This document shows positions 1 to 44,488 of a stretch of DNA of 44,488 bases, one piece after another (the first letter of the stretch is position 1; every line of letters begins with the position of its first letter). Source of the stretch: Eubacterium sp. (GTDB lineage Bacteria > Bacillota > Clostridia > Oscillospirales > Acutalibacteraceae); the NCBI GenBank assembly GCA_022511205.1, contig JAFLRY010000016.1, positions 1 to 44,488 on the forward strand, read 5' to 3'. A model generated the notes under the pieces. It worked only from the letters and a program-made list of their open reading frames with translations, was not told the DNA's origin and searched no databases. The position numbers were made by a program, and so were the translations under genes.

Positions 1-1
1 A

Positions 2-352
2 AATGAGATACTTATGTATTTCAGGAATATCCGCAAGAATGCGACGGACGTTTATTTGGGCGATTCAATTGAAATGGATAAGGACGGTACGCCGCTGACA
101 ATTCAGGAGACTATAAGCGACAGCAGGGATCTTGCCGAGGATCTTGAAACAAAAATCAAATGGGAACAGGTTTCAAAAATCATTCAGAATATCAGTGACG
201 AGCGGGAAAAGGAAATCATAATACTCCGCTACGGTCTGAATAACAAAAAGCCCTTAACGCAGCGGGAAGTGGCGCAAAAGCTCAACATCAGCCGTAGCTA
301 CGTTTCAAGAATAGAAAAAAAGGTTTTGGAGGATATAAAAAAGCAATTCTGA
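2..352 (+). CDS. sigK: Sporulation sigma factor SigK, C-terminal part (5' end outside window)
   Basis: The reading frame is open from the first bases of the window (N-E-I-L-M-Y-F-R...), so this is the 3' end of a longer gene. The visible part covers the end of region 2/3 and all of sigma region 4. The helix-turn-helix runs through TQREVAQKLNISRSYVSRIE, which is typical of the mother-cell sporulation sigma factors SigE and SigK. The stretch between regions (YFRNIRKNATDVYLGDSI) resembles SigK more than SigE. Sigma K directs late mother-cell transcription (coat and spore release) after being recruited by core RNA polymerase. It is the main sign that the host is an endospore-forming Firmicute. 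The gene ends in a strong hairpin shared with the convergent fumarase gene. The family call is secure; SigK over SigE is an inference from the linker. Confidence 0.78.
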   Translation, partial: NEILMYFRNIRKNATDVYLGDSIEMDKDGTPLTIQETISDSRDLAEDLETKIKWEQVSKIIQNISDEREKEIIILRYGLNNKKPLTQREVAQKLNISRSYVSRIEKKVLEDIKKQF

Positions 353-358
353 CAAAAC

Positions 359-392
359 TAAAGCGGAGAGGATCTTCTCTCCGCTTTAATTA
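359..392. terminator. Bidirectional intrinsic terminator, sigK / fumarase beta
   Basis: Twelve-base arms at 359-370 (TAAAGCGGAGAG) and 377-388 (CTCTCCGCTTTA) pair perfectly around a 6-base loop and are followed by a T-rich run. It lies between two convergent genes and can serve both. Confidence 0.85.
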
Positions 393-402
393 TTTTATAA
401 TC

Positions 403-930
403 TTATCTTTCAAATATATTTCCGCCGGAGCAATCGATCGCAACCGTCAGTGGAAAATCGCTGAAAGTAAGCTCTTTTACAGATTCACAGCCGAGATCAT
501 CGTAGGCGATGACATCACAGCTCGTTATGCATTTTGAGGCAAGCGCTCCGGCGCCGCCGATGGCGCAAAGATAAACCGCCTTGTTGCGGATTATCGCATC
601 GCATACCGCTCTGTTTCGTTCCCCTTTTCCGACCATGGCAACAACGCCTTTATCCAGCAGAAGCGGCGCGAAAACGTCCATTCTGCCTGATGTGGTGGGG
701 CCGCAGGAGCCGACTGCCAAGCCCTCCGGAGCGGGGGTAGGACCGGCATAATATATAACGGCATCCTTTAAATCATACGGAAGCTCGGCACCGTTATTCA
801 GCGCCTCTACTATTCTTTTATGGGCGGCGTCACGGGATGTATAAACCTTTCCCGAGAGTATCACTCTATCTCCCGCCTTAAGCCTTTCGGCATATTCACG
901 AAGCTGTGACGTGTTAATTCTGTACTCCAT
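403..930 (-). CDS. fumB: Class I fumarate hydratase (Fe-S hydro-lyase), beta subunit
   Basis: 175 residues matching the separate beta subunit of the two-subunit iron-sulfur fumarase/L(+)-tartrate dehydratase family (FumA_C domain), whose usual length is about 180-200. Family hallmarks are GDRVILSGKVYTSRDAAHKR near the N-terminus, YYAGPTPAPEG with SCGPTTSGRMD in the middle, and GKGERN followed by IGGAGAL. The enzyme interconverts fumarate and malate in the cytoplasm; the alpha subunit carries the 4Fe-4S cluster, so beta is not active alone. No alpha gene is next to it: upstream is a small coiled-coil gene whose last 17 bases overlap this start, and downstream is convergent sigK. The alpha subunit must be encoded elsewhere. 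The gene symbol is generic, since tartrate dehydratase (ttdB) cannot be excluded. Confidence 0.85.
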   Translation of the reverse strand: MEYRINTSQLREYAERLKAGDRVILSGKVYTSRDAAHKRIVEALNNGAELPYDLKDAVIYYAGPTPAPEGLAVGSCGPTTSGRMDVFAPLLLDKGVVAMVGKGERNRAVCDAIIRNKAVYLCAIGGAGALASKCITSCDVIAYDDLGCESVKELTFSDFPLTVAIDCSGGNIFER

Positions 931-1153
931 TTTCTATTTCCCGCAATCTCTTTTTTAATTCTTCGTTTTCATCTTCCAGCGCCTGAAGTATGGCTATGTT
1001 TTGATTCAGCTCGCGGTTTGCTTCCCTAAGCTGAAAATCAAGATTCGCGTTTATGATCTCCAGTCTCTGACATTCAAAATTCGCATCCTCAAGAGCCGCC
1101 ATAAGCCTTGATATTCTCTCTTTTATCACTTCGATATCAATAGAATTCTCCAT
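914..1153 (-). CDS. Small coiled-coil protein of unknown function
   Basis: 79 residues, almost entirely a predicted coiled coil with heptad-like spacing (MAALEDANFECQRLEI, then ANRELNQNIAILQALEDENE) and no other domain. A clear GAGGATAA ribosome binding site precedes the ATG. Its end overlaps the fumarase beta start by 17 bases, so the two are translationally coupled and probably one transcript. I do not recognise a named family. The shape recalls small ZapB- or YabA-like coiled-coil adaptors, but nothing specific supports that. It occupies the position where the fumarase alpha subunit is normally found. Confidence 0.65.
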   Translation of the reverse strand: MENSIDIEVIKERISRLMAALEDANFECQRLEIINANLDFQLREANRELNQNIAILQALEDENEELKKRLREIENGVQN

Positions 1154-1218
1154 TTATCCTCACAAAAAATCAATTGTCTTTCGTCTTATTCAGGCTCATA
1201 AAACGTCTAAATCATCTC

Positions 1219-1249
1219 AAAAGAGGCCGCAAAATGTGCGACCTCTTTT
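1219..1249 (-). terminator. Intrinsic terminator after the first parvulin gene
   Basis: Arms 1219-1231 and 1237-1249 pair over 13 positions with one mismatch; read on the minus strand the 3' arm ends in TTTT. It lies just downstream of the stop codon of the 1256-2926 gene. Confidence 0.75.
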
Positions 1250-1255
1250 TGATTA

Positions 1256-2926
1256 TTATCTGTCTATATCAACGTCTTTTTCAAAATAGCGTGAACCGAA
1301 CCAGCTTACTTTTGCATCATAAGAATCAATGATGCTTTCCTCAAGGCTGATCTCGGTGGGAAGCTCATTCTGAACAAGCTTCTCCCAAACGGGCAGTTCG
1401 TTCGTGCCGCCGAAATACATAATATGATAGCCGACAGTTGTCTTAACGATAGCCACGTCTCCCTCATTGCGTCCGTCAGCGAAGCACCAGTTGTTGAAGG
1501 TCTGGATCATCTGACCGGGGTATACGTCCTCATAAAGTCCGCCGTTTTTCTTTGAGCCGTCATCAGCAGTATACTTTTCAGCAAGCTTGCCGAAGGCCTC
1601 GGCCGTCTTTTTGCCTGCGTTGAACTCGTCAACAATGCTATTCGCCTTTTTAAGAGCGGCTGCCCACTGATCGTCCGTAGCATCGGTGATTGCGGTCTTA
1701 TCATCTTTTGTTTCAGGCTGAATGAGAATGTGACGAATATTGATAGTGCCGATCTCAGGCAACGCGGCAGGTGAAAGAACGTAAACTACGCACTTCTCAT
1801 ACTGATAGGAATCGCCGGCCTTACGGTTACCGCTGAAGAGCCAGTCAAGTCCGAAATAATCGCCGTCGTCTGCCTTGCCGATATCGAAGCTCGAGCTTCC
1901 GGTGAGATTTGCTCTGGTGGCATAGAGATAAGTTGAGGCAGACTCATCCTCATAATACTTCTTATAGAAGCCGTCCTTTGCGTATTTAACAGCAAGCTCG
2001 GTGAAGTTGGAGCCGTCCTCATTGAGTTCCGCCTTGAAATCCTCGGCGTCTTCCTCGCTCTGAGCCTGGAAAATTCTTACGTTAACCGCCATAAGATCGC
2101 TCTCGTGGGCTTTCTTATATTCAGCGTAATCTTCATCTGTACGCTCAACGGTAACCTTTTCATCCTCAATTTCTTCTTCGTAGTTTGAGGCGATATAAGC
2201 GCGGGTAGCTTCGCGGCGGAACACGCTTTCGGTAACGCCCTTGCCCATGGCCGCAACAAGATAACCGGAAAGTGTGTAGCCGTATTTTGCGCCTGCTTCT
2301 CTGTAGCTGTCAAGCGCCTCGTCGATCTCCTTCTGCTGTGATGAGGTGATGGAAGGCTCTTTTCCTTCGTTATCCTTAATTGCCTGGAGATACAGCGCAT
2401 AGGTGTGGTGGATAGATTCAACTACCTCATCCTGCATATACTGATCCCAAGTGATTTTTTCGCCGTCATCGTTGGTGGTGTGCTGGGTTGAAAACGCCTT
2501 ATCAAAATCAACGTTATATCCGAGCAACGCCCCGAGACCGGAAGCCTCATAGGCCTCCTGAGTGGATCTGAGATTGTTATAGTACTGAGCGAAATAATAG
2601 TTATAGGTGGAAACGGGGATATGGATCTTATCGCCGTCCTCTCCCTTAATGGTAATACCGGTAACCGCGGTAGTCCACTGCAGGGTTGAATGAATGAAGC
2701 CCTTGCGGACAACGCCAAAGCCTACGTAAGCAGCAAGAATGCCCACTACTAATACCACGGCAATTACCGATTTGATTATTTTGATCTGATTTGCGGAGAT
2801 CTTCTTTTTCGATTTAGGATTTACCGCATTCGCCTTTTTAGGCTTTTTTGTTTTTTTAGTTTCCTTTTCACCGTCTGAGATAGAGCCGCCGGTGAATAAA
2901 TCATTGTTTAAGTCCTTATTAGCCAT
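1256..2926 (-). CDS. Membrane-anchored peptidylprolyl isomerase, PrsA/parvulin-like
   Basis: 556 residues. About 45 lysine-rich cytoplasmic residues precede one transmembrane helix (IIKSVIAVVLVVGILAAYVGFGVV, near residues 49-72); the rest would lie outside the membrane. After a long helical SurA/PrsA-type N-domain, a parvulin rotamase domain starts near INIRHILIQ and ends with VAIVKTTVGYHIMYFGG, with the family signature FGKLAEKYTADDGSKKNGG between. Such proteins help exported proteins fold at the cell surface. Unlike classical PrsA there is no lipobox cysteine. It is a paralogue of the next gene: both share a YNYY segment followed by a TxDDGxKIxW motif. The AAGGAAGAG site is well placed before the ATG, and a promoter lies upstream. 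Confidence 0.85.
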   Translation of the reverse strand: MANKDLNNDLFTGGSISDGEKETKKTKKPKKANAVNPKSKKKISANQIKIIKSVIAVVLVVGILAAYVGFGVVRKGFIHSTLQWTTAVTGITIKGEDGDKIHIPVSTYNYYFAQYYNNLRSTQEAYEASGLGALLGYNVDFDKAFSTQHTTNDDGEKITWDQYMQDEVVESIHHTYALYLQAIKDNEGKEPSITSSQQKEIDEALDSYREAGAKYGYTLSGYLVAAMGKGVTESVFRREATRAYIASNYEEEIEDEKVTVERTDEDYAEYKKAHESDLMAVNVRIFQAQSEEDAEDFKAELNEDGSNFTELAVKYAKDGFYKKYYEDESASTYLYATRANLTGSSSFDIGKADDGDYFGLDWLFSGNRKAGDSYQYEKCVVYVLSPAALPEIGTINIRHILIQPETKDDKTAITDATDDQWAAALKKANSIVDEFNAGKKTAEAFGKLAEKYTADDGSKKNGGLYEDVYPGQMIQTFNNWCFADGRNEGDVAIVKTTVGYHIMYFGGTNELPVWEKLVQNELPTEISLEESIIDSYDAKVSWFGSRYFEKDVDIDR

Positions 2927-2968
2927 AATTTCTACTCTTCCTTATACTTTGTGTTAAGTTTACTAAAT

Positions 2969-2997
2969 ATTCTACACTAAAATCATCAATATTACAA
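2969..2997 (-). promoter_or_regulatory. Sigma-A-type promoter for the first parvulin gene
   Basis: On the minus strand TTGTAA (2992-2997), a 17-base spacer and TAGAAT (2969-2974), placed about 40 bases before the ATG at 2926. Confidence 0.6.
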
Positions 2998-3029
2998 GAG
3001 AAAATTTTTAATATGTAAAATTCCTGCGT

Positions 3030-5099
3030 TTATTCAGCTACAGCTACCGTAGTTTTATCCATTGCGGAATGCTCGGTAACAACGCATCCGTCGATGAACT
3101 CATCCTGTTTTATTTGGTCAGCGTCAGCCTTAGCACTGAATATATAGGACGGGCCGTCATATATGAAAAACATAATATGATAGCCGTACTGACTTTTAAC
3201 GATGCCAACGTCGCCGTACTTTCTTGAAGAATCTGTTGCCCAGGCCTCAAATTCGGGAACCATCTGACCGAGTTCGGCCTGCGCGATCTCGCCGCCGTAA
3301 TTTCCGTATCCGCCTGCTGAATTCGAAGCAGTGTCTTCGCTGTATTTTTCGGCAAGCTCTGCAAAGGCTATTTCCGTTTTATCGGAAGCATTGTATTCTT
3401 CAAGAATGCTCTGTGCCGTTTCCTCTGCCTTTGCCCATTCCTCTTTCGTGTACTCCTTGTTCGCGGCGGTCTGGCCGTTTTCTTCTGTTTCATCCTCGGA
3501 ATGAGGCATTATAAGTATATGTCTTACGGAGTAAAGCTCTGTTTCATCAAAAACAGGCTTTGAAAGCTTGAAGAGAAAATCTATACAGCTATACTGAGTA
3601 TCTACAAAGTAAGCGATGCTTCCAACCGCAGTGTCGGACGAAAATGCCCATTCGGTGATCTCGTCGCTGGCGAACCAGGAATCAAAGCGATCCTTCGTAA
3701 AGGTATACTGCATTGAATCAGCGATAGCCTTTACCGCCTCTTTTTCATCCTTGGCATAGCCATAATTAATATACTGCTCTACAAGCTGACCGCATACGTC
3801 GGGAATAAGCTTTTCCATATCTTTAACAGATTTTATACGCTTGCAATAAGCCTTTGCCTTTGCTTTGACTGCTTCGATATCCTCGTCCTCTTCAAAAGGC
3901 ATTTCAATATACGCAAAGGAAACAGCCCTGTATTCATCCTTATTGTCTTCAAAGGCTTTTTTGATCTCTTCCTCGTTTGCTGAAAGGCTGATATTTTTCT
4001 GACTGAAATACGACTGAGCAAGATACAAACGCTCGTAGATCGTTCTCATCGTTTTGATACCGCAATATTCTCCGGCGTTTTCAATGAGAAATTCTTTAAC
4101 GCTCTTATTGAGCTGAGCGGCGTTATTCTGAATATTCGTAATGCTGGATTCAATGCTCTCCTTCTGCTCGTCGGTAAGCTCTACGCCTGCCTCAAGAGCC
4201 GCCTCATAGTAAGCGGTGAGATATTGGATCTGCCAGATGGTATCGTCTCTGAACTTCTGTTCCCATGAAATTTTATTGCCGTCATCATCGGTGGTGAACT
4301 GATTGGAATAATCCTCATCGACCTTTAAATCGAGATAACCCGACTGTGCGTTTTCGATATAATTGTTTACGGTCAGATTGTAATAGTAATTATAATAACC
4401 GACCGATATCTTTTGATTGCCGACTGTCAGCGCGAGATTGCCGGGGGTCATGACCTCATTGCTGTTGGGAGTATATAAATAGCGAATCCCGAAAAAGGCG
4501 ATAAGTGCCGCAACCGCCGCGCAAACAACAGCGATAACAGCTATCTTAAGCGCTTTTTTGTTTATGATGAAATTTTTCTTGACCTTCTCTTCCTCGTCAT
4601 CATCTTCATCATCTGCCGCAGGTTCTTGCTTATACTCGCGGATCTCATCACCGGATCCCTTGGGAGCTTCCTCGTTTTCCTGAGCATTCGGATCCTCTTT
4701 GCTCTCCTCGGCAACTTCGATTTCATAATCGCTGCCTATCTCGAGATTTCCCTCGAGCGTCGGAGCGGAAGCTTCAAACTCCCATTCCTTATCTTCACCG
4801 GACTCTGCCTGCGCGTCCTCCCCTTTTATGTCAGCCTGTTCGTCATCATTTTCTTTTGATTCAGCCTGCGCGTCTTCTCCATCGGTTTCGTCCTTCGCGT
4901 CTTCTTCCGCAGACTTTGATTCAGCTTCCTCGTTGCTATCCTCGCACTCAGCCTCCGGGGCTTTCTCCTCGGGCTCTGCCTGCGCGTTTTCCGCGATCTC
5001 CTGAGTATCCGCGGCTTCGGCATTCTCCGTATCGGGCGCGGTATTTTCCTCAGCCTGAGATTTATTTTCTAATTCTAAATCCTTTTCCTTTGCCTTCAT
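3030..5099 (-). CDS. Membrane-anchored parvulin-type isomerase with a long acidic cytoplasmic extension
   Basis: About 689 residues. The ATG at 5099 is preferred to the in-frame ATG at 5105 because TAGGAG lies about 9 bases before it but only 3 before the other. The first roughly 175 residues are strongly acidic and low-complexity, rich in Glu, Asp, Ala and Gln with near-repeats such as EDAQAES. A lysine-flanked transmembrane helix follows (ALKIAVIAVVCAAVAALIAFFG), then a SurA/PrsA-like helical domain and a parvulin domain (SVRHILIMPHSED to VGIVKSQYGYHIMFFIYDG, with AELAEKYSEDTASNSAGGYG). It probably folds exported proteins as the partner or paralogue of the downstream gene; the role of the acidic tail on the cytoplasmic side is unknown. 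Its own promoter and that of the next gene suggest separate transcripts. Confidence 0.83.
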   Translation of the reverse strand: MKAKEKDLELENKSQAEENTAPDTENAEAADTQEIAENAQAEPEEKAPEAECEDSNEEAESKSAEEDAKDETDGEDAQAESKENDDEQADIKGEDAQAESGEDKEWEFEASAPTLEGNLEIGSDYEIEVAEESKEDPNAQENEEAPKGSGDEIREYKQEPAADDEDDDEEEKVKKNFIINKKALKIAVIAVVCAAVAALIAFFGIRYLYTPNSNEVMTPGNLALTVGNQKISVGYYNYYYNLTVNNYIENAQSGYLDLKVDEDYSNQFTTDDDGNKISWEQKFRDDTIWQIQYLTAYYEAALEAGVELTDEQKESIESSITNIQNNAAQLNKSVKEFLIENAGEYCGIKTMRTIYERLYLAQSYFSQKNISLSANEEEIKKAFEDNKDEYRAVSFAYIEMPFEEDEDIEAVKAKAKAYCKRIKSVKDMEKLIPDVCGQLVEQYINYGYAKDEKEAVKAIADSMQYTFTKDRFDSWFASDEITEWAFSSDTAVGSIAYFVDTQYSCIDFLFKLSKPVFDETELYSVRHILIMPHSEDETEENGQTAANKEYTKEEWAKAEETAQSILEEYNASDKTEIAFAELAEKYSEDTASNSAGGYGNYGGEIAQAELGQMVPEFEAWATDSSRKYGDVGIVKSQYGYHIMFFIYDGPSYIFSAKADADQIKQDEFIDGCVVTEHSAMDKTTVAVAE

Positions 5100-5139
5100 A
5101 ACCATATGCTCCTACCATACTAAATTACTGTACTTATTA

Positions 5140-5168
5140 AGTATATAACAAACATTTTCTTTTTTCAA
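5140..5168 (-). promoter_or_regulatory. Promoter for the acidic parvulin gene
   Basis: On the minus strand TTGAAA (5163-5168), a 17-base spacer and TATACT (5140-5145), followed by the TAGGAG site and ATG at 5099. Confidence 0.6.
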
Positions 5169-5223
5169 CTAAAACGGATATTTTATTGTTACAAAATTGT
5201 TAAATATATGAAAAACTCTGCTA

Positions 5224-5252
5224 TTGAAAAGTAAATCTTTTTGTAGTATTAT
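5224..5252 (+). promoter_or_regulatory. Promoter for the O-antigen ligase-like / GH30 operon
   Basis: TTGAAA (5224-5229), a 17-base spacer and TATTAT (5247-5252), about 30 bases before the ATG at 5283. Confidence 0.6.
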
Positions 5253-5282
5253 GGTTACAAGTAAATTCAGCGTGGAAAATAT

Positions 5283-6662
5283 ATGAAAGAGAAGATAGAA
5301 TTTCTAAAAATTAAATATAAGGCCAATCCCGGCTGGCTCTGGCTGGAGGCAATCGTATTCTTTTTCCCTATTCTTCCGGAATACGTAAGCCCTTTCATTT
5401 TATTCGCCGGGTTTATCGTTTTCAAGCGCCAGTGGACGAGGGAGGGGCGAAAAGCAAAGGTAGGTACTCTCGGCAAGCTTGAAATGGCTTTTATGGCGCT
5501 CGCGCTCGTCAGCGTTATATGGTCAAAAAGCAGGCTTGACACGCTCGGCTCGGCAGGGCTGTGGTGGGGTATGTTTCTCGTTCAGGTCATGATCTATAAT
5601 CTTGCCAACACCAGAGCGAAGATAGACAGGATTTTAAGGCTTATAACCATCAGCGCCTCCGTTAACGGCGCGGTGGGAATCATTCAGATCCTAACGCATC
5701 TGCTTAACAAGCTCGGATATATCGGCAAGGAACTCGTTCTGACAACGCCTTTCTATAAAGCGCTTGACAAGGCAGTCTACTCCTGGCTTCCCTTCAGCAT
5801 AAGAACGAATACTTTTTCAGATAGGGCAAGCGGATTTTATTCCAATCCGAATCTGCTGGCAACGTATATGCTCGTTGCCTATCCGATCTCGATCTATCAG
5901 TTCCTAAACGCGAAAAGCAAGAAAGAAAAGGTCTTTTATTTCTTTATGAATCTGCTCGTCAGCGGAGGAATCAGCTCAACGATGACGAGGGCAGGTTGCG
6001 TTATCGCCCTTTTCGGCTGGCTGTTTATGTTCATCATATTATTAAAACGGCATTGGAAAGAGCTGCTGACAATATTTATACCGACAGTTACGATAATCGT
6101 ACCCTCGATGCTTTCAAGATACGGACTGCTCTTTCACTCCGGAAGTCACAGCGGCGGCACTGAAGCGCATAAATCATCGTTAACTCATTTTCAAATATGG
6201 GGAAGCGTTTGGGATTACATAACGAACAATTTAAACGTCTTTTTTGCGGGGCTCGGCTTCGGGTGCGAAAGCACGGGAGTGTTTTTGCTGGAGACCTACA
6301 AGCTGAATAAGCCCCACTCCCACAATTTCATTCTTGAGATTTGGGCAGAGCTTGGCATAGTGGGCTTAGCGCTTTTGGCGGCAATCATCATTTGTGCCTT
6401 CGGCAAGCTGCTTGAAATAAACGCGAATAACGGCAGGAAATTCGATCTTGTATTTTGCGTATTCACAAGCCTGATGCTGTTTCTTCTTTTCGGCGTAACG
6501 GATTTCATATTCAATTCGCCGAAGCAAATTATTCTGTTTATGATAGTTTTGGGACTTACGCAGGCCATAAGCCAGTGTTACGAAAAAACTCTTATAAAAT
6601 CCACCGAGGATCTTGTGAAAGCCACCTCGAAAACGATCAAAGAAATGGTTGAATTAAATTAA
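5283..6662 (+). CDS. O-antigen ligase / Wzy-type polysaccharide polymerase family membrane protein
   Basis: 459 residues with about ten hydrophobic segments and a larger extracytoplasmic loop in the second half. It matches the O-antigen ligase/polymerase (Wzy_C) superfamily. Two family signatures are visible: SDRASGFYSNPNLLATYML before the loop and KPHSHNFILEIWAELGIVGL after it, the latter being the conserved His-containing motif of these glycosyl transferases. In Gram-positives, members polymerise or attach lipid-linked cell-surface glycans or teichuronic-type polymers. Only 18 bases separate it from the membrane-anchored GH30 hydrolase, so the two likely share a promoter and act on the same surface or environmental polysaccharide. 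The substrate cannot be read from sequence. Confidence 0.8.
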   Translation: MKEKIEFLKIKYKANPGWLWLEAIVFFFPILPEYVSPFILFAGFIVFKRQWTREGRKAKVGTLGKLEMAFMALALVSVIWSKSRLDTLGSAGLWWGMFLVQVMIYNLANTRAKIDRILRLITISASVNGAVGIIQILTHLLNKLGYIGKELVLTTPFYKALDKAVYSWLPFSIRTNTFSDRASGFYSNPNLLATYMLVAYPISIYQFLNAKSKKEKVFYFFMNLLVSGGISSTMTRAGCVIALFGWLFMFIILLKRHWKELLTIFIPTVTIIVPSMLSRYGLLFHSGSHSGGTEAHKSSLTHFQIWGSVWDYITNNLNVFFAGLGFGCESTGVFLLETYKLNKPHSHNFILEIWAELGIVGLALLAAIIICAFGKLLEINANNGRKFDLVFCVFTSLMLFLLFGVTDFIFNSPKQIILFMIVLGLTQAISQCYEKTLIKSTEDLVKATSKTIKEMVELN

Positions 6663-6680
6663 TTTAAGGGGATAAAAGCT

Positions 6681-8324
6681 ATGAGTAAAAGCAAAATCAA
6701 AAAAATCTTAATACCCGTGATCTGCGTTATATGCGTGATCGCGCTGGCGGCTGCCTCCTACGGAGCGTACTTCCTTTTCGGAGTATACGGCGTTGAAACC
6801 AAGCGCACCTATCCCGTAAGCGCCGCGGTTACCGATAGCTACTACAGCCGCGTTGACGCAGGCGAAACGGGCGTTACGGTGATCGATGAAAAGGCAACGT
6901 ATCAGACGATGCAGGGCTTCGGTGCTTCCGCCTGCTGGTGGGCGCAAACCGTTGGCGGCTGGGATAACGTTAAAGATGTTCTCACTCTGCTCTACGATAA
7001 GGAAAACGGAATCGGCCTCAATATATTCCGCTACAATCTCGGCGCAGGCTCTAAAGATGACGAGCATATTTACGTTGAGAGAAGCAGAACGGAAAGCTTC
7101 CTTAAGGCAGACGGCACTTATGATTTCAGCGCGGACGCCAACGCGCAGAATACGCTTGCTATTGCGAAAAGCCTTGCGGGAGACGAGCTCAGAGTTACAC
7201 TGTTTGCCAACAGCCCCCCTGTTTCCCTCACAAGAAACGGCTTCGCTTACGGCTCTGCCGCCCATGACGGCGATCCTTTTGAGTGCAACCTTGATCCCGC
7301 AAACTACGAGGCGTATGCCGATTATCTCTATACCGTTGCCAAGTATTTCACTGACGGCGGCTACAGGGTTACAGACGTTTCCCCCGTTAACGAGCCTCAA
7401 TACGCTTGGCGCGCGTGGTATAACGCCGACGGCTCTTTCTCAATGAATCAGGAGGGCTGCTATTATCACGAGAACGATATGCTCGGCTTATACAAAGCCC
7501 TCATAGCGAAATTTGACGGCAGCGAGCTTGACAAACTGGGCTGTGAGCTTTCATTGTTTGAATCAGGCGCCGCGGAAGGCAGAAACACGCCTACCTCAAC
7601 GATTCTTGACGCCCTTCTCGGCAAGAAAAACGGTCAGTACAAATACAATAAAGAGCTGAGGGATTATTTCGATACGATCAGCACCCATTCCTACTGGTCA
7701 TCAGACGCCACAAAGAAGCGCATGGCTATTTATCTTTCCGAGAGATATTCCAACTATGACGTTATCTGCACCGAATACTGCCAGATGACCAACGACGGCA
7801 ATACCGGCGTTATCGATCTTATTCAGGCGGAAAACGGAAGCACCAACGGTATGACTATCGAATACGGCACGGCTATGGCAGAAGTCGTTTTAGACGATCT
7901 CACCCTTCTCAACGCAAAAGAATGGGATTGGTGGACTGCCTGCTCCTTCGGTATTTACCCCGACGGTCTCGTTTACTTAAACAATGATAATCATTCCGAT
8001 ATTCAGACATCCAAGCGTTTATGGTGTCTCGGCAACTTCTCCAAGTTCATTGATGAGGGTGCGGTTAGAATCGCCGCTGATTCAGGCGTTAAGAAGCTTT
8101 CAAACTGCGCTTTCAAGAATCCTGACGGCAGCACAGTTATCGTTTATGTAAACTCTAAGGATATCGACCAGTCCACAAAACTTGAGGGCATCAATTCAAG
8201 CAGCTATGAGGTTTATACCACCAGTGCTGAATATGATCTTGCGCTGACCGCAAGCGGCGATAACGCGGCGGACACCGTTATCAGCGTCCCCGCTCAGTCG
8301 GTAGTTACCGTAGTCCTCAAATAA
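6681..8324 (+). CDS. Membrane-anchored glycoside hydrolase family 30 enzyme
   Basis: 547 residues. An uncleaved-looking N-terminal signal anchor (KILIPVICVICVIALAAASYGAYFLFG) is followed by a TIM barrel and a C-terminal beta domain of GH30 type. The opening QTMQGFGASACWWAQ is the family start. Glu238 in SPVNEPQ is the expected acid/base and Glu365 in VICTEYCQM the expected nucleophile, both placed as in clan A retaining enzymes. The C-terminal part (KNPDGSTVIVYVNS) is the usual side beta-sandwich. GH30 includes glucosylceramidases, beta-1,6-glucanases, beta-1,6-galactanases and xylanases; I cannot pick a subfamily. An AAGGGGAT site precedes the ATG. Coupling to an O-antigen ligase-like gene hints at trimming of a surface glycan rather than bulk degradation. 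Confidence 0.87.
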   Translation: MSKSKIKKILIPVICVICVIALAAASYGAYFLFGVYGVETKRTYPVSAAVTDSYYSRVDAGETGVTVIDEKATYQTMQGFGASACWWAQTVGGWDNVKDVLTLLYDKENGIGLNIFRYNLGAGSKDDEHIYVERSRTESFLKADGTYDFSADANAQNTLAIAKSLAGDELRVTLFANSPPVSLTRNGFAYGSAAHDGDPFECNLDPANYEAYADYLYTVAKYFTDGGYRVTDVSPVNEPQYAWRAWYNADGSFSMNQEGCYYHENDMLGLYKALIAKFDGSELDKLGCELSLFESGAAEGRNTPTSTILDALLGKKNGQYKYNKELRDYFDTISTHSYWSSDATKKRMAIYLSERYSNYDVICTEYCQMTNDGNTGVIDLIQAENGSTNGMTIEYGTAMAEVVLDDLTLLNAKEWDWWTACSFGIYPDGLVYLNNDNHSDIQTSKRLWCLGNFSKFIDEGAVRIAADSGVKKLSNCAFKNPDGSTVIVYVNSKDIDQSTKLEGINSSSYEVYTTSAEYDLALTASGDNAADTVISVPAQSVVTVVLK

Positions 8325-8338
8325 ATTAATTATGAAGC

Positions 8339-8378
8339 AAAAAAGAGAGCGTTTCGTCCGAAATGCTCTCTTTTTTGT
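8339..8378. terminator. Bidirectional intrinsic terminator, GH30 / radical SAM
   Basis: Sixteen-base arms 8339-8354 and 8361-8376 pair with one G-T wobble around a short loop. They carry A and T runs on the outer sides, so the hairpin can terminate both convergent genes. Confidence 0.85.
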
Positions 8379-8389
8379 GTTCTTTAGAT

Positions 8390-8998
8390 TTACTTGATAA
8401 ACGTGCGCAATCTGAATTTTGCGCCGCAGGCTTCGCATATCTTTCTCGCTTCCTCGATATCCTCCTTCGGGATAACGTCAACGACTGTCATCCTCACGTC
8501 ATCGCAATACTTAACACATTCCTTCGTGAAATCGAGCATTGCCCCAAAGGCGATCCCCGGATAGATATTCCTCGTGATCTTATCGTATTTTTCCGAGGTC
8601 ACATCATTGAGAGAAACGGAAATACTATCCAAAACAGAGGAGATCTCCTGCGCCGTCGGCTTTTGATTAATCAGATCGGAAAGTCCGTTTGTGTTCAGGC
8701 GAATATGGATGTTGGGATGCGTTTCTCGAATATACTTCGCCGTAGCGATAAGATTATCATAGGCGTTTGTTGGCTCGCCGTAGCCGCAGAAAACCACCTC
8801 TTTAACGTCTGTAAAATCAAAATCGTCTATGGCTTTTTTGATTTCATCAATAGTCGGCTCCGTTTCAAACCAAAGCCTTTCAGCATCGCCCACCGCTTCT
8901 CCATGGGAGCGGATGCAAAAGGCGCAGTTGCAGGGGCATTTATTCGTAATATTCAGATAAACTCCGTCATCCAGTCTGTAAACGATATCTGTTTTCAT
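8390..8998 (-). CDS. Small radical SAM protein (TatD-linked rSAM type)
   Basis: 202 residues with a radical SAM core. The cluster motif C-x3-C-x2-C is seen in NKCPCNCAFCIRS near residue 20, and a glycine-rich GYGEPT binds S-adenosylmethionine further on. Length and the sequence around the cluster fit the short family usually annotated as TatD-linked radical SAM protein, which lacks extra C-terminal cluster domains. The reaction is not known. It sits upstream-facing next to an ECF S component and pyridoxal kinase on the same strand with an 11-base gap, so it is probably the last gene of the vitamin B6 operon. Whether it contributes to B6 metabolism is inference from position only. Confidence 0.8.
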   Translation of the reverse strand: MKTDIVYRLDDGVYLNITNKCPCNCAFCIRSHGEAVGDAERLWFETEPTIDEIKKAIDDFDFTDVKEVVFCGYGEPTNAYDNLIATAKYIRETHPNIHIRLNTNGLSDLINQKPTAQEISSVLDSISVSLNDVTSEKYDKITRNIYPGIAFGAMLDFTKECVKYCDDVRMTVVDVIPKEDIEEARKICEACGAKFRLRTFIK

Positions 8999-9009
8999 AT
9001 TTCTTTCTC

Positions 9010-9546
9010 CTAAACTATTTGCTTGAATATTTTATTTTTGAATTGCACCCTGTCGAGCGCTATCGCAAGAATAACGAATACGATGAGGCTTCCCGCAGGC
9101 TGAACCCAGCCGCTCGTTATTGCGGAAACGAGGGCAACCTGCTGACCCGCAATAATGGAATCCGCAATATAATAGCCCAGCAGTGTAACAAGCGTTGTCG
9201 GCACCAGCATAAGGCATATCTGCAGGCTAAGTATTTTATCATCATTACCCTTTCTTTTCAAGTATATACGCATCAGTATAAAGGGCAACGCGTTGAGCGC
9301 CTTGATGATAAAGCTTGCGGGGGCATAAACAGCGAAGCCTGTAAACACATCGGCAAGCGCCGCGCCCACCGATGCGGCAAAAAGCGAGCATGGAGCCGGC
9401 AAAACGCACGCCGCAAGATAGATCAACGAATCGCCGAAATGAAGGTATCCCTTCCCTATGGGAATTTGAATCACCATCGTAGCCACCGTCACAAGCGCGG
9501 TAAACAGAGCGGTGACCGTTAACAGTATTATCTTTTTATTCTGCAC
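9010..9546 (-). CDS. ECF transporter S component, probably for vitamin B6
   Basis: 178 residues, about six transmembrane helices, with the typical S-component pattern: an N-terminal helix with an Ala-x3-Ala-like face (VTALFTALVTVATMVIQIPI), GYLHFGDSLIYLAACVL, and a conserved Ala/Gly-rich FAASVGAALADVF helix. It is of the TIGR04002-like class. S components bind the vitamin and use the shared EcfAA'T energising module encoded elsewhere. Its start overlaps the end of the pyridoxal kinase gene by 11 bases, and a MocR/PdxR regulator is divergent, so pyridoxine, pyridoxal or pyridoxamine is the likely substrate (a PdxU-like role). The family call comes from sequence; the substrate comes from context. 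Confidence 0.8.
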   Translation of the reverse strand: MQNKKIILLTVTALFTALVTVATMVIQIPIGKGYLHFGDSLIYLAACVLPAPCSLFAASVGAALADVFTGFAVYAPASFIIKALNALPFILMRIYLKRKGNDDKILSLQICLMLVPTTLVTLLGYYIADSIIAGQQVALVSAITSGWVQPAGSLIVFVILAIALDRVQFKNKIFKQIV

Positions 9547-10324
9547 GATTCTCCGCTCCTAACTTATATAGATACCTTTCAAAATCAACGCCGTCATTTC
9601 TGTCGCTGATATTTGAATTTTTAATTACGAGGGAGATGAAATCCGTTGCCGTTTTTACGGCGCTGAAAACGTCGCTTCCCGCAAGCACCTTGCCGGTAAC
9701 CACGGCGCAGAGCATATCCCCCGTGCCCGAAAAGCTACCCTCTCGGTATTCCGCGAAATATTCGGCGTGCCTGCCCTTTTCATAAACGGCAGTGCCGATC
9801 AGGCCGTCTTTCTTAATTCCCGTTACGATAACGGACTTTATACCGCTGTCAAGAAGCATTTCGGCGGCTTTTTCGGCGTCTTTCTCCCCTGTCATCAGGT
9901 ATAACTCCGTTTCGTTTGGAGTGATTATATCTGCGGACAAAGCAAGCGCCTTTATCTTTTCGCAGAGGGAGTCGGAAAAGCCCTTATACCTTTCCCCCGA
10001 ATCGCCCATAACGGGATCGACCACCAACAGCGCGTTTTCGTCTTTGATAAAATCCAAAACCGCGTCTATCTGCCGTTCATCGGAAAAATAGCCTGTGAGT
10101 ATACCGTCAAATTGAAAGCCGTGCTTTTTCCACTCGCTGAAAAATGCGGGCATATGCTCCGTCATATCCACTTTCGCAAAGCTACTGTAGCCGGTTTGAT
10201 TGGAAAGCACCGCCGTCGGTATCGGATGAGCCTCTATTCCCAAAACGGAAATGATCGGTATCCCAACGCCCAACGAGCATTTGCCGAAGCCCGAAAGATC
10301 ATTAATGAGAGCGCATTTTTTCAT
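9536..10324 (-). CDS. pdxY: Pyridoxal/pyridoxamine kinase
   Basis: About 262 residues from the ATG at 10324; the in-frame ATG at 10333 is too close to the AAGGA site. It belongs to the ribokinase-type pyridoxal kinase family and phosphorylates pyridoxal, pyridoxamine or pyridoxine with ATP to feed the cofactor PLP. The N-terminal SGFGKCSLGVGIPIIS is the substrate-binding motif, VDPVMGDSG is the ATP/substrate loop and FSGTGDMLCA holds the catalytic Asp in GTGD. The length matches PdxY/PdxK. It is first in an operon with the ECF S component and radical SAM genes, and divergent from the MocR-like regulator, the classical layout of B6 salvage control. Confidence 0.88.
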   Translation of the reverse strand: MKKCALINDLSGFGKCSLGVGIPIISVLGIEAHPIPTAVLSNQTGYSSFAKVDMTEHMPAFFSEWKKHGFQFDGILTGYFSDERQIDAVLDFIKDENALLVVDPVMGDSGERYKGFSDSLCEKIKALALSADIITPNETELYLMTGEKDAEKAAEMLLDSGIKSVIVTGIKKDGLIGTAVYEKGRHAEYFAEYREGSFSGTGDMLCAVVTGKVLAGSDVFSAVKTATDFISLVIKNSNISDRNDGVDFERYLYKLGAENRAE

Positions 10325-10340
10325 TTGCTTCATTTCCTTG

Positions 10341-10369
10341 TTGATTAATCGCTGATGATAGTATATAAT
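10341..10369 (+). promoter_or_regulatory. Promoter of the MocR/PdxR-like gene in the divergent B6 control region
   Basis: TTGATT (10341-10346), 17 bases, TATAAT (10364-10369). The 10325-10422 interval between divergent genes must also hold the kinase promoter and regulator sites; I could not define those cleanly. Confidence 0.6.
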
Positions 10370-10422
10370 AATTCTGTCACTAATTATATATGCAATTTTA
10401 AGAATTTTTTAAGGTACAGTTT

Positions 10423-11682
10423 ATGAGCAAATACGATGATCTTTATAATAAGCTCAAAGCGGATATTTTAAGCGGTCAGCTCAAGGCGGGAGACAGATTG
10501 CCATCTGTAAGAAAAGCGGGGAGCCTTTATTCCGTGAGCCGCACCACCGTGCAAAACGCATATTTTGCCCTTGCGGCGGACGGCTTCATCATCAGCGAAC
10601 CCCAGAGCGGATACTACGTTTCCTACCACACCGCAAAGCAGATCGAGGAAAAAAGCGCGGATACGAAGCAAAATATCCTCTACGATTTTAAGAGCGGCGG
10701 CGCGGACAGGGAAAGCTTTGAATTTGATATCTGGCGCAGGTATATGAAAAACGCCCTGCGGCAGGACGAACGGCTTTTAACCTACGGTGAAGCGCAGGGA
10801 GAAGCGGAGCTGAGAGAGGCGCTTTCTGAGTATGTCAGAGATAAAAGAAACGTGATCGCCTCACCAAGCAGGATCGTTATCGGCGCAGGCGTGCAGAGCC
10901 TTCTCGGCATTCTTTGCTCGCTTATTGATAGTAAAGGCACTGTCTCATTCCCCGATAAAAGTTTTCAGCAGGGCGCGGCACTGTTTGAGGATTACGGCTT
11001 TGACGTAAAATACAGATTTAAGGATGCGGAAATCATCTACGTCTCCCCTTCTCATATGACGAAGCGCGGAGACGTTATGCCAAACAAGCGGCGCATGGAG
11101 CTGGTTGAGCATTCGGCAAAAACCGCAAGCCTCATAATCGAGGACGATTACGAAAGCGATTTTCAGTACAACATAATGCCCGCGCCGTCGCTCCACGCCC
11201 TTGCGGGGGGCAGTAACGTGGTTTATCTCGGCTCATTTTCAAGGCTTCTGCTCCCTTCGATCCGCATCAGCTTTATGGTACTTACTCCCGAGCTGGCGGG
11301 GAAATACCGCGAGAATATCTATAAATTCAACCAAACCGCGGCGAAAACGGAGCAGATCGCCCTTTGCCAGTATATTCGTGACGGGCATTTGAAAGCCCAG
11401 ATCAGAAAAACGCGTCGCTTTTACACCGCGAAAGCAAGAGCCTTCGCCGCCCTACTGGCGGAGGAATTCATCAATGCGCAAATTGAGATCAGCGAAAACG
11501 CGCTTCAAATCATAATGACAGTGCCATTCAGCAAAAACCTCGACGAATTTGAGAAAAACGGCATTGCTGTATTTGTTGAAAGCTACGAAAACGGAATTCT
11601 CAAGCTGATAATAAACACGGGCGCGGTGCCGCAAAATTCCTTTAAAAACGCCATAATTGCATTAAAAAACGCATTAAGCTAA
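10423..11682 (+). CDS. MocR/PdxR-family regulator with the PLP lysine replaced by arginine
   Basis: 419 residues: an N-terminal GntR-type winged helix (residues 1-75, LPSVRKAGSLYSVSRTTVQNAYFALAADG) joined to a fold-type I aminotransferase-like domain. PdxR members sense PLP and control B6 genes, which fits the divergent pyridoxal kinase operon. The Asp and Tyr of the cofactor pocket are present in IIEDDYESDFQYN. At the position of the Schiff-base lysine, however (normally GSFSK..PxxR), the sequence is LGSFSRLLLPSIRIS with Arg274 (codon AGG). The protein may therefore bind PLP without an internal aldimine or sense another ligand. The AAGG site before the ATG is modest. Family assignment is strong; the altered response is inference. 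Confidence 0.87.
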   Translation: MSKYDDLYNKLKADILSGQLKAGDRLPSVRKAGSLYSVSRTTVQNAYFALAADGFIISEPQSGYYVSYHTAKQIEEKSADTKQNILYDFKSGGADRESFEFDIWRRYMKNALRQDERLLTYGEAQGEAELREALSEYVRDKRNVIASPSRIVIGAGVQSLLGILCSLIDSKGTVSFPDKSFQQGAALFEDYGFDVKYRFKDAEIIYVSPSHMTKRGDVMPNKRRMELVEHSAKTASLIIEDDYESDFQYNIMPAPSLHALAGGSNVVYLGSFSRLLLPSIRISFMVLTPELAGKYRENIYKFNQTAAKTEQIALCQYIRDGHLKAQIRKTRRFYTAKARAFAALLAEEFINAQIEISENALQIIMTVPFSKNLDEFEKNGIAVFVESYENGILKLIINTGAVPQNSFKNAIIALKNALS

Positions 11683-11732
11683 AAAACATTCGTTCTATAG
11701 TCCTATAAAACGGACTGTGCGCGCCAAATGTA

Positions 11733-11760
11733 TTGAAAACGGATTTCTCTTTGATAAAAT
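11733..11760 (+). promoter_or_regulatory. Promoter of the small membrane protein gene
   Basis: TTGAAA (11733-11738), 16-base spacer, TAAAAT (11755-11760), followed by a strong AAGGAGG site before the ATG at 11817. Confidence 0.5.
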
Positions 11761-11816
11761 GAAGGTGTGAGGTTGAGATACAAACTCAACGCAAGAAATT
11801 CAAGGAGGAATTCAAT

Positions 11817-12116
11817 ATGAAAAACTTATTCGTAAAGGCTATGATCTCGGTGGCCGCTCTTATCGTGGGCTACGGCGCAATGGTGCTTCCCTTTCATCTT
11901 TTTGACAACCTGACCCCCATGCAGATGAGGATACTCTTCTTCACTGAAATAATCGTTTATTTCCTGATCGTTTCCGCTTTTTTTCTCATCAAAGAGGCAA
12001 AGGAGGAAAATAAAAAAAGAACCCTTGCGCTGGAGGAAAGGCACAATCGACGCGTTGCCAAAAGGCAAAACGAGCTCAAAGGCATAAGGGTAAACAACTA
12101 CGATATTGCGGCTTAA
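11817..12116 (+). CDS. Small two-helix membrane protein, unknown function
   Basis: 99 residues with two hydrophobic helices (AMISVAALIVGYGAMVLPFHLF and IIVYFLIVSAFFLIKEA) and a highly charged, Lys/Arg/Glu-rich cytoplasmic tail that is probably helical. An excellent AAGGAGG ribosome binding site, its own promoter and a strong terminator show it is a real monocistronic gene. I do not recognise the family. It stands between the B6 regulator and the convergent ABC transporter operon with no clear link to either. Confidence 0.7.
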   Translation: MKNLFVKAMISVAALIVGYGAMVLPFHLFDNLTPMQMRILFFTEIIVYFLIVSAFFLIKEAKEENKKRTLALEERHNRRVAKRQNELKGIRVNNYDIAA

Positions 12117-12131
12117 ATCAAAGCATAAGAA

Positions 12132-12161
12132 AACGGCTCTCAATTCAGAGAGCCGTTCTTT
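12132..12161. terminator. Bidirectional terminator, small membrane protein / ABC permease
   Basis: Arms 12132-12141 and 12148-12157 (AACGGCTCTC / GAGAGCCGTT) are followed by CTTTT on the plus strand and, for the opposite operon, by a T-containing run on the minus strand. Confidence 0.8.
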
Positions 12162-12163
12162 TG

Positions 12164-14746
12164 TTAACTGATATCCTCGCTAAGCGTGCCGACTATGGAA
12201 TCGTTTTTGAGTTTGGATACCGAATAGAGCATTGAGAAGCCGATTATTATGAATACCGCAAGGATCACCGCGCCGTACAGGGGCAGATTTATCTTAAACG
12301 TAATATCGGGATCATTCACCACTTTAACCATACCGTAGCTGAGCAGAGCGCTTATGGGCAGACCGAACACCAGCGCTTTAAGCCCATAGAAAAGGCTTTC
12401 AAGGCAAACCATTTTATAGAAGCCGCGCTGCGTTGTGCCAACTGATTTGAGCATGGCGAATTCTCTGCGCCTGAGGGCAACGCTTGTAGAGATAGTATTG
12501 ATAATATTTGCAAGCGTTACGAGGGTTATCAGCGTAATAAAACCGTAGGTAAAAACATTTATTACAAACGCAAGTCCGTTCATCGTTTCAAATTGCTCAA
12601 CCATATCATAGACGCTCATCGAAAAATCTTCGTCATATTTAAGATTCTTGACATTCGTGTAGACTTCAGCGTGATTATCCGTCTCTATTCCCAGATACAA
12701 GAACGAATGGCCCGCTGAAGAACTCGCAGAATAATGTACGCTTTCGGGAAGATAAATACTCAAATATCCGTGGGGATTTAGATTGCAGACGTAATTATCC
12801 TTATCGTAATCAACAAGCCCGCCTATCTCGATATAATCTTTATTGGTCATAAGACCAATGCCATATATCCTTTTACCAACGGCATTTTCATTAAAGACCT
12901 TATCTCCGCTGCCTTTATGGCTCACGTCATTCAAAAGAAGCCATTTGGCATTTTTACCCGGATTGTAGTATTCCCTGTAATCAATACCGTTTGCCGTGCA
13001 GAGTGCGTTGAAATCTTCATCTTCTATCATATTAAGGATAATTCCAGCTTTACCTCTTTGCCAGAGATTTGAGTAAGATTTCGTTAAAACTTCATCATTC
13101 ATCAAAGCATATTCGTGCAGATGATCTATTTCAATGTTAGCATCCAACTCATGGTTTTCCACAGTTATGGTATAAACCTTATCAACACCGTCTATCTCAT
13201 AGAGCTTTTCAACGATCGCTTCCTTATCATTGTAATCGTTAACGAATACCTCTAACTGATAAGGCAGATCAACGGCGAGGTCTACCTGACTTGTGAACAT
13301 TGAAACGAAGCTGTTTGCGGTGAGGAAAAGGATAACGGAAACCGCTATAGCCGCGGTGATCACCCTTGATTTTCTGCCGTTTCTCTTGAGGTTTTTGTGG
13401 GCAAGCTCACCCTCGTAGCCGAAGATAGCACGAATATATTTCGGAGTTTTGAGGCTTTTCGGCTTCAGCTTGACCTCTTTATTTTGCCTTAAAGCTTCGA
13501 TAGGTGTTATCGCTGATGCCTTTTTTGCGGGAATATATGAGGAGATGAATATGGTCAGCGCACTGAAAAGCACTATGCCTACTATCGCCCAGAAGGGTAC
13601 TACCGCATTCATCGTAATGCCCGCTTCCTTAACGCCGCTTATCATTCCGGTTGAAATGATTATATCGCTTACCGCTCTAAGCGTAATGGCGATACCGAGG
13701 ATACCGCCCAGCGTTCCGAGGGGTATGCTTATTGCACCTAAAACGAAGCCCTCGTAATAAACGGACTGCTTTTTCTGCTTTCTCGTTGCGCCGACGCTCC
13801 CCAGCATACCGAGATATCTTGTTTTCTCTGATAGGGACATGGCGAAAGCGTTATAAATAAGAGCAACTGACGCCGCGATTATTATGGCAAGAATAAACAA
13901 GCCCATAGGAATAAGCACTATGGCGAGCGTGCCATTCTTTTCCGCGGCGAAATATGAATCAAGAATATCATTGTGATAATCAAGCTCTTTTGCGCCTATT
14001 TCAGTTTTTATCTTATCTATAAGATCGCGGGCATTAAAGCCGGGGTCTGCCAGAGTTATAGCAGCGGTCACAGTGCCCTGCTTTTCCTCATCACTCATTC
14101 CGCGTATGATCCCATAGGAGCGGTAGGTTGGATTGTTTCGATGAAGAATGGCTACTATTTTAAACTGCTTCTCACCGGTTTTGAAAAATTTAAAGGTATC
14201 ATACTCATATATGGGGTTTCCGTGTTCGTCATGCTCTGTTTCCGTTACCGGATTCATTTCACCAATGGTAAGCGTTACTGTATCGCCTAACTTCCAATCG
14301 AGCTTATTTCTTTCGATAAACGCTTCCTCAACGGCGATCTCGTTTTCGTTTTTCGGAATCTCACCGTCGAAATTAGCGGTGATCATCTGCGCAAGATTTG
14401 TCTCATCGCCGGCGTATATCCACTCACTACCGTATTTATTTACCTGATTATTCGGAAGCTTATAGCCGCTGCAATCGTAATCCTCTAAAAGGAACGTGCC
14501 TACGCTTTCAAGCTCTGAATTCGTTTTCAGCTTGGCAACCTGTTCAAGGCTTAAATCGTAAAATCTCGCGTGCCAATTGCCTCCGTCAAAAGCGGCCATT
14601 TTGCCGTAAAAGTTCATAAAGGAAGCGATGCTTACAAAAACCGCCGTTATCATCGCCACCGAAACGCAGATGCCAAGGGTGGTTACGATGGTTCGGCCTT
14701 TGTTTTTCCCGAGGTGGCGAAGCGTGAGCTTTTTGATTATGTTCAC
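12164..14746 (-). CDS. FtsX/MacB-type ABC transporter permease (copy 1)
   Basis: 860 residues starting at a GTG that overlaps the ATPase stop (GTGA). An N-terminal helix (GRTIVTTLGICVSVAMITAVFVSIA) is followed by a large extracytoplasmic domain of roughly 220 residues. A first FtsX domain of three helices begins near SLSEKTRYLGMLGSVGATRKQKK. A second anchor helix (RKSRVITAAIAVSVILFLTA), another extracellular domain and a second FtsX domain (SVALRRREFAMLKSVGTTQRGF) follow. This duplicated plan is that of exporter or stress-sensing permeases of the MacB/LolC superfamily in Firmicutes. It ends with KNDSIVGTLSEDIS, nearly the same tail as its paralogue at 15552-18428. Together with the ATPase it forms the complete unit. 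The substrate (peptide antibiotic, lipid or other) is unknown. Confidence 0.85.
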   Translation of the reverse strand: MNIIKKLTLRHLGKNKGRTIVTTLGICVSVAMITAVFVSIASFMNFYGKMAAFDGGNWHARFYDLSLEQVAKLKTNSELESVGTFLLEDYDCSGYKLPNNQVNKYGSEWIYAGDETNLAQMITANFDGEIPKNENEIAVEEAFIERNKLDWKLGDTVTLTIGEMNPVTETEHDEHGNPIYEYDTFKFFKTGEKQFKIVAILHRNNPTYRSYGIIRGMSDEEKQGTVTAAITLADPGFNARDLIDKIKTEIGAKELDYHNDILDSYFAAEKNGTLAIVLIPMGLFILAIIIAASVALIYNAFAMSLSEKTRYLGMLGSVGATRKQKKQSVYYEGFVLGAISIPLGTLGGILGIAITLRAVSDIIISTGMISGVKEAGITMNAVVPFWAIVGIVLFSALTIFISSYIPAKKASAITPIEALRQNKEVKLKPKSLKTPKYIRAIFGYEGELAHKNLKRNGRKSRVITAAIAVSVILFLTANSFVSMFTSQVDLAVDLPYQLEVFVNDYNDKEAIVEKLYEIDGVDKVYTITVENHELDANIEIDHLHEYALMNDEVLTKSYSNLWQRGKAGIILNMIEDEDFNALCTANGIDYREYYNPGKNAKWLLLNDVSHKGSGDKVFNENAVGKRIYGIGLMTNKDYIEIGGLVDYDKDNYVCNLNPHGYLSIYLPESVHYSASSSAGHSFLYLGIETDNHAEVYTNVKNLKYDEDFSMSVYDMVEQFETMNGLAFVINVFTYGFITLITLVTLANIINTISTSVALRRREFAMLKSVGTTQRGFYKMVCLESLFYGLKALVFGLPISALLSYGMVKVVNDPDITFKINLPLYGAVILAVFIIIGFSMLYSVSKLKNDSIVGTLSEDIS

Positions 14747-15426
14747 TGCCTCATCACCTCGTCCTTAACGATCTTGCCGTCCTCGATTGCGATAATTCTA
14801 TCCGCGCCGAGGGCGATCTTTTCATCGTGGGTGATGATTATAATCGTTTGATTGTTTTCCTTGTTGATCGCGCGGAGAAGATCCACTATTTCGCGGCTGT
14901 TCTTGCTGTCAAGGTTGCCGGTGGGCTCGTCCGCCAGCACGAGAGCGGGATTGTTCATCAGCGCTCTGCCGATAGAAACACGCTGCTGCTGACCTCCGGA
15001 AAGCTCGTTTGGCAGGTGCTTCACTCTGTTTTGCAAGCCGAGAGTTTCCACAAGGCTGTCCAGTTTGTTCTTGTTCACCTTCTGACCGTCAAGCAGCAGA
15101 GGAAGCGTCATATTTTCCTCAACAGTTAAAATCGGGATAAGGTTATAAAACTGATAAATAAGCCCTATCTGCCTTCTTCTGAAAATGGCAAGGGTGGTTT
15201 CATTGAGCGTAGAGATATCCGTGCCCTCAATGAAAACGCTGCCGCTGGTGGCCTTATCCACTCCGCCGAGAATGTGGAGCAGGGTTGATTTTCCCGAGCC
15301 TGACGGCCCTACTATCGCCACAAACTGACCCTTCGGTACGGAAAAGGACACGTCGTCCAGCGCCCTTACCATCGTTTCACCTTTACCGTAAGTTTTCGTA
15401 AGGTTTTTTACTCTAAGAATTTCCAT
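14743..15426 (-). CDS. ABC transporter ATP-binding protein (LolD/MacB/BceA type)
   Basis: 227 residues from the ATG at 15426, which has a strong AAAGGAG site; an upstream in-frame start at 15459 lies inside the promoter region and is rejected. Walker A GPSGSGKST is at residues 40-48, the Q-loop glutamine near 92, signature LSGGQQQR at 142-149, and Walker B with DEPTGNLD at 166-173. All key residues are present. It energises the downstream permease, with which it overlaps by four bases (GTGA). It is also the only intact ATPase available in this window to the paralogous upstream permease, whose own ATPase is reduced to a scar. The stop-start overlap shows translational coupling. Confidence 0.92.
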   Translation of the reverse strand: MEILRVKNLTKTYGKGETMVRALDDVSFSVPKGQFVAIVGPSGSGKSTLLHILGGVDKATSGSVFIEGTDISTLNETTLAIFRRRQIGLIYQFYNLIPILTVEENMTLPLLLDGQKVNKNKLDSLVETLGLQNRVKHLPNELSGGQQQRVSIGRALMNNPALVLADEPTGNLDSKNSREIVDLLRAINKENNQTIIIITHDEKIALGADRIIAIEDGKIVKDEVMRQ

Positions 15427-15454
15427 AATGTTTTCTCCTTTCGATTGTGCGTTC

Positions 15455-15508
15455 ATCATACACCCGAAATCTTACAGTTGGGTGACACGTTTTATTACAA
15501 TTTTGTAA
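15455..15508 (-). promoter_or_regulatory. Activator-type promoter of the ABC ATPase-permease unit
   Basis: Minus strand: an inverted repeat TTACAA-N2-TTGTAA (15495-15508), then TGTCAC and TGTAAG half-sites 11 bases apart (15482-15487 and 15471-15476), 10 bases, and a -10 box TATGAT (15455-15460). There is no good -35 box. Eleven-base direct repeats at this position are usual for response-regulator activation. The same arrangement with identical spacing occurs at 18516-18569. Confidence 0.65.
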
Positions 15509-15551
15509 GATTTGAAATAACAGTTTTTCGTTATGGCTAACACCATATTTA

Positions 15552-18428
15552 TTAGCTTATATCCTCGCTTAAGGTTTCCGCAATTGAATCATCCTTCAGC
15601 CTTGATACCGAATAGAGCATCGAAAAGCCTATTATCAAGAACACGGCGAGGATCACCGCAATATAAATTTCGTAATCAAGCTCAAAGGGTATCTTGCCGT
15701 CGCCTACCGTTATATTCATTATGAAGCTTGCCAGAATGCTGGCGGGAAGCGAAAACAGCAACGCGTTTAAGCCGTAGAAAAGGCTTTCAAGGCAGATCAT
15801 TTTGTAAAAACCACGCTGAGTTGTGCCGACAGATTTATACATCGCAAACTCTCTGCGCCTTGAAGCGATGCTCGTTGAGATCGTGTTTACGATATTGGCA
15901 AGGGTGATAAGCGTTATAAGCGCGATGAAGCCGTAGGTGAACACCTTTAAAACGTATATCATCGTGTTCTGCTCCTCGTGTTCTTCAATGATATCTTTTA
16001 TGACAAAGACTTCAAAATCACTTTGCAGACCGATTTCGGTGAGCTTTTCGCAAACTGCCTTGTTTTCTTTTGTAACTATGCCGAGCGTTGCGGTTTTCTC
16101 CTCATTGGCAGGAACGGAGTAGAAAACGCTTTCAGGCATAAAGGCGCTGATACTGCCAACAGGATTGAGCAGGCAAGCGTAATTCTTTTTATCAAAATCA
16201 ACAAGTCCGCCGATCTTAACAGGGCTGTCATCGCCCGCGTATTTTGCAAACACTTTGCCGATGGCGTTTTCATTAAACACCTTCGAGCCGTTTTTTCTAT
16301 GGTTAATATTATTCATCAGCACAGCCTTGAAGCCGTTATTATAGTATTCATTATAATCAATACCGTTGGCTTCGCAAAGGGCGTTGAAATCATCATCGTT
16401 TATAATATTGACGAAGGCCGAGATCGGCTCGTTCCACAGCCTTGAATAGGCGGGCGTTACCACCTCGTCATTCACCAATATAATGCCTGTTCTTTCGGTG
16501 TATTTCCCGAAGCTGTAGCTTATACAATCGGCACTGACAATGTCGTCTATCCCCTCTATATCGCCGAGGATGTTCTCCGCTTCAGCCTTATCGGTGTGCT
16601 TTACCTGAAGCGTGACCTGATATATGGCACTGTCGAGATTATTGACCTGCGCAAATATGGTGCAAAAATAGTTAACGCTTAAAAACAGCGCAACAGACAA
16701 CGCTATGGAAGCGATGATGACATACGCCTTTTTGCCGTTTCGCTTAAGATTTTTATGGGCAAGCTCGCCCTCGTATCCGAAAATAAGGCGGATAAGCTTT
16801 GGCGTTTTCAGATTTTTTGGTTTAACCTTAATTTCCTCGCTTTGCCTTAACGCTTCTATGGGCGTTACTGCCGACGCTTTTTTGGCGGGAAGAACCGATG
16901 AAACGAACACCGTTATGATCCCGATGATAACTACACCGAATATTACCCATGACGGAACTACCGTTTTCATAGAGATTGCGGAATCGCCCGGATCGATCAA
17001 TATTCCCGCATTTTGAATTGCCGCGCCCATCGTTTGCATCAGCGCAGTTATTCCCAAAATACCCAATAAAAGCCCGAGCGGAATGCCTATCGCGCCTAAA
17101 ATCATGCCCTCAAAATAAACGGATTGCTTTTTCTGCTTTTTCGTTGCGCCGACACTGCCCAGCATACCAAGGTATCTCGTTTTTTCTGATAGGGACATAC
17201 CGAAAGCGTTATATATCAGCACAACGGAAGCAATGGCGATAATAACAAGAATACCGAGCACCAGCACAAACACATTATTTACGAACTCACTTTCGCCGCC
17301 AAACGCAAAGCATGCGTCAAGTAAATCGTCATTATAGAATTGCGCGCTAAATTTTTCAAACTCCTCTTCATCATTCGTTGCACAACGAATGATCTCATCG
17401 ATTTCATAACGTGATCTGTAATTGGGATGGGCAAGAGTAACGGCTACGCTTAATCCCGAATAATTCAGGAGATCGTGGCGGAGATAATCGCTTTTGATCT
17501 CGCCTTTTCTCAATGCTTCTAAGAATTCATCGTTGTAAATAGCGTCTAATATCTCTTCATCGCTTTTGCCTTTGAATATTTCAAGCTCTTTCAAAGCATT
17601 CATTCTGTTGATTTCTTTTTCTTCCTCGCTCAGATTTTTAACGGATGCCGGCCAATCTCCGTTTTCTTCGATAAGGGCTTCGTCAAAACAGCATAAAACC
17701 GCGGCACCGTCAACAGTTGGGCGATTATTATGAAGAATGCCAACGATTTTGTACTGCCTGTTTTCCTTTTCTAAAAATCTGTCATCAGGATCGTAATAAT
17801 TTCCGGTGTAATACCACTTATCGTCACCGCCGGACGAACCGCCGTGTTTTCTGCCACTGTAAGGACCGAAGTCCGAATCAACAACTTCATCTTTATACTG
17901 ATATCTTATTCCGATAGCAAGGGTGACCGTGTCACCGATCTTCCAATCAAGCCCGTTGCTCTCTATAAACTCAGCTTCAACGGCAATTTCATTTTTGTTT
18001 TTCGGAAATTCGCCGTCATAAGCGCAGGTGATGATTTGTTTAAAATATTCTTCGTCACCGTAATAAATACTGCTGGCGACAGGAATATCGCCCTCGGTTA
18101 TATGAAAGCTGTTGAAGTCACGGCCGATGTATTGCGAACCGAAATAATGCTCTTCAAGCATACATGTGACTGCTTTGATTCCAACGCTTTCAACCAATTC
18201 GTTTTCCTTCAGCTTACTTAATTCTTCGGAATCTATACCGGACAAGATAAAATGCCAGTTTCCGTTATAGAATATTTTTACCTCTTTATTAAAATTCATA
18301 TAAGAGGCAACGGCAACGAGCACTGCCGTTATCATCGCCACGGAAACGCAGATGCCGAGAATCGTTACAACCGTTCGGCTCATATTCTTTTTGATGTGGC
18401 GGAGCGTTAGTTTTTTAACGATATTCAC
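15552..18428 (-). CDS. FtsX/MacB-type ABC transporter permease (copy 2)
   Basis: 958 residues, GTG start at 18428, paralogous along its length to the 12164-14746 permease (shared start KKLTLRH, MSLSEKTRYLGMLGSVGAT, RRREFAMxKSVGTTQRGFYKM and the C-terminal TLSEDIS). The main difference is a first extracellular domain about 100 residues longer, with acidic and Gly/Tyr-rich insertions, including a GRKHGGSSGGDDKWYY stretch. Both FtsX domains are intact. Its start overlaps the stop of a 21-codon remnant of an ATPase gene, so it has lost its own ATPase and probably uses the one encoded just downstream at 14743-15426. The longer sensor domain suggests a ligand different from copy 1. Confidence 0.85.
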   Translation of the reverse strand: MNIVKKLTLRHIKKNMSRTVVTILGICVSVAMITAVLVAVASYMNFNKEVKIFYNGNWHFILSGIDSEELSKLKENELVESVGIKAVTCMLEEHYFGSQYIGRDFNSFHITEGDIPVASSIYYGDEEYFKQIITCAYDGEFPKNKNEIAVEAEFIESNGLDWKIGDTVTLAIGIRYQYKDEVVDSDFGPYSGRKHGGSSGGDDKWYYTGNYYDPDDRFLEKENRQYKIVGILHNNRPTVDGAAVLCCFDEALIEENGDWPASVKNLSEEEKEINRMNALKELEIFKGKSDEEILDAIYNDEFLEALRKGEIKSDYLRHDLLNYSGLSVAVTLAHPNYRSRYEIDEIIRCATNDEEEFEKFSAQFYNDDLLDACFAFGGESEFVNNVFVLVLGILVIIAIASVVLIYNAFGMSLSEKTRYLGMLGSVGATKKQKKQSVYFEGMILGAIGIPLGLLLGILGITALMQTMGAAIQNAGILIDPGDSAISMKTVVPSWVIFGVVIIGIITVFVSSVLPAKKASAVTPIEALRQSEEIKVKPKNLKTPKLIRLIFGYEGELAHKNLKRNGKKAYVIIASIALSVALFLSVNYFCTIFAQVNNLDSAIYQVTLQVKHTDKAEAENILGDIEGIDDIVSADCISYSFGKYTERTGIILVNDEVVTPAYSRLWNEPISAFVNIINDDDFNALCEANGIDYNEYYNNGFKAVLMNNINHRKNGSKVFNENAIGKVFAKYAGDDSPVKIGGLVDFDKKNYACLLNPVGSISAFMPESVFYSVPANEEKTATLGIVTKENKAVCEKLTEIGLQSDFEVFVIKDIIEEHEEQNTMIYVLKVFTYGFIALITLITLANIVNTISTSIASRRREFAMYKSVGTTQRGFYKMICLESLFYGLNALLFSLPASILASFIMNITVGDGKIPFELDYEIYIAVILAVFLIIGFSMLYSVSRLKDDSIAETLSEDIS

Positions 18429-18490
18429 GGCATCATCACCTCGTCTTTAACGTTGGTTTCAGTAAGGCTTTTTAATTTAAAAAATTCCAT
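18425..18490 (-). pseudogene. Deletion scar of an ABC ATPase gene (21 codons left)
   Basis: A mini-ORF reads MEFFKLKSLTETNVKDEVMMP. Its first 12 codons match the start of the intact ATPase (MEILRVKNLTKT) and its last codons match that protein's end (IVKDEVMRQ), so roughly 207 internal codons including Walker A, signature and Walker B are gone, in frame. The GGAGAAAGGAG ribosome binding site and the GTGA overlap with the downstream permease are kept. It may now act only as a leader peptide that couples translation of the permease. Confidence 0.85.
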
Positions 18491-18515
18491 AAAAAGGCTC
18501 CTTTCTCCCAACGTT

Positions 18516-18569
18516 ATTCTAATACGCGAATCTTACATTTCGGTGACTGGTTTTATTACAATTTTGTCA
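18516..18569 (-). promoter_or_regulatory. Activator-type promoter of the second ABC permease unit
   Basis: Minus strand: TGACAA-N2-TTGTAA (18556-18569), AGTCAC (18543-18548), TGTAAG (18532-18537), 10-base gap and -10 TAGAAT (18516-18521). All spacings equal those of the 15455-15508 promoter, although the surrounding bases differ. Confidence 0.65.
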
Positions 18570-18583
18570 CATTCGGCTTTTTC

Positions 18584-18612
18584 TTTACTTTGCTTACGGA
18601 TTACATTATAAT
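18584..18612 (+). promoter_or_regulatory. Promoter of the GH127 gene
   Basis: A weak -35 TTTACT (18584-18589), 17 bases, and a good -10 TATAAT (18607-18612), 31 bases before the chosen ATG at 18644. Confidence 0.5.
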
Positions 18613-18643
18613 ATATATCAGTACTAAAATCGAGGTAAAGTTT

Positions 18644-20563
18644 ATGAAATATTCAAAGCCTGTTTTGAATAAAAACGTTGAGATAACGGATGATTTCTGG
18701 AAGCAAAAAATTGAGCTTATCAGGCACGAGGTGATCCCTTATCAGTGGAACGCGCTGAACGATAAGGTTGACGGCGCGGAACCCAGCGCCTGCATAAGGA
18801 ATTTCCGCCTTGCCGCAAAGGTGCTTGAAAAGCGCGCGAACGGTGAGGAAACGCCCGTGTTCCCCACGGATAAATGGCATTATCCCCCGAAAGCGGAGGA
18901 CGAAAATTCCTTTTGGGGCTGGGTATTTCAGGACACGGATATCGTTAAATGGATAGAGGCAGTCGCCTACTCCCTTGAAAACTGCCCCGATAATGATCTG
19001 GAAGCCCTTGCGGACGGCGCTATCGATCTGATCTGCGCCGCGCAGGCGGATAACGGATATCTTGACACGTTCTACACAATAAATAACCCCGACAGAGCCT
19101 TTACGAATCTTCGGGATCATCACGAGCTTTACTGCTTCGGTCACTTAGCGGAAGCCGCCGTTGCCTATTACAACGCCACCGGCAAGGACAAACTGCTGAA
19201 TGCCGCCTGCCGCTTCGCCGATCTCATCTGCGACGTTTTCGGCGAAAACAGAAAAGCAGGCTACGGCGGGCACGAGATCGCTGAAATGGCGCTTATAAGG
19301 CTTTACGAGGTAACGAACAACGCCGAATACTTAAAAATGGCGAAGCTGCTTGTTGACCGCCGCGGCACGAAGCCCTATTATTTCGATATCGAGCACGGCA
19401 GAAACAGCGGCGACAGACTTGATTATTTCTACAATCAGGCACACCTACCTGTTAGAGAGCAGACGGAAGCCGTGGGTCACGCTGTGAGGGGCGTTTACCT
19501 CTACAGCGGAATGGCGGACGTGGCAAGGCTCACAAACGATGAGGAATTATTCAACGCCTGCAAAAGGATCTTTGACAATATTGCCCAAAAGAGAATGTAC
19601 GTTACGGGAGGAATCGGCTCAACCCGTGACGGCGAGGCGTTTACCTTTGACTATGATCTGCCGAACGATCTCGCATACGCGGAAAGCTGTGCTTCCATCG
19701 GTCTCGTATTTTTTGCCCGCAGAATGCTTCAGCAGGATTTCGATTCAAAATACGCGGACGTTATGGAGCGTTGCCTTTATAACGGCATTCTTTCCGGTAT
19801 GGCTGAGGACGGAAAAGCCTTTTTCTACGTCAATCCACTGGAGGTCGATCCCGTGGCGTGCGAGCGCGATTCACGCAAGAGCCACGTTAAGCCCCTTCGC
19901 CAGAAGTGGTTTGACTGCGCCTGCTGCCCGCCGAATATCGCGCGGCTCATCTCCGATTACGGCGAATACTGTTTTACGGAAACTGATAATACGTTTTTTG
20001 TAAACCTCTATCAAAGCGCAAACGTAAAGACTGACAAGGCGGATATTACGATAAGTTCCGATTATCTTGGAAGCGGTAAGGTCACCTTTGAAATCAAAAC
20101 GAAAAAGCCGTTTCGCCTTGCGCTTCGTATCCCCTACTGGAGCGATCATTTCAGTTTCAGCAAGGCAAATCCCTTTATCAAAAAAGGCTACGCTTATTTT
20201 GATATTGAGGGCGATGAAACGCTGAGCGCCGAATTTGAGCCAAAAATCAAAATAATCAAGTGCAATCCGAGAGTACGAAGCAATATCGGCAAGGTGGCGG
20301 TTATGCGCGGGCCTATCGTTTACTGCCTTGAGGAAAAAGACAACGGCAAGGATTTACAACTGCTAAGGCTTTCGCACAGTCCGAAATTCAGCTTTGACGG
20401 CGAATGTATTACCGCCAACGGCTACAGGGAAATCGTTGACACGAACGAGCTTTATTATGAATACCGCGAGGCGGAAGAAATACTCATTAAGTTAAAATTC
20501 ATCCCCTATTTCCAATGGGCAAACAGGGGTAAAAACGAAATGAGCGTTTATATAAGATATTAA
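18644..20563 (+). CDS. GH127 beta-L-arabinofuranosidase
   Basis: 639 residues from the ATG at 18644, chosen because GAGGTAAAG precedes it; a start at 18590 would lie inside the promoter. It matches GH127 (old DUF1680), cytoplasmic enzymes that release L-arabinofuranose from beta-1,2-linked arabinofuranosides of plant hydroxyproline-rich glycoproteins. The residues known from Bifidobacterium HypBA1 (Glu322, Glu338, Cys340, Cys417, Cys418) fall here at Glu331 (STRDGEAF), Glu347 and Cys349 (YAESCAS), and Cys427-Cys428 (CACCPPN), so the zinc-cysteine active site is complete. No signal peptide is visible. GPH-type transporters nearby can supply the substrate. Related families GH142/GH146 are less likely given length and motif spacing. 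Confidence 0.88.
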   Translation: MKYSKPVLNKNVEITDDFWKQKIELIRHEVIPYQWNALNDKVDGAEPSACIRNFRLAAKVLEKRANGEETPVFPTDKWHYPPKAEDENSFWGWVFQDTDIVKWIEAVAYSLENCPDNDLEALADGAIDLICAAQADNGYLDTFYTINNPDRAFTNLRDHHELYCFGHLAEAAVAYYNATGKDKLLNAACRFADLICDVFGENRKAGYGGHEIAEMALIRLYEVTNNAEYLKMAKLLVDRRGTKPYYFDIEHGRNSGDRLDYFYNQAHLPVREQTEAVGHAVRGVYLYSGMADVARLTNDEELFNACKRIFDNIAQKRMYVTGGIGSTRDGEAFTFDYDLPNDLAYAESCASIGLVFFARRMLQQDFDSKYADVMERCLYNGILSGMAEDGKAFFYVNPLEVDPVACERDSRKSHVKPLRQKWFDCACCPPNIARLISDYGEYCFTETDNTFFVNLYQSANVKTDKADITISSDYLGSGKVTFEIKTKKPFRLALRIPYWSDHFSFSKANPFIKKGYAYFDIEGDETLSAEFEPKIKIIKCNPRVRSNIGKVAVMRGPIVYCLEEKDNGKDLQLLRLSHSPKFSFDGECITANGYREIVDTNELYYEYREAEEILIKLKFIPYFQWANRGKNEMSVYIRY

Positions 20564-20569
20564 AAAATT

Positions 20570-20598
20570 ACGGCAGCGGATATCCGCTGCCGTTTTCA
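20570..20598. terminator. Bidirectional terminator, GH127 / XRE regulator
   Basis: A perfect 24-base palindrome (20570-20593, arms ACGGCAGCGGAT / ATCCGCTGCCGT) is followed by TTTT on the plus side and preceded by an A-run that gives U's on the minus side. Confidence 0.85.
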
Positions 20599-20611
20599 TT
20601 CATATTTTGAT

Positions 20612-21868
20612 TCAGTAATTGTTTAATTCTGAAACTTTTTCTTCCGTTATCACTTCAGCTTCGCCTACCTTAACTTTGCCCTTGCCCGCTACGTCAAATA
20701 TTATAACGTTGTACTCTTCTCCGTAATAATACGGAGAATCCATCCAGATGTCGGCCGATTCCAAATTAATATAATGCTTATAAACTATGCCAAGCTCATC
20801 AGTTGCCAATACGTACGCCCTTAAATTACTGAAATTTATAATTTCAACCGTATAGTTTGAAAGCTTTATAAACGTTCCTTTTAAGCTATCGTTTTGAATG
20901 ATTTCAAGCTCTTTACTGAAAATTTCTTTGCCACTGCTTTCAACGATAAACTGCGCGCTTACTAATTTATCGGAAGCAATGCCTGACCAAAATAATTTAT
21001 TATCCTCGTTATAAATTTCAAAATAATACTTTTTATCAAAGGTGTTTACCTTGGAAACCGAATAATTTAAATGATTTTCGCCGAAGCTGCAATATAAATC
21101 TTCGGGATAAATATAAAGTTCCTCTTTAACGATCTCATTGCCGTCGTCAAGGAAGAAATAGTATTCGCCCGCTACTGTTATATCAATATTTGTTGTGAGA
21201 ACGAATTCGCCGTTGATCTCCTCCGCCTCAAGCCTTTCAATGTTCTTGTCCTCTTTAGGAACAGAGAAATAGACCTTACTGCCCTTTGCGTAGCTCATAG
21301 GTGAATACTTTAACTGCATTTGAACAATATAGGGCTTTTCGGGGTCAACGCTCAGCAGGCTTGCAGTTACGTCAACGCTTTTGCTTTCCCAATAATTGTC
21401 GCCGCCCGAATAATTAATACTGTTCACCTGATTATACAGATACGAATAATTGATGCTTAACGAATTCAATTCGTTTCTGATGCCGTTTGAATAGTTTATA
21501 AAGCACACAAACAGCAGAAGCATAACCGCCGTGAACAGGCATATCAGTATCGTAAACTTTTTCCTGATGTCCTGATTACGGCTTTCCTCTAACGCGGCTA
21601 TTTTCTGTTCGGTGTATTGAACGTAGGCTTCAAAGGTTGAATCGCCGCTGTCCGTTTCTTTAGCGCCGTCAACGTCAAGCCCAAGCAAGGCATCCATAGA
21701 AACGCCGAAAAACTCCGCAAGCTCGGTAAGCTTCTTTAAATCGGGCATTGCCGATCCGTTTTCCCATTTGGAAACCGTCTGGCGGGTCACGTTCAGCTTA
21801 TAAGCAAGCTCCTCCTGTGAGTAGCCTTTTTCCTTTCGCAGTTCACGCAAATTTTCATCAAATTTCAT
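20612..21868 (-). CDS. Membrane-bound XRE-family regulator with extracytoplasmic domain
   Basis: About 418 residues from the ATG at 21868, which has an AGAGAGGTG site; longer in-frame starts lie in the promoter. Residues 1-70 are a Cro/C1-type helix-turn-helix (LRKEKGYSQEELAYKLNVTRQTVSKWENG). A charged linker, one transmembrane helix (ILICLFTAVMLLLFVCFINY, around residue 120) and a roughly 280-residue extracellular beta-rich domain with no recognised family follow. The plan suggests a one-component transmembrane sensor that binds DNA from the membrane. It sits between the GH127 gene and the symporter operon and may control them, which is inference from position. Confidence 0.78.
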   Translation of the reverse strand: MKFDENLRELRKEKGYSQEELAYKLNVTRQTVSKWENGSAMPDLKKLTELAEFFGVSMDALLGLDVDGAKETDSGDSTFEAYVQYTEQKIAALEESRNQDIRKKFTILICLFTAVMLLLFVCFINYSNGIRNELNSLSINYSYLYNQVNSINYSGGDNYWESKSVDVTASLLSVDPEKPYIVQMQLKYSPMSYAKGSKVYFSVPKEDKNIERLEAEEINGEFVLTTNIDITVAGEYYFFLDDGNEIVKEELYIYPEDLYCSFGENHLNYSVSKVNTFDKKYYFEIYNEDNKLFWSGIASDKLVSAQFIVESSGKEIFSKELEIIQNDSLKGTFIKLSNYTVEIINFSNLRAYVLATDELGIVYKHYINLESADIWMDSPYYYGEEYNVIIFDVAGKGKVKVGEAEVITEEKVSELNNY

Positions 21869-21893
21869 ATACCGCACCTCTCTTTTCATCATT

Positions 21894-21922
21894 ATCATAA
21901 CAAAATTGTTTGCAAATAACAA
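21894..21922 (-). promoter_or_regulatory. Promoter with inverted repeat for the XRE regulator
   Basis: Minus strand TTGTTA (21917-21922), 17 bases, TATGAT (21894-21899). The -35 overlaps an imperfect inverted repeat TTGTTATTTGCAAACAA (21906-21922), a plausible autoregulatory operator. Confidence 0.5.
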
Positions 21923-21963
21923 TCGAAAATGGGTAATCAAAATGTCAATTTACGGTTGCGCGG

Positions 21964-21996
21964 ATAAAAAAATCCCAAGACGGTTTGCCTTGGGAT
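21964..21996 (-). terminator. Intrinsic terminator of the two-symporter operon
   Basis: Arms ATCCCAAG (21972-21979) and CTTGGGAT (21989-21996); on the minus strand a run of seven T's follows. Confidence 0.8.
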
Positions 21997-22004
21997 CATT
22001 GATT

Positions 22005-23477
22005 TTATAAAAGCTTTTCAAAGCCTTCGGTGGAGTATTCCTCTCCGTTGCGCTTCTTTTGAAGCTGCGCCATAAGCGCGTTAACGCGCGATCTCGTCAT
22101 CGGGTAAAGAATGGCGAAAATTATGGATATCAAGAGCAGCGCCGCGGGAATGATGGTAGAAATATTTTCCATTCCGTTAACGATTTTCGGATCGGTTACG
22201 ACCGGGATAAGGGCTTCCGAGCCTGCAATGTCCGCGGAGGAATCATAGCCGTAAGCCGATAAGAGCTGACCGGCAATCAAAATACCAAACGCCGAGCCGA
22301 ATTTCTGCACAAGCTGAGGAAGCGCGGTGATGATCGATTCTCTTCTCTCGCCTGTTTTAAACTCGTCAAGCTCAACGAGATCGTAGCCCATTGAGTAGAA
22401 CAACGTCCAAAACGTTCCGATGCCGATACCAAGCACCAAAGGAGCGCCGATACACATAATTCTGAAGCCGCCAACCTCGAAATCAAGACCGATAACCTTA
22501 AGCAAAACTTCGCCTACGCAGGCAATTGATAAGAATAGGATAACCGCAAAGCGTCTGTCTTTCTTCTTCGCTACCGCTTCCACGATCGGAACGATAATCG
22601 CCATAGATACCACCATTGTAAGTATCACGAAAACGATTCCCGTATCGTAGTCCATACCGATACAGTCGATAACCATATATGTGAGGTTTGCCTGTATCAT
22701 AGACGAGGTTGCAAGGAAGAAGAAAACGAAAAGCAGGAAATATTTCGCGGGCTTGAGCCTGAGGATTTCGCCGAAGGTTTTCATCGTGCTTCTCATAGTG
22801 GTTTTCTTTAGAGGCTCGTTCTCTACGATTTTCTTCGGCTCGTAAACGCCGTTCAGCGATTTACAGCAAACGAAACCGAGAATAACGGCAAGCACGCTGA
22901 TGATCGCGGCGATCACCGCGTAGGAATTCGCTTCGTACTTTTCTGTAAGCAGTATTGCTACCGTAGGAACGAGTGCGGGCAGAATGTTGCCGAGACCGAC
23001 TGCCAGCGCGTTGAGGAGTGAGGAGAGCGAACGGATCTGCGTTCTCTCGTCGTAATCCTCAGTAAGCTCCGCTACTACCGCGTAATACGGGATCGTGTAG
23101 AGCGTATAGAATACCCAAATCGCCATTGAAAGCACGGTGTAAAGCAGTATTTTTAAAAGCTGAGAGTCAAATCCCGCGCCGATATTCGTCCACGCCACGA
23201 TAAAGATAATCCCCAGCGGGAACAGAGAGCGTTTCATAACCTTGCGCTTATCAACACCCGGGCGATCGGTATAATTGCCGATCATCGGGTCTGTGATCGC
23301 GTCCCACGCAATGGAAATAAAGATTATAATTGAGCTATACGCGGGCTTGATTCCCACGATCTCGTTTAAGAACGTCAGATAATACGTATAAAACATATTA
23401 TAGATAAGCGATTCGGTGAAAATACCGAAAGCGTATCCCGTCTTTTTACGCTTTGTCAGTAAACTTTTCTGAGCCAT
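22005..23477 (-). CDS. GPH-family (MelB-like) sugar:cation symporter 1
   Basis: 490 residues with about twelve membrane helices of the glycoside-pentoside-hexuronide:cation symporter family (major facilitator fold). The N-terminal signature AWDAITDPMIGNYTDRPG holds the conserved cation-site Asp residues, and DYDERTQIRS the loop motif. GERRESIITALPQLVQKFGSAFG is the second-half signature. It imports oligosaccharides or glycosides with Na+ or H+. It follows the next symporter by 22 bases, with a GGGAGG site, in one operon. Together with GH127 a plant arabinofuranoside is a reasonable substrate, but sequence alone does not decide this. Confidence 0.85.
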   Translation of the reverse strand: MAQKSLLTKRKKTGYAFGIFTESLIYNMFYTYYLTFLNEIVGIKPAYSSIIIFISIAWDAITDPMIGNYTDRPGVDKRKVMKRSLFPLGIIFIVAWTNIGAGFDSQLLKILLYTVLSMAIWVFYTLYTIPYYAVVAELTEDYDERTQIRSLSSLLNALAVGLGNILPALVPTVAILLTEKYEANSYAVIAAIISVLAVILGFVCCKSLNGVYEPKKIVENEPLKKTTMRSTMKTFGEILRLKPAKYFLLFVFFFLATSSMIQANLTYMVIDCIGMDYDTGIVFVILTMVVSMAIIVPIVEAVAKKKDRRFAVILFLSIACVGEVLLKVIGLDFEVGGFRIMCIGAPLVLGIGIGTFWTLFYSMGYDLVELDEFKTGERRESIITALPQLVQKFGSAFGILIAGQLLSAYGYDSSADIAGSEALIPVVTDPKIVNGMENISTIIPAALLLISIIFAILYPMTRSRVNALMAQLQKKRNGEEYSTEGFEKLL

Positions 23478-23499
23478 AAAAGCACCTCCCGATTACCAT

Positions 23500-24987
23500 T
23501 TAAACGTTTTCATTGAATTTATGAGCAAGGGCGGACTGATAATAGGGTGATTCGCCCGATTCGGGCTTGCCCTCTCTCCTGGCCGCAAGATCATCAAGCA
23601 CCTTTTGCTTTTCCTTTTTGCCGTATTTTACGAACAGAAGCGGAATTATATAAAGGGCACTGGCAACGGCGGGCGTGAGCACAACGAGTGGCCATATCCA
23701 GCTATCAAACGCGGCGGTCTGCGTGCCGATATAAACCTCCGCCTCATCAATGGCGTTATAATGCAGGAATGAGAGCGCAAGGGTTGCAAGACCTGCCGTG
23801 ATGCCGCTTGAGATCTTCGTAAAGGCGGTCTGCATAGAGAAAGTGATTCCCTCCGTACGCTTGCCTGTTTTCCATTCCATATAATCGATGCCGTCGCAGA
23901 AAAGAGAGGTCTGGGCAATAGAGCTTGCGCCCGCGGGCAGAGTTGCAACGCCCAAAACAATCATAGCGATCCAAAGCTTTTTGCCCTCAAAGCCTATGGC
24001 ATAAGCAACGAGCCTGAAAATAATATTTACGATCTGAATAACGATCAGCACGTTGATATAGCTGTTGCCGCAAAGCTTCTTGAACTTATCCGCAAACAAC
24101 ATGGAGATAAAGCTCGGAAGCCCCGTTATAACGTAAAAAATCGTTGAAAGCCCAAGGGCACCGATAACGTTGTTTCCGAGGAAGTCCGCGGGGATCTCAT
24201 ACTTAAAGAAATAAGTAACGAGATTTGAGCCGAAGCCCAGCGCGCCCAGCAGGTTGGCAGCGGTAACGAGCATTAATATTCTGTTTTTAAACAGAAGCGG
24301 AAAACTTTCGATAAGCTTGGTCTGCTGCTCCTCTTTAACGATTTTGATTCTTTCATGGGTGCGGTCGCAGCGCTTTGATATCATCGCGCCGCCGAGGCCG
24401 AAGATGATGGCGAAAACGAGGGTGATAAACTGCCAGGACTGCCCTGTTGAGTTGACAACGATTTCCAGCGCCATAGGAATAAGCGTGCTGAAAACCGCAT
24501 AAACGCAGGAGCCGATAGTCCTTGCCCACTGAACGAAGCGGTCTCTTTCATCGGGATTGGGCGTTACCATTGCGGTTATGCCCCAGATGGAAACGTCCTG
24601 CACGGTATAGGAAAGATCCCAACAGATATACATGATGATGAAATACGCCACTCTGAGCCAAAGCAGGCTATCCTCCGTTGAGAAAACGAGAAATACGAGT
24701 ACGGAGAAAACGCCCACGGGAAGCGGAGTGTACCTCAAAAACGGGCGCATTTTCTCGCCGTTTTTAAACGAGTGCTTGTCGATAAACGAGCCTACTATGG
24801 GATCGTTGATACCGTCCCACACCTTCATAACGATCAAAAGAATTGAAACGGTCGCCGCCGGAAACAGTGCGATATCCGTCATAAAATAAGTGAAAAACGA
24901 AGCGCCGATCAGCGAATAAACCATGTTTTGCCCCGCTAAACCAGCAAGGTAATTTCTTTTTTCACGCTTGCCTATGTAATTTTCCAT
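23500..24987 (-). CDS. GPH-family sugar:cation symporter 2
   Basis: 495 residues, about twelve membrane helices, same family as the downstream gene. KVWDGINDPIVGSFIDKHSF and DERDRFVQWARTIGS are the N-half motifs; GIDYMEWKTGKRTEGITFSMQTAF is the C-half motif. It is the first gene of the minus-strand pair and has its own strong promoter and AAAGGGG site. Two adjacent, clearly divergent symporters suggest two related substrates or a split function rather than a recent duplication. Confidence 0.85.
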   Translation of the reverse strand: MENYIGKREKRNYLAGLAGQNMVYSLIGASFFTYFMTDIALFPAATVSILLIVMKVWDGINDPIVGSFIDKHSFKNGEKMRPFLRYTPLPVGVFSVLVFLVFSTEDSLLWLRVAYFIIMYICWDLSYTVQDVSIWGITAMVTPNPDERDRFVQWARTIGSCVYAVFSTLIPMALEIVVNSTGQSWQFITLVFAIIFGLGGAMISKRCDRTHERIKIVKEEQQTKLIESFPLLFKNRILMLVTAANLLGALGFGSNLVTYFFKYEIPADFLGNNVIGALGLSTIFYVITGLPSFISMLFADKFKKLCGNSYINVLIVIQIVNIIFRLVAYAIGFEGKKLWIAMIVLGVATLPAGASSIAQTSLFCDGIDYMEWKTGKRTEGITFSMQTAFTKISSGITAGLATLALSFLHYNAIDEAEVYIGTQTAAFDSWIWPLVVLTPAVASALYIIPLLFVKYGKKEKQKVLDDLAARREGKPESGESPYYQSALAHKFNENV

Positions 24988-25035
24988 TTTTTACCCCTTT
25001 ACAACTTAATAGTGATTTCTTAAGTGTATATTTTT

Positions 25036-25064
25036 ATTATACAACTTATAATCCAAGTAATCAA
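25036..25064 (-). promoter_or_regulatory. Promoter of the symporter 2-symporter 1 operon
   Basis: Minus strand TTGATT (25059-25064), 17 bases, consensus TATAAT (25036-25041). TACAACTTA occurs twice in this intergenic region (25000-25008 and 25040-25048), one copy overlapping the -10, which may mark a regulator site. Confidence 0.65.
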
Positions 25065-25084
25065 TAGCGACTCTTACAAAAGGG

Positions 25085-25113
25085 TTGACAACGATTATGT
25101 ATAATATTAAAAT
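25085..25113 (+). promoter_or_regulatory. Promoter of symporter 3
   Basis: Consensus -35 TTGACA (25085-25090), 17 bases, TAAAAT (25108-25113), divergent from the promoter at 25036-25064. Confidence 0.6.
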
Positions 25114-25173
25114 TATTGTATAAATATTATTTATCAAAATTCGAGCAGGCCCAAATGAAAAGAGAGTGATTTA

Positions 25174-26811
25174 ATGGGAGAAAAAATCAAAAAAGCCATA
25201 GGTCTCAAGGGAGATTTTAAAACCACCGTTATGCCTATGATCAACTACAGCTTCGCCAACATATTCCTCGGTGGCGCGGGATACATAATCAGTATGTATT
25301 TCACCATATTCCTGACCGACGTTGTGAATATTTCCCTGAGGCAGGCAAGTATCGTTGTTATGATCGCAACCATATGGGACGCAGTCACCGACCCTGTTAT
25401 GGGAATTATTACGGACAGAACGCGTTCCAAATACGGCAAGCACAGGCGTTATCTTTTAGTAGGTATCCCCTTCCTGCTGATTTCATACACCCTTTTGTGG
25501 AACAGCTTCGGTCTTAACGGCGCTGAAAACTCAAAGGCGGCGATGATCTATTTTGTGCTTGTTTATATGCTTTACAAAACGGCATACACGATCATCAGCG
25601 TTCCTCACACAGCGATGCTCCCCGAACTTGCCCCGGAATACGACCTGCGCACGCAGTATAATTCCGTTGGCTATCTCTTCAACTCGGCAGGTATGGTTCC
25701 CGCCTTCGGTCTTGCCGTTTTAGTGCTGGCGCTGTTCGGTTCCAACGACAATATCACCTCGGCTTCACGCTCGCCGTTCCTCGTTATCGGCATCGTGCTT
25801 TCGGTATTCTTTGCGGTATCCGTATTCATCACATTTAAAACGACTAAAGAGCCCAGCTCCCTTGGTAATCACGTTGAGCCACTGGATATCAAATACATAA
25901 TCCGCGAATACGTTCTTGTATTCAAAAACAAGTCCTTTCGCCAGTATTTCTTTATGAGCGTTGCTTATCAGTTCGCAACGGGATTTTACAACAACTCAAA
26001 GGTTTACTACATCAAATATCTCGCCAATCAATACAGCAAATACGCTCTGTTCAACGCTGTTGCGGGCGTTGCGGAGGCGGCGGCTTTCCCGCTCAATTAC
26101 GAGCTGACTATTAAATTCGGCAAGAAGAAATGCGGAAATATCGTTACGCCTCTTATGGTGGCAGGTCTTGCGATCGGCCTTTTTATGCAGCAGAGCAACG
26201 GCGGTACCGCATCGACCATATGGGTCGTACTGATGATGCTGAGTATGATACTTTATCCCTTTGGTATGTCCGGTCTCGGCTTCGTTTCAACGAACATTTT
26301 CCCCGATATCACAGACGTTGACGAGCTCATCACCGGCAGGCGCAGAGAGGGCGTTATCGCCACCTTCAGCACTCTTATCAAGAAAAGTATCAGCGGCGTT
26401 ATGGCGGCAATGGTAGGCTTCACGCTCCAGGGCTTCGGACTCGTCACGGGTGACACGGTTTCACAATACGAAGCCGAAACAGGTCTGCTTTTCGCCCAGA
26501 GCAGCAACGCGATATGGGGCGTTAGGATCTGCGTTGCCGTTATCCCGATCGTTGCGGCGATCATCTCGCTTATTCTTCTCAAAAATTTCCGTATGACGAA
26601 GAAAGATCACGAAATGATAAGAGCCGCCATTGCGGTGAAGCGCAAGTACGGCTCTGTAACGCTCAACGAGGAGCAGATCAAAGTCTGCGAGGCAATTGCG
26701 GGGCAGAAATTTGAAAAAACCTGGCTCGGTCAGGGTAATGATTCCGATGAAGAACACACACTTGAAATCAATGAAAACGGAGAATTTGCGGTTCTCGCAG
26801 AAAAGGAGTAA
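25174..26811 (+). CDS. GPH-family sugar:cation symporter 3
   Basis: 545 residues, about twelve membrane helices plus a hydrophilic C-terminal tail of some 80 residues that the other two lack. IWDAVTDPVMGIITDRTRSKYGKHR and PEYDLRTQYNS are the N-half motifs; DVDELITGRRREGVIATFSTLIKK is the C-half motif. It is divergent from the other two symporters and is followed after two bases by a small membrane protein gene, so the two are coupled. The extra tail could be a regulatory extension, but no known domain (such as EIIA) is seen in it. Confidence 0.85.
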   Translation: MGEKIKKAIGLKGDFKTTVMPMINYSFANIFLGGAGYIISMYFTIFLTDVVNISLRQASIVVMIATIWDAVTDPVMGIITDRTRSKYGKHRRYLLVGIPFLLISYTLLWNSFGLNGAENSKAAMIYFVLVYMLYKTAYTIISVPHTAMLPELAPEYDLRTQYNSVGYLFNSAGMVPAFGLAVLVLALFGSNDNITSASRSPFLVIGIVLSVFFAVSVFITFKTTKEPSSLGNHVEPLDIKYIIREYVLVFKNKSFRQYFFMSVAYQFATGFYNNSKVYYIKYLANQYSKYALFNAVAGVAEAAAFPLNYELTIKFGKKKCGNIVTPLMVAGLAIGLFMQQSNGGTASTIWVVLMMLSMILYPFGMSGLGFVSTNIFPDITDVDELITGRRREGVIATFSTLIKKSISGVMAAMVGFTLQGFGLVTGDTVSQYEAETGLLFAQSSNAIWGVRICVAVIPIVAAIISLILLKNFRMTKKDHEMIRAAIAVKRKYGSVTLNEEQIKVCEAIAGQKFEKTWLGQGNDSDEEHTLEINENGEFAVLAEKE

Positions 26812-26813
26812 TT

Positions 26814-27311
26814 ATGGACATTATCGACATCACGAAAAAAGAGCCCGACGCACCAAAAAAGGGCTTCGGCACGTTTATTAAAGCATTTCTGTTTTATCTC
26901 GTTCAGTGGACCTGGGGGCTTCCCGTTAACCTCGTTGGCGGACTATTATACCTCATATGCACAAGGATGAAAAAAAGAAAACACCAGCGCTTCGGCTATG
27001 CCTATATCGTTTATATTCCGTGGAAATCCGGCGGACTGAGCCTCGGCCTTTTCATCTTTATGAAAGCGGATCACCCGAACAGAAAGTGGACTTACAACAC
27101 CCGCATTCACGAATATGGCCACACCTGGCAGTGCCTGCTGCTGGGCCCGCTTTACTATCTCGTTATCGCAATTCCCTCCGCCATTTGGTGCAACTGCTTT
27201 GAGGGCTACAGAAAGAAGAATAACGTATCCTACTACAAGCTCTACTGCGAAAAGTGGGCAAACGCCTTCGGCCAGAAGTTTTCAAAGATGAAAATGAAGG
27301 ATGTAAAATAA
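26814..27311 (+). CDS. Small membrane protein with an HExxH motif
   Basis: 165 residues. Two or three hydrophobic segments are visible: FYLVQWTWGLPVNLVGGLLYLI near residue 25, SGGLSLGLFIFM near 70, and LLLGPLYYLVIAIPSAIW near 108. Between them lies RIHEYGHTWQ, with His99-Glu100-x-x-His103, the zinc-binding pattern of metallopeptidases. The gene starts two bases after symporter 3 stops (GGAGTAATTATG), so it is translated with it. I do not recognise the family. A protease, or merely a conserved membrane protein with a fortuitous motif, are both possible. This is the last gene of the GC-richer region. Confidence 0.7.
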   Translation: MDIIDITKKEPDAPKKGFGTFIKAFLFYLVQWTWGLPVNLVGGLLYLICTRMKKRKHQRFGYAYIVYIPWKSGGLSLGLFIFMKADHPNRKWTYNTRIHEYGHTWQCLLLGPLYYLVIAIPSAIWCNCFEGYRKKNNVSYYKLYCEKWANAFGQKFSKMKMKDVK

Positions 27312-27352
27312 GACTGCTTTAATTGTAATTTCCAATATTCTTTTATGAAGGT

Positions 27353-27400
27353 TATGTGTATGAAAAGGTATCTTGGCGGTGCAATGGGAGCTTATGTATG
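27353..27400 (+). CDS. Possible 15-codon leader ORF
   Basis: ATG at 27353 (with GAAGG just before) reads MCMKRYLGGAMGAYV and stops at TGA 27398-27400, which overlaps the ATG of the next gene (ATGA). It could be a leader peptide or the remnant of a longer gene. Only the overlap and ribosome binding site support it. Confidence 0.3.
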
Positions 27401-27856
27401 ATTCGCGAATTATTTGGGGGCCATACGAGATTTTATATGAAAATAACAGATTATTTAAATCAACATATGATTGTTAAAATCGGTTTAACACTACCAGAGT
27501 ATGTATGTTGTGAAATTATTGTTGACAATCCGAAAGAGTTAGTACCTATTGTGAGGGAAAACGGATGTTATATTACTGCAGTTTACTGGTGGGATAGAGC
27601 AGAAATTGATTCAGGATCAATTATTGGCTATGGCGGGCCTAGAGATCCACGTAGTCCAAATAGTCACTTTTTTGCCGAAACAGATATTTGCAGGGTGTTC
27701 AACACTATTTTACAAGATGAAGAATACTATAAATACTTTGATAAAATAAAGCAAACATATTCTAGTTATGATTTATTTCCGGCATTTGATATTAAAAACT
27801 TGAAAAACACACAGGGGACGGTTCTGAAGCACACAGGGGATGGTTCTATGTGTTAA
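27398..27856 (+). CDS. Hypothetical protein with a repeat-derived C-terminus
   Basis: About 152 residues from the ATG at 27398 (GGGAG site 5-9 bases before). The body is soluble, with no known motif; YITAVYWWDRAEIDSGSIIGYGGPRDPRSPNSHFF stands out as the most conserved-looking stretch. The last roughly 16 residues (after KNLKNTQG) are encoded by a REP-like repeat pair, so the natural end of the gene may have been replaced. Base composition is clearly lower in GC than the genes to the left. Family and function unknown; an immunity-protein-like or small hypothetical role is conceivable but unsupported. Confidence 0.5.
   Translation: MIRELFGGHTRFYMKITDYLNQHMIVKIGLTLPEYVCCEIIVDNPKELVPIVRENGCYITAVYWWDRAEIDSGSIIGYGGPRDPRSPNSHFFAETDICRVFNTILQDEEYYKYFDKIKQTYSSYDLFPAFDIKNLKNTQGTVLKHTGDGSMC
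27806..27854 (+). repeat. REP-like repeat pair (CACACAGGGGACGGTTCTG type)
   Basis: Two imperfect copies of CACAGGGGAYGGTTCT lie 24 bases apart, at about 27809-27825 and 27833-27848; the second continues to ATGTGTT, giving partial inverted ends (ACACA / TGTGT). This short sequence type is familiar from many bacterial genomes as a repeat linked to IS200-like (REP-associated, Y1) transposases. No transposase gene is present here. Confidence 0.6.
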
Positions 27857-27887
27857 TGACATCATCTAAAGTTTATTGTTAAGTAAG

Positions 27888-27920
27888 CACCGCCTTTTGG
27901 AAACAAAAGGCGGTGTGTTT
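27888..27920 (+). terminator. Hairpin after the hypothetical gene
   Basis: Perfect 11-base arms CACCGCCTTTT (27888-27898) and AAAAGGCGGTG (27905-27915), then TGTTT. It is terminator-like, though the T-run is short. Confidence 0.55.
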
Positions 27921-28001
27921 GAATCCCATAATATGATAAGTTTGGAAATGCAGTATATCTATGGCAACCGTACTGAAACAGAGCAAAATGAAATAATCTT
28001 T

Positions 28002-28041
28002 AAAAAGCCAAATCCGCTAAAAATAGCGGATTTGGTTTTTT
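28002..28041. terminator. Bidirectional terminator next to truncated feoB
   Basis: Twelve-base arms CCAAATCCGCTA (28008-28019) and TAGCGGATTTGG (28024-28035), flanked by A5 and T6 runs. It ends the feoB fragment on the minus strand and any transcript entering from the left. Confidence 0.85.
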
Positions 28042-28043
28042 CG

Positions 28044-28749
28044 TTAGAATATCACGTTTATGATTATGCAAAGTATTGTGCCGACGGCAAGGGGAAGCAG
28101 AACTGAAAGTGCGCTCCATTTCAGGGATTTCGTTTCTTTGATTATTGTCAACAGTGTTGTTGAGCACGGGAAGTGGAACATTGAGAAAACGCAGGTGCAA
28201 AGGGCGGTGGTGGCAGTCCAGCCGTTATCAACGAGGATCGTTTTCAGCCCCTCAAGTGAGGCGTAATCGCTCAGCTCGCCCGTTGAAAGATACGCCATAA
28301 GAATTATGGGAATTACGATCTCATTCGCGGGGAAGCCGAGAATGAAGCCCAGCAGGATAACGCCGTCTAAGCCCATTACTCTGCCTATCGGATCTAGCGC
28401 CTGCGCGATTATGCTGAGGAGCATTGTGTCCCCTACTCTGATATTCGCAAGTATCCATATGATTAACCCTGCGGGCGCGGCTACTGAGACGGCGCGCAGG
28501 AGTACGAAAAGCACCTTTTCCTTAACAGTCTGCCCGATTATTTTTAAGAATTGCGGTCGCCTGAAGGGCGGTAGTTCCAGCACGAAGGAGGACGCTTCCC
28601 CTTTCAAAACAGTTTTCGTTAATACTTTTGATGAGAGCAACGTCATCATCATGGAAAACGCAATGAACGCTAACAGTATCGCCGCAGATACCAATGTGTT
28701 TTTAGAAAAGAACATCGCTATAACCGCTATCAGAAGAGGAAATGCACCA
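28044..28749 (-). pseudogene. feoB: Truncated feoB (C-terminal third of the ferrous iron transporter)
   Basis: The frame encodes only the C-terminal part of FeoB: the end of the first Gate domain (GAFPLLIAVIAMF, which in full proteins follows a PCN motif), LELPPFRRPQFLKI, ILGFPANEIVIPIILMAYLSTG and CTCVFSMFHFPCSTTLLTI. The GTPase (G1-G5) domain and the first membrane half, some 450-500 residues, are absent. Homology stops at about 28749, just before an unrelated HTH gene on the other strand. The ATG at 28715 lies inside the conserved region and has no good ribosome binding site. The fragment cannot transport iron alone and is best read as a gene cut by insertion or recombination at the island edge. 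Confidence 0.85.
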
Positions 28750-28757
28750 CCAACACT

Positions 28758-29054
28758 GTGGCAACTACTATGGCTGAAAACAGTAATTTTTTCGTCGAAA
28801 CTACTATTAACCCCAACTCAATTTTGTACAACCCAGACAAAATCAAATATTTTAGAAAAAGACACCATCTCAAACGCACAGAATTCTCAAAACTCACGGG
28901 AATTTCGATCACATCGTTGCAAGTATGGGAACTTGGACAAGCCCAACCGCAATACAAATATTGGCGTAAACTATATTTGTTTATGCTCAATTACGATAAG
29001 TCCGCACCGCAAAAACGATTATGCACAAAAAATGTCCCATCAGTTATTGTATAG
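28758..29054 (+). CDS. Small XRE-like helix-turn-helix protein
   Basis: 98 residues from a GTG at 28758, or 94 from the ATG at 28770; neither has a convincing ribosome binding site, and the start lies within a few bases of the feoB break, so the 5' end may be altered. The centre (IKYFRKRHHLKRTEFSKLTGISITSLQVWELG) is a Cro/C1 or MqsA-like helix-turn-helix. It is followed by an aromatic QYKYWRKLYLFML segment and a short basic tail. A DNA-binding role, perhaps control of the genes to the right, is likely from the fold; the target is unknown. Confidence 0.6.
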   Translation: MATTMAENSNFFVETTINPNSILYNPDKIKYFRKRHHLKRTEFSKLTGISITSLQVWELGQAQPQYKYWRKLYLFMLNYDKSAPQKRLCTKNVPSVIV

Positions 29055-29075
29055 TTATGTCAAATGATGTAGAAT
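29047..29075 (+). promoter_or_regulatory. Promoter of the WYL-DUF2779 operon
   Basis: TTGTAT (29047-29052), 17 bases, TAGAAT (29070-29075), then a TTGAGGTGAG site and ATG at 29093. Confidence 0.6.
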
Positions 29076-29092
29076 AAACTTGAGGTGAGATT

Positions 29093-30151
29093 ATGTACAC
29101 GAAACAACCGAAGAAATTGCTGATAATCAACATTCTTGATATTTTGAAAAAGTACACCGATGAGGATCACAGGCTCTCCCAGCGCGAAATTGCTGAGATT
29201 TTAAAAACCGAATACTCAATGAGCGTTGACCGCAAATCGGTAAAGCGAAATCTTATGAACCTTATTGATTTCGGTTATCCTATTGAGTATAGCGAATCTG
29301 TGCGTATGGTGCCAAACGCAAAAACGGGCACACTTGAAGAGAGCTTCATTCTTTCAGATTTTTATCTTGAAAGGGATTTTTCCGATGCGGAGCTTCGCCT
29401 ACTTATTGACAGCTTGCTGTTTTCAAAGCATATCCCATACAGTCAATGCAAGGATTTAATTAAAAAATTAGAGGGCTTATCTAACAAGTATTTTGAGTCA
29501 AAAGTTAAACACATACGTTCTCTGCCTGAAAACAAGCCTGCTAATAAGCAGTTATTCTATACAATTGATATTCTAGACGAGGCTATCAGTAAGGAAAAGC
29601 AAGTTAAGTTTCATTACGCTTTATATGGGGCAGATAAAAAGCTGCATAACCGTTTAGACAGCAATGGTGAGCCGAGAGAATACGTAATCAATCCGTATCA
29701 GATCGTCGCCACAAACGGCAGGTACTATCTGATTTGCAACTATAACAAATTTGACAATTTGTCAAATTATAGAGTTGACAGAATTACAGATATCGAATTA
29801 CTTGAAACCCCTGCTAAGCAGCCGCGTGAGGTCAAAGGTGCTGAAAACGGCTTTGATCTTTCTAAGCATATGGAGGAGCACATCTATATGTTCGCCGGCA
29901 ACGCCGTAAGGGTCGAGTTTATTGCGGACAAATTCATCATCAGCGACATCATCGACTATTTCGGAAACGACGTTGTTTTCACGAAAGAAACGGAAAACCA
30001 AGTCACAGTTTCGACAATGGTGAACGAGCAGGATATGCGCCTTTGGGCATTGCAGTATGCCCTGCAAATCAAAGTCCTCTCCCCTCCTTCGCTTGTGGAG
30101 AACATTAAAAATGATATATTAGAAGCGGCGGAAAAGTATAAGGAAGTATAA
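29093..30151 (+). CDS. WYL-domain transcriptional regulator
   Basis: 352 residues. The N-terminal 80 residues form a winged helix (HRLSQREIAEILKTEYSMSVDRKSVKRNLMNLIDFGY). The middle has the WYL domain (VINPYQIVATNGRYYLICNYNKFDNLSNYRVDRI, with N208GRYYLI), followed by a C-terminal WCX-like domain (VRVEFIADKFIISDIIDYFG). WYL proteins bind nucleic-acid-derived or other ligands and often repress defence or DNA repair operons. The next gene begins two bases after its stop (TAATTATG), so this regulator and the nuclease-like protein are co-translated. Self-regulation of the pair is likely but not shown. Confidence 0.85.
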   Translation: MYTKQPKKLLIINILDILKKYTDEDHRLSQREIAEILKTEYSMSVDRKSVKRNLMNLIDFGYPIEYSESVRMVPNAKTGTLEESFILSDFYLERDFSDAELRLLIDSLLFSKHIPYSQCKDLIKKLEGLSNKYFESKVKHIRSLPENKPANKQLFYTIDILDEAISKEKQVKFHYALYGADKKLHNRLDSNGEPREYVINPYQIVATNGRYYLICNYNKFDNLSNYRVDRITDIELLETPAKQPREVKGAENGFDLSKHMEEHIYMFAGNAVRVEFIADKFIISDIIDYFGNDVVFTKETENQVTVSTMVNEQDMRLWALQYALQIKVLSPPSLVENIKNDILEAAEKYKEV

Positions 30152-30153
30152 TT

Positions 30154-31629
30154 ATGATGTTAAGCAAATCACAATACATACGGGCAATACAATGCCCGAA
30201 AATGCTTTGGATGGACAAGTTTATGCCGGACAAGGCAGCGGAGATGAATTTGGATTCTTTTTTCGCAACGGGTAATGAGGTGGGTGACCTTGCCCGCTCA
30301 TATTTTGGTAATTATTCCCTCGTTGATTTCAGCTACGATAAGGAGCAGATGATTGCCGACACTGAAAAGTTAATTAGGGAAAACGCAGAAAATATTGCTG
30401 AAGCGAGTTTCATGTTTGACGGGCTTTTCTGCAGCGTTGATATTCTGCACCGAAATCATTACGGTTGGGATATCATTGAGGTCAAAAGCTCCACCGACGT
30501 CAGCGACGTTTATATCTCCGATATGGCGTTTCAGTATTATGTGCTAACGAACGCGGGGCTGAATATCACAGGCATATACAATATGCACCTCAATAGGAAT
30601 TACGTTCGCTACGGCGAGTTAGAACTTGATCGTCTTTTTACCATTGAAGATTGCACTGATGCGGTTCTTTTAAGGCAATCTCAAACGAAGCTCAACATTG
30701 ACACCATTCGCAGATATATGGCGATCGCGGATGATATGGAGCCCGAGTGCGAGATTGGTCTGCAATGCGAAAGCCCTTATAAATGTGCGTATAAGGGCTA
30801 TTGTCACCGGCATCTGCCCTACCCCTCAGTTTTCAATATCAAGAGACTGAGTGACCAGCGCAAGTATGATCTTTATTATGATAACATCATCAGCTACGAG
30901 AACATTATCCTCCGCAAGCCGAAGCTTAGTAAAAATCAGCTTTTGCAGGTTGAAACGGCATATTATAACCACCCGCCGCAGATCAATAAAAAGAAAATCA
31001 AAGAGTGCATTGACGAATTCACCTACCCCCTGTATTTCCTCGATTTTGAAACGTATCAGCCCGCGATCCCGAAATTTGACGGCATGTCTCCATATATGCA
31101 AACTCCGTTTCAGTATTCCCTCCACGCTCTGCAAAGCGAAAGCGCTGAGCTTGAGCACTACGAGTTTTTAACTAAAGAAGGAAGCGATCCGAGGCGCGAA
31201 CTGGCGGAGCGGCTTTGCAATGATATTCCGCTTGACGTTTGCACTCTTGCATTTAATATGACATTTGAAAAAGGCGTTATCAGAAATCTTGCAGAACTTT
31301 ATCCCGATCTTGCGGAGCATTTGATGAACATTCACGATAATATCAAGGATCTAATGACGCCATTTCAGAAAAAATATTATTACAGTGCTGCGCTTGAGGG
31401 CTCTTATTCAATCAAGTACGTTTTGCCTGCAATGTGCCCGAACGATCCCGAGCTTGATTACCACTCCCTTGAAGGTATCCATAACGGCGGCGAAGCAATG
31501 ACCGCTTTTGACGGGCTTGAAAAACGCTCACCCGAGGAGATCAAAACTATCCGTAAAAACCTCCTCACCTACTGCAGACTTGACACCCTTGCAATGGTCA
31601 AGATTCTTGAGAAATTACGCGAGATATGA
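30154..31629 (+). CDS. DUF2779 protein: Cas4/RecB-like nuclease fused to a DnaQ-like exonuclease
   Basis: 491 residues. The N-half is a PD-(D/E)XK domain of Cas4/RecB type: Asp96 in FCSVDILH and Glu109-Val-Lys111 in WDIIEVKSS are the catalytic set. Four cysteines (199, 205, 211, 217 in CEIGLQCESPYKCAYKGYC), with Cys14 in IQCPKMLW, could hold a 4Fe-4S cluster. The C-half opens with YFLDFETYQPAIP (Asp297, Glu299) and ends with TYCRLDTLAMVKIL, the pattern of a DnaQ/RNase T-like 3'-5' exonuclease. This is the known DUF2779 architecture, found with mobile and defence genes, whose biological role is not settled. It is coupled to the WYL gene. An AAGGAAG site precedes the ATG; 30157 is an alternative start. 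Confidence 0.83.
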   Translation: MMLSKSQYIRAIQCPKMLWMDKFMPDKAAEMNLDSFFATGNEVGDLARSYFGNYSLVDFSYDKEQMIADTEKLIRENAENIAEASFMFDGLFCSVDILHRNHYGWDIIEVKSSTDVSDVYISDMAFQYYVLTNAGLNITGIYNMHLNRNYVRYGELELDRLFTIEDCTDAVLLRQSQTKLNIDTIRRYMAIADDMEPECEIGLQCESPYKCAYKGYCHRHLPYPSVFNIKRLSDQRKYDLYYDNIISYENIILRKPKLSKNQLLQVETAYYNHPPQINKKKIKECIDEFTYPLYFLDFETYQPAIPKFDGMSPYMQTPFQYSLHALQSESAELEHYEFLTKEGSDPRRELAERLCNDIPLDVCTLAFNMTFEKGVIRNLAELYPDLAEHLMNIHDNIKDLMTPFQKKYYYSAALEGSYSIKYVLPAMCPNDPELDYHSLEGIHNGGEAMTAFDGLEKRSPEEIKTIRKNLLTYCRLDTLAMVKILEKLREI

Positions 31630-31783
31630 TGGTACAATATGCAAATATATTGATTATTCTTCATCTAAGTAATATTATGATTCACTCTATATCAAACTGC
31701 ACTGTTATCCAGCAAATTTGATAATTTGAGGAATTTAAACTGTAATAAATAAACCGCTGTATTTCAGCGATTTCAGTCTGTCG

Positions 31784-31818
31784 AAAAAGGCACAGCTCTC
31801 GCTGTGCCTTTTTCTAAT
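31784..31818. terminator. Bidirectional terminator, DUF2779 / DUF262 operon
   Basis: Perfect 13-base arms AAAAAGGCACAGC (31784-31796) and GCTGTGCCTTTTT (31801-31813) around TCTC. It lies between convergent genes. Nothing else was recognised in 31630-31783. Confidence 0.88.
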
Positions 31819-31850
31819 AAAAGAGTCTTAAATCATCAATTCTATTACCA

Positions 31851-33896
31851 TCACTGATTATTCTCCATAAGCACTGCAAGCATCTTTTCCTGATGCTCTT
31901 TCATTTCATCAAATGTCCACCTTGATTTATCTTTGCATAATTGCAGCATGATCATAAATTTTAGTGAGGCAACGCTGATAAGATTTGTTTTTGAATCGAG
32001 ATAATGAATCCGCTTCGTTTCAGGGCTCCAGTTAGAGCCTGAGCTATTGGCGGCGCTCCCTATCATTGCATAATTTCCCAAGCAGTTAATTTGGCATTCA
32101 TTAGGTTTGCCGTCCTCTCCTGTCGCGGATGCTTGCGGATAATAATGCTCAAGACTTCTCCTGGTTCTTGAAAAGTAGAACTGATCAAACATTTTAAGAC
32201 CAAAGTCTGTGCACCCAAGTTTGGCAAAGAAATCCAGCCGTTCTTTGCTACCTTCTTTCAGTTTTTTACCCCGAAGTTCTGCATCATATAATTTCCATAA
32301 TTTATAATCAAGATAATTGAATATAAAAAGCGGTACACCCCTTGATACTTCCGTTCCATCTCCGTATATTTCGACGAATTCGCCTTTATCTTTTTTATTC
32401 AATTCAAATATGCAAAGCTTATACGCCTCGTTCTCTCCTTTCTCCAAAACAACCTCATCAAAACTGCCGGGCCTCGGTGTATTAATATCGTTCAATTTGC
32501 TTTTGTCAAGATACACCTTGTTAAAATATCTGTCTGCAAGTCCCTCAACAAAATCTGCATAGGCAGGAAGGTCTCTCTTGCTCTGCTCCATCAGATAGAG
32601 CAGGCAATAAAACAGGTAGTTCTTTCTCTGCCTCGCAGTAAACGACACCTCAAACATAGACAAAAGCTGCGTAAGTCTGTCCTGCAGAAAACCGTTTTCA
32701 GTATTATTTTCGGTCAAGTTTTTAAGTAAACCTTTAATATTTTCTTTGTGCCATTGCTGTAGTTTCCAGGGATTGCTGTCCATCGTATCCTCTTCCTTTG
32801 CATGATGAACAACATAATTATCCAACAAAAAACGTCCTTTCAGCAAATTATAAGCAAACTTCTTAACCTTGTTTTCATCCATTCTTGCATTGTTAAACTC
32901 TGCAAGCAGTTCCTTGTCATCCAAATTGAATTCTTTGGGAGAAAAGCCTTGTTCTTCCATCCTTGTTATCTTCAAAATAACAAGTAAAAAATTCGGAAAA
33001 TCGATGATTGGCTGAAAAGAATCTTTGATCTCGGTTTCTTCATCATTACGTTCCTGTTTGCTCCCTTTTTCATCGCTGATTATTTTAGCGATAGAAATTT
33101 TTTCAAAAACATCTTTTCTCGTTCCTTTGCTGTTTATCAGCTTTTCCAATAGCCCTTCAAAATTCTCAGGCAAGAAATCATTCAATGCAATTCCAAACAC
33201 CTCTGTATCACTTAAATTCTGTTGAGTATAAACGCTCATTTCCGAACAACATTCCCAAATACGGTTAAAAACCTTTCTCTCAGCCTCATCTTTAAGCTTT
33301 TCCATTAGATTCGCCTTCACTATTTCGTGCTTTTCAAGTTGCTCTCCTCTGGAATTCATAATCTCAAAGTAATGGTTCAAATCAATATCCTTCGGCACTT
33401 CATAATGAATAATATGTACATTCCTTTGGAAATAGGATTTGAAATCTTTTCTATCATTATCAGATACAATTTTTTCGATAGCTGACTTTGCTTTTTTATA
33501 CCCATTTTCTATCCCTTTGTCCTTTTCATCCACATTGAACTTCGGAATAGATTTAAGAGTATCATCCGACTTTTTCCGTGCTCTATACTTAAGCTGATTA
33601 CTATACGGAATATCAAGAACATCCAGCATAAGCCTTATCGTGGTAAGCCTTTGCTGACCGTCTATGATCTCAAATACTCCATCCCCCTTATGATACGATA
33701 CAAGCGTCCCTATATAATATAGCTTATTATCGCCTTTATTATAGGCATCATATATATCTTGTACCAGAGTAGTGATCTCGTCCTCATCCCATGCATAATT
33801 TCGCTGATAAATAGGGATCTCATAAACGCTTTTTTCGCTCCCGTTAAATAGTTCTCCTATAGAAATTTCCTTTAATGGCAAATTCTCCTTTGGCAT
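31851..33896 (-). CDS. GmrSD-type protein: DUF262 plus DUF1524 HNH nuclease
   Basis: 681 residues. The N-terminal DUF262 (ParB-like NTP-binding, GmrS) domain shows Y30QRNYAW and IIDGQQRLTT (Asp79 to Arg83). The C-terminal DUF1524 (GmrD) HNH-like domain has SLEHYYPQ (His584), LGNYAMIG and NSSGSNWSPETK. GmrSD enzymes are type IV restriction systems that cut modified DNA, the DUF262 domain using a nucleotide. The ATG follows the upstream gene's stop directly (TAAATG), with GGAGGAG just before, so the two DUF262 proteins are made together. The region between the domains is helical and unassigned. Restriction activity is inferred from family; no methyltransferase is present, as expected for type IV. 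Confidence 0.85.
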   Translation of the reverse strand: MPKENLPLKEISIGELFNGSEKSVYEIPIYQRNYAWDEDEITTLVQDIYDAYNKGDNKLYYIGTLVSYHKGDGVFEIIDGQQRLTTIRLMLDVLDIPYSNQLKYRARKKSDDTLKSIPKFNVDEKDKGIENGYKKAKSAIEKIVSDNDRKDFKSYFQRNVHIIHYEVPKDIDLNHYFEIMNSRGEQLEKHEIVKANLMEKLKDEAERKVFNRIWECCSEMSVYTQQNLSDTEVFGIALNDFLPENFEGLLEKLINSKGTRKDVFEKISIAKIISDEKGSKQERNDEETEIKDSFQPIIDFPNFLLVILKITRMEEQGFSPKEFNLDDKELLAEFNNARMDENKVKKFAYNLLKGRFLLDNYVVHHAKEEDTMDSNPWKLQQWHKENIKGLLKNLTENNTENGFLQDRLTQLLSMFEVSFTARQRKNYLFYCLLYLMEQSKRDLPAYADFVEGLADRYFNKVYLDKSKLNDINTPRPGSFDEVVLEKGENEAYKLCIFELNKKDKGEFVEIYGDGTEVSRGVPLFIFNYLDYKLWKLYDAELRGKKLKEGSKERLDFFAKLGCTDFGLKMFDQFYFSRTRRSLEHYYPQASATGEDGKPNECQINCLGNYAMIGSAANSSGSNWSPETKRIHYLDSKTNLISVASLKFMIMLQLCKDKSRWTFDEMKEHQEKMLAVLMENNQ

Positions 33897-35366
33897 TTAT
33901 TTCTCCTCCGTTTTCTCCAAAAATTTGTATTTCTTAAAATAATAAAGATAGTTCTGGTGTACTTTTTCTTCTACCTCATCAATATCAGCAGTATTTTCTT
34001 TTAGGTCTGAGTAGTAGATTGGCACTGTCAAATCAGCCATCTTGCTGAGAAGGGCGCTTGGCGAGTCGGATTCGAATATTATCTTGTATATATTAAATCC
34101 GTTCACAATTCCACTGCTTTTGCTGACAGTTCCCATAATGTAGTTTTGCGCAACCTGCCAACCGACATTCCTATACTGTGCACGCATCGAATATGCCCAA
34201 ATAAACGCAAATACCAGAAATTGATCCAGATATTCCGTATCTGCTTTAGAGGGTTTTGCGGGGCAGAATCTGTCAATGTACAGCAATAAAGCGGTATCAA
34301 ACATTAATCGAGTTATTCTCTTACCGACACCATTTTTATATTTTCTAAGATTAAGCGTTTTCACAATCGAGTTATCATTGATAAAGTAACCCTCGTATTT
34401 GCTATTATTTTGAATATCCGCCAGAATATCAAAATAGTGCTTTGCATATTCGAAGAAAGGTTTTCCCGCAATAATGGGGGCATTGATTTGAAACGGATTA
34501 AGTTGCTGAACGCCCATAACAAACGGCATATGCGAGCGATTCAGCTCATCAGCGTACGCAAATGCGCCTTTATAATATTTCGCATACGGGTAATTATCTC
34601 TTGCTGTAATGCCTTTGAACAAATCTATATTGTGCTCCGTAAGTTCCTTAGAGCGATTTCCTTTTACCCACTCTTTCAGCCGATACAGATATTCGTTGAA
34701 TAATACCGCCAGATTCTTTTGATCCAAATCCTCCCACATTTTGACAATGCGTTCCGTTTCGGTCACGTCGATATTATTCATTTCCCGAAGATGATATGCC
34801 TTGAGCAAATCGTGGGGATAAAGAGATTTGCCTCTGGCGTTTTGTGAGTCAAAAAACTGGAAGGCTTCAGAAAGATCCTCCGTAATAACAACGATCAATT
34901 CACAATGCTTGCAAATATATTCCGTGAGATTATTCCTATCCTTTTCATTCGAAAACTTATCTGTTCGCCTCTCCAGAGCTCTGTAATTGTTCTTCACGTT
35001 GTGAAGATTATACTGTTTGCCTATCAATTCCTGCTCAAGAAAAAACGGTTTCCGATCGAGGCAATTCAGCAGAAGTGAGAAAGTAATGATTCTTTGCTGA
35101 CCGTCAACGATATTGTAAACTCCCGTTTCGTCACGGTGCAAAATAAGCGTACCCACCCTATATACTTCCTTGTTGGCTATCATAGCTTCCTCAATATCAT
35201 CAAAAAGCTGGTTTGCATTTTTTGCAGTCCATTTATAAGGACGCTGATACTCGGGTATTTTCAGATTGATTTTTTCCAAAGGATCTCCGTCCTCCGTTTT
35301 AGTAATCTTGTCTTCCAGCAACAAGTCACCTATCTTTGCGATCCCCAGCTTCAATCGGTTATTCAT
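33897..35366 (-). CDS. DUF262 protein without HNH domain (partner of the GmrSD-like gene)
   Basis: 489 residues. The N-terminal DUF262 domain has EYQRPYKW (Tyr40 to Trp46) and IVDGQQRII (Asp88 to Arg92). The remaining 350 residues are helical and show no EHxxPQ/HNH motif, so catalysis would depend on the partner at 31851-33896, to which it is coupled by an exact TAA-ATG junction. It has a TGAGGTGAT ribosome binding site. Paired DUF262 genes recur in defence islands. One reading is that this protein gives specificity or regulation and the partner cuts; another is that both are independent NTPases. Which applies cannot be told from sequence. Confidence 0.8.
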   Translation of the reverse strand: MNNRLKLGIAKIGDLLLEDKITKTEDGDPLEKINLKIPEYQRPYKWTAKNANQLFDDIEEAMIANKEVYRVGTLILHRDETGVYNIVDGQQRIITFSLLLNCLDRKPFFLEQELIGKQYNLHNVKNNYRALERRTDKFSNEKDRNNLTEYICKHCELIVVITEDLSEAFQFFDSQNARGKSLYPHDLLKAYHLREMNNIDVTETERIVKMWEDLDQKNLAVLFNEYLYRLKEWVKGNRSKELTEHNIDLFKGITARDNYPYAKYYKGAFAYADELNRSHMPFVMGVQQLNPFQINAPIIAGKPFFEYAKHYFDILADIQNNSKYEGYFINDNSIVKTLNLRKYKNGVGKRITRLMFDTALLLYIDRFCPAKPSKADTEYLDQFLVFAFIWAYSMRAQYRNVGWQVAQNYIMGTVSKSSGIVNGFNIYKIIFESDSPSALLSKMADLTVPIYYSDLKENTADIDEVEEKVHQNYLYYFKKYKFLEKTEEK

Positions 35367-35711
35367 AATTTAATCACCTCATAGCATCGTTACATATTGA
35401 ATGTATAATATATTCTGTCTATTTATTTCGTTATCATATGCTTTGACAAAATTCGCCCTAATATTAACAGTATACCATAGCGTATAATTAAAAACAATAA
35501 ATGGGCCAGTTTTAACTGTGATATTCTAAGTTTAGGCTATTAAGAGAACTAAACTACTTTTATTTACAAATTATAGCTTTATGGTACAAAAATATGTATT
35601 TAACTAACATTTTGAAGTTTTATACAAATAATTTGTATAATGCACTTGTAAGTTACGGGTACAGTGGAATTTGTCTCTTTCTTTAGTATTCTAAATTAAA
35701 TTTGTCTTCCC
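35367..35711. other. AT-rich gene-free stretch with a perfect inverted repeat
   Basis: 345 bases with no supportable ORF. It must hold the promoter of the DUF262 pair at its left end, where AT-rich -10-like sequences are too many to choose from. At 35620-35640 lies a perfect inverted repeat, TTATACAAA-taa-TTTGTATAA, a candidate operator. No clear terminator was found for the leucine-rich repeat gene to the right. Confidence 0.5.
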
Positions 35712-37301
35712 TTAGGATCGTTCACCATCGATCAGCTTAAATTTTATATCATTTTCTTTTGCGTACTCTTCTGCATACGAACCGGAATAGCAGTTTATAG
35801 TCAACTTCTCGCATTTGGAAAATGCTGCTATCTCTATTTTGCTCACACTTTTTGGTATCGTTATTTCAGTCAAATTATTACAACTACCAAATGCCTGACA
35901 TTCTATTTTTTCAACACAATCCGGAATAGTAATTCTTTCAAGACCTTTACAGTCTTCAAACGATTTTTGACCAATAATTTTTAAACCGTTAGGAATGACA
36001 GTGTTTTTGCAACCCAGTACCAATTTATTCTCTAACTTGTCAATAATAGCGTGGCAGTTGTCTCCGCTATCATATCTTAAATTCTTTTTATCTACATTAA
36101 TGCTCTCAATATTATTGCACATTAAAAATGCGTTTTCATCAATAAAAACAACGTTTTCGGGAATCCTTATATCCATTAACCCATTGAGATAAGCAAACGC
36201 TTCACTCTCAATAATACAAATGTCCTCCGGTATAACGGTATTATTACAGCCTACGATCAACTTATTTATTGCAGTTTCAATAATGGCATTGCATTCGTTT
36301 CTGCTGTCATACATTTCGTTTGCGCTATCTACCACTATTCTTTTAATATTACTGCAGACAAAAAATGACATATTGTCAATTTCCGTAGTGTTATAAGGTA
36401 TAAATAATTCTTCCAAATTTGAACAACCCGAAAAAGCCATAAGACCGATACTCATTACATTTTCAGGAAAAATAACTTTTGACGGACATTCACTGAACGC
36501 AAAATCATTTATTCTAACTACTGTATCGGGAATCACCGTATTTATGCATCCCAACACCAATTCATTTGCACGCGATTTGATAACAGCGTTGCAATTATTT
36601 CTGCTGTCATAATGTGTATTTCTTTCGTCAACAAATATAGATTTTAAATTGATACAGTCCTCAAAACATTTCCCGTAAAGATCTTCAACATTTTTGGAAA
36701 TCACTAATTCTTCAAGCTCTGAACAATTTCTAAACGCGTCAAAACTTATTCGCGTTACGCTTTCGGGAACGGTAACCTTTTTATCATTTCCCAAAAACTT
36801 TTTCAATTCTCCATCGCGTATAAGAAATCTTTGACCGTCTATCAATTCCACCTTTCCGTATTTTTTCAGTGCGTCTAAAAGCTTGTGATACACGATCTTA
36901 TTAGGGTAATATCTGTAATCGGAAAATATAGAAATTCCGTTGCCCTCAAAACATTCAAGTATAGCAGCCGCACAGCCAGCACTGCGGCTTTGCCCGTATT
37001 CGCATTGGCATAAAATATCCAAATCGTCTGAAACTGCGGAATAAATAAATTCAGCAAGCTCGTCCGCTTCAGTGAAAAAAGTCTCATAAGCAAAGTCATA
37101 ATATTTAAGCTCGTCCATATCTAAATCCATAAGCGGAAGCTGAAAAATGCGTTGCACGTTATCGTGAAAAGAAACGGGTTTGAATTTGCTATTCTCCCTC
37201 ATCAACTCAACGTCATAAAATCTGATGAGGGCGGTATTCTCTGGAAATCCCAACTGCAATAATTCTTCTATGCTCTGTCTTGAATGTATTTTTATATTCA
37301 T
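35712..37301 (-). CDS. Phosphatase-like domain fused to BspA-type leucine-rich repeats
   Basis: About 529 residues from the ATG at 37301 (AAAGGAGG site 8 bases before; two other in-frame ATGs are too close or upstream). Residues 1-165 resemble a dual-specificity protein phosphatase: CQCEYGQSRSAGCAAAILE holds C100-x5-R106-S, and an upstream Asp-rich stretch (PLMDLDMDEL) could supply the general acid. The rest is LRR_5 (BspA-like) repeats arranged as three super-repeats, each containing YDSxxxCxAII and LxLGCxNTVIP. There is no signal peptide, wall anchor or membrane helix, so the protein should be cytoplasmic, unlike most BspA proteins, which are secreted. Target recognition by the repeats with dephosphorylation by the N-domain is the natural guess. 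Confidence 0.78.
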   Translation of the reverse strand: MNIKIHSRQSIEELLQLGFPENTALIRFYDVELMRENSKFKPVSFHDNVQRIFQLPLMDLDMDELKYYDFAYETFFTEADELAEFIYSAVSDDLDILCQCEYGQSRSAGCAAAILECFEGNGISIFSDYRYYPNKIVYHKLLDALKKYGKVELIDGQRFLIRDGELKKFLGNDKKVTVPESVTRISFDAFRNCSELEELVISKNVEDLYGKCFEDCINLKSIFVDERNTHYDSRNNCNAVIKSRANELVLGCINTVIPDTVVRINDFAFSECPSKVIFPENVMSIGLMAFSGCSNLEELFIPYNTTEIDNMSFFVCSNIKRIVVDSANEMYDSRNECNAIIETAINKLIVGCNNTVIPEDICIIESEAFAYLNGLMDIRIPENVVFIDENAFLMCNNIESINVDKKNLRYDSGDNCHAIIDKLENKLVLGCKNTVIPNGLKIIGQKSFEDCKGLERITIPDCVEKIECQAFGSCNNLTEITIPKSVSKIEIAAFSKCEKLTINCYSGSYAEEYAKENDIKFKLIDGERS

Positions 37302-37332
37302 ATACATATCCTCCTTTGGGGGATAGTATAAC

Positions 37333-37366
37333 AAAACAGATGTACCAAAAACGGCACACCTGTTTT
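37333..37366. terminator. Hairpin upstream of the phosphatase-LRR gene
   Basis: AAAACAG (37333-37339) pairs with CTGTTTT (37360-37366), extended inward by TGT/ACA and CC/GG with two mismatches. It lies about 20 bases before the AAAGGAGG site and could be a terminator or a 5' leader structure. Confidence 0.4.
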
Positions 37367-37482
37367 GCTTTTACAGATTTATTTTACTTCAACTATTAAA
37401 TATTTCAATTCACCATTTTTTCTTTCCGTCATTATAACGCATTGGTCTTTGGCAAATTAATTTTTATAGTGCTTAAGCAAAG

Positions 37483-37519
37483 ACCTGCGACGAACGCATT
37501 GTCCGCCACAGGTTTTTTT
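37483..37519. terminator. Possible terminator downstream of the dnaA-like remnant
   Basis: ACCTG (37483-37487) and CAGGT (37509-37513), with further partial pairing (GCGAC / GTCCGC, one bulge) and a plus-strand T7 run. The stem is imperfect. Confidence 0.4.
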
Positions 37520-37785
37520 ATTCTTTTTCAGGCAATGTAATATCGATGATAAGTCCCCATTTAAATTTTGTGCACAATCGAGAGGCTATGCCGTCAAGTT
37601 TATTTGGGTGCGTATTTGATGTTATAACTAATTGCATTTTATTCTCAATAAAATGATCTACTATCATCAATATCTCACATTGTACAGTGGAGTTACCCGA
37701 AACAAAATGAATATCATCAACAAATGAAGCGATTTGACGGCTTAATGTTAAAAGTATCAAATCTATTTTCCGTATCAAATTTCAT
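37518..37785 (-). pseudogene. Decayed dnaA-like gene (internal deletion and frameshift)
   Basis: An ATG at 37785 with a GGGAGAATAATT leader starts MKFDTENRFDTFNIKPSNRF, the entry of a DnaA AAA+ domain (FDTF...SNRF), and stops after 22 codons. In the next frame the sequence resumes with FVDDIHFVSG (Walker B), then VITSNTHPNKL, ASRLCTKFKWGLIIDI (sensor I and Arg-finger-like region), and ends at 37518. The Walker A segment and about 80 residues are missing, the two parts are out of frame, and the lid and DNA-binding domain IV are absent. The second frame has no normal start codon at its head. It lies 30 bases after the PolC-like gene on the same strand, so it was probably the last gene of that operon. 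Confidence 0.8.
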
Positions 37786-37815
37786 AATTATTCTCCCTGG
37801 GAGTTGTTTTTTATA

Positions 37816-40800
37816 TTAAAATAAAGAAATTTGGTTTTGATCAGGTATATCCCTAAGAGCGCCCAGCTTTTTAAGTGATTCAACTACACTTTTACCGATT
37901 CCTGCCCTTGCCATTAAATCGTCACAAGATATAAATTCACCATTGCCATCATTACGCGCTTTGATGATTGCTTTTCCTGCATTTTCGCTAACGCCTTCAA
38001 TTGCGCTAAAGGGTAAACGGATTCTCCCATCCTCAACCATATAGATTTTGGCATCTGATTTATAAATATCAACCGGCAAAAAATCTATACCTCTTGCAAA
38101 CATCTCAATAATAATTTGCAATATAGAAAAAGTATTTATGTCCTTTTTCGCCTTTTCACTGCTATTCAATACAATTTCATTCATCTTTTGCTTTACTGCC
38201 GACTTCCCTTTAACAACTAAAGAGGCATCAATACTATTATCGCTATAAACCGTAAAATAGGCCGAATAAAAATTAATAGGATAATAAATTTTGTACCACG
38301 CAAGCCGGAGAGCAGAAATAACATATGCCGCTGCATGGGCTTTAGGAAACATATACTTTATCTTGTAACAGGAATCAATATACCATTGTTCAACGCCGAC
38401 AGTTCTCATAGCTTCTTCAAAAGGCGGTAATTCTTTTAGAGCCTTACCCTTTCGAGTGATCTCCATAATTTTAAAGCAATCTTTTTTCGAAAGCGGAGAT
38501 TTTCTGCCCGTGCTGATTTCATAGTTTTCTGCTTTATGGATAAGATACGTCATAATATCATCACGGCATCCTATGACCTGTGAAATATTACAAATTCCGT
38601 TTTGAATAAGATCTCGTGCATTACCAAGCCATACGTCTTTACCGTGTGACAAGCCTGAAATTTGAAGCAAATCAGCAAACGTCTTAGGCTTCGCCTCTTC
38701 AAGCATCCCCATAACAAAAGGGGTGCCCATTTCAGGAATGGCAAGAGTTCCGGTATTGCAATCAATATCTTCCGGCTGAACTCCTATCGGTTCGGTTGAA
38801 GTGATAAGTTGATAGAGTCTTGGATCGGATAAATCGATATCCATTACGGAAACACCCGTTGAATCTTCAAGGTATTTATACATAGTAGGATTTTTATGCC
38901 CAAGCTCATCAAGCTTAAGTAGTGTATCATGAAGCGAATTTTTAAAATCAAAATGAGTTGTTTTTTCATCCTTTTTACTATCGCCTGACGGAAACTGAAT
39001 AGGGGTAAAGTCCTCAATCGTATAGTTCTCAGGAACAACAACCATTCCTCCTGGATGCTGGCCTGTTGTGCGCTTTATGCCTGTGCAACCTTCAGTCAGT
39101 CTGTTGATTTCTGCTTTTGACACTATGTTAGCCAGGCCACGCTTGTTCAAGTAAGCCATAACATATCCTTCTGAAGTTAATTCTGCAACAGTGGATATCG
39201 TTCCTGCCTTAAACACATATTCTTTGCCAAATAACTCTTTAGTATATCGGTGTGACTGAGATTGATATTCATCAGAAAAATTCAAATCAATATCGGGTTC
39301 TTTATCTCCGTCAAAGCCAAGGAAAGTTTCAAAAGGAATTTCATGACCATCACGTTTCATAGATACACCGCAATTAGAGCAATTTTTAGGCGGTAGGTCA
39401 AAACCTGATCTATATTCACCATGCAAAAAGAATTCGCTATGCTTACACGCTTTACAATAATAATGAGGAGCAAGCGGATTCACTTCGGAAATACCGGCTA
39501 AATGTGCAGCAAGAGAAGAGCCTACGGAACCTCTGGAGCCAACCAAATATCCGTTCCTTTCGCTTTCTTCAACAAGACGCTTAGCTATAACATACAGTAC
39601 GCCAAAACCGTGTCCGATAATTGAATCCAGTTCTCTCTGCAATCGTTCTGATACATATTTAGGCACAGGATCGCCATAAAGCTCCTTTGCTTTTGACCAG
39701 CATTTTTCTGTGAGTTCTTCATCAGCGCCATCAATATGCGGCTGAAAAGTCCCCGGTGGTATTGGCGGAATGTCATCCATAACCATATCGGCAATTTTAT
39801 TCGGATTATCTATAACGAATTCTTTTGCCCGATCACCTGCCCAAGCAAAATCATCAAGCATTTCATCTGTTGTTTTGAAGTAAAGCGGCGCCTGATTATC
39901 AGCATCATTAAACCCTTTTGATTCCATAATAATTGAACGGAATTTCGCATCTTTTTCATCAAGGAAATGAACATCCCCTGTTGCAACGACAGGTAACCCT
40001 AACTCATCCGCAAGAGCAATAATCTTTTTATTGATATTTATTAAATCATCTTCGCAAGTAATCTTTTCATAAAGTTCCTTATCAGAATGAATCATAAACA
40101 TATTATTGCCGTTAGGTTGAATTTCAAGATAATCATAAAAAGACGCAATTTTTTTGAGTTCTTCATTTGATTCTTCACGAAGAACAGCCTGATAAAGTTC
40201 GCCCTGCTCACAGGCGGATCCTACAATCAATCCGTTGCGCTTTCGAGCGAGCAATGATTTTGGAATAAGCGGTCTGGTTTTATATGTTTTTATATTTGAA
40301 TGCGTAATAAGTTCATACAAATTCTTTCTGCCGTATTTGCGTTTCTCTTTAGGAATACTTTCATCAAGTGACGTATCCTCTTTCACAAGCAGAATTATAT
40401 GATACCGTTTAAACTCATTTGTTTTCATTTCCACAAAATCAGGATATTTTTCGTCATCAACTAAATATCCCTCCATACCCAGAATGAGTTTTATTTTTCC
40501 TTTTGCTGTTTTATATGCCTCCGGCAGAGCCTGTACAACTCCGTGGTCTGTTATAGCTATTGCTTTATGACCCCATTCAATTGCCCGACTGACAAGAGCC
40601 GAAGGAGATGATACTCCATCCATATCCGATAAAGAAGTGTGAAGATGAAGTTCAACTCTTTTCTCTTTTGCTGTATCTCCTTTTTCGGCTTTTAATACAG
40701 TTTGAATGTTGTCAGCTGTAATTACATATTCTTTTAGATATCTGTCATATGTGTATGGGCCACTCACAATTAGTGTTTTAGCGTTATTAATTCTTTTATC

Positions 40801-41595
40801 AACACTTTCTATTACATTTTTTCTATCAAATAGTTTAACGGTAACTGACGACGTATAATCTGTAATATCAAACGTCAAAATTTTATAATATCCTTTTTTG
40901 GTGTCTTCAAGCGTATATTTTATAATATCTCCGCAAACAGTAGCAAAACCCGTGTCAAATTTTAATTCTGAAATATGAATTGGTTTTTCTTTTATCGGTT
41001 TTCCTAAGACGGTTTTAACCGTTTCTATGTAAACAGGAAGATTGCCAAGTAATGTTTTTTTTAAGCTTTTTTCTTTCTTTTCTTTTTCGTTGACAACAGA
41101 TTTTTTTATTTCTTTTTCTATATCATATTTTTCGATTTCAAACAATTCGACTTCAATAGACATATCGAATAAATCTAAAATCAAACTTTTTATCTCTGTA
41201 TCAACACCTTGGTTTTTTAGTAATTCTAATCCTCCTTTTTTCAATGATATGTTTAATATGTTTTCGTTGAGTGAAATATCTGAATCCTCAAAAAAGCCGT
41301 ATGCGGAAGGATTATTCCTGCTTACGAACTCAATAATTGAAGAAAAATATTCAACATTAAATAGATCTCTTGAATAGCAGGGATTTATATGAAATTTTCT
41401 TAATAGCATTTTTTCTTTTATATGATTCTCTGCTTTTATAAATTCTGAATATGCAATAAGTTTATCAAGTTGAAGAATTATCGAAACTTCTCTTTCTTGC
41501 TTTTTTATCGTTATTCTTTTTACAATACCATTTCCCAAGCTTAAAAGCAGATCGTCATCAACATATTCACCGAAATAATCTTTAAATAAATTCAT
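37816..41595 (-). CDS. PolC-type DNA polymerase III alpha subunit lacking the proofreading exonuclease
   Basis: 1259 residues; B. subtilis PolC has 1437. An N-terminal OB-fold region is followed by a PHP domain (ELHLHTSLSDMDG, His317/His319; AIAITDHG; GMEGYLVDD near 372-380). Here canonical PolC carries an inserted DnaQ exonuclease opening with a VxFDxETTG motif. In this protein the chain runs straight on to EMKTNEFKRYHIILLVKED and the second PHP half (GLIVGSACEQGELY), so about 170 residues including all exonuclease motifs are absent. The polymerase is intact: LVGSRGSVGSS, the zinc cysteines in YYCKACKH and NCSNCG, P767DIDLNF with Asp768/Asp770, Asp896 in KLDELGH, and GIKRTTGQHPGG. The C-terminal QNQISLF resembles a beta-clamp motif. 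It starts 48 bases after the MBL gene, with an AGAGG site. It is presumably a second, error-prone or specialised PolC. Confidence 0.88.
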   Translation of the reverse strand: MNLFKDYFGEYVDDDLLLSLGNGIVKRITIKKQEREVSIILQLDKLIAYSEFIKAENHIKEKMLLRKFHINPCYSRDLFNVEYFSSIIEFVSRNNPSAYGFFEDSDISLNENILNISLKKGGLELLKNQGVDTEIKSLILDLFDMSIEVELFEIEKYDIEKEIKKSVVNEKEKKEKSLKKTLLGNLPVYIETVKTVLGKPIKEKPIHISELKFDTGFATVCGDIIKYTLEDTKKGYYKILTFDITDYTSSVTVKLFDRKNVIESVDKRINNAKTLIVSGPYTYDRYLKEYVITADNIQTVLKAEKGDTAKEKRVELHLHTSLSDMDGVSSPSALVSRAIEWGHKAIAITDHGVVQALPEAYKTAKGKIKLILGMEGYLVDDEKYPDFVEMKTNEFKRYHIILLVKEDTSLDESIPKEKRKYGRKNLYELITHSNIKTYKTRPLIPKSLLARKRNGLIVGSACEQGELYQAVLREESNEELKKIASFYDYLEIQPNGNNMFMIHSDKELYEKITCEDDLININKKIIALADELGLPVVATGDVHFLDEKDAKFRSIIMESKGFNDADNQAPLYFKTTDEMLDDFAWAGDRAKEFVIDNPNKIADMVMDDIPPIPPGTFQPHIDGADEELTEKCWSKAKELYGDPVPKYVSERLQRELDSIIGHGFGVLYVIAKRLVEESERNGYLVGSRGSVGSSLAAHLAGISEVNPLAPHYYCKACKHSEFFLHGEYRSGFDLPPKNCSNCGVSMKRDGHEIPFETFLGFDGDKEPDIDLNFSDEYQSQSHRYTKELFGKEYVFKAGTISTVAELTSEGYVMAYLNKRGLANIVSKAEINRLTEGCTGIKRTTGQHPGGMVVVPENYTIEDFTPIQFPSGDSKKDEKTTHFDFKNSLHDTLLKLDELGHKNPTMYKYLEDSTGVSVMDIDLSDPRLYQLITSTEPIGVQPEDIDCNTGTLAIPEMGTPFVMGMLEEAKPKTFADLLQISGLSHGKDVWLGNARDLIQNGICNISQVIGCRDDIMTYLIHKAENYEISTGRKSPLSKKDCFKIMEITRKGKALKELPPFEEAMRTVGVEQWYIDSCYKIKYMFPKAHAAAYVISALRLAWYKIYYPINFYSAYFTVYSDNSIDASLVVKGKSAVKQKMNEIVLNSSEKAKKDINTFSILQIIIEMFARGIDFLPVDIYKSDAKIYMVEDGRIRLPFSAIEGVSENAGKAIIKARNDGNGEFISCDDLMARAGIGKSVVESLKKLGALRDIPDQNQISLF

Positions 41596-41643
41596 TATTA
41601 TTTTAACCTCTTTGACTAATTGAACTTATATCCATTTTTGAAT

Positions 41644-42819
41644 TTATATTGAAAATTTTTCTCCGTCATTAAGTAACACGAGCTTTTCTTGCGGTAGTAA
41701 TTTTGAAAACTTTTCAGGAATTTCTCCATGAATAGGGATAAAGCTTATTTTGGGATTTACGGCTTGATACAGCTTAACTAAATCCCGCGTTGAAGCGTGA
41801 CCGCTGGTGTGCTTAAATATAAGCTCATAACCACTGAGAAATTCCGCAAGTTGTTCATTCCTTGTTTCGCCCTTGAGATATCCGCTCCACATTGAGTAAA
41901 TTATCTTGCTTCTGCCTTTATACCGCTCAAGCAGTTTAGCAAACTGCTCGCCTTGGCGAATCATCATACAAAAGCCTTGCTTTTCCATTAAATCGTCAAG
42001 GTTTGGTGCGTAGCTATACACGTGAGAAAAATCGTAAAATTTGCTATACTGCTTATGGTGTTCCCTAACGATTTCCAACTGGGATTTCTGATATTCGTCA
42101 CAAATGAAGAGCCTGCCATGAGGATTGGCGTGATAGAATGAGCCGATTCGGTCAATATTCGTGCTTGAGCAAAGTGCGAAAACGTATTGGTTTTCGAGCA
42201 TTATCTCGTAAATTTGCTTTTGAAGCTCTCGTTCGGAAATAATAGGAGTATCCTCTCGTGAAAGATTCGTGCTTTCACAGATTATGCAATCAATGTCGGT
42301 TGCATACTTGCGAAGCATGGGGATGGTCATTGCTCCGCGGAAACCGTGCAGACGGAAATCTCCCGTATGCAGAACACGTTTGCCGTCCGCCTCTATAATG
42401 AACATATAGGCGTCAAAAGCCGAATGATCCACCATCAAGGGCGTTACGGTTATATCTCCGACACGAATCTTATCAAGCGGAGAAAAGGTAAAGATAGAAT
42501 CAATTTTTCCTATTATCTCGCTTTGAGTTCGGCGAGCATAATTTTGATACAACGCCTTAGCCGTCTTGCCCATATAAATTGGAATACCCTCACAAACCTC
42601 GTTCAGCCTGCCCACATGATCGCCATGATAATGGGTAAAGAACAGAGCGCTGACAGAATCGTCAGAAACAGTCAACCCTGAAATCAATTTTGTCGGTTCG
42701 CTTGGCGTTGCACTTGGCAGATCTGCGCCGAAGTCAATAAACACCTTTGCATTGCCTGATGAAATTTCTGTCACACACCCGCCTATCTGATGCGTTCCCC
42801 TGTGAATAATAATCTTCAT
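41644..42819 (-). CDS. Beta-CASP metallo-beta-lactamase-fold nuclease (RNase J-like)
   Basis: 391 residues from the ATG at 42819 (GAGGG five bases before); an upstream GTG at 42831 would use the ribosome binding site as codons. All zinc-nuclease motifs are present: FFTHYHGDHVG (His63, His65, Asp67, His68), VDHSAFDAYMF, HTGDFRLHG, and the beta-CASP motifs CESTN, TSGHAS and IPIHGE. RNase J proteins of Firmicutes are about 550 residues with an extra C-terminal domain, which is absent here. It likely cuts RNA or DNA in the cytoplasm. It heads an operon with the exonuclease-less PolC and is driven by a promoter almost identical to that of the 44331 gene. Confidence 0.85.
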   Translation of the reverse strand: MKIIIHRGTHQIGGCVTEISSGNAKVFIDFGADLPSATPSEPTKLISGLTVSDDSVSALFFTHYHGDHVGRLNEVCEGIPIYMGKTAKALYQNYARRTQSEIIGKIDSIFTFSPLDKIRVGDITVTPLMVDHSAFDAYMFIIEADGKRVLHTGDFRLHGFRGAMTIPMLRKYATDIDCIICESTNLSREDTPIISERELQKQIYEIMLENQYVFALCSSTNIDRIGSFYHANPHGRLFICDEYQKSQLEIVREHHKQYSKFYDFSHVYSYAPNLDDLMEKQGFCMMIRQGEQFAKLLERYKGRSKIIYSMWSGYLKGETRNEQLAEFLSGYELIFKHTSGHASTRDLVKLYQAVNPKISFIPIHGEIPEKFSKLLPQEKLVLLNDGEKFSI

Positions 42820-42840
42820 AATAACCCTCACTTAATAATG

Positions 42841-42883
42841 CTAATATTATTAGTATTATATCAAACGCATTTTATTTTGTCAA
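42841..42883 (-). promoter_or_regulatory. Promoter/operator of the MBL-PolC operon
   Basis: Minus strand consensus TTGACA (42878-42883), 17 bases, TATAAT (42855-42860), then one base and CTAATA-A-TATTAG (42841-42853), a perfect inverted repeat at the transcription start and a likely repressor site. The same array recurs at 44359-44401. Confidence 0.8.
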
Positions 42884-42912
42884 CTTGTGCCTTTAAAAGA
42901 TACTATTTTTAG

Positions 42913-42948
42913 GACAAAAAAAGACGGTATATATAAAAATATATACCG
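42913..42948 (-). terminator. Terminator after the PD-(D/E)XK gene
   Basis: Ten-base arms CGGTATATAT (42925-42934) and ATATATACCG (42939-42948); on the minus strand a run of seven T's follows. It separates the two co-regulated units. Confidence 0.8.
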
Positions 42949-42987
42949 CTAAAAAAATATGTCTTTTAATATAATTGTAACGTCACT

Positions 42988-43935
42988 TTAAAATTTCGCT
43001 AAATCTTCTAATTGGTTTGAACTTTTTATTAATTTATATTTGTCAAATCCAATCAAATCATCTATATTCAACTCTTTTTTATCTAATAAACAAACATCAG
43101 AAAACAAAAATATAGGGTCGAATTTTTCTAACTTCTTTTCATACTGTTTATCCTTTATCAATTTTTGAAAATTTTTGGTAGAAGCATCTTTAAGATTATC
43201 AAATAAATAACGTTTTGTTTGAGCCAGCAATTTATTATTTTGATTAGCTAATATAACAAAATAAATATCTGCATTTTTATTAAAATCTTCTACTGATACT
43301 AATGGTTTTGAAGAAGAAACTAGTTTTCTATAGCTGTTAATTATAGAACATAATTCTTTCTTAAGATATGTTTCAAACCTATTTTCATCAGCAAACAATA
43401 AAAAGTCTTCAGCGTGCTTACAAATTCCATTATTTCCGCCAATAGCACCGGAATCATATTTTAGTTCAATTAATGCAGTTTTATAGGGCTTTTGTTTGGT
43501 AACTGCAATAATATCAAAACGTCCTGCTTGCCCATCTTTCACATATTCTATATCAATACATTGCCACTTTGAATTTTTATTCTTATTGATATTTTGGGCG
43601 AAAATTTGCTGAGAAATTTTTTCCGCACTTTGTATATGATCAACATTCTTTTTTATTTGGTTATATTCTGATTTTAAACAATCGAAAGTGATTGTTTGCC
43701 GGCCTTTTTCAGCATCACAGTTTAAATATCTATTTGCGATTTCATACTTAAAACCATTTGATGTTAAACTTATTTTACTTATACTTGCGCATTTATAATA
43801 AATATTAATGTATTCATCTCTTATTCCTATGAAAAGCTCATTTTTGTGTTCTTCATAAAAATCTTTTAACTCACTTTCATCCCACGCAGTTATGAATTTT
43901 TCAGATAAACCACGATATTTTACATTATTTTCCAT
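42988..43935 (-). CDS. PD-(D/E)XK nuclease-like protein, unknown family
   Basis: 315 residues, lysine-rich and low in GC. The centre has GRFDIIAV...ALIELKY with Asp141 and Glu157-Leu-Lys159, the D...ExK arrangement of a PD-(D/E)XK phosphodiesterase, possibly helped by Glu130. The N-terminal 100 residues and the C-terminal third have no known motif. Its start lies 21 bases after the stop of the small upstream gene, with an AAGGGAAG site, so they form a two-gene operon closed by a terminator. A nuclease that acts on DNA or tRNA is the best guess. The co-regulated MBL/PolC operon next door supports a role in nucleic-acid processing. Confidence 0.7.
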   Translation of the reverse strand: MENNVKYRGLSEKFITAWDESELKDFYEEHKNELFIGIRDEYINIYYKCASISKISLTSNGFKYEIANRYLNCDAEKGRQTITFDCLKSEYNQIKKNVDHIQSAEKISQQIFAQNINKNKNSKWQCIDIEYVKDGQAGRFDIIAVTKQKPYKTALIELKYDSGAIGGNNGICKHAEDFLLFADENRFETYLKKELCSIINSYRKLVSSSKPLVSVEDFNKNADIYFVILANQNNKLLAQTKRYLFDNLKDASTKNFQKLIKDKQYEKKLEKFDPIFLFSDVCLLDKKELNIDDLIGFDKYKLIKSSNQLEDLAKF

Positions 43936-43956
43936 GATTAATTCTTCCCTTTTAAT

Positions 43957-44331
43957 TTATATAATTTCTATCGGATTAACAACGCCGTAAAAATATGATG
44001 CTGTACGCACGGAATTAACACGTGCAGTTACGCTTCGCTGGCTTTGATATCCAAAAACAAATTTAAAAACATATCCCCAAAATGCGCCAACTGCCCTTTT
44101 CTCGAATTCAGTTAGTTCCTTTTGTATCGGTCTCGCACGTAAAAAAGTATGCGTTGGTGGAATCTCCAACACATCATTACAAAAAATAATGTGCCCAAGC
44201 AGTGTTTCGTCATGTATCGCATCAAGACAGCACTGCCAGTATTCGCTGTCAATAAAGCCACCGAACGCCTTATACTTACTACTAAACCCCTCATATAACT
44301 TTTCTTCAATTTGGTTAGTTGTAAATTTCAT
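43957..44331 (-). CDS. Small protein of unknown function, first gene of the nuclease operon
   Basis: 124 residues from the ATG at 44331 with GGGTGAT 6-7 bases before; a TTG at 44346 is unlikely. It is mixed alpha/beta and soluble, with aromatic-rich segments (GGFIDSEYWQCCLDAIH, GAFWGYVFKFVFGYQSQRS) and a basic patch near the C-terminus. I recognise no family. It directly follows a consensus promoter with an inverted-repeat operator and is co-transcribed with the PD-(D/E)XK gene. It could be a regulator of the module, an antitoxin-like partner or an accessory subunit. Confidence 0.6.
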   Translation of the reverse strand: MKFTTNQIEEKLYEGFSSKYKAFGGFIDSEYWQCCLDAIHDETLLGHIIFCNDVLEIPPTHTFLRARPIQKELTEFEKRAVGAFWGYVFKFVFGYQSQRSVTARVNSVRTASYFYGVVNPIEII

Positions 44332-44358
44332 ATAAATATCACCCAAGACAATATAATA

Positions 44359-44401
44359 CTAATATTATTATCATTATATCATTAGGTTATTATCTTGTCA
44401 A
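44359..44401 (-). promoter_or_regulatory. Promoter/operator of the small protein-nuclease operon
   Basis: Minus strand TTGACA (44396-44401), 17 bases, TATAAT (44373-44378), then ATAATAATATTAG (44359-44371). It differs from the operator at 42841-42853 by a single position at one end. Confidence 0.8.
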
Positions 44402-44428
44402 CTAGTTCGAATTTCATAAAAAGCAGCA

Positions 44429-44458
44429 ATAACGACAGGCGAATTGCCCTGTCGTTAT
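44429..44458. terminator. Hairpin at the right edge
   Basis: Perfect 11-base arms ATAACGACAGG (44429-44439) and CCTGTCGTTAT (44448-44458). It is probably the terminator of a gene beyond the window; the T-runs on either side are short. Confidence 0.55.
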
Positions 44459-44488
44459 CTATTATTAATAAAGGATAATCTTATATTA

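Follow-up and report, generated by a model that had tools for sequence, protein, structure and literature searches.

An extra PolC gene lies at the end of a nuclease cassette in a gut bacterium

The DNA analyzed here (the window; 44,488 nt, contig JAFLRY010000016.1) comes from a gut-dwelling relative of Eubacterium coprostanoligenes. It carries an extra PolC gene, polC2 (37816..41595, minus strand), at the end of a cassette with the order 129-aa protein, PD-(D/E)XK-like nuclease, beta-CASP metallo-beta-lactamase (MBL), PolC. Our tentative reading is that polC2 is a spare PolC with an accessory role in a nuclease cassette that is mobile and probably defensive. This setting is what is unexpected; the absence of the exonuclease is itself already known from parts of an earlier paper (PMC3919608).

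polC2 encodes 1259 aa from an ATG start. Pfam recognizes NI, NII, PHP, DNA_pol3_alpha, finger, and HHH_6 in the domain order of PolC, and both NCBIfam PolC cut-offs are exceeded (1347.5 bits against 873 and 1234.2 against 1043.45). The chain comprises an NTD, an OB domain, a PHP domain without the exonuclease insert, palm, fingers, and HhH, and it closes with QISLF at residue 1255, which we take to be the clamp-binding motif. It is presumably shorter than B. subtilis PolC by about 180 aa. The palm catalytic residues D768, D770, and D896 are all present (PDIDLNF from 767, LLKLDELGH from 892). An RNase_T exonuclease was not found by Pfam at E ≤ 0.001. In the alignment, the PHP domain runs continuously from GMEGYLVDD to FKRYHII, exactly the junction that the exonuclease occupies in the four main PolCs compared from other families in the class. 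These domains, motif positions, and the unbroken PHP agree with a preliminary description, which had reported PolC parts with the three aspartates and no exonuclease between the PHP halves. In sequence terms, polC2 is a PolC-type DNA polymerase III from which the exonuclease insert is absent.

Residues 222-1259 align in a single stretch with the 1041-aa chain of Geobacillus kaustophilus PolC (PDB ID: 3F2B), in which, as in polC2, no exonuclease interrupts PHP, palm, fingers, and HhH. The 1474-aa PolC 9qpc aligns in two stretches. The crystallized 3F2B chain is presumably an engineered form, whereas the deletion in polC2 is natural. All nine PHP metal ligands (H-H-D-H-E-H-C-D-H) are kept, on a ligand set defined from part of PMC12926913 and our own reading. 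With these ligands, polC2 qualifies as a putative PHP proofreading polymerase.

The same genome holds a second, canonical polC in an ispG-polC-hisZG locus on C2, 72% identical to polC2. ispG adjoins polC in 29 of 30 loci (L002, L007-L035) but does not lie beside polC2, which is therefore outside the canonical locus of a host main replicase. The preliminary description had called for a search for a second full-length polC and had thought polC2 unlikely to be the main enzyme of the host. The canonical copy bears this out, since with it elsewhere in the genome polC2 is not the main enzyme. The two genes also differ in composition (polC2: GC 0.358, GC3 0.278; main polC: GC 0.482, GC3 0.570).

Like polC2, the host's main PolC has no exonuclease, and the domain is likewise missing from all 30 complete canonical PolCs encountered in the genus. 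The missing domain in polC2 is thus inherited, and a loss peculiar to this copy is ruled out. The earlier suggestion that the deletion sets polC2 apart, perhaps as a mutator, did not hold. As the same 30 copies share the architecture, an assembly loss of the exonuclease is judged unlikely. Binning error or contamination is likewise judged unlikely, because the only fumarase-subunit match of the genome lies on this contig and shares up to 87% identity with genus relatives. Timinskas et al. (PMC3919608) described exonuclease-less PolC in 2013 and, in the parts consulted, give the exonuclease as absent from 6% of PolCs; the domain is thus not required for PolC membership. Those parts describe such PolCs in Clostridia and Negativicutes, likewise without the insert and paired with a DnaE, and the main PolC of the genus fits this description. 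They treat the form as a domain variant, and neither an extra copy linked to an MBL nuclease nor a 756-aa form appears in them.

The MBL (395 aa, 41644..42831, minus strand) lies 48 bases upstream of polC2. Its assignment draws on Pfam, NCBIfam, PDB sequence matches, predicted fold, and motifs, and its HxHxDH motif is intact. The best sequence and fold matches are EF2904 (PDB ID: 2AZ4) and RNase J, and the model predicts an MBL fold with the beta-CASP/RNase J fold. However, the protein is shorter than RNase J, reaches 68.2 against a cut-off of 400 in the NCBIfam RNase J models, and has different gene neighbors. Upstream is the PD-(D/E)XK-like nuclease (315 aa, 42988..43935, minus strand), so labeled from a motif and from homologs beside MBLs in other genomes; it matches no Pfam family above cut-off, and its predicted model has a pLDDT of 34. 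The 129-aa protein (43957..44346, minus strand) has homologs upstream of the nuclease and MBL in three other genomes (G224, G381, G386). None of the four proteins matches a PADLOC-DB 2.0.0 family at E ≤ 0.01, and MBLs of relatives give only weak LmuA matches there. The label "defensive" is therefore one of association.

The other side of polC2 is an accessory region. Directly downstream is a DnaA AAA+ fragment, possibly a remnant (86 aa, 37518..37778, minus strand; Pfam Bac_DnaA 9.1e-13, PDB DnaA 3.9e-10). It is followed on the minus strand by a 540-aa BspA-type LRR protein (35712..37334), a GmrSD_N (DUF262) and DUF7834 protein (33897..35366), and a GmrSD_N/GmrSD_C protein (31851..33896). On the plus strand are a DUF2779 protein (30154..31629), with a homolog near the cassette of G021, and a WYL protein (29093..30151), with homologs near those of G021 and G084 (84% identical in G084). 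GmrSD, WYL, DUF2779, and nuclease-like genes thus share an AT-rich stretch with polC2, which matches the setting first described, AT-rich and next to nuclease and defense-like genes. Recombinase, plasmid, GmrSD, WYL, and restriction-modification genes surround the cassettes.

The MBL-PolC pair occurs in 3 of 80 genus genomes. In the other two, G084 and G021, the MBL again lies directly upstream of the extra PolC, with gaps of 21 and 24 bases. The G084 copy keeps the three polymerase aspartates and nine PHP ligands; the G021 copy has lost catalytic residues, with a 986-aa frame still open. Both have lost their ends. An order-level genome sample yielded no further genome with the MBL.

Beyond the genus, a related MBL abuts a 756-aa mini-PolC in G584, a genome of another family whose main PolC retains the exonuclease. 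This mini-PolC is very divergent, yet keeps the three aspartates and nine PHP ligands. The NTD and the C-terminal clamp motif are absent from the G084, G021, and G584 proteins. In G717, a related MBL lies beside PolC remnants that have lost catalytic residues, and on a mobile contig (L175) another is near a 790-aa exonuclease-PolC (DnaQ-PolC). Altogether, a PolC-like gene lies within four genes of the MBL at 6 of 35 scored loci, two of these partners (G021, G717) having lost catalytic residues, and a nuclease-like gene does so at 29 of 35. A rough calculation for this co-occurrence under random placement (8 of 1800 genes, 4 of 34 lineages) gives 1.6e-5, a post hoc figure that takes no account of how replication and mobile genes cluster. 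No relative came up in a viral scan with the G584 mini-PolC as query; with an alignment as query, seven loci were found, with the MBL only on the L175 contig (L208 in the scan). PolC matches in phage collections were left out, many being unannotated "Bacteriophage sp." fecal records. The cassette was not found in the literature searched, a search that mostly excluded subscription papers.

In the tree, polC2 branches within its species group, among main PolCs. The preliminary description had proposed a tree check for a clade of exonuclease-less forms with the same MBL neighbor; no separate old clade emerged, and the shared MBL neighbor did, in the two further genus genomes. Grouping polC2 with the G084 copy gave a p-AU of 0.055, and polC2 as sister of the main copy of its own genome alone was rejected (p-AU 0.016). 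The G021 copy was omitted from both careful trees; another tree joins it to G084, with a warning of long-branch attraction. The G584 mini-PolC has long branches and is given no tree placement, its grouping with the main PolC of its own genome being not rejected (p-AU 0.164).

In our preferred reading, a spare PolC in a nuclease cassette, polC2 would have been drawn from the already exonuclease-less PolC stock of the genus and carried as the last gene of the mobile cassette. The nucleases would cleave or trim back nucleic acid that is foreign or damaged, presumably in defense, and PolC would fill or extend the processed DNA. On this reading, modules of this kind would have acquired a PolC repeatedly. 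Any proofreading would fall to its PHP site. The enzyme appears catalytically intact in some cassettes and decayed in others. Parts of PMC12799240 describe pairs of an MBL nuclease and a trypsin-like protease in Hachiman, AVAST, Lamassu, and DRT systems, and these resemble the window cassette in having an MBL-fold nuclease in mobile immune loci. Those MBLs, however, are likened there to DNA-uptake (ComEC) nucleases and have the protease partner, whereas in the window a PD-(D/E)XK-like nuclease accompanies a beta-CASP MBL; no protease was recognized in its cassette. It is possible, if rather doubtful, that replicative polymerases of the C family were taken up on at least two occasions, and trimmed to a PHP-palm-fingers mini-PolC, to function within a mobile PD-(D/E)XK-like/beta-CASP MBL immune module, the window holding an early, still full-length recruit. 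Such polymerases are regarded as core enzymes, so that PolC or a 756-aa mini-PolC in a mobile nuclease module would, if true, be a new use for them. The mini-PolC would also show the minimum of PolC that nature can keep.

The extra PolC could instead derive from, or act as, the replication polymerase belonging to a plasmid or phage-like element, with the remaining genes of that element absent from the window. In the replication region of plasmid pCY186 of Butyrivibrio proteoclasticus, a WYL protein, a 277-aa hypothetical protein, and an MBL lie on the same strand as dnaX, a DnaA/Hda protein, PolC, and dnaB, much as WYL, MBL, PolC, and the DnaA fragment meet in the window. That PolC differs: it is about 1490 aa long, is separated from the MBL by about 8.7 kb, and is accompanied by dnaX and dnaB. 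L175 likewise combines its DnaQ-PolC and MBL with DnaB-like pieces, an integrase, and ParA/ParB-like genes, and the cassette PolCs are AT-rich (GC3 0.28-0.32 in four measured). Yet no helicase, primase, clamp loader, or initiator was recognized among the Pfam-scanned window ORFs, and by inspection the 11 listed neighbors in G084 and 8 in G021 include none of these. Most MBL loci have no PolC (29 of 35 scored have no PolC-like neighbor, several contigs ending near the MBL), and the tree ties polC2 to chromosomal stock. We regard this origin as unlikely.

It also seems unlikely that polC2 is a plain duplicate that reached its place next to the MBL by accident or by hitch-hiking and is drifting with no cassette role. 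At columns invariant in 45 canonical rows, changes climb from 22/479 in polC2 to 59/459 in G084 and 94/442 in G021 (at most 9/488 in any canonical row), and the lost ends and the few carriers in the genus would suit such drift. But the MBL partner recurs in three genomes and in unrelated families, frames of 986-1259 aa are open, and the G584 active sites have been kept over long divergence. Synonymous differences are in excess: between polC2 and L084, differences at codon positions 1, 2, and 3 are 0.21, 0.12, and 0.51 (pN 0.16, pS 0.71), a pattern indicating that polC2 is under purifying constraint.

That PolC is a decoy, a mimic of the host replicase through which PolC-directed phage proteins set off the nuclease cassette, would fit the near-host stock of polC2, the G021 frame that stays open despite lost catalytic residues, and the trimmed ends in G084, G021, and G584, but is quite improbable given the active sites retained in polC2, G084, and the long-diverged G584, the failure to find a chromosomal PolC to guard in G717, and a literature search on decoys and PolC inhibitors that gave general papers only.

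The genus seems to replicate with an exonuclease-less PolC, which raises the PHP site of PolC or DnaE as a candidate proofreader. A dedicated DnaQ throughout the genus is unsupported by the RNase_T frames of 37 genomes (G000-G036). The sole RNase_T protein found in the host is 300 aa long. Four genomes (G010, G017, G020, G035) gave no match, 12 have a frame (sizes 180-564 aa) that falls outside the size class of 286-332 aa, and the rest have frames in that class only, the G015 match being much stronger than the others. Of the exonuclease-less genomes in other families, G059 (86% complete) gave no RNase_T match, and strong standalone frames are present in G037 (177 aa) and G054 (206 aa).

The extra PolC gene of the window, polC2 (37816-41595, minus strand), encodes 1259 amino acids and matches PolC models above cut-off. 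It lies in a 1.9 Mb assembly of 74 contigs (97.3% complete, 1.84% contaminated), of which the window is the entire contig C8 (44,488 bases). N-terminal, PHP, palm, finger and HhH parts were found, and no RNase_T domain was detected in polC2 at E ≤ 0.001. In the alignment, the PHP domain continues unbroken past GMEGYLVDD, the position after which the exonuclease is found in four main PolCs of other families in the class. Residues D768, D770 and D896, the GSRGSVGSS block, the PHP ligands and the C-terminal QISLF are retained. Domain scan and alignment thus agree with the preliminary description, which had read PolC parts, the three aspartates and a missing exonuclease from the sequence.

The same description had held polC2 unlikely to be the main enzyme of the host and had advised a search for a second, full-length polC. 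That gene was found on contig C2 (39343-43182), with 72% identity to polC2. Its neighbours on the two sides are ispG and a gene of the HisZ-HisG type, and cdsA, dxr, rseP, uppS, frr and pyrH lie upstream (names from reading translations). A DnaE-like gene shares the contig (28% identity, frame of 1156 amino acids). However, the main PolC (1282 amino acids) also lacks the exonuclease, so its absence does not set polC2 apart. Complete PolCs were present in 29 of 36 other genus genomes, with fragments or none in the remaining seven. All 30 complete canonical copies, that of the host included, have frames of 1264-1325 amino acids and no exonuclease-sized alignment gap. The gene adjoins ispG in 29 of these loci, and the contig of the thirtieth ends at that point. 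In other families of the order, 21 of 23 genomes gave a PolC match; 18 of these have frames of 1364-1543 amino acids with an RNase_T match inside polC, and three (G037, G054 and G059) have shorter frames without it. Since the domain is missing from 30/30 canonical genus copies and present in 18/21 from other families, its loss goes back at least as far as the genus itself. Exonuclease loss in PolC is already known: Timinskas et al. (PMC3919608) put such PolCs at 6%, in Clostridia and Negativicutes plus one Thermotogae exception.

The host genome gave a single RNase_T match at E ≤ 1, a 300-residue ORF, and a match of another size class occurs in 12 of 37 genus genomes. The intact PHP site would be the simplest candidate proofreader; PHP is one of two proofreader types named in PMC12926913.

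The genes upstream of polC2, on its own strand, encode a β-CASP metallo-β-lactamase (MBL; 41644-42831, 48-base gap), a protein of PD-(D/E)XK-like type and one of 129 residues. The MBL was labelled from sequence matches to 2AZ4 and RNase J, which are also the top matches of its predicted model (pLDDT 78.7). The nuclease label is putative, from motif and homologs. The MBL is present in 3 of 80 genus genomes (3/51 among those at least 90% complete), and in all three it stands between an upstream nuclease-like gene and a downstream PolC. The cassette PolC of G084 (1041 amino acids) has no N-terminal domain and a cut C-terminus, with active sites intact. That of G021 (986 amino acids) is likewise cut, with PDIALAF for PDIDLNF, D896E and PHP changes. 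A WYL gene lies 4-12 kb from the cassette in 3/3 loci, and DUF2779 in 2/3.

The preliminary description had asked whether exonuclease-less forms make a clade of their own with the same MBL neighbour. Three genus genomes share the MBL neighbour; the extra copies do not form a separate old clade. In the careful tree, polC2 falls in a six-row group with the host main PolC and close species (support 99/99), and the G084 copy is placed apart. Topology testing did not clearly reject a single origin of both (p-AU 0.055), and it rejected placement of polC2 as sister of the host main copy alone (p-AU 0.016). Where 45 canonical rows are invariant, polC2 has changed at 22/479 columns, G084 at 59/459 and G021 at 94/442, against at most 9/488 for a canonical row. 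A drifting duplicate is thus a live rival; constraint is still visible in the codon positions, where polC2 and L084 differ by 0.21/0.12/0.51. GC3 is 0.28-0.32 in the four cassette PolCs measured, 0.57 in the host main copy and 0.44 in the window MBL.

The main interest is that the MBL-PolC pairing recurs in unrelated families, including with a minimal PolC. MBL searches were positive in 9/394 order, 9/391 class and 9/378 phylum genomes (the host included in each, G510 also in the last). We examined 36 loci (3 genus, 8 order, 9 class, 7 phylum, 3 viral-collection and 6 from the 12 plasmid records that matched); in one of them, G381, the ORF caller missed the MBL, and 35 were scored. Within four genes of the MBL were nuclease-like genes in 29, PolC-like genes in 6 and DnaQ-like genes in 5 loci, the last including a fused protein. 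These counts are rough, as the nuclease queries were drawn from the same loci, some by eye, and several contigs end near the MBL.

Outside the genus, the G584 locus reads HTH, MBL, nuclease and a 756-residue mini-PolC (gaps of 15, -8 and 0 bases). The main PolC of G584 has an exonuclease block, so the mini-PolC lacks it independently of the host enzyme. The mobile viral-collection contig L175 encodes the fused 790-residue protein (RNase_T, PHP, palm and fingers). Both proteins stop directly past the fingers and have neither HhH nor clamp motif. G717 (99% complete) holds PolC remnants of 351 and 114 amino acids, the second terminating at the corresponding place. Its only other match in the PolC search is a 1192-residue frame of DnaE size, so the remnants were probably acquired from outside. 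DnaQ-like exonuclease genes adjoin the MBL in G453 (L159, 5066-6067), G412 (L160, 7194-8195) and G571 (L154, 7200-7730); the Pfam scan covered the G453 gene. It is as if exonuclease and PolC alternated in the same slot.

We favour PolC as an accessory polymerase of a nuclease module, a proposed function. Against it count the 29 of 35 scored loci without PolC and the loss of catalytic residues in two of six PolC partners. An element replicase and a decoy are also live rivals. The surroundings (GmrSD, WYL, recombinases, plasmids) look defensive or mobile, and a Prevotella plasmid brings an MBL of this kind together with WYL, a pair of DUF262 genes and a 3'-5' exonuclease. The window cassette proteins gave no PADLOC match. 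MBLs of two relatives weakly match LmuA, and one weakly matches the type VII CRISPR Cas14 model. The 200-residue HTH protein of G584 (L152, 7720-8376), of a kind found beside several MBLs, has weak PADLOC matches to WYL and CARF-HTH regulators and is possibly a signal-binding regulator.

Between polC2 and the LRR gene lies an 86-residue DnaA AAA+ fragment (Walker B region; 37518-37778), whose closest relatives found are 30-34% identical and include a DnaA/Hda gene of plasmid pCY186. The LRR protein (35712-37334) carries near its start CEYGQSRSAG, similar by its sequence to a phosphatase loop of the C-x5-R type; this stretch is fused to BspA-type repeats. Two adjoining GmrSD-type genes, one with DUF7834, occupy 31851-35366.

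Unannotated fecal 'Bacteriophage sp.' contigs of the phage collection (such as MT836562 and MT837681) carry Clostridia-like PolC and may be bacterial chromosome pieces. The sole polC found in the genus genome G031 (C48, 65903-69623) is in two overlapping frames, split around residues 611-645. In G029 (C3, 71999-72715), only the last 240 residues matched, within an 'open frame' of 24238 amino acids that is perhaps a run of N.
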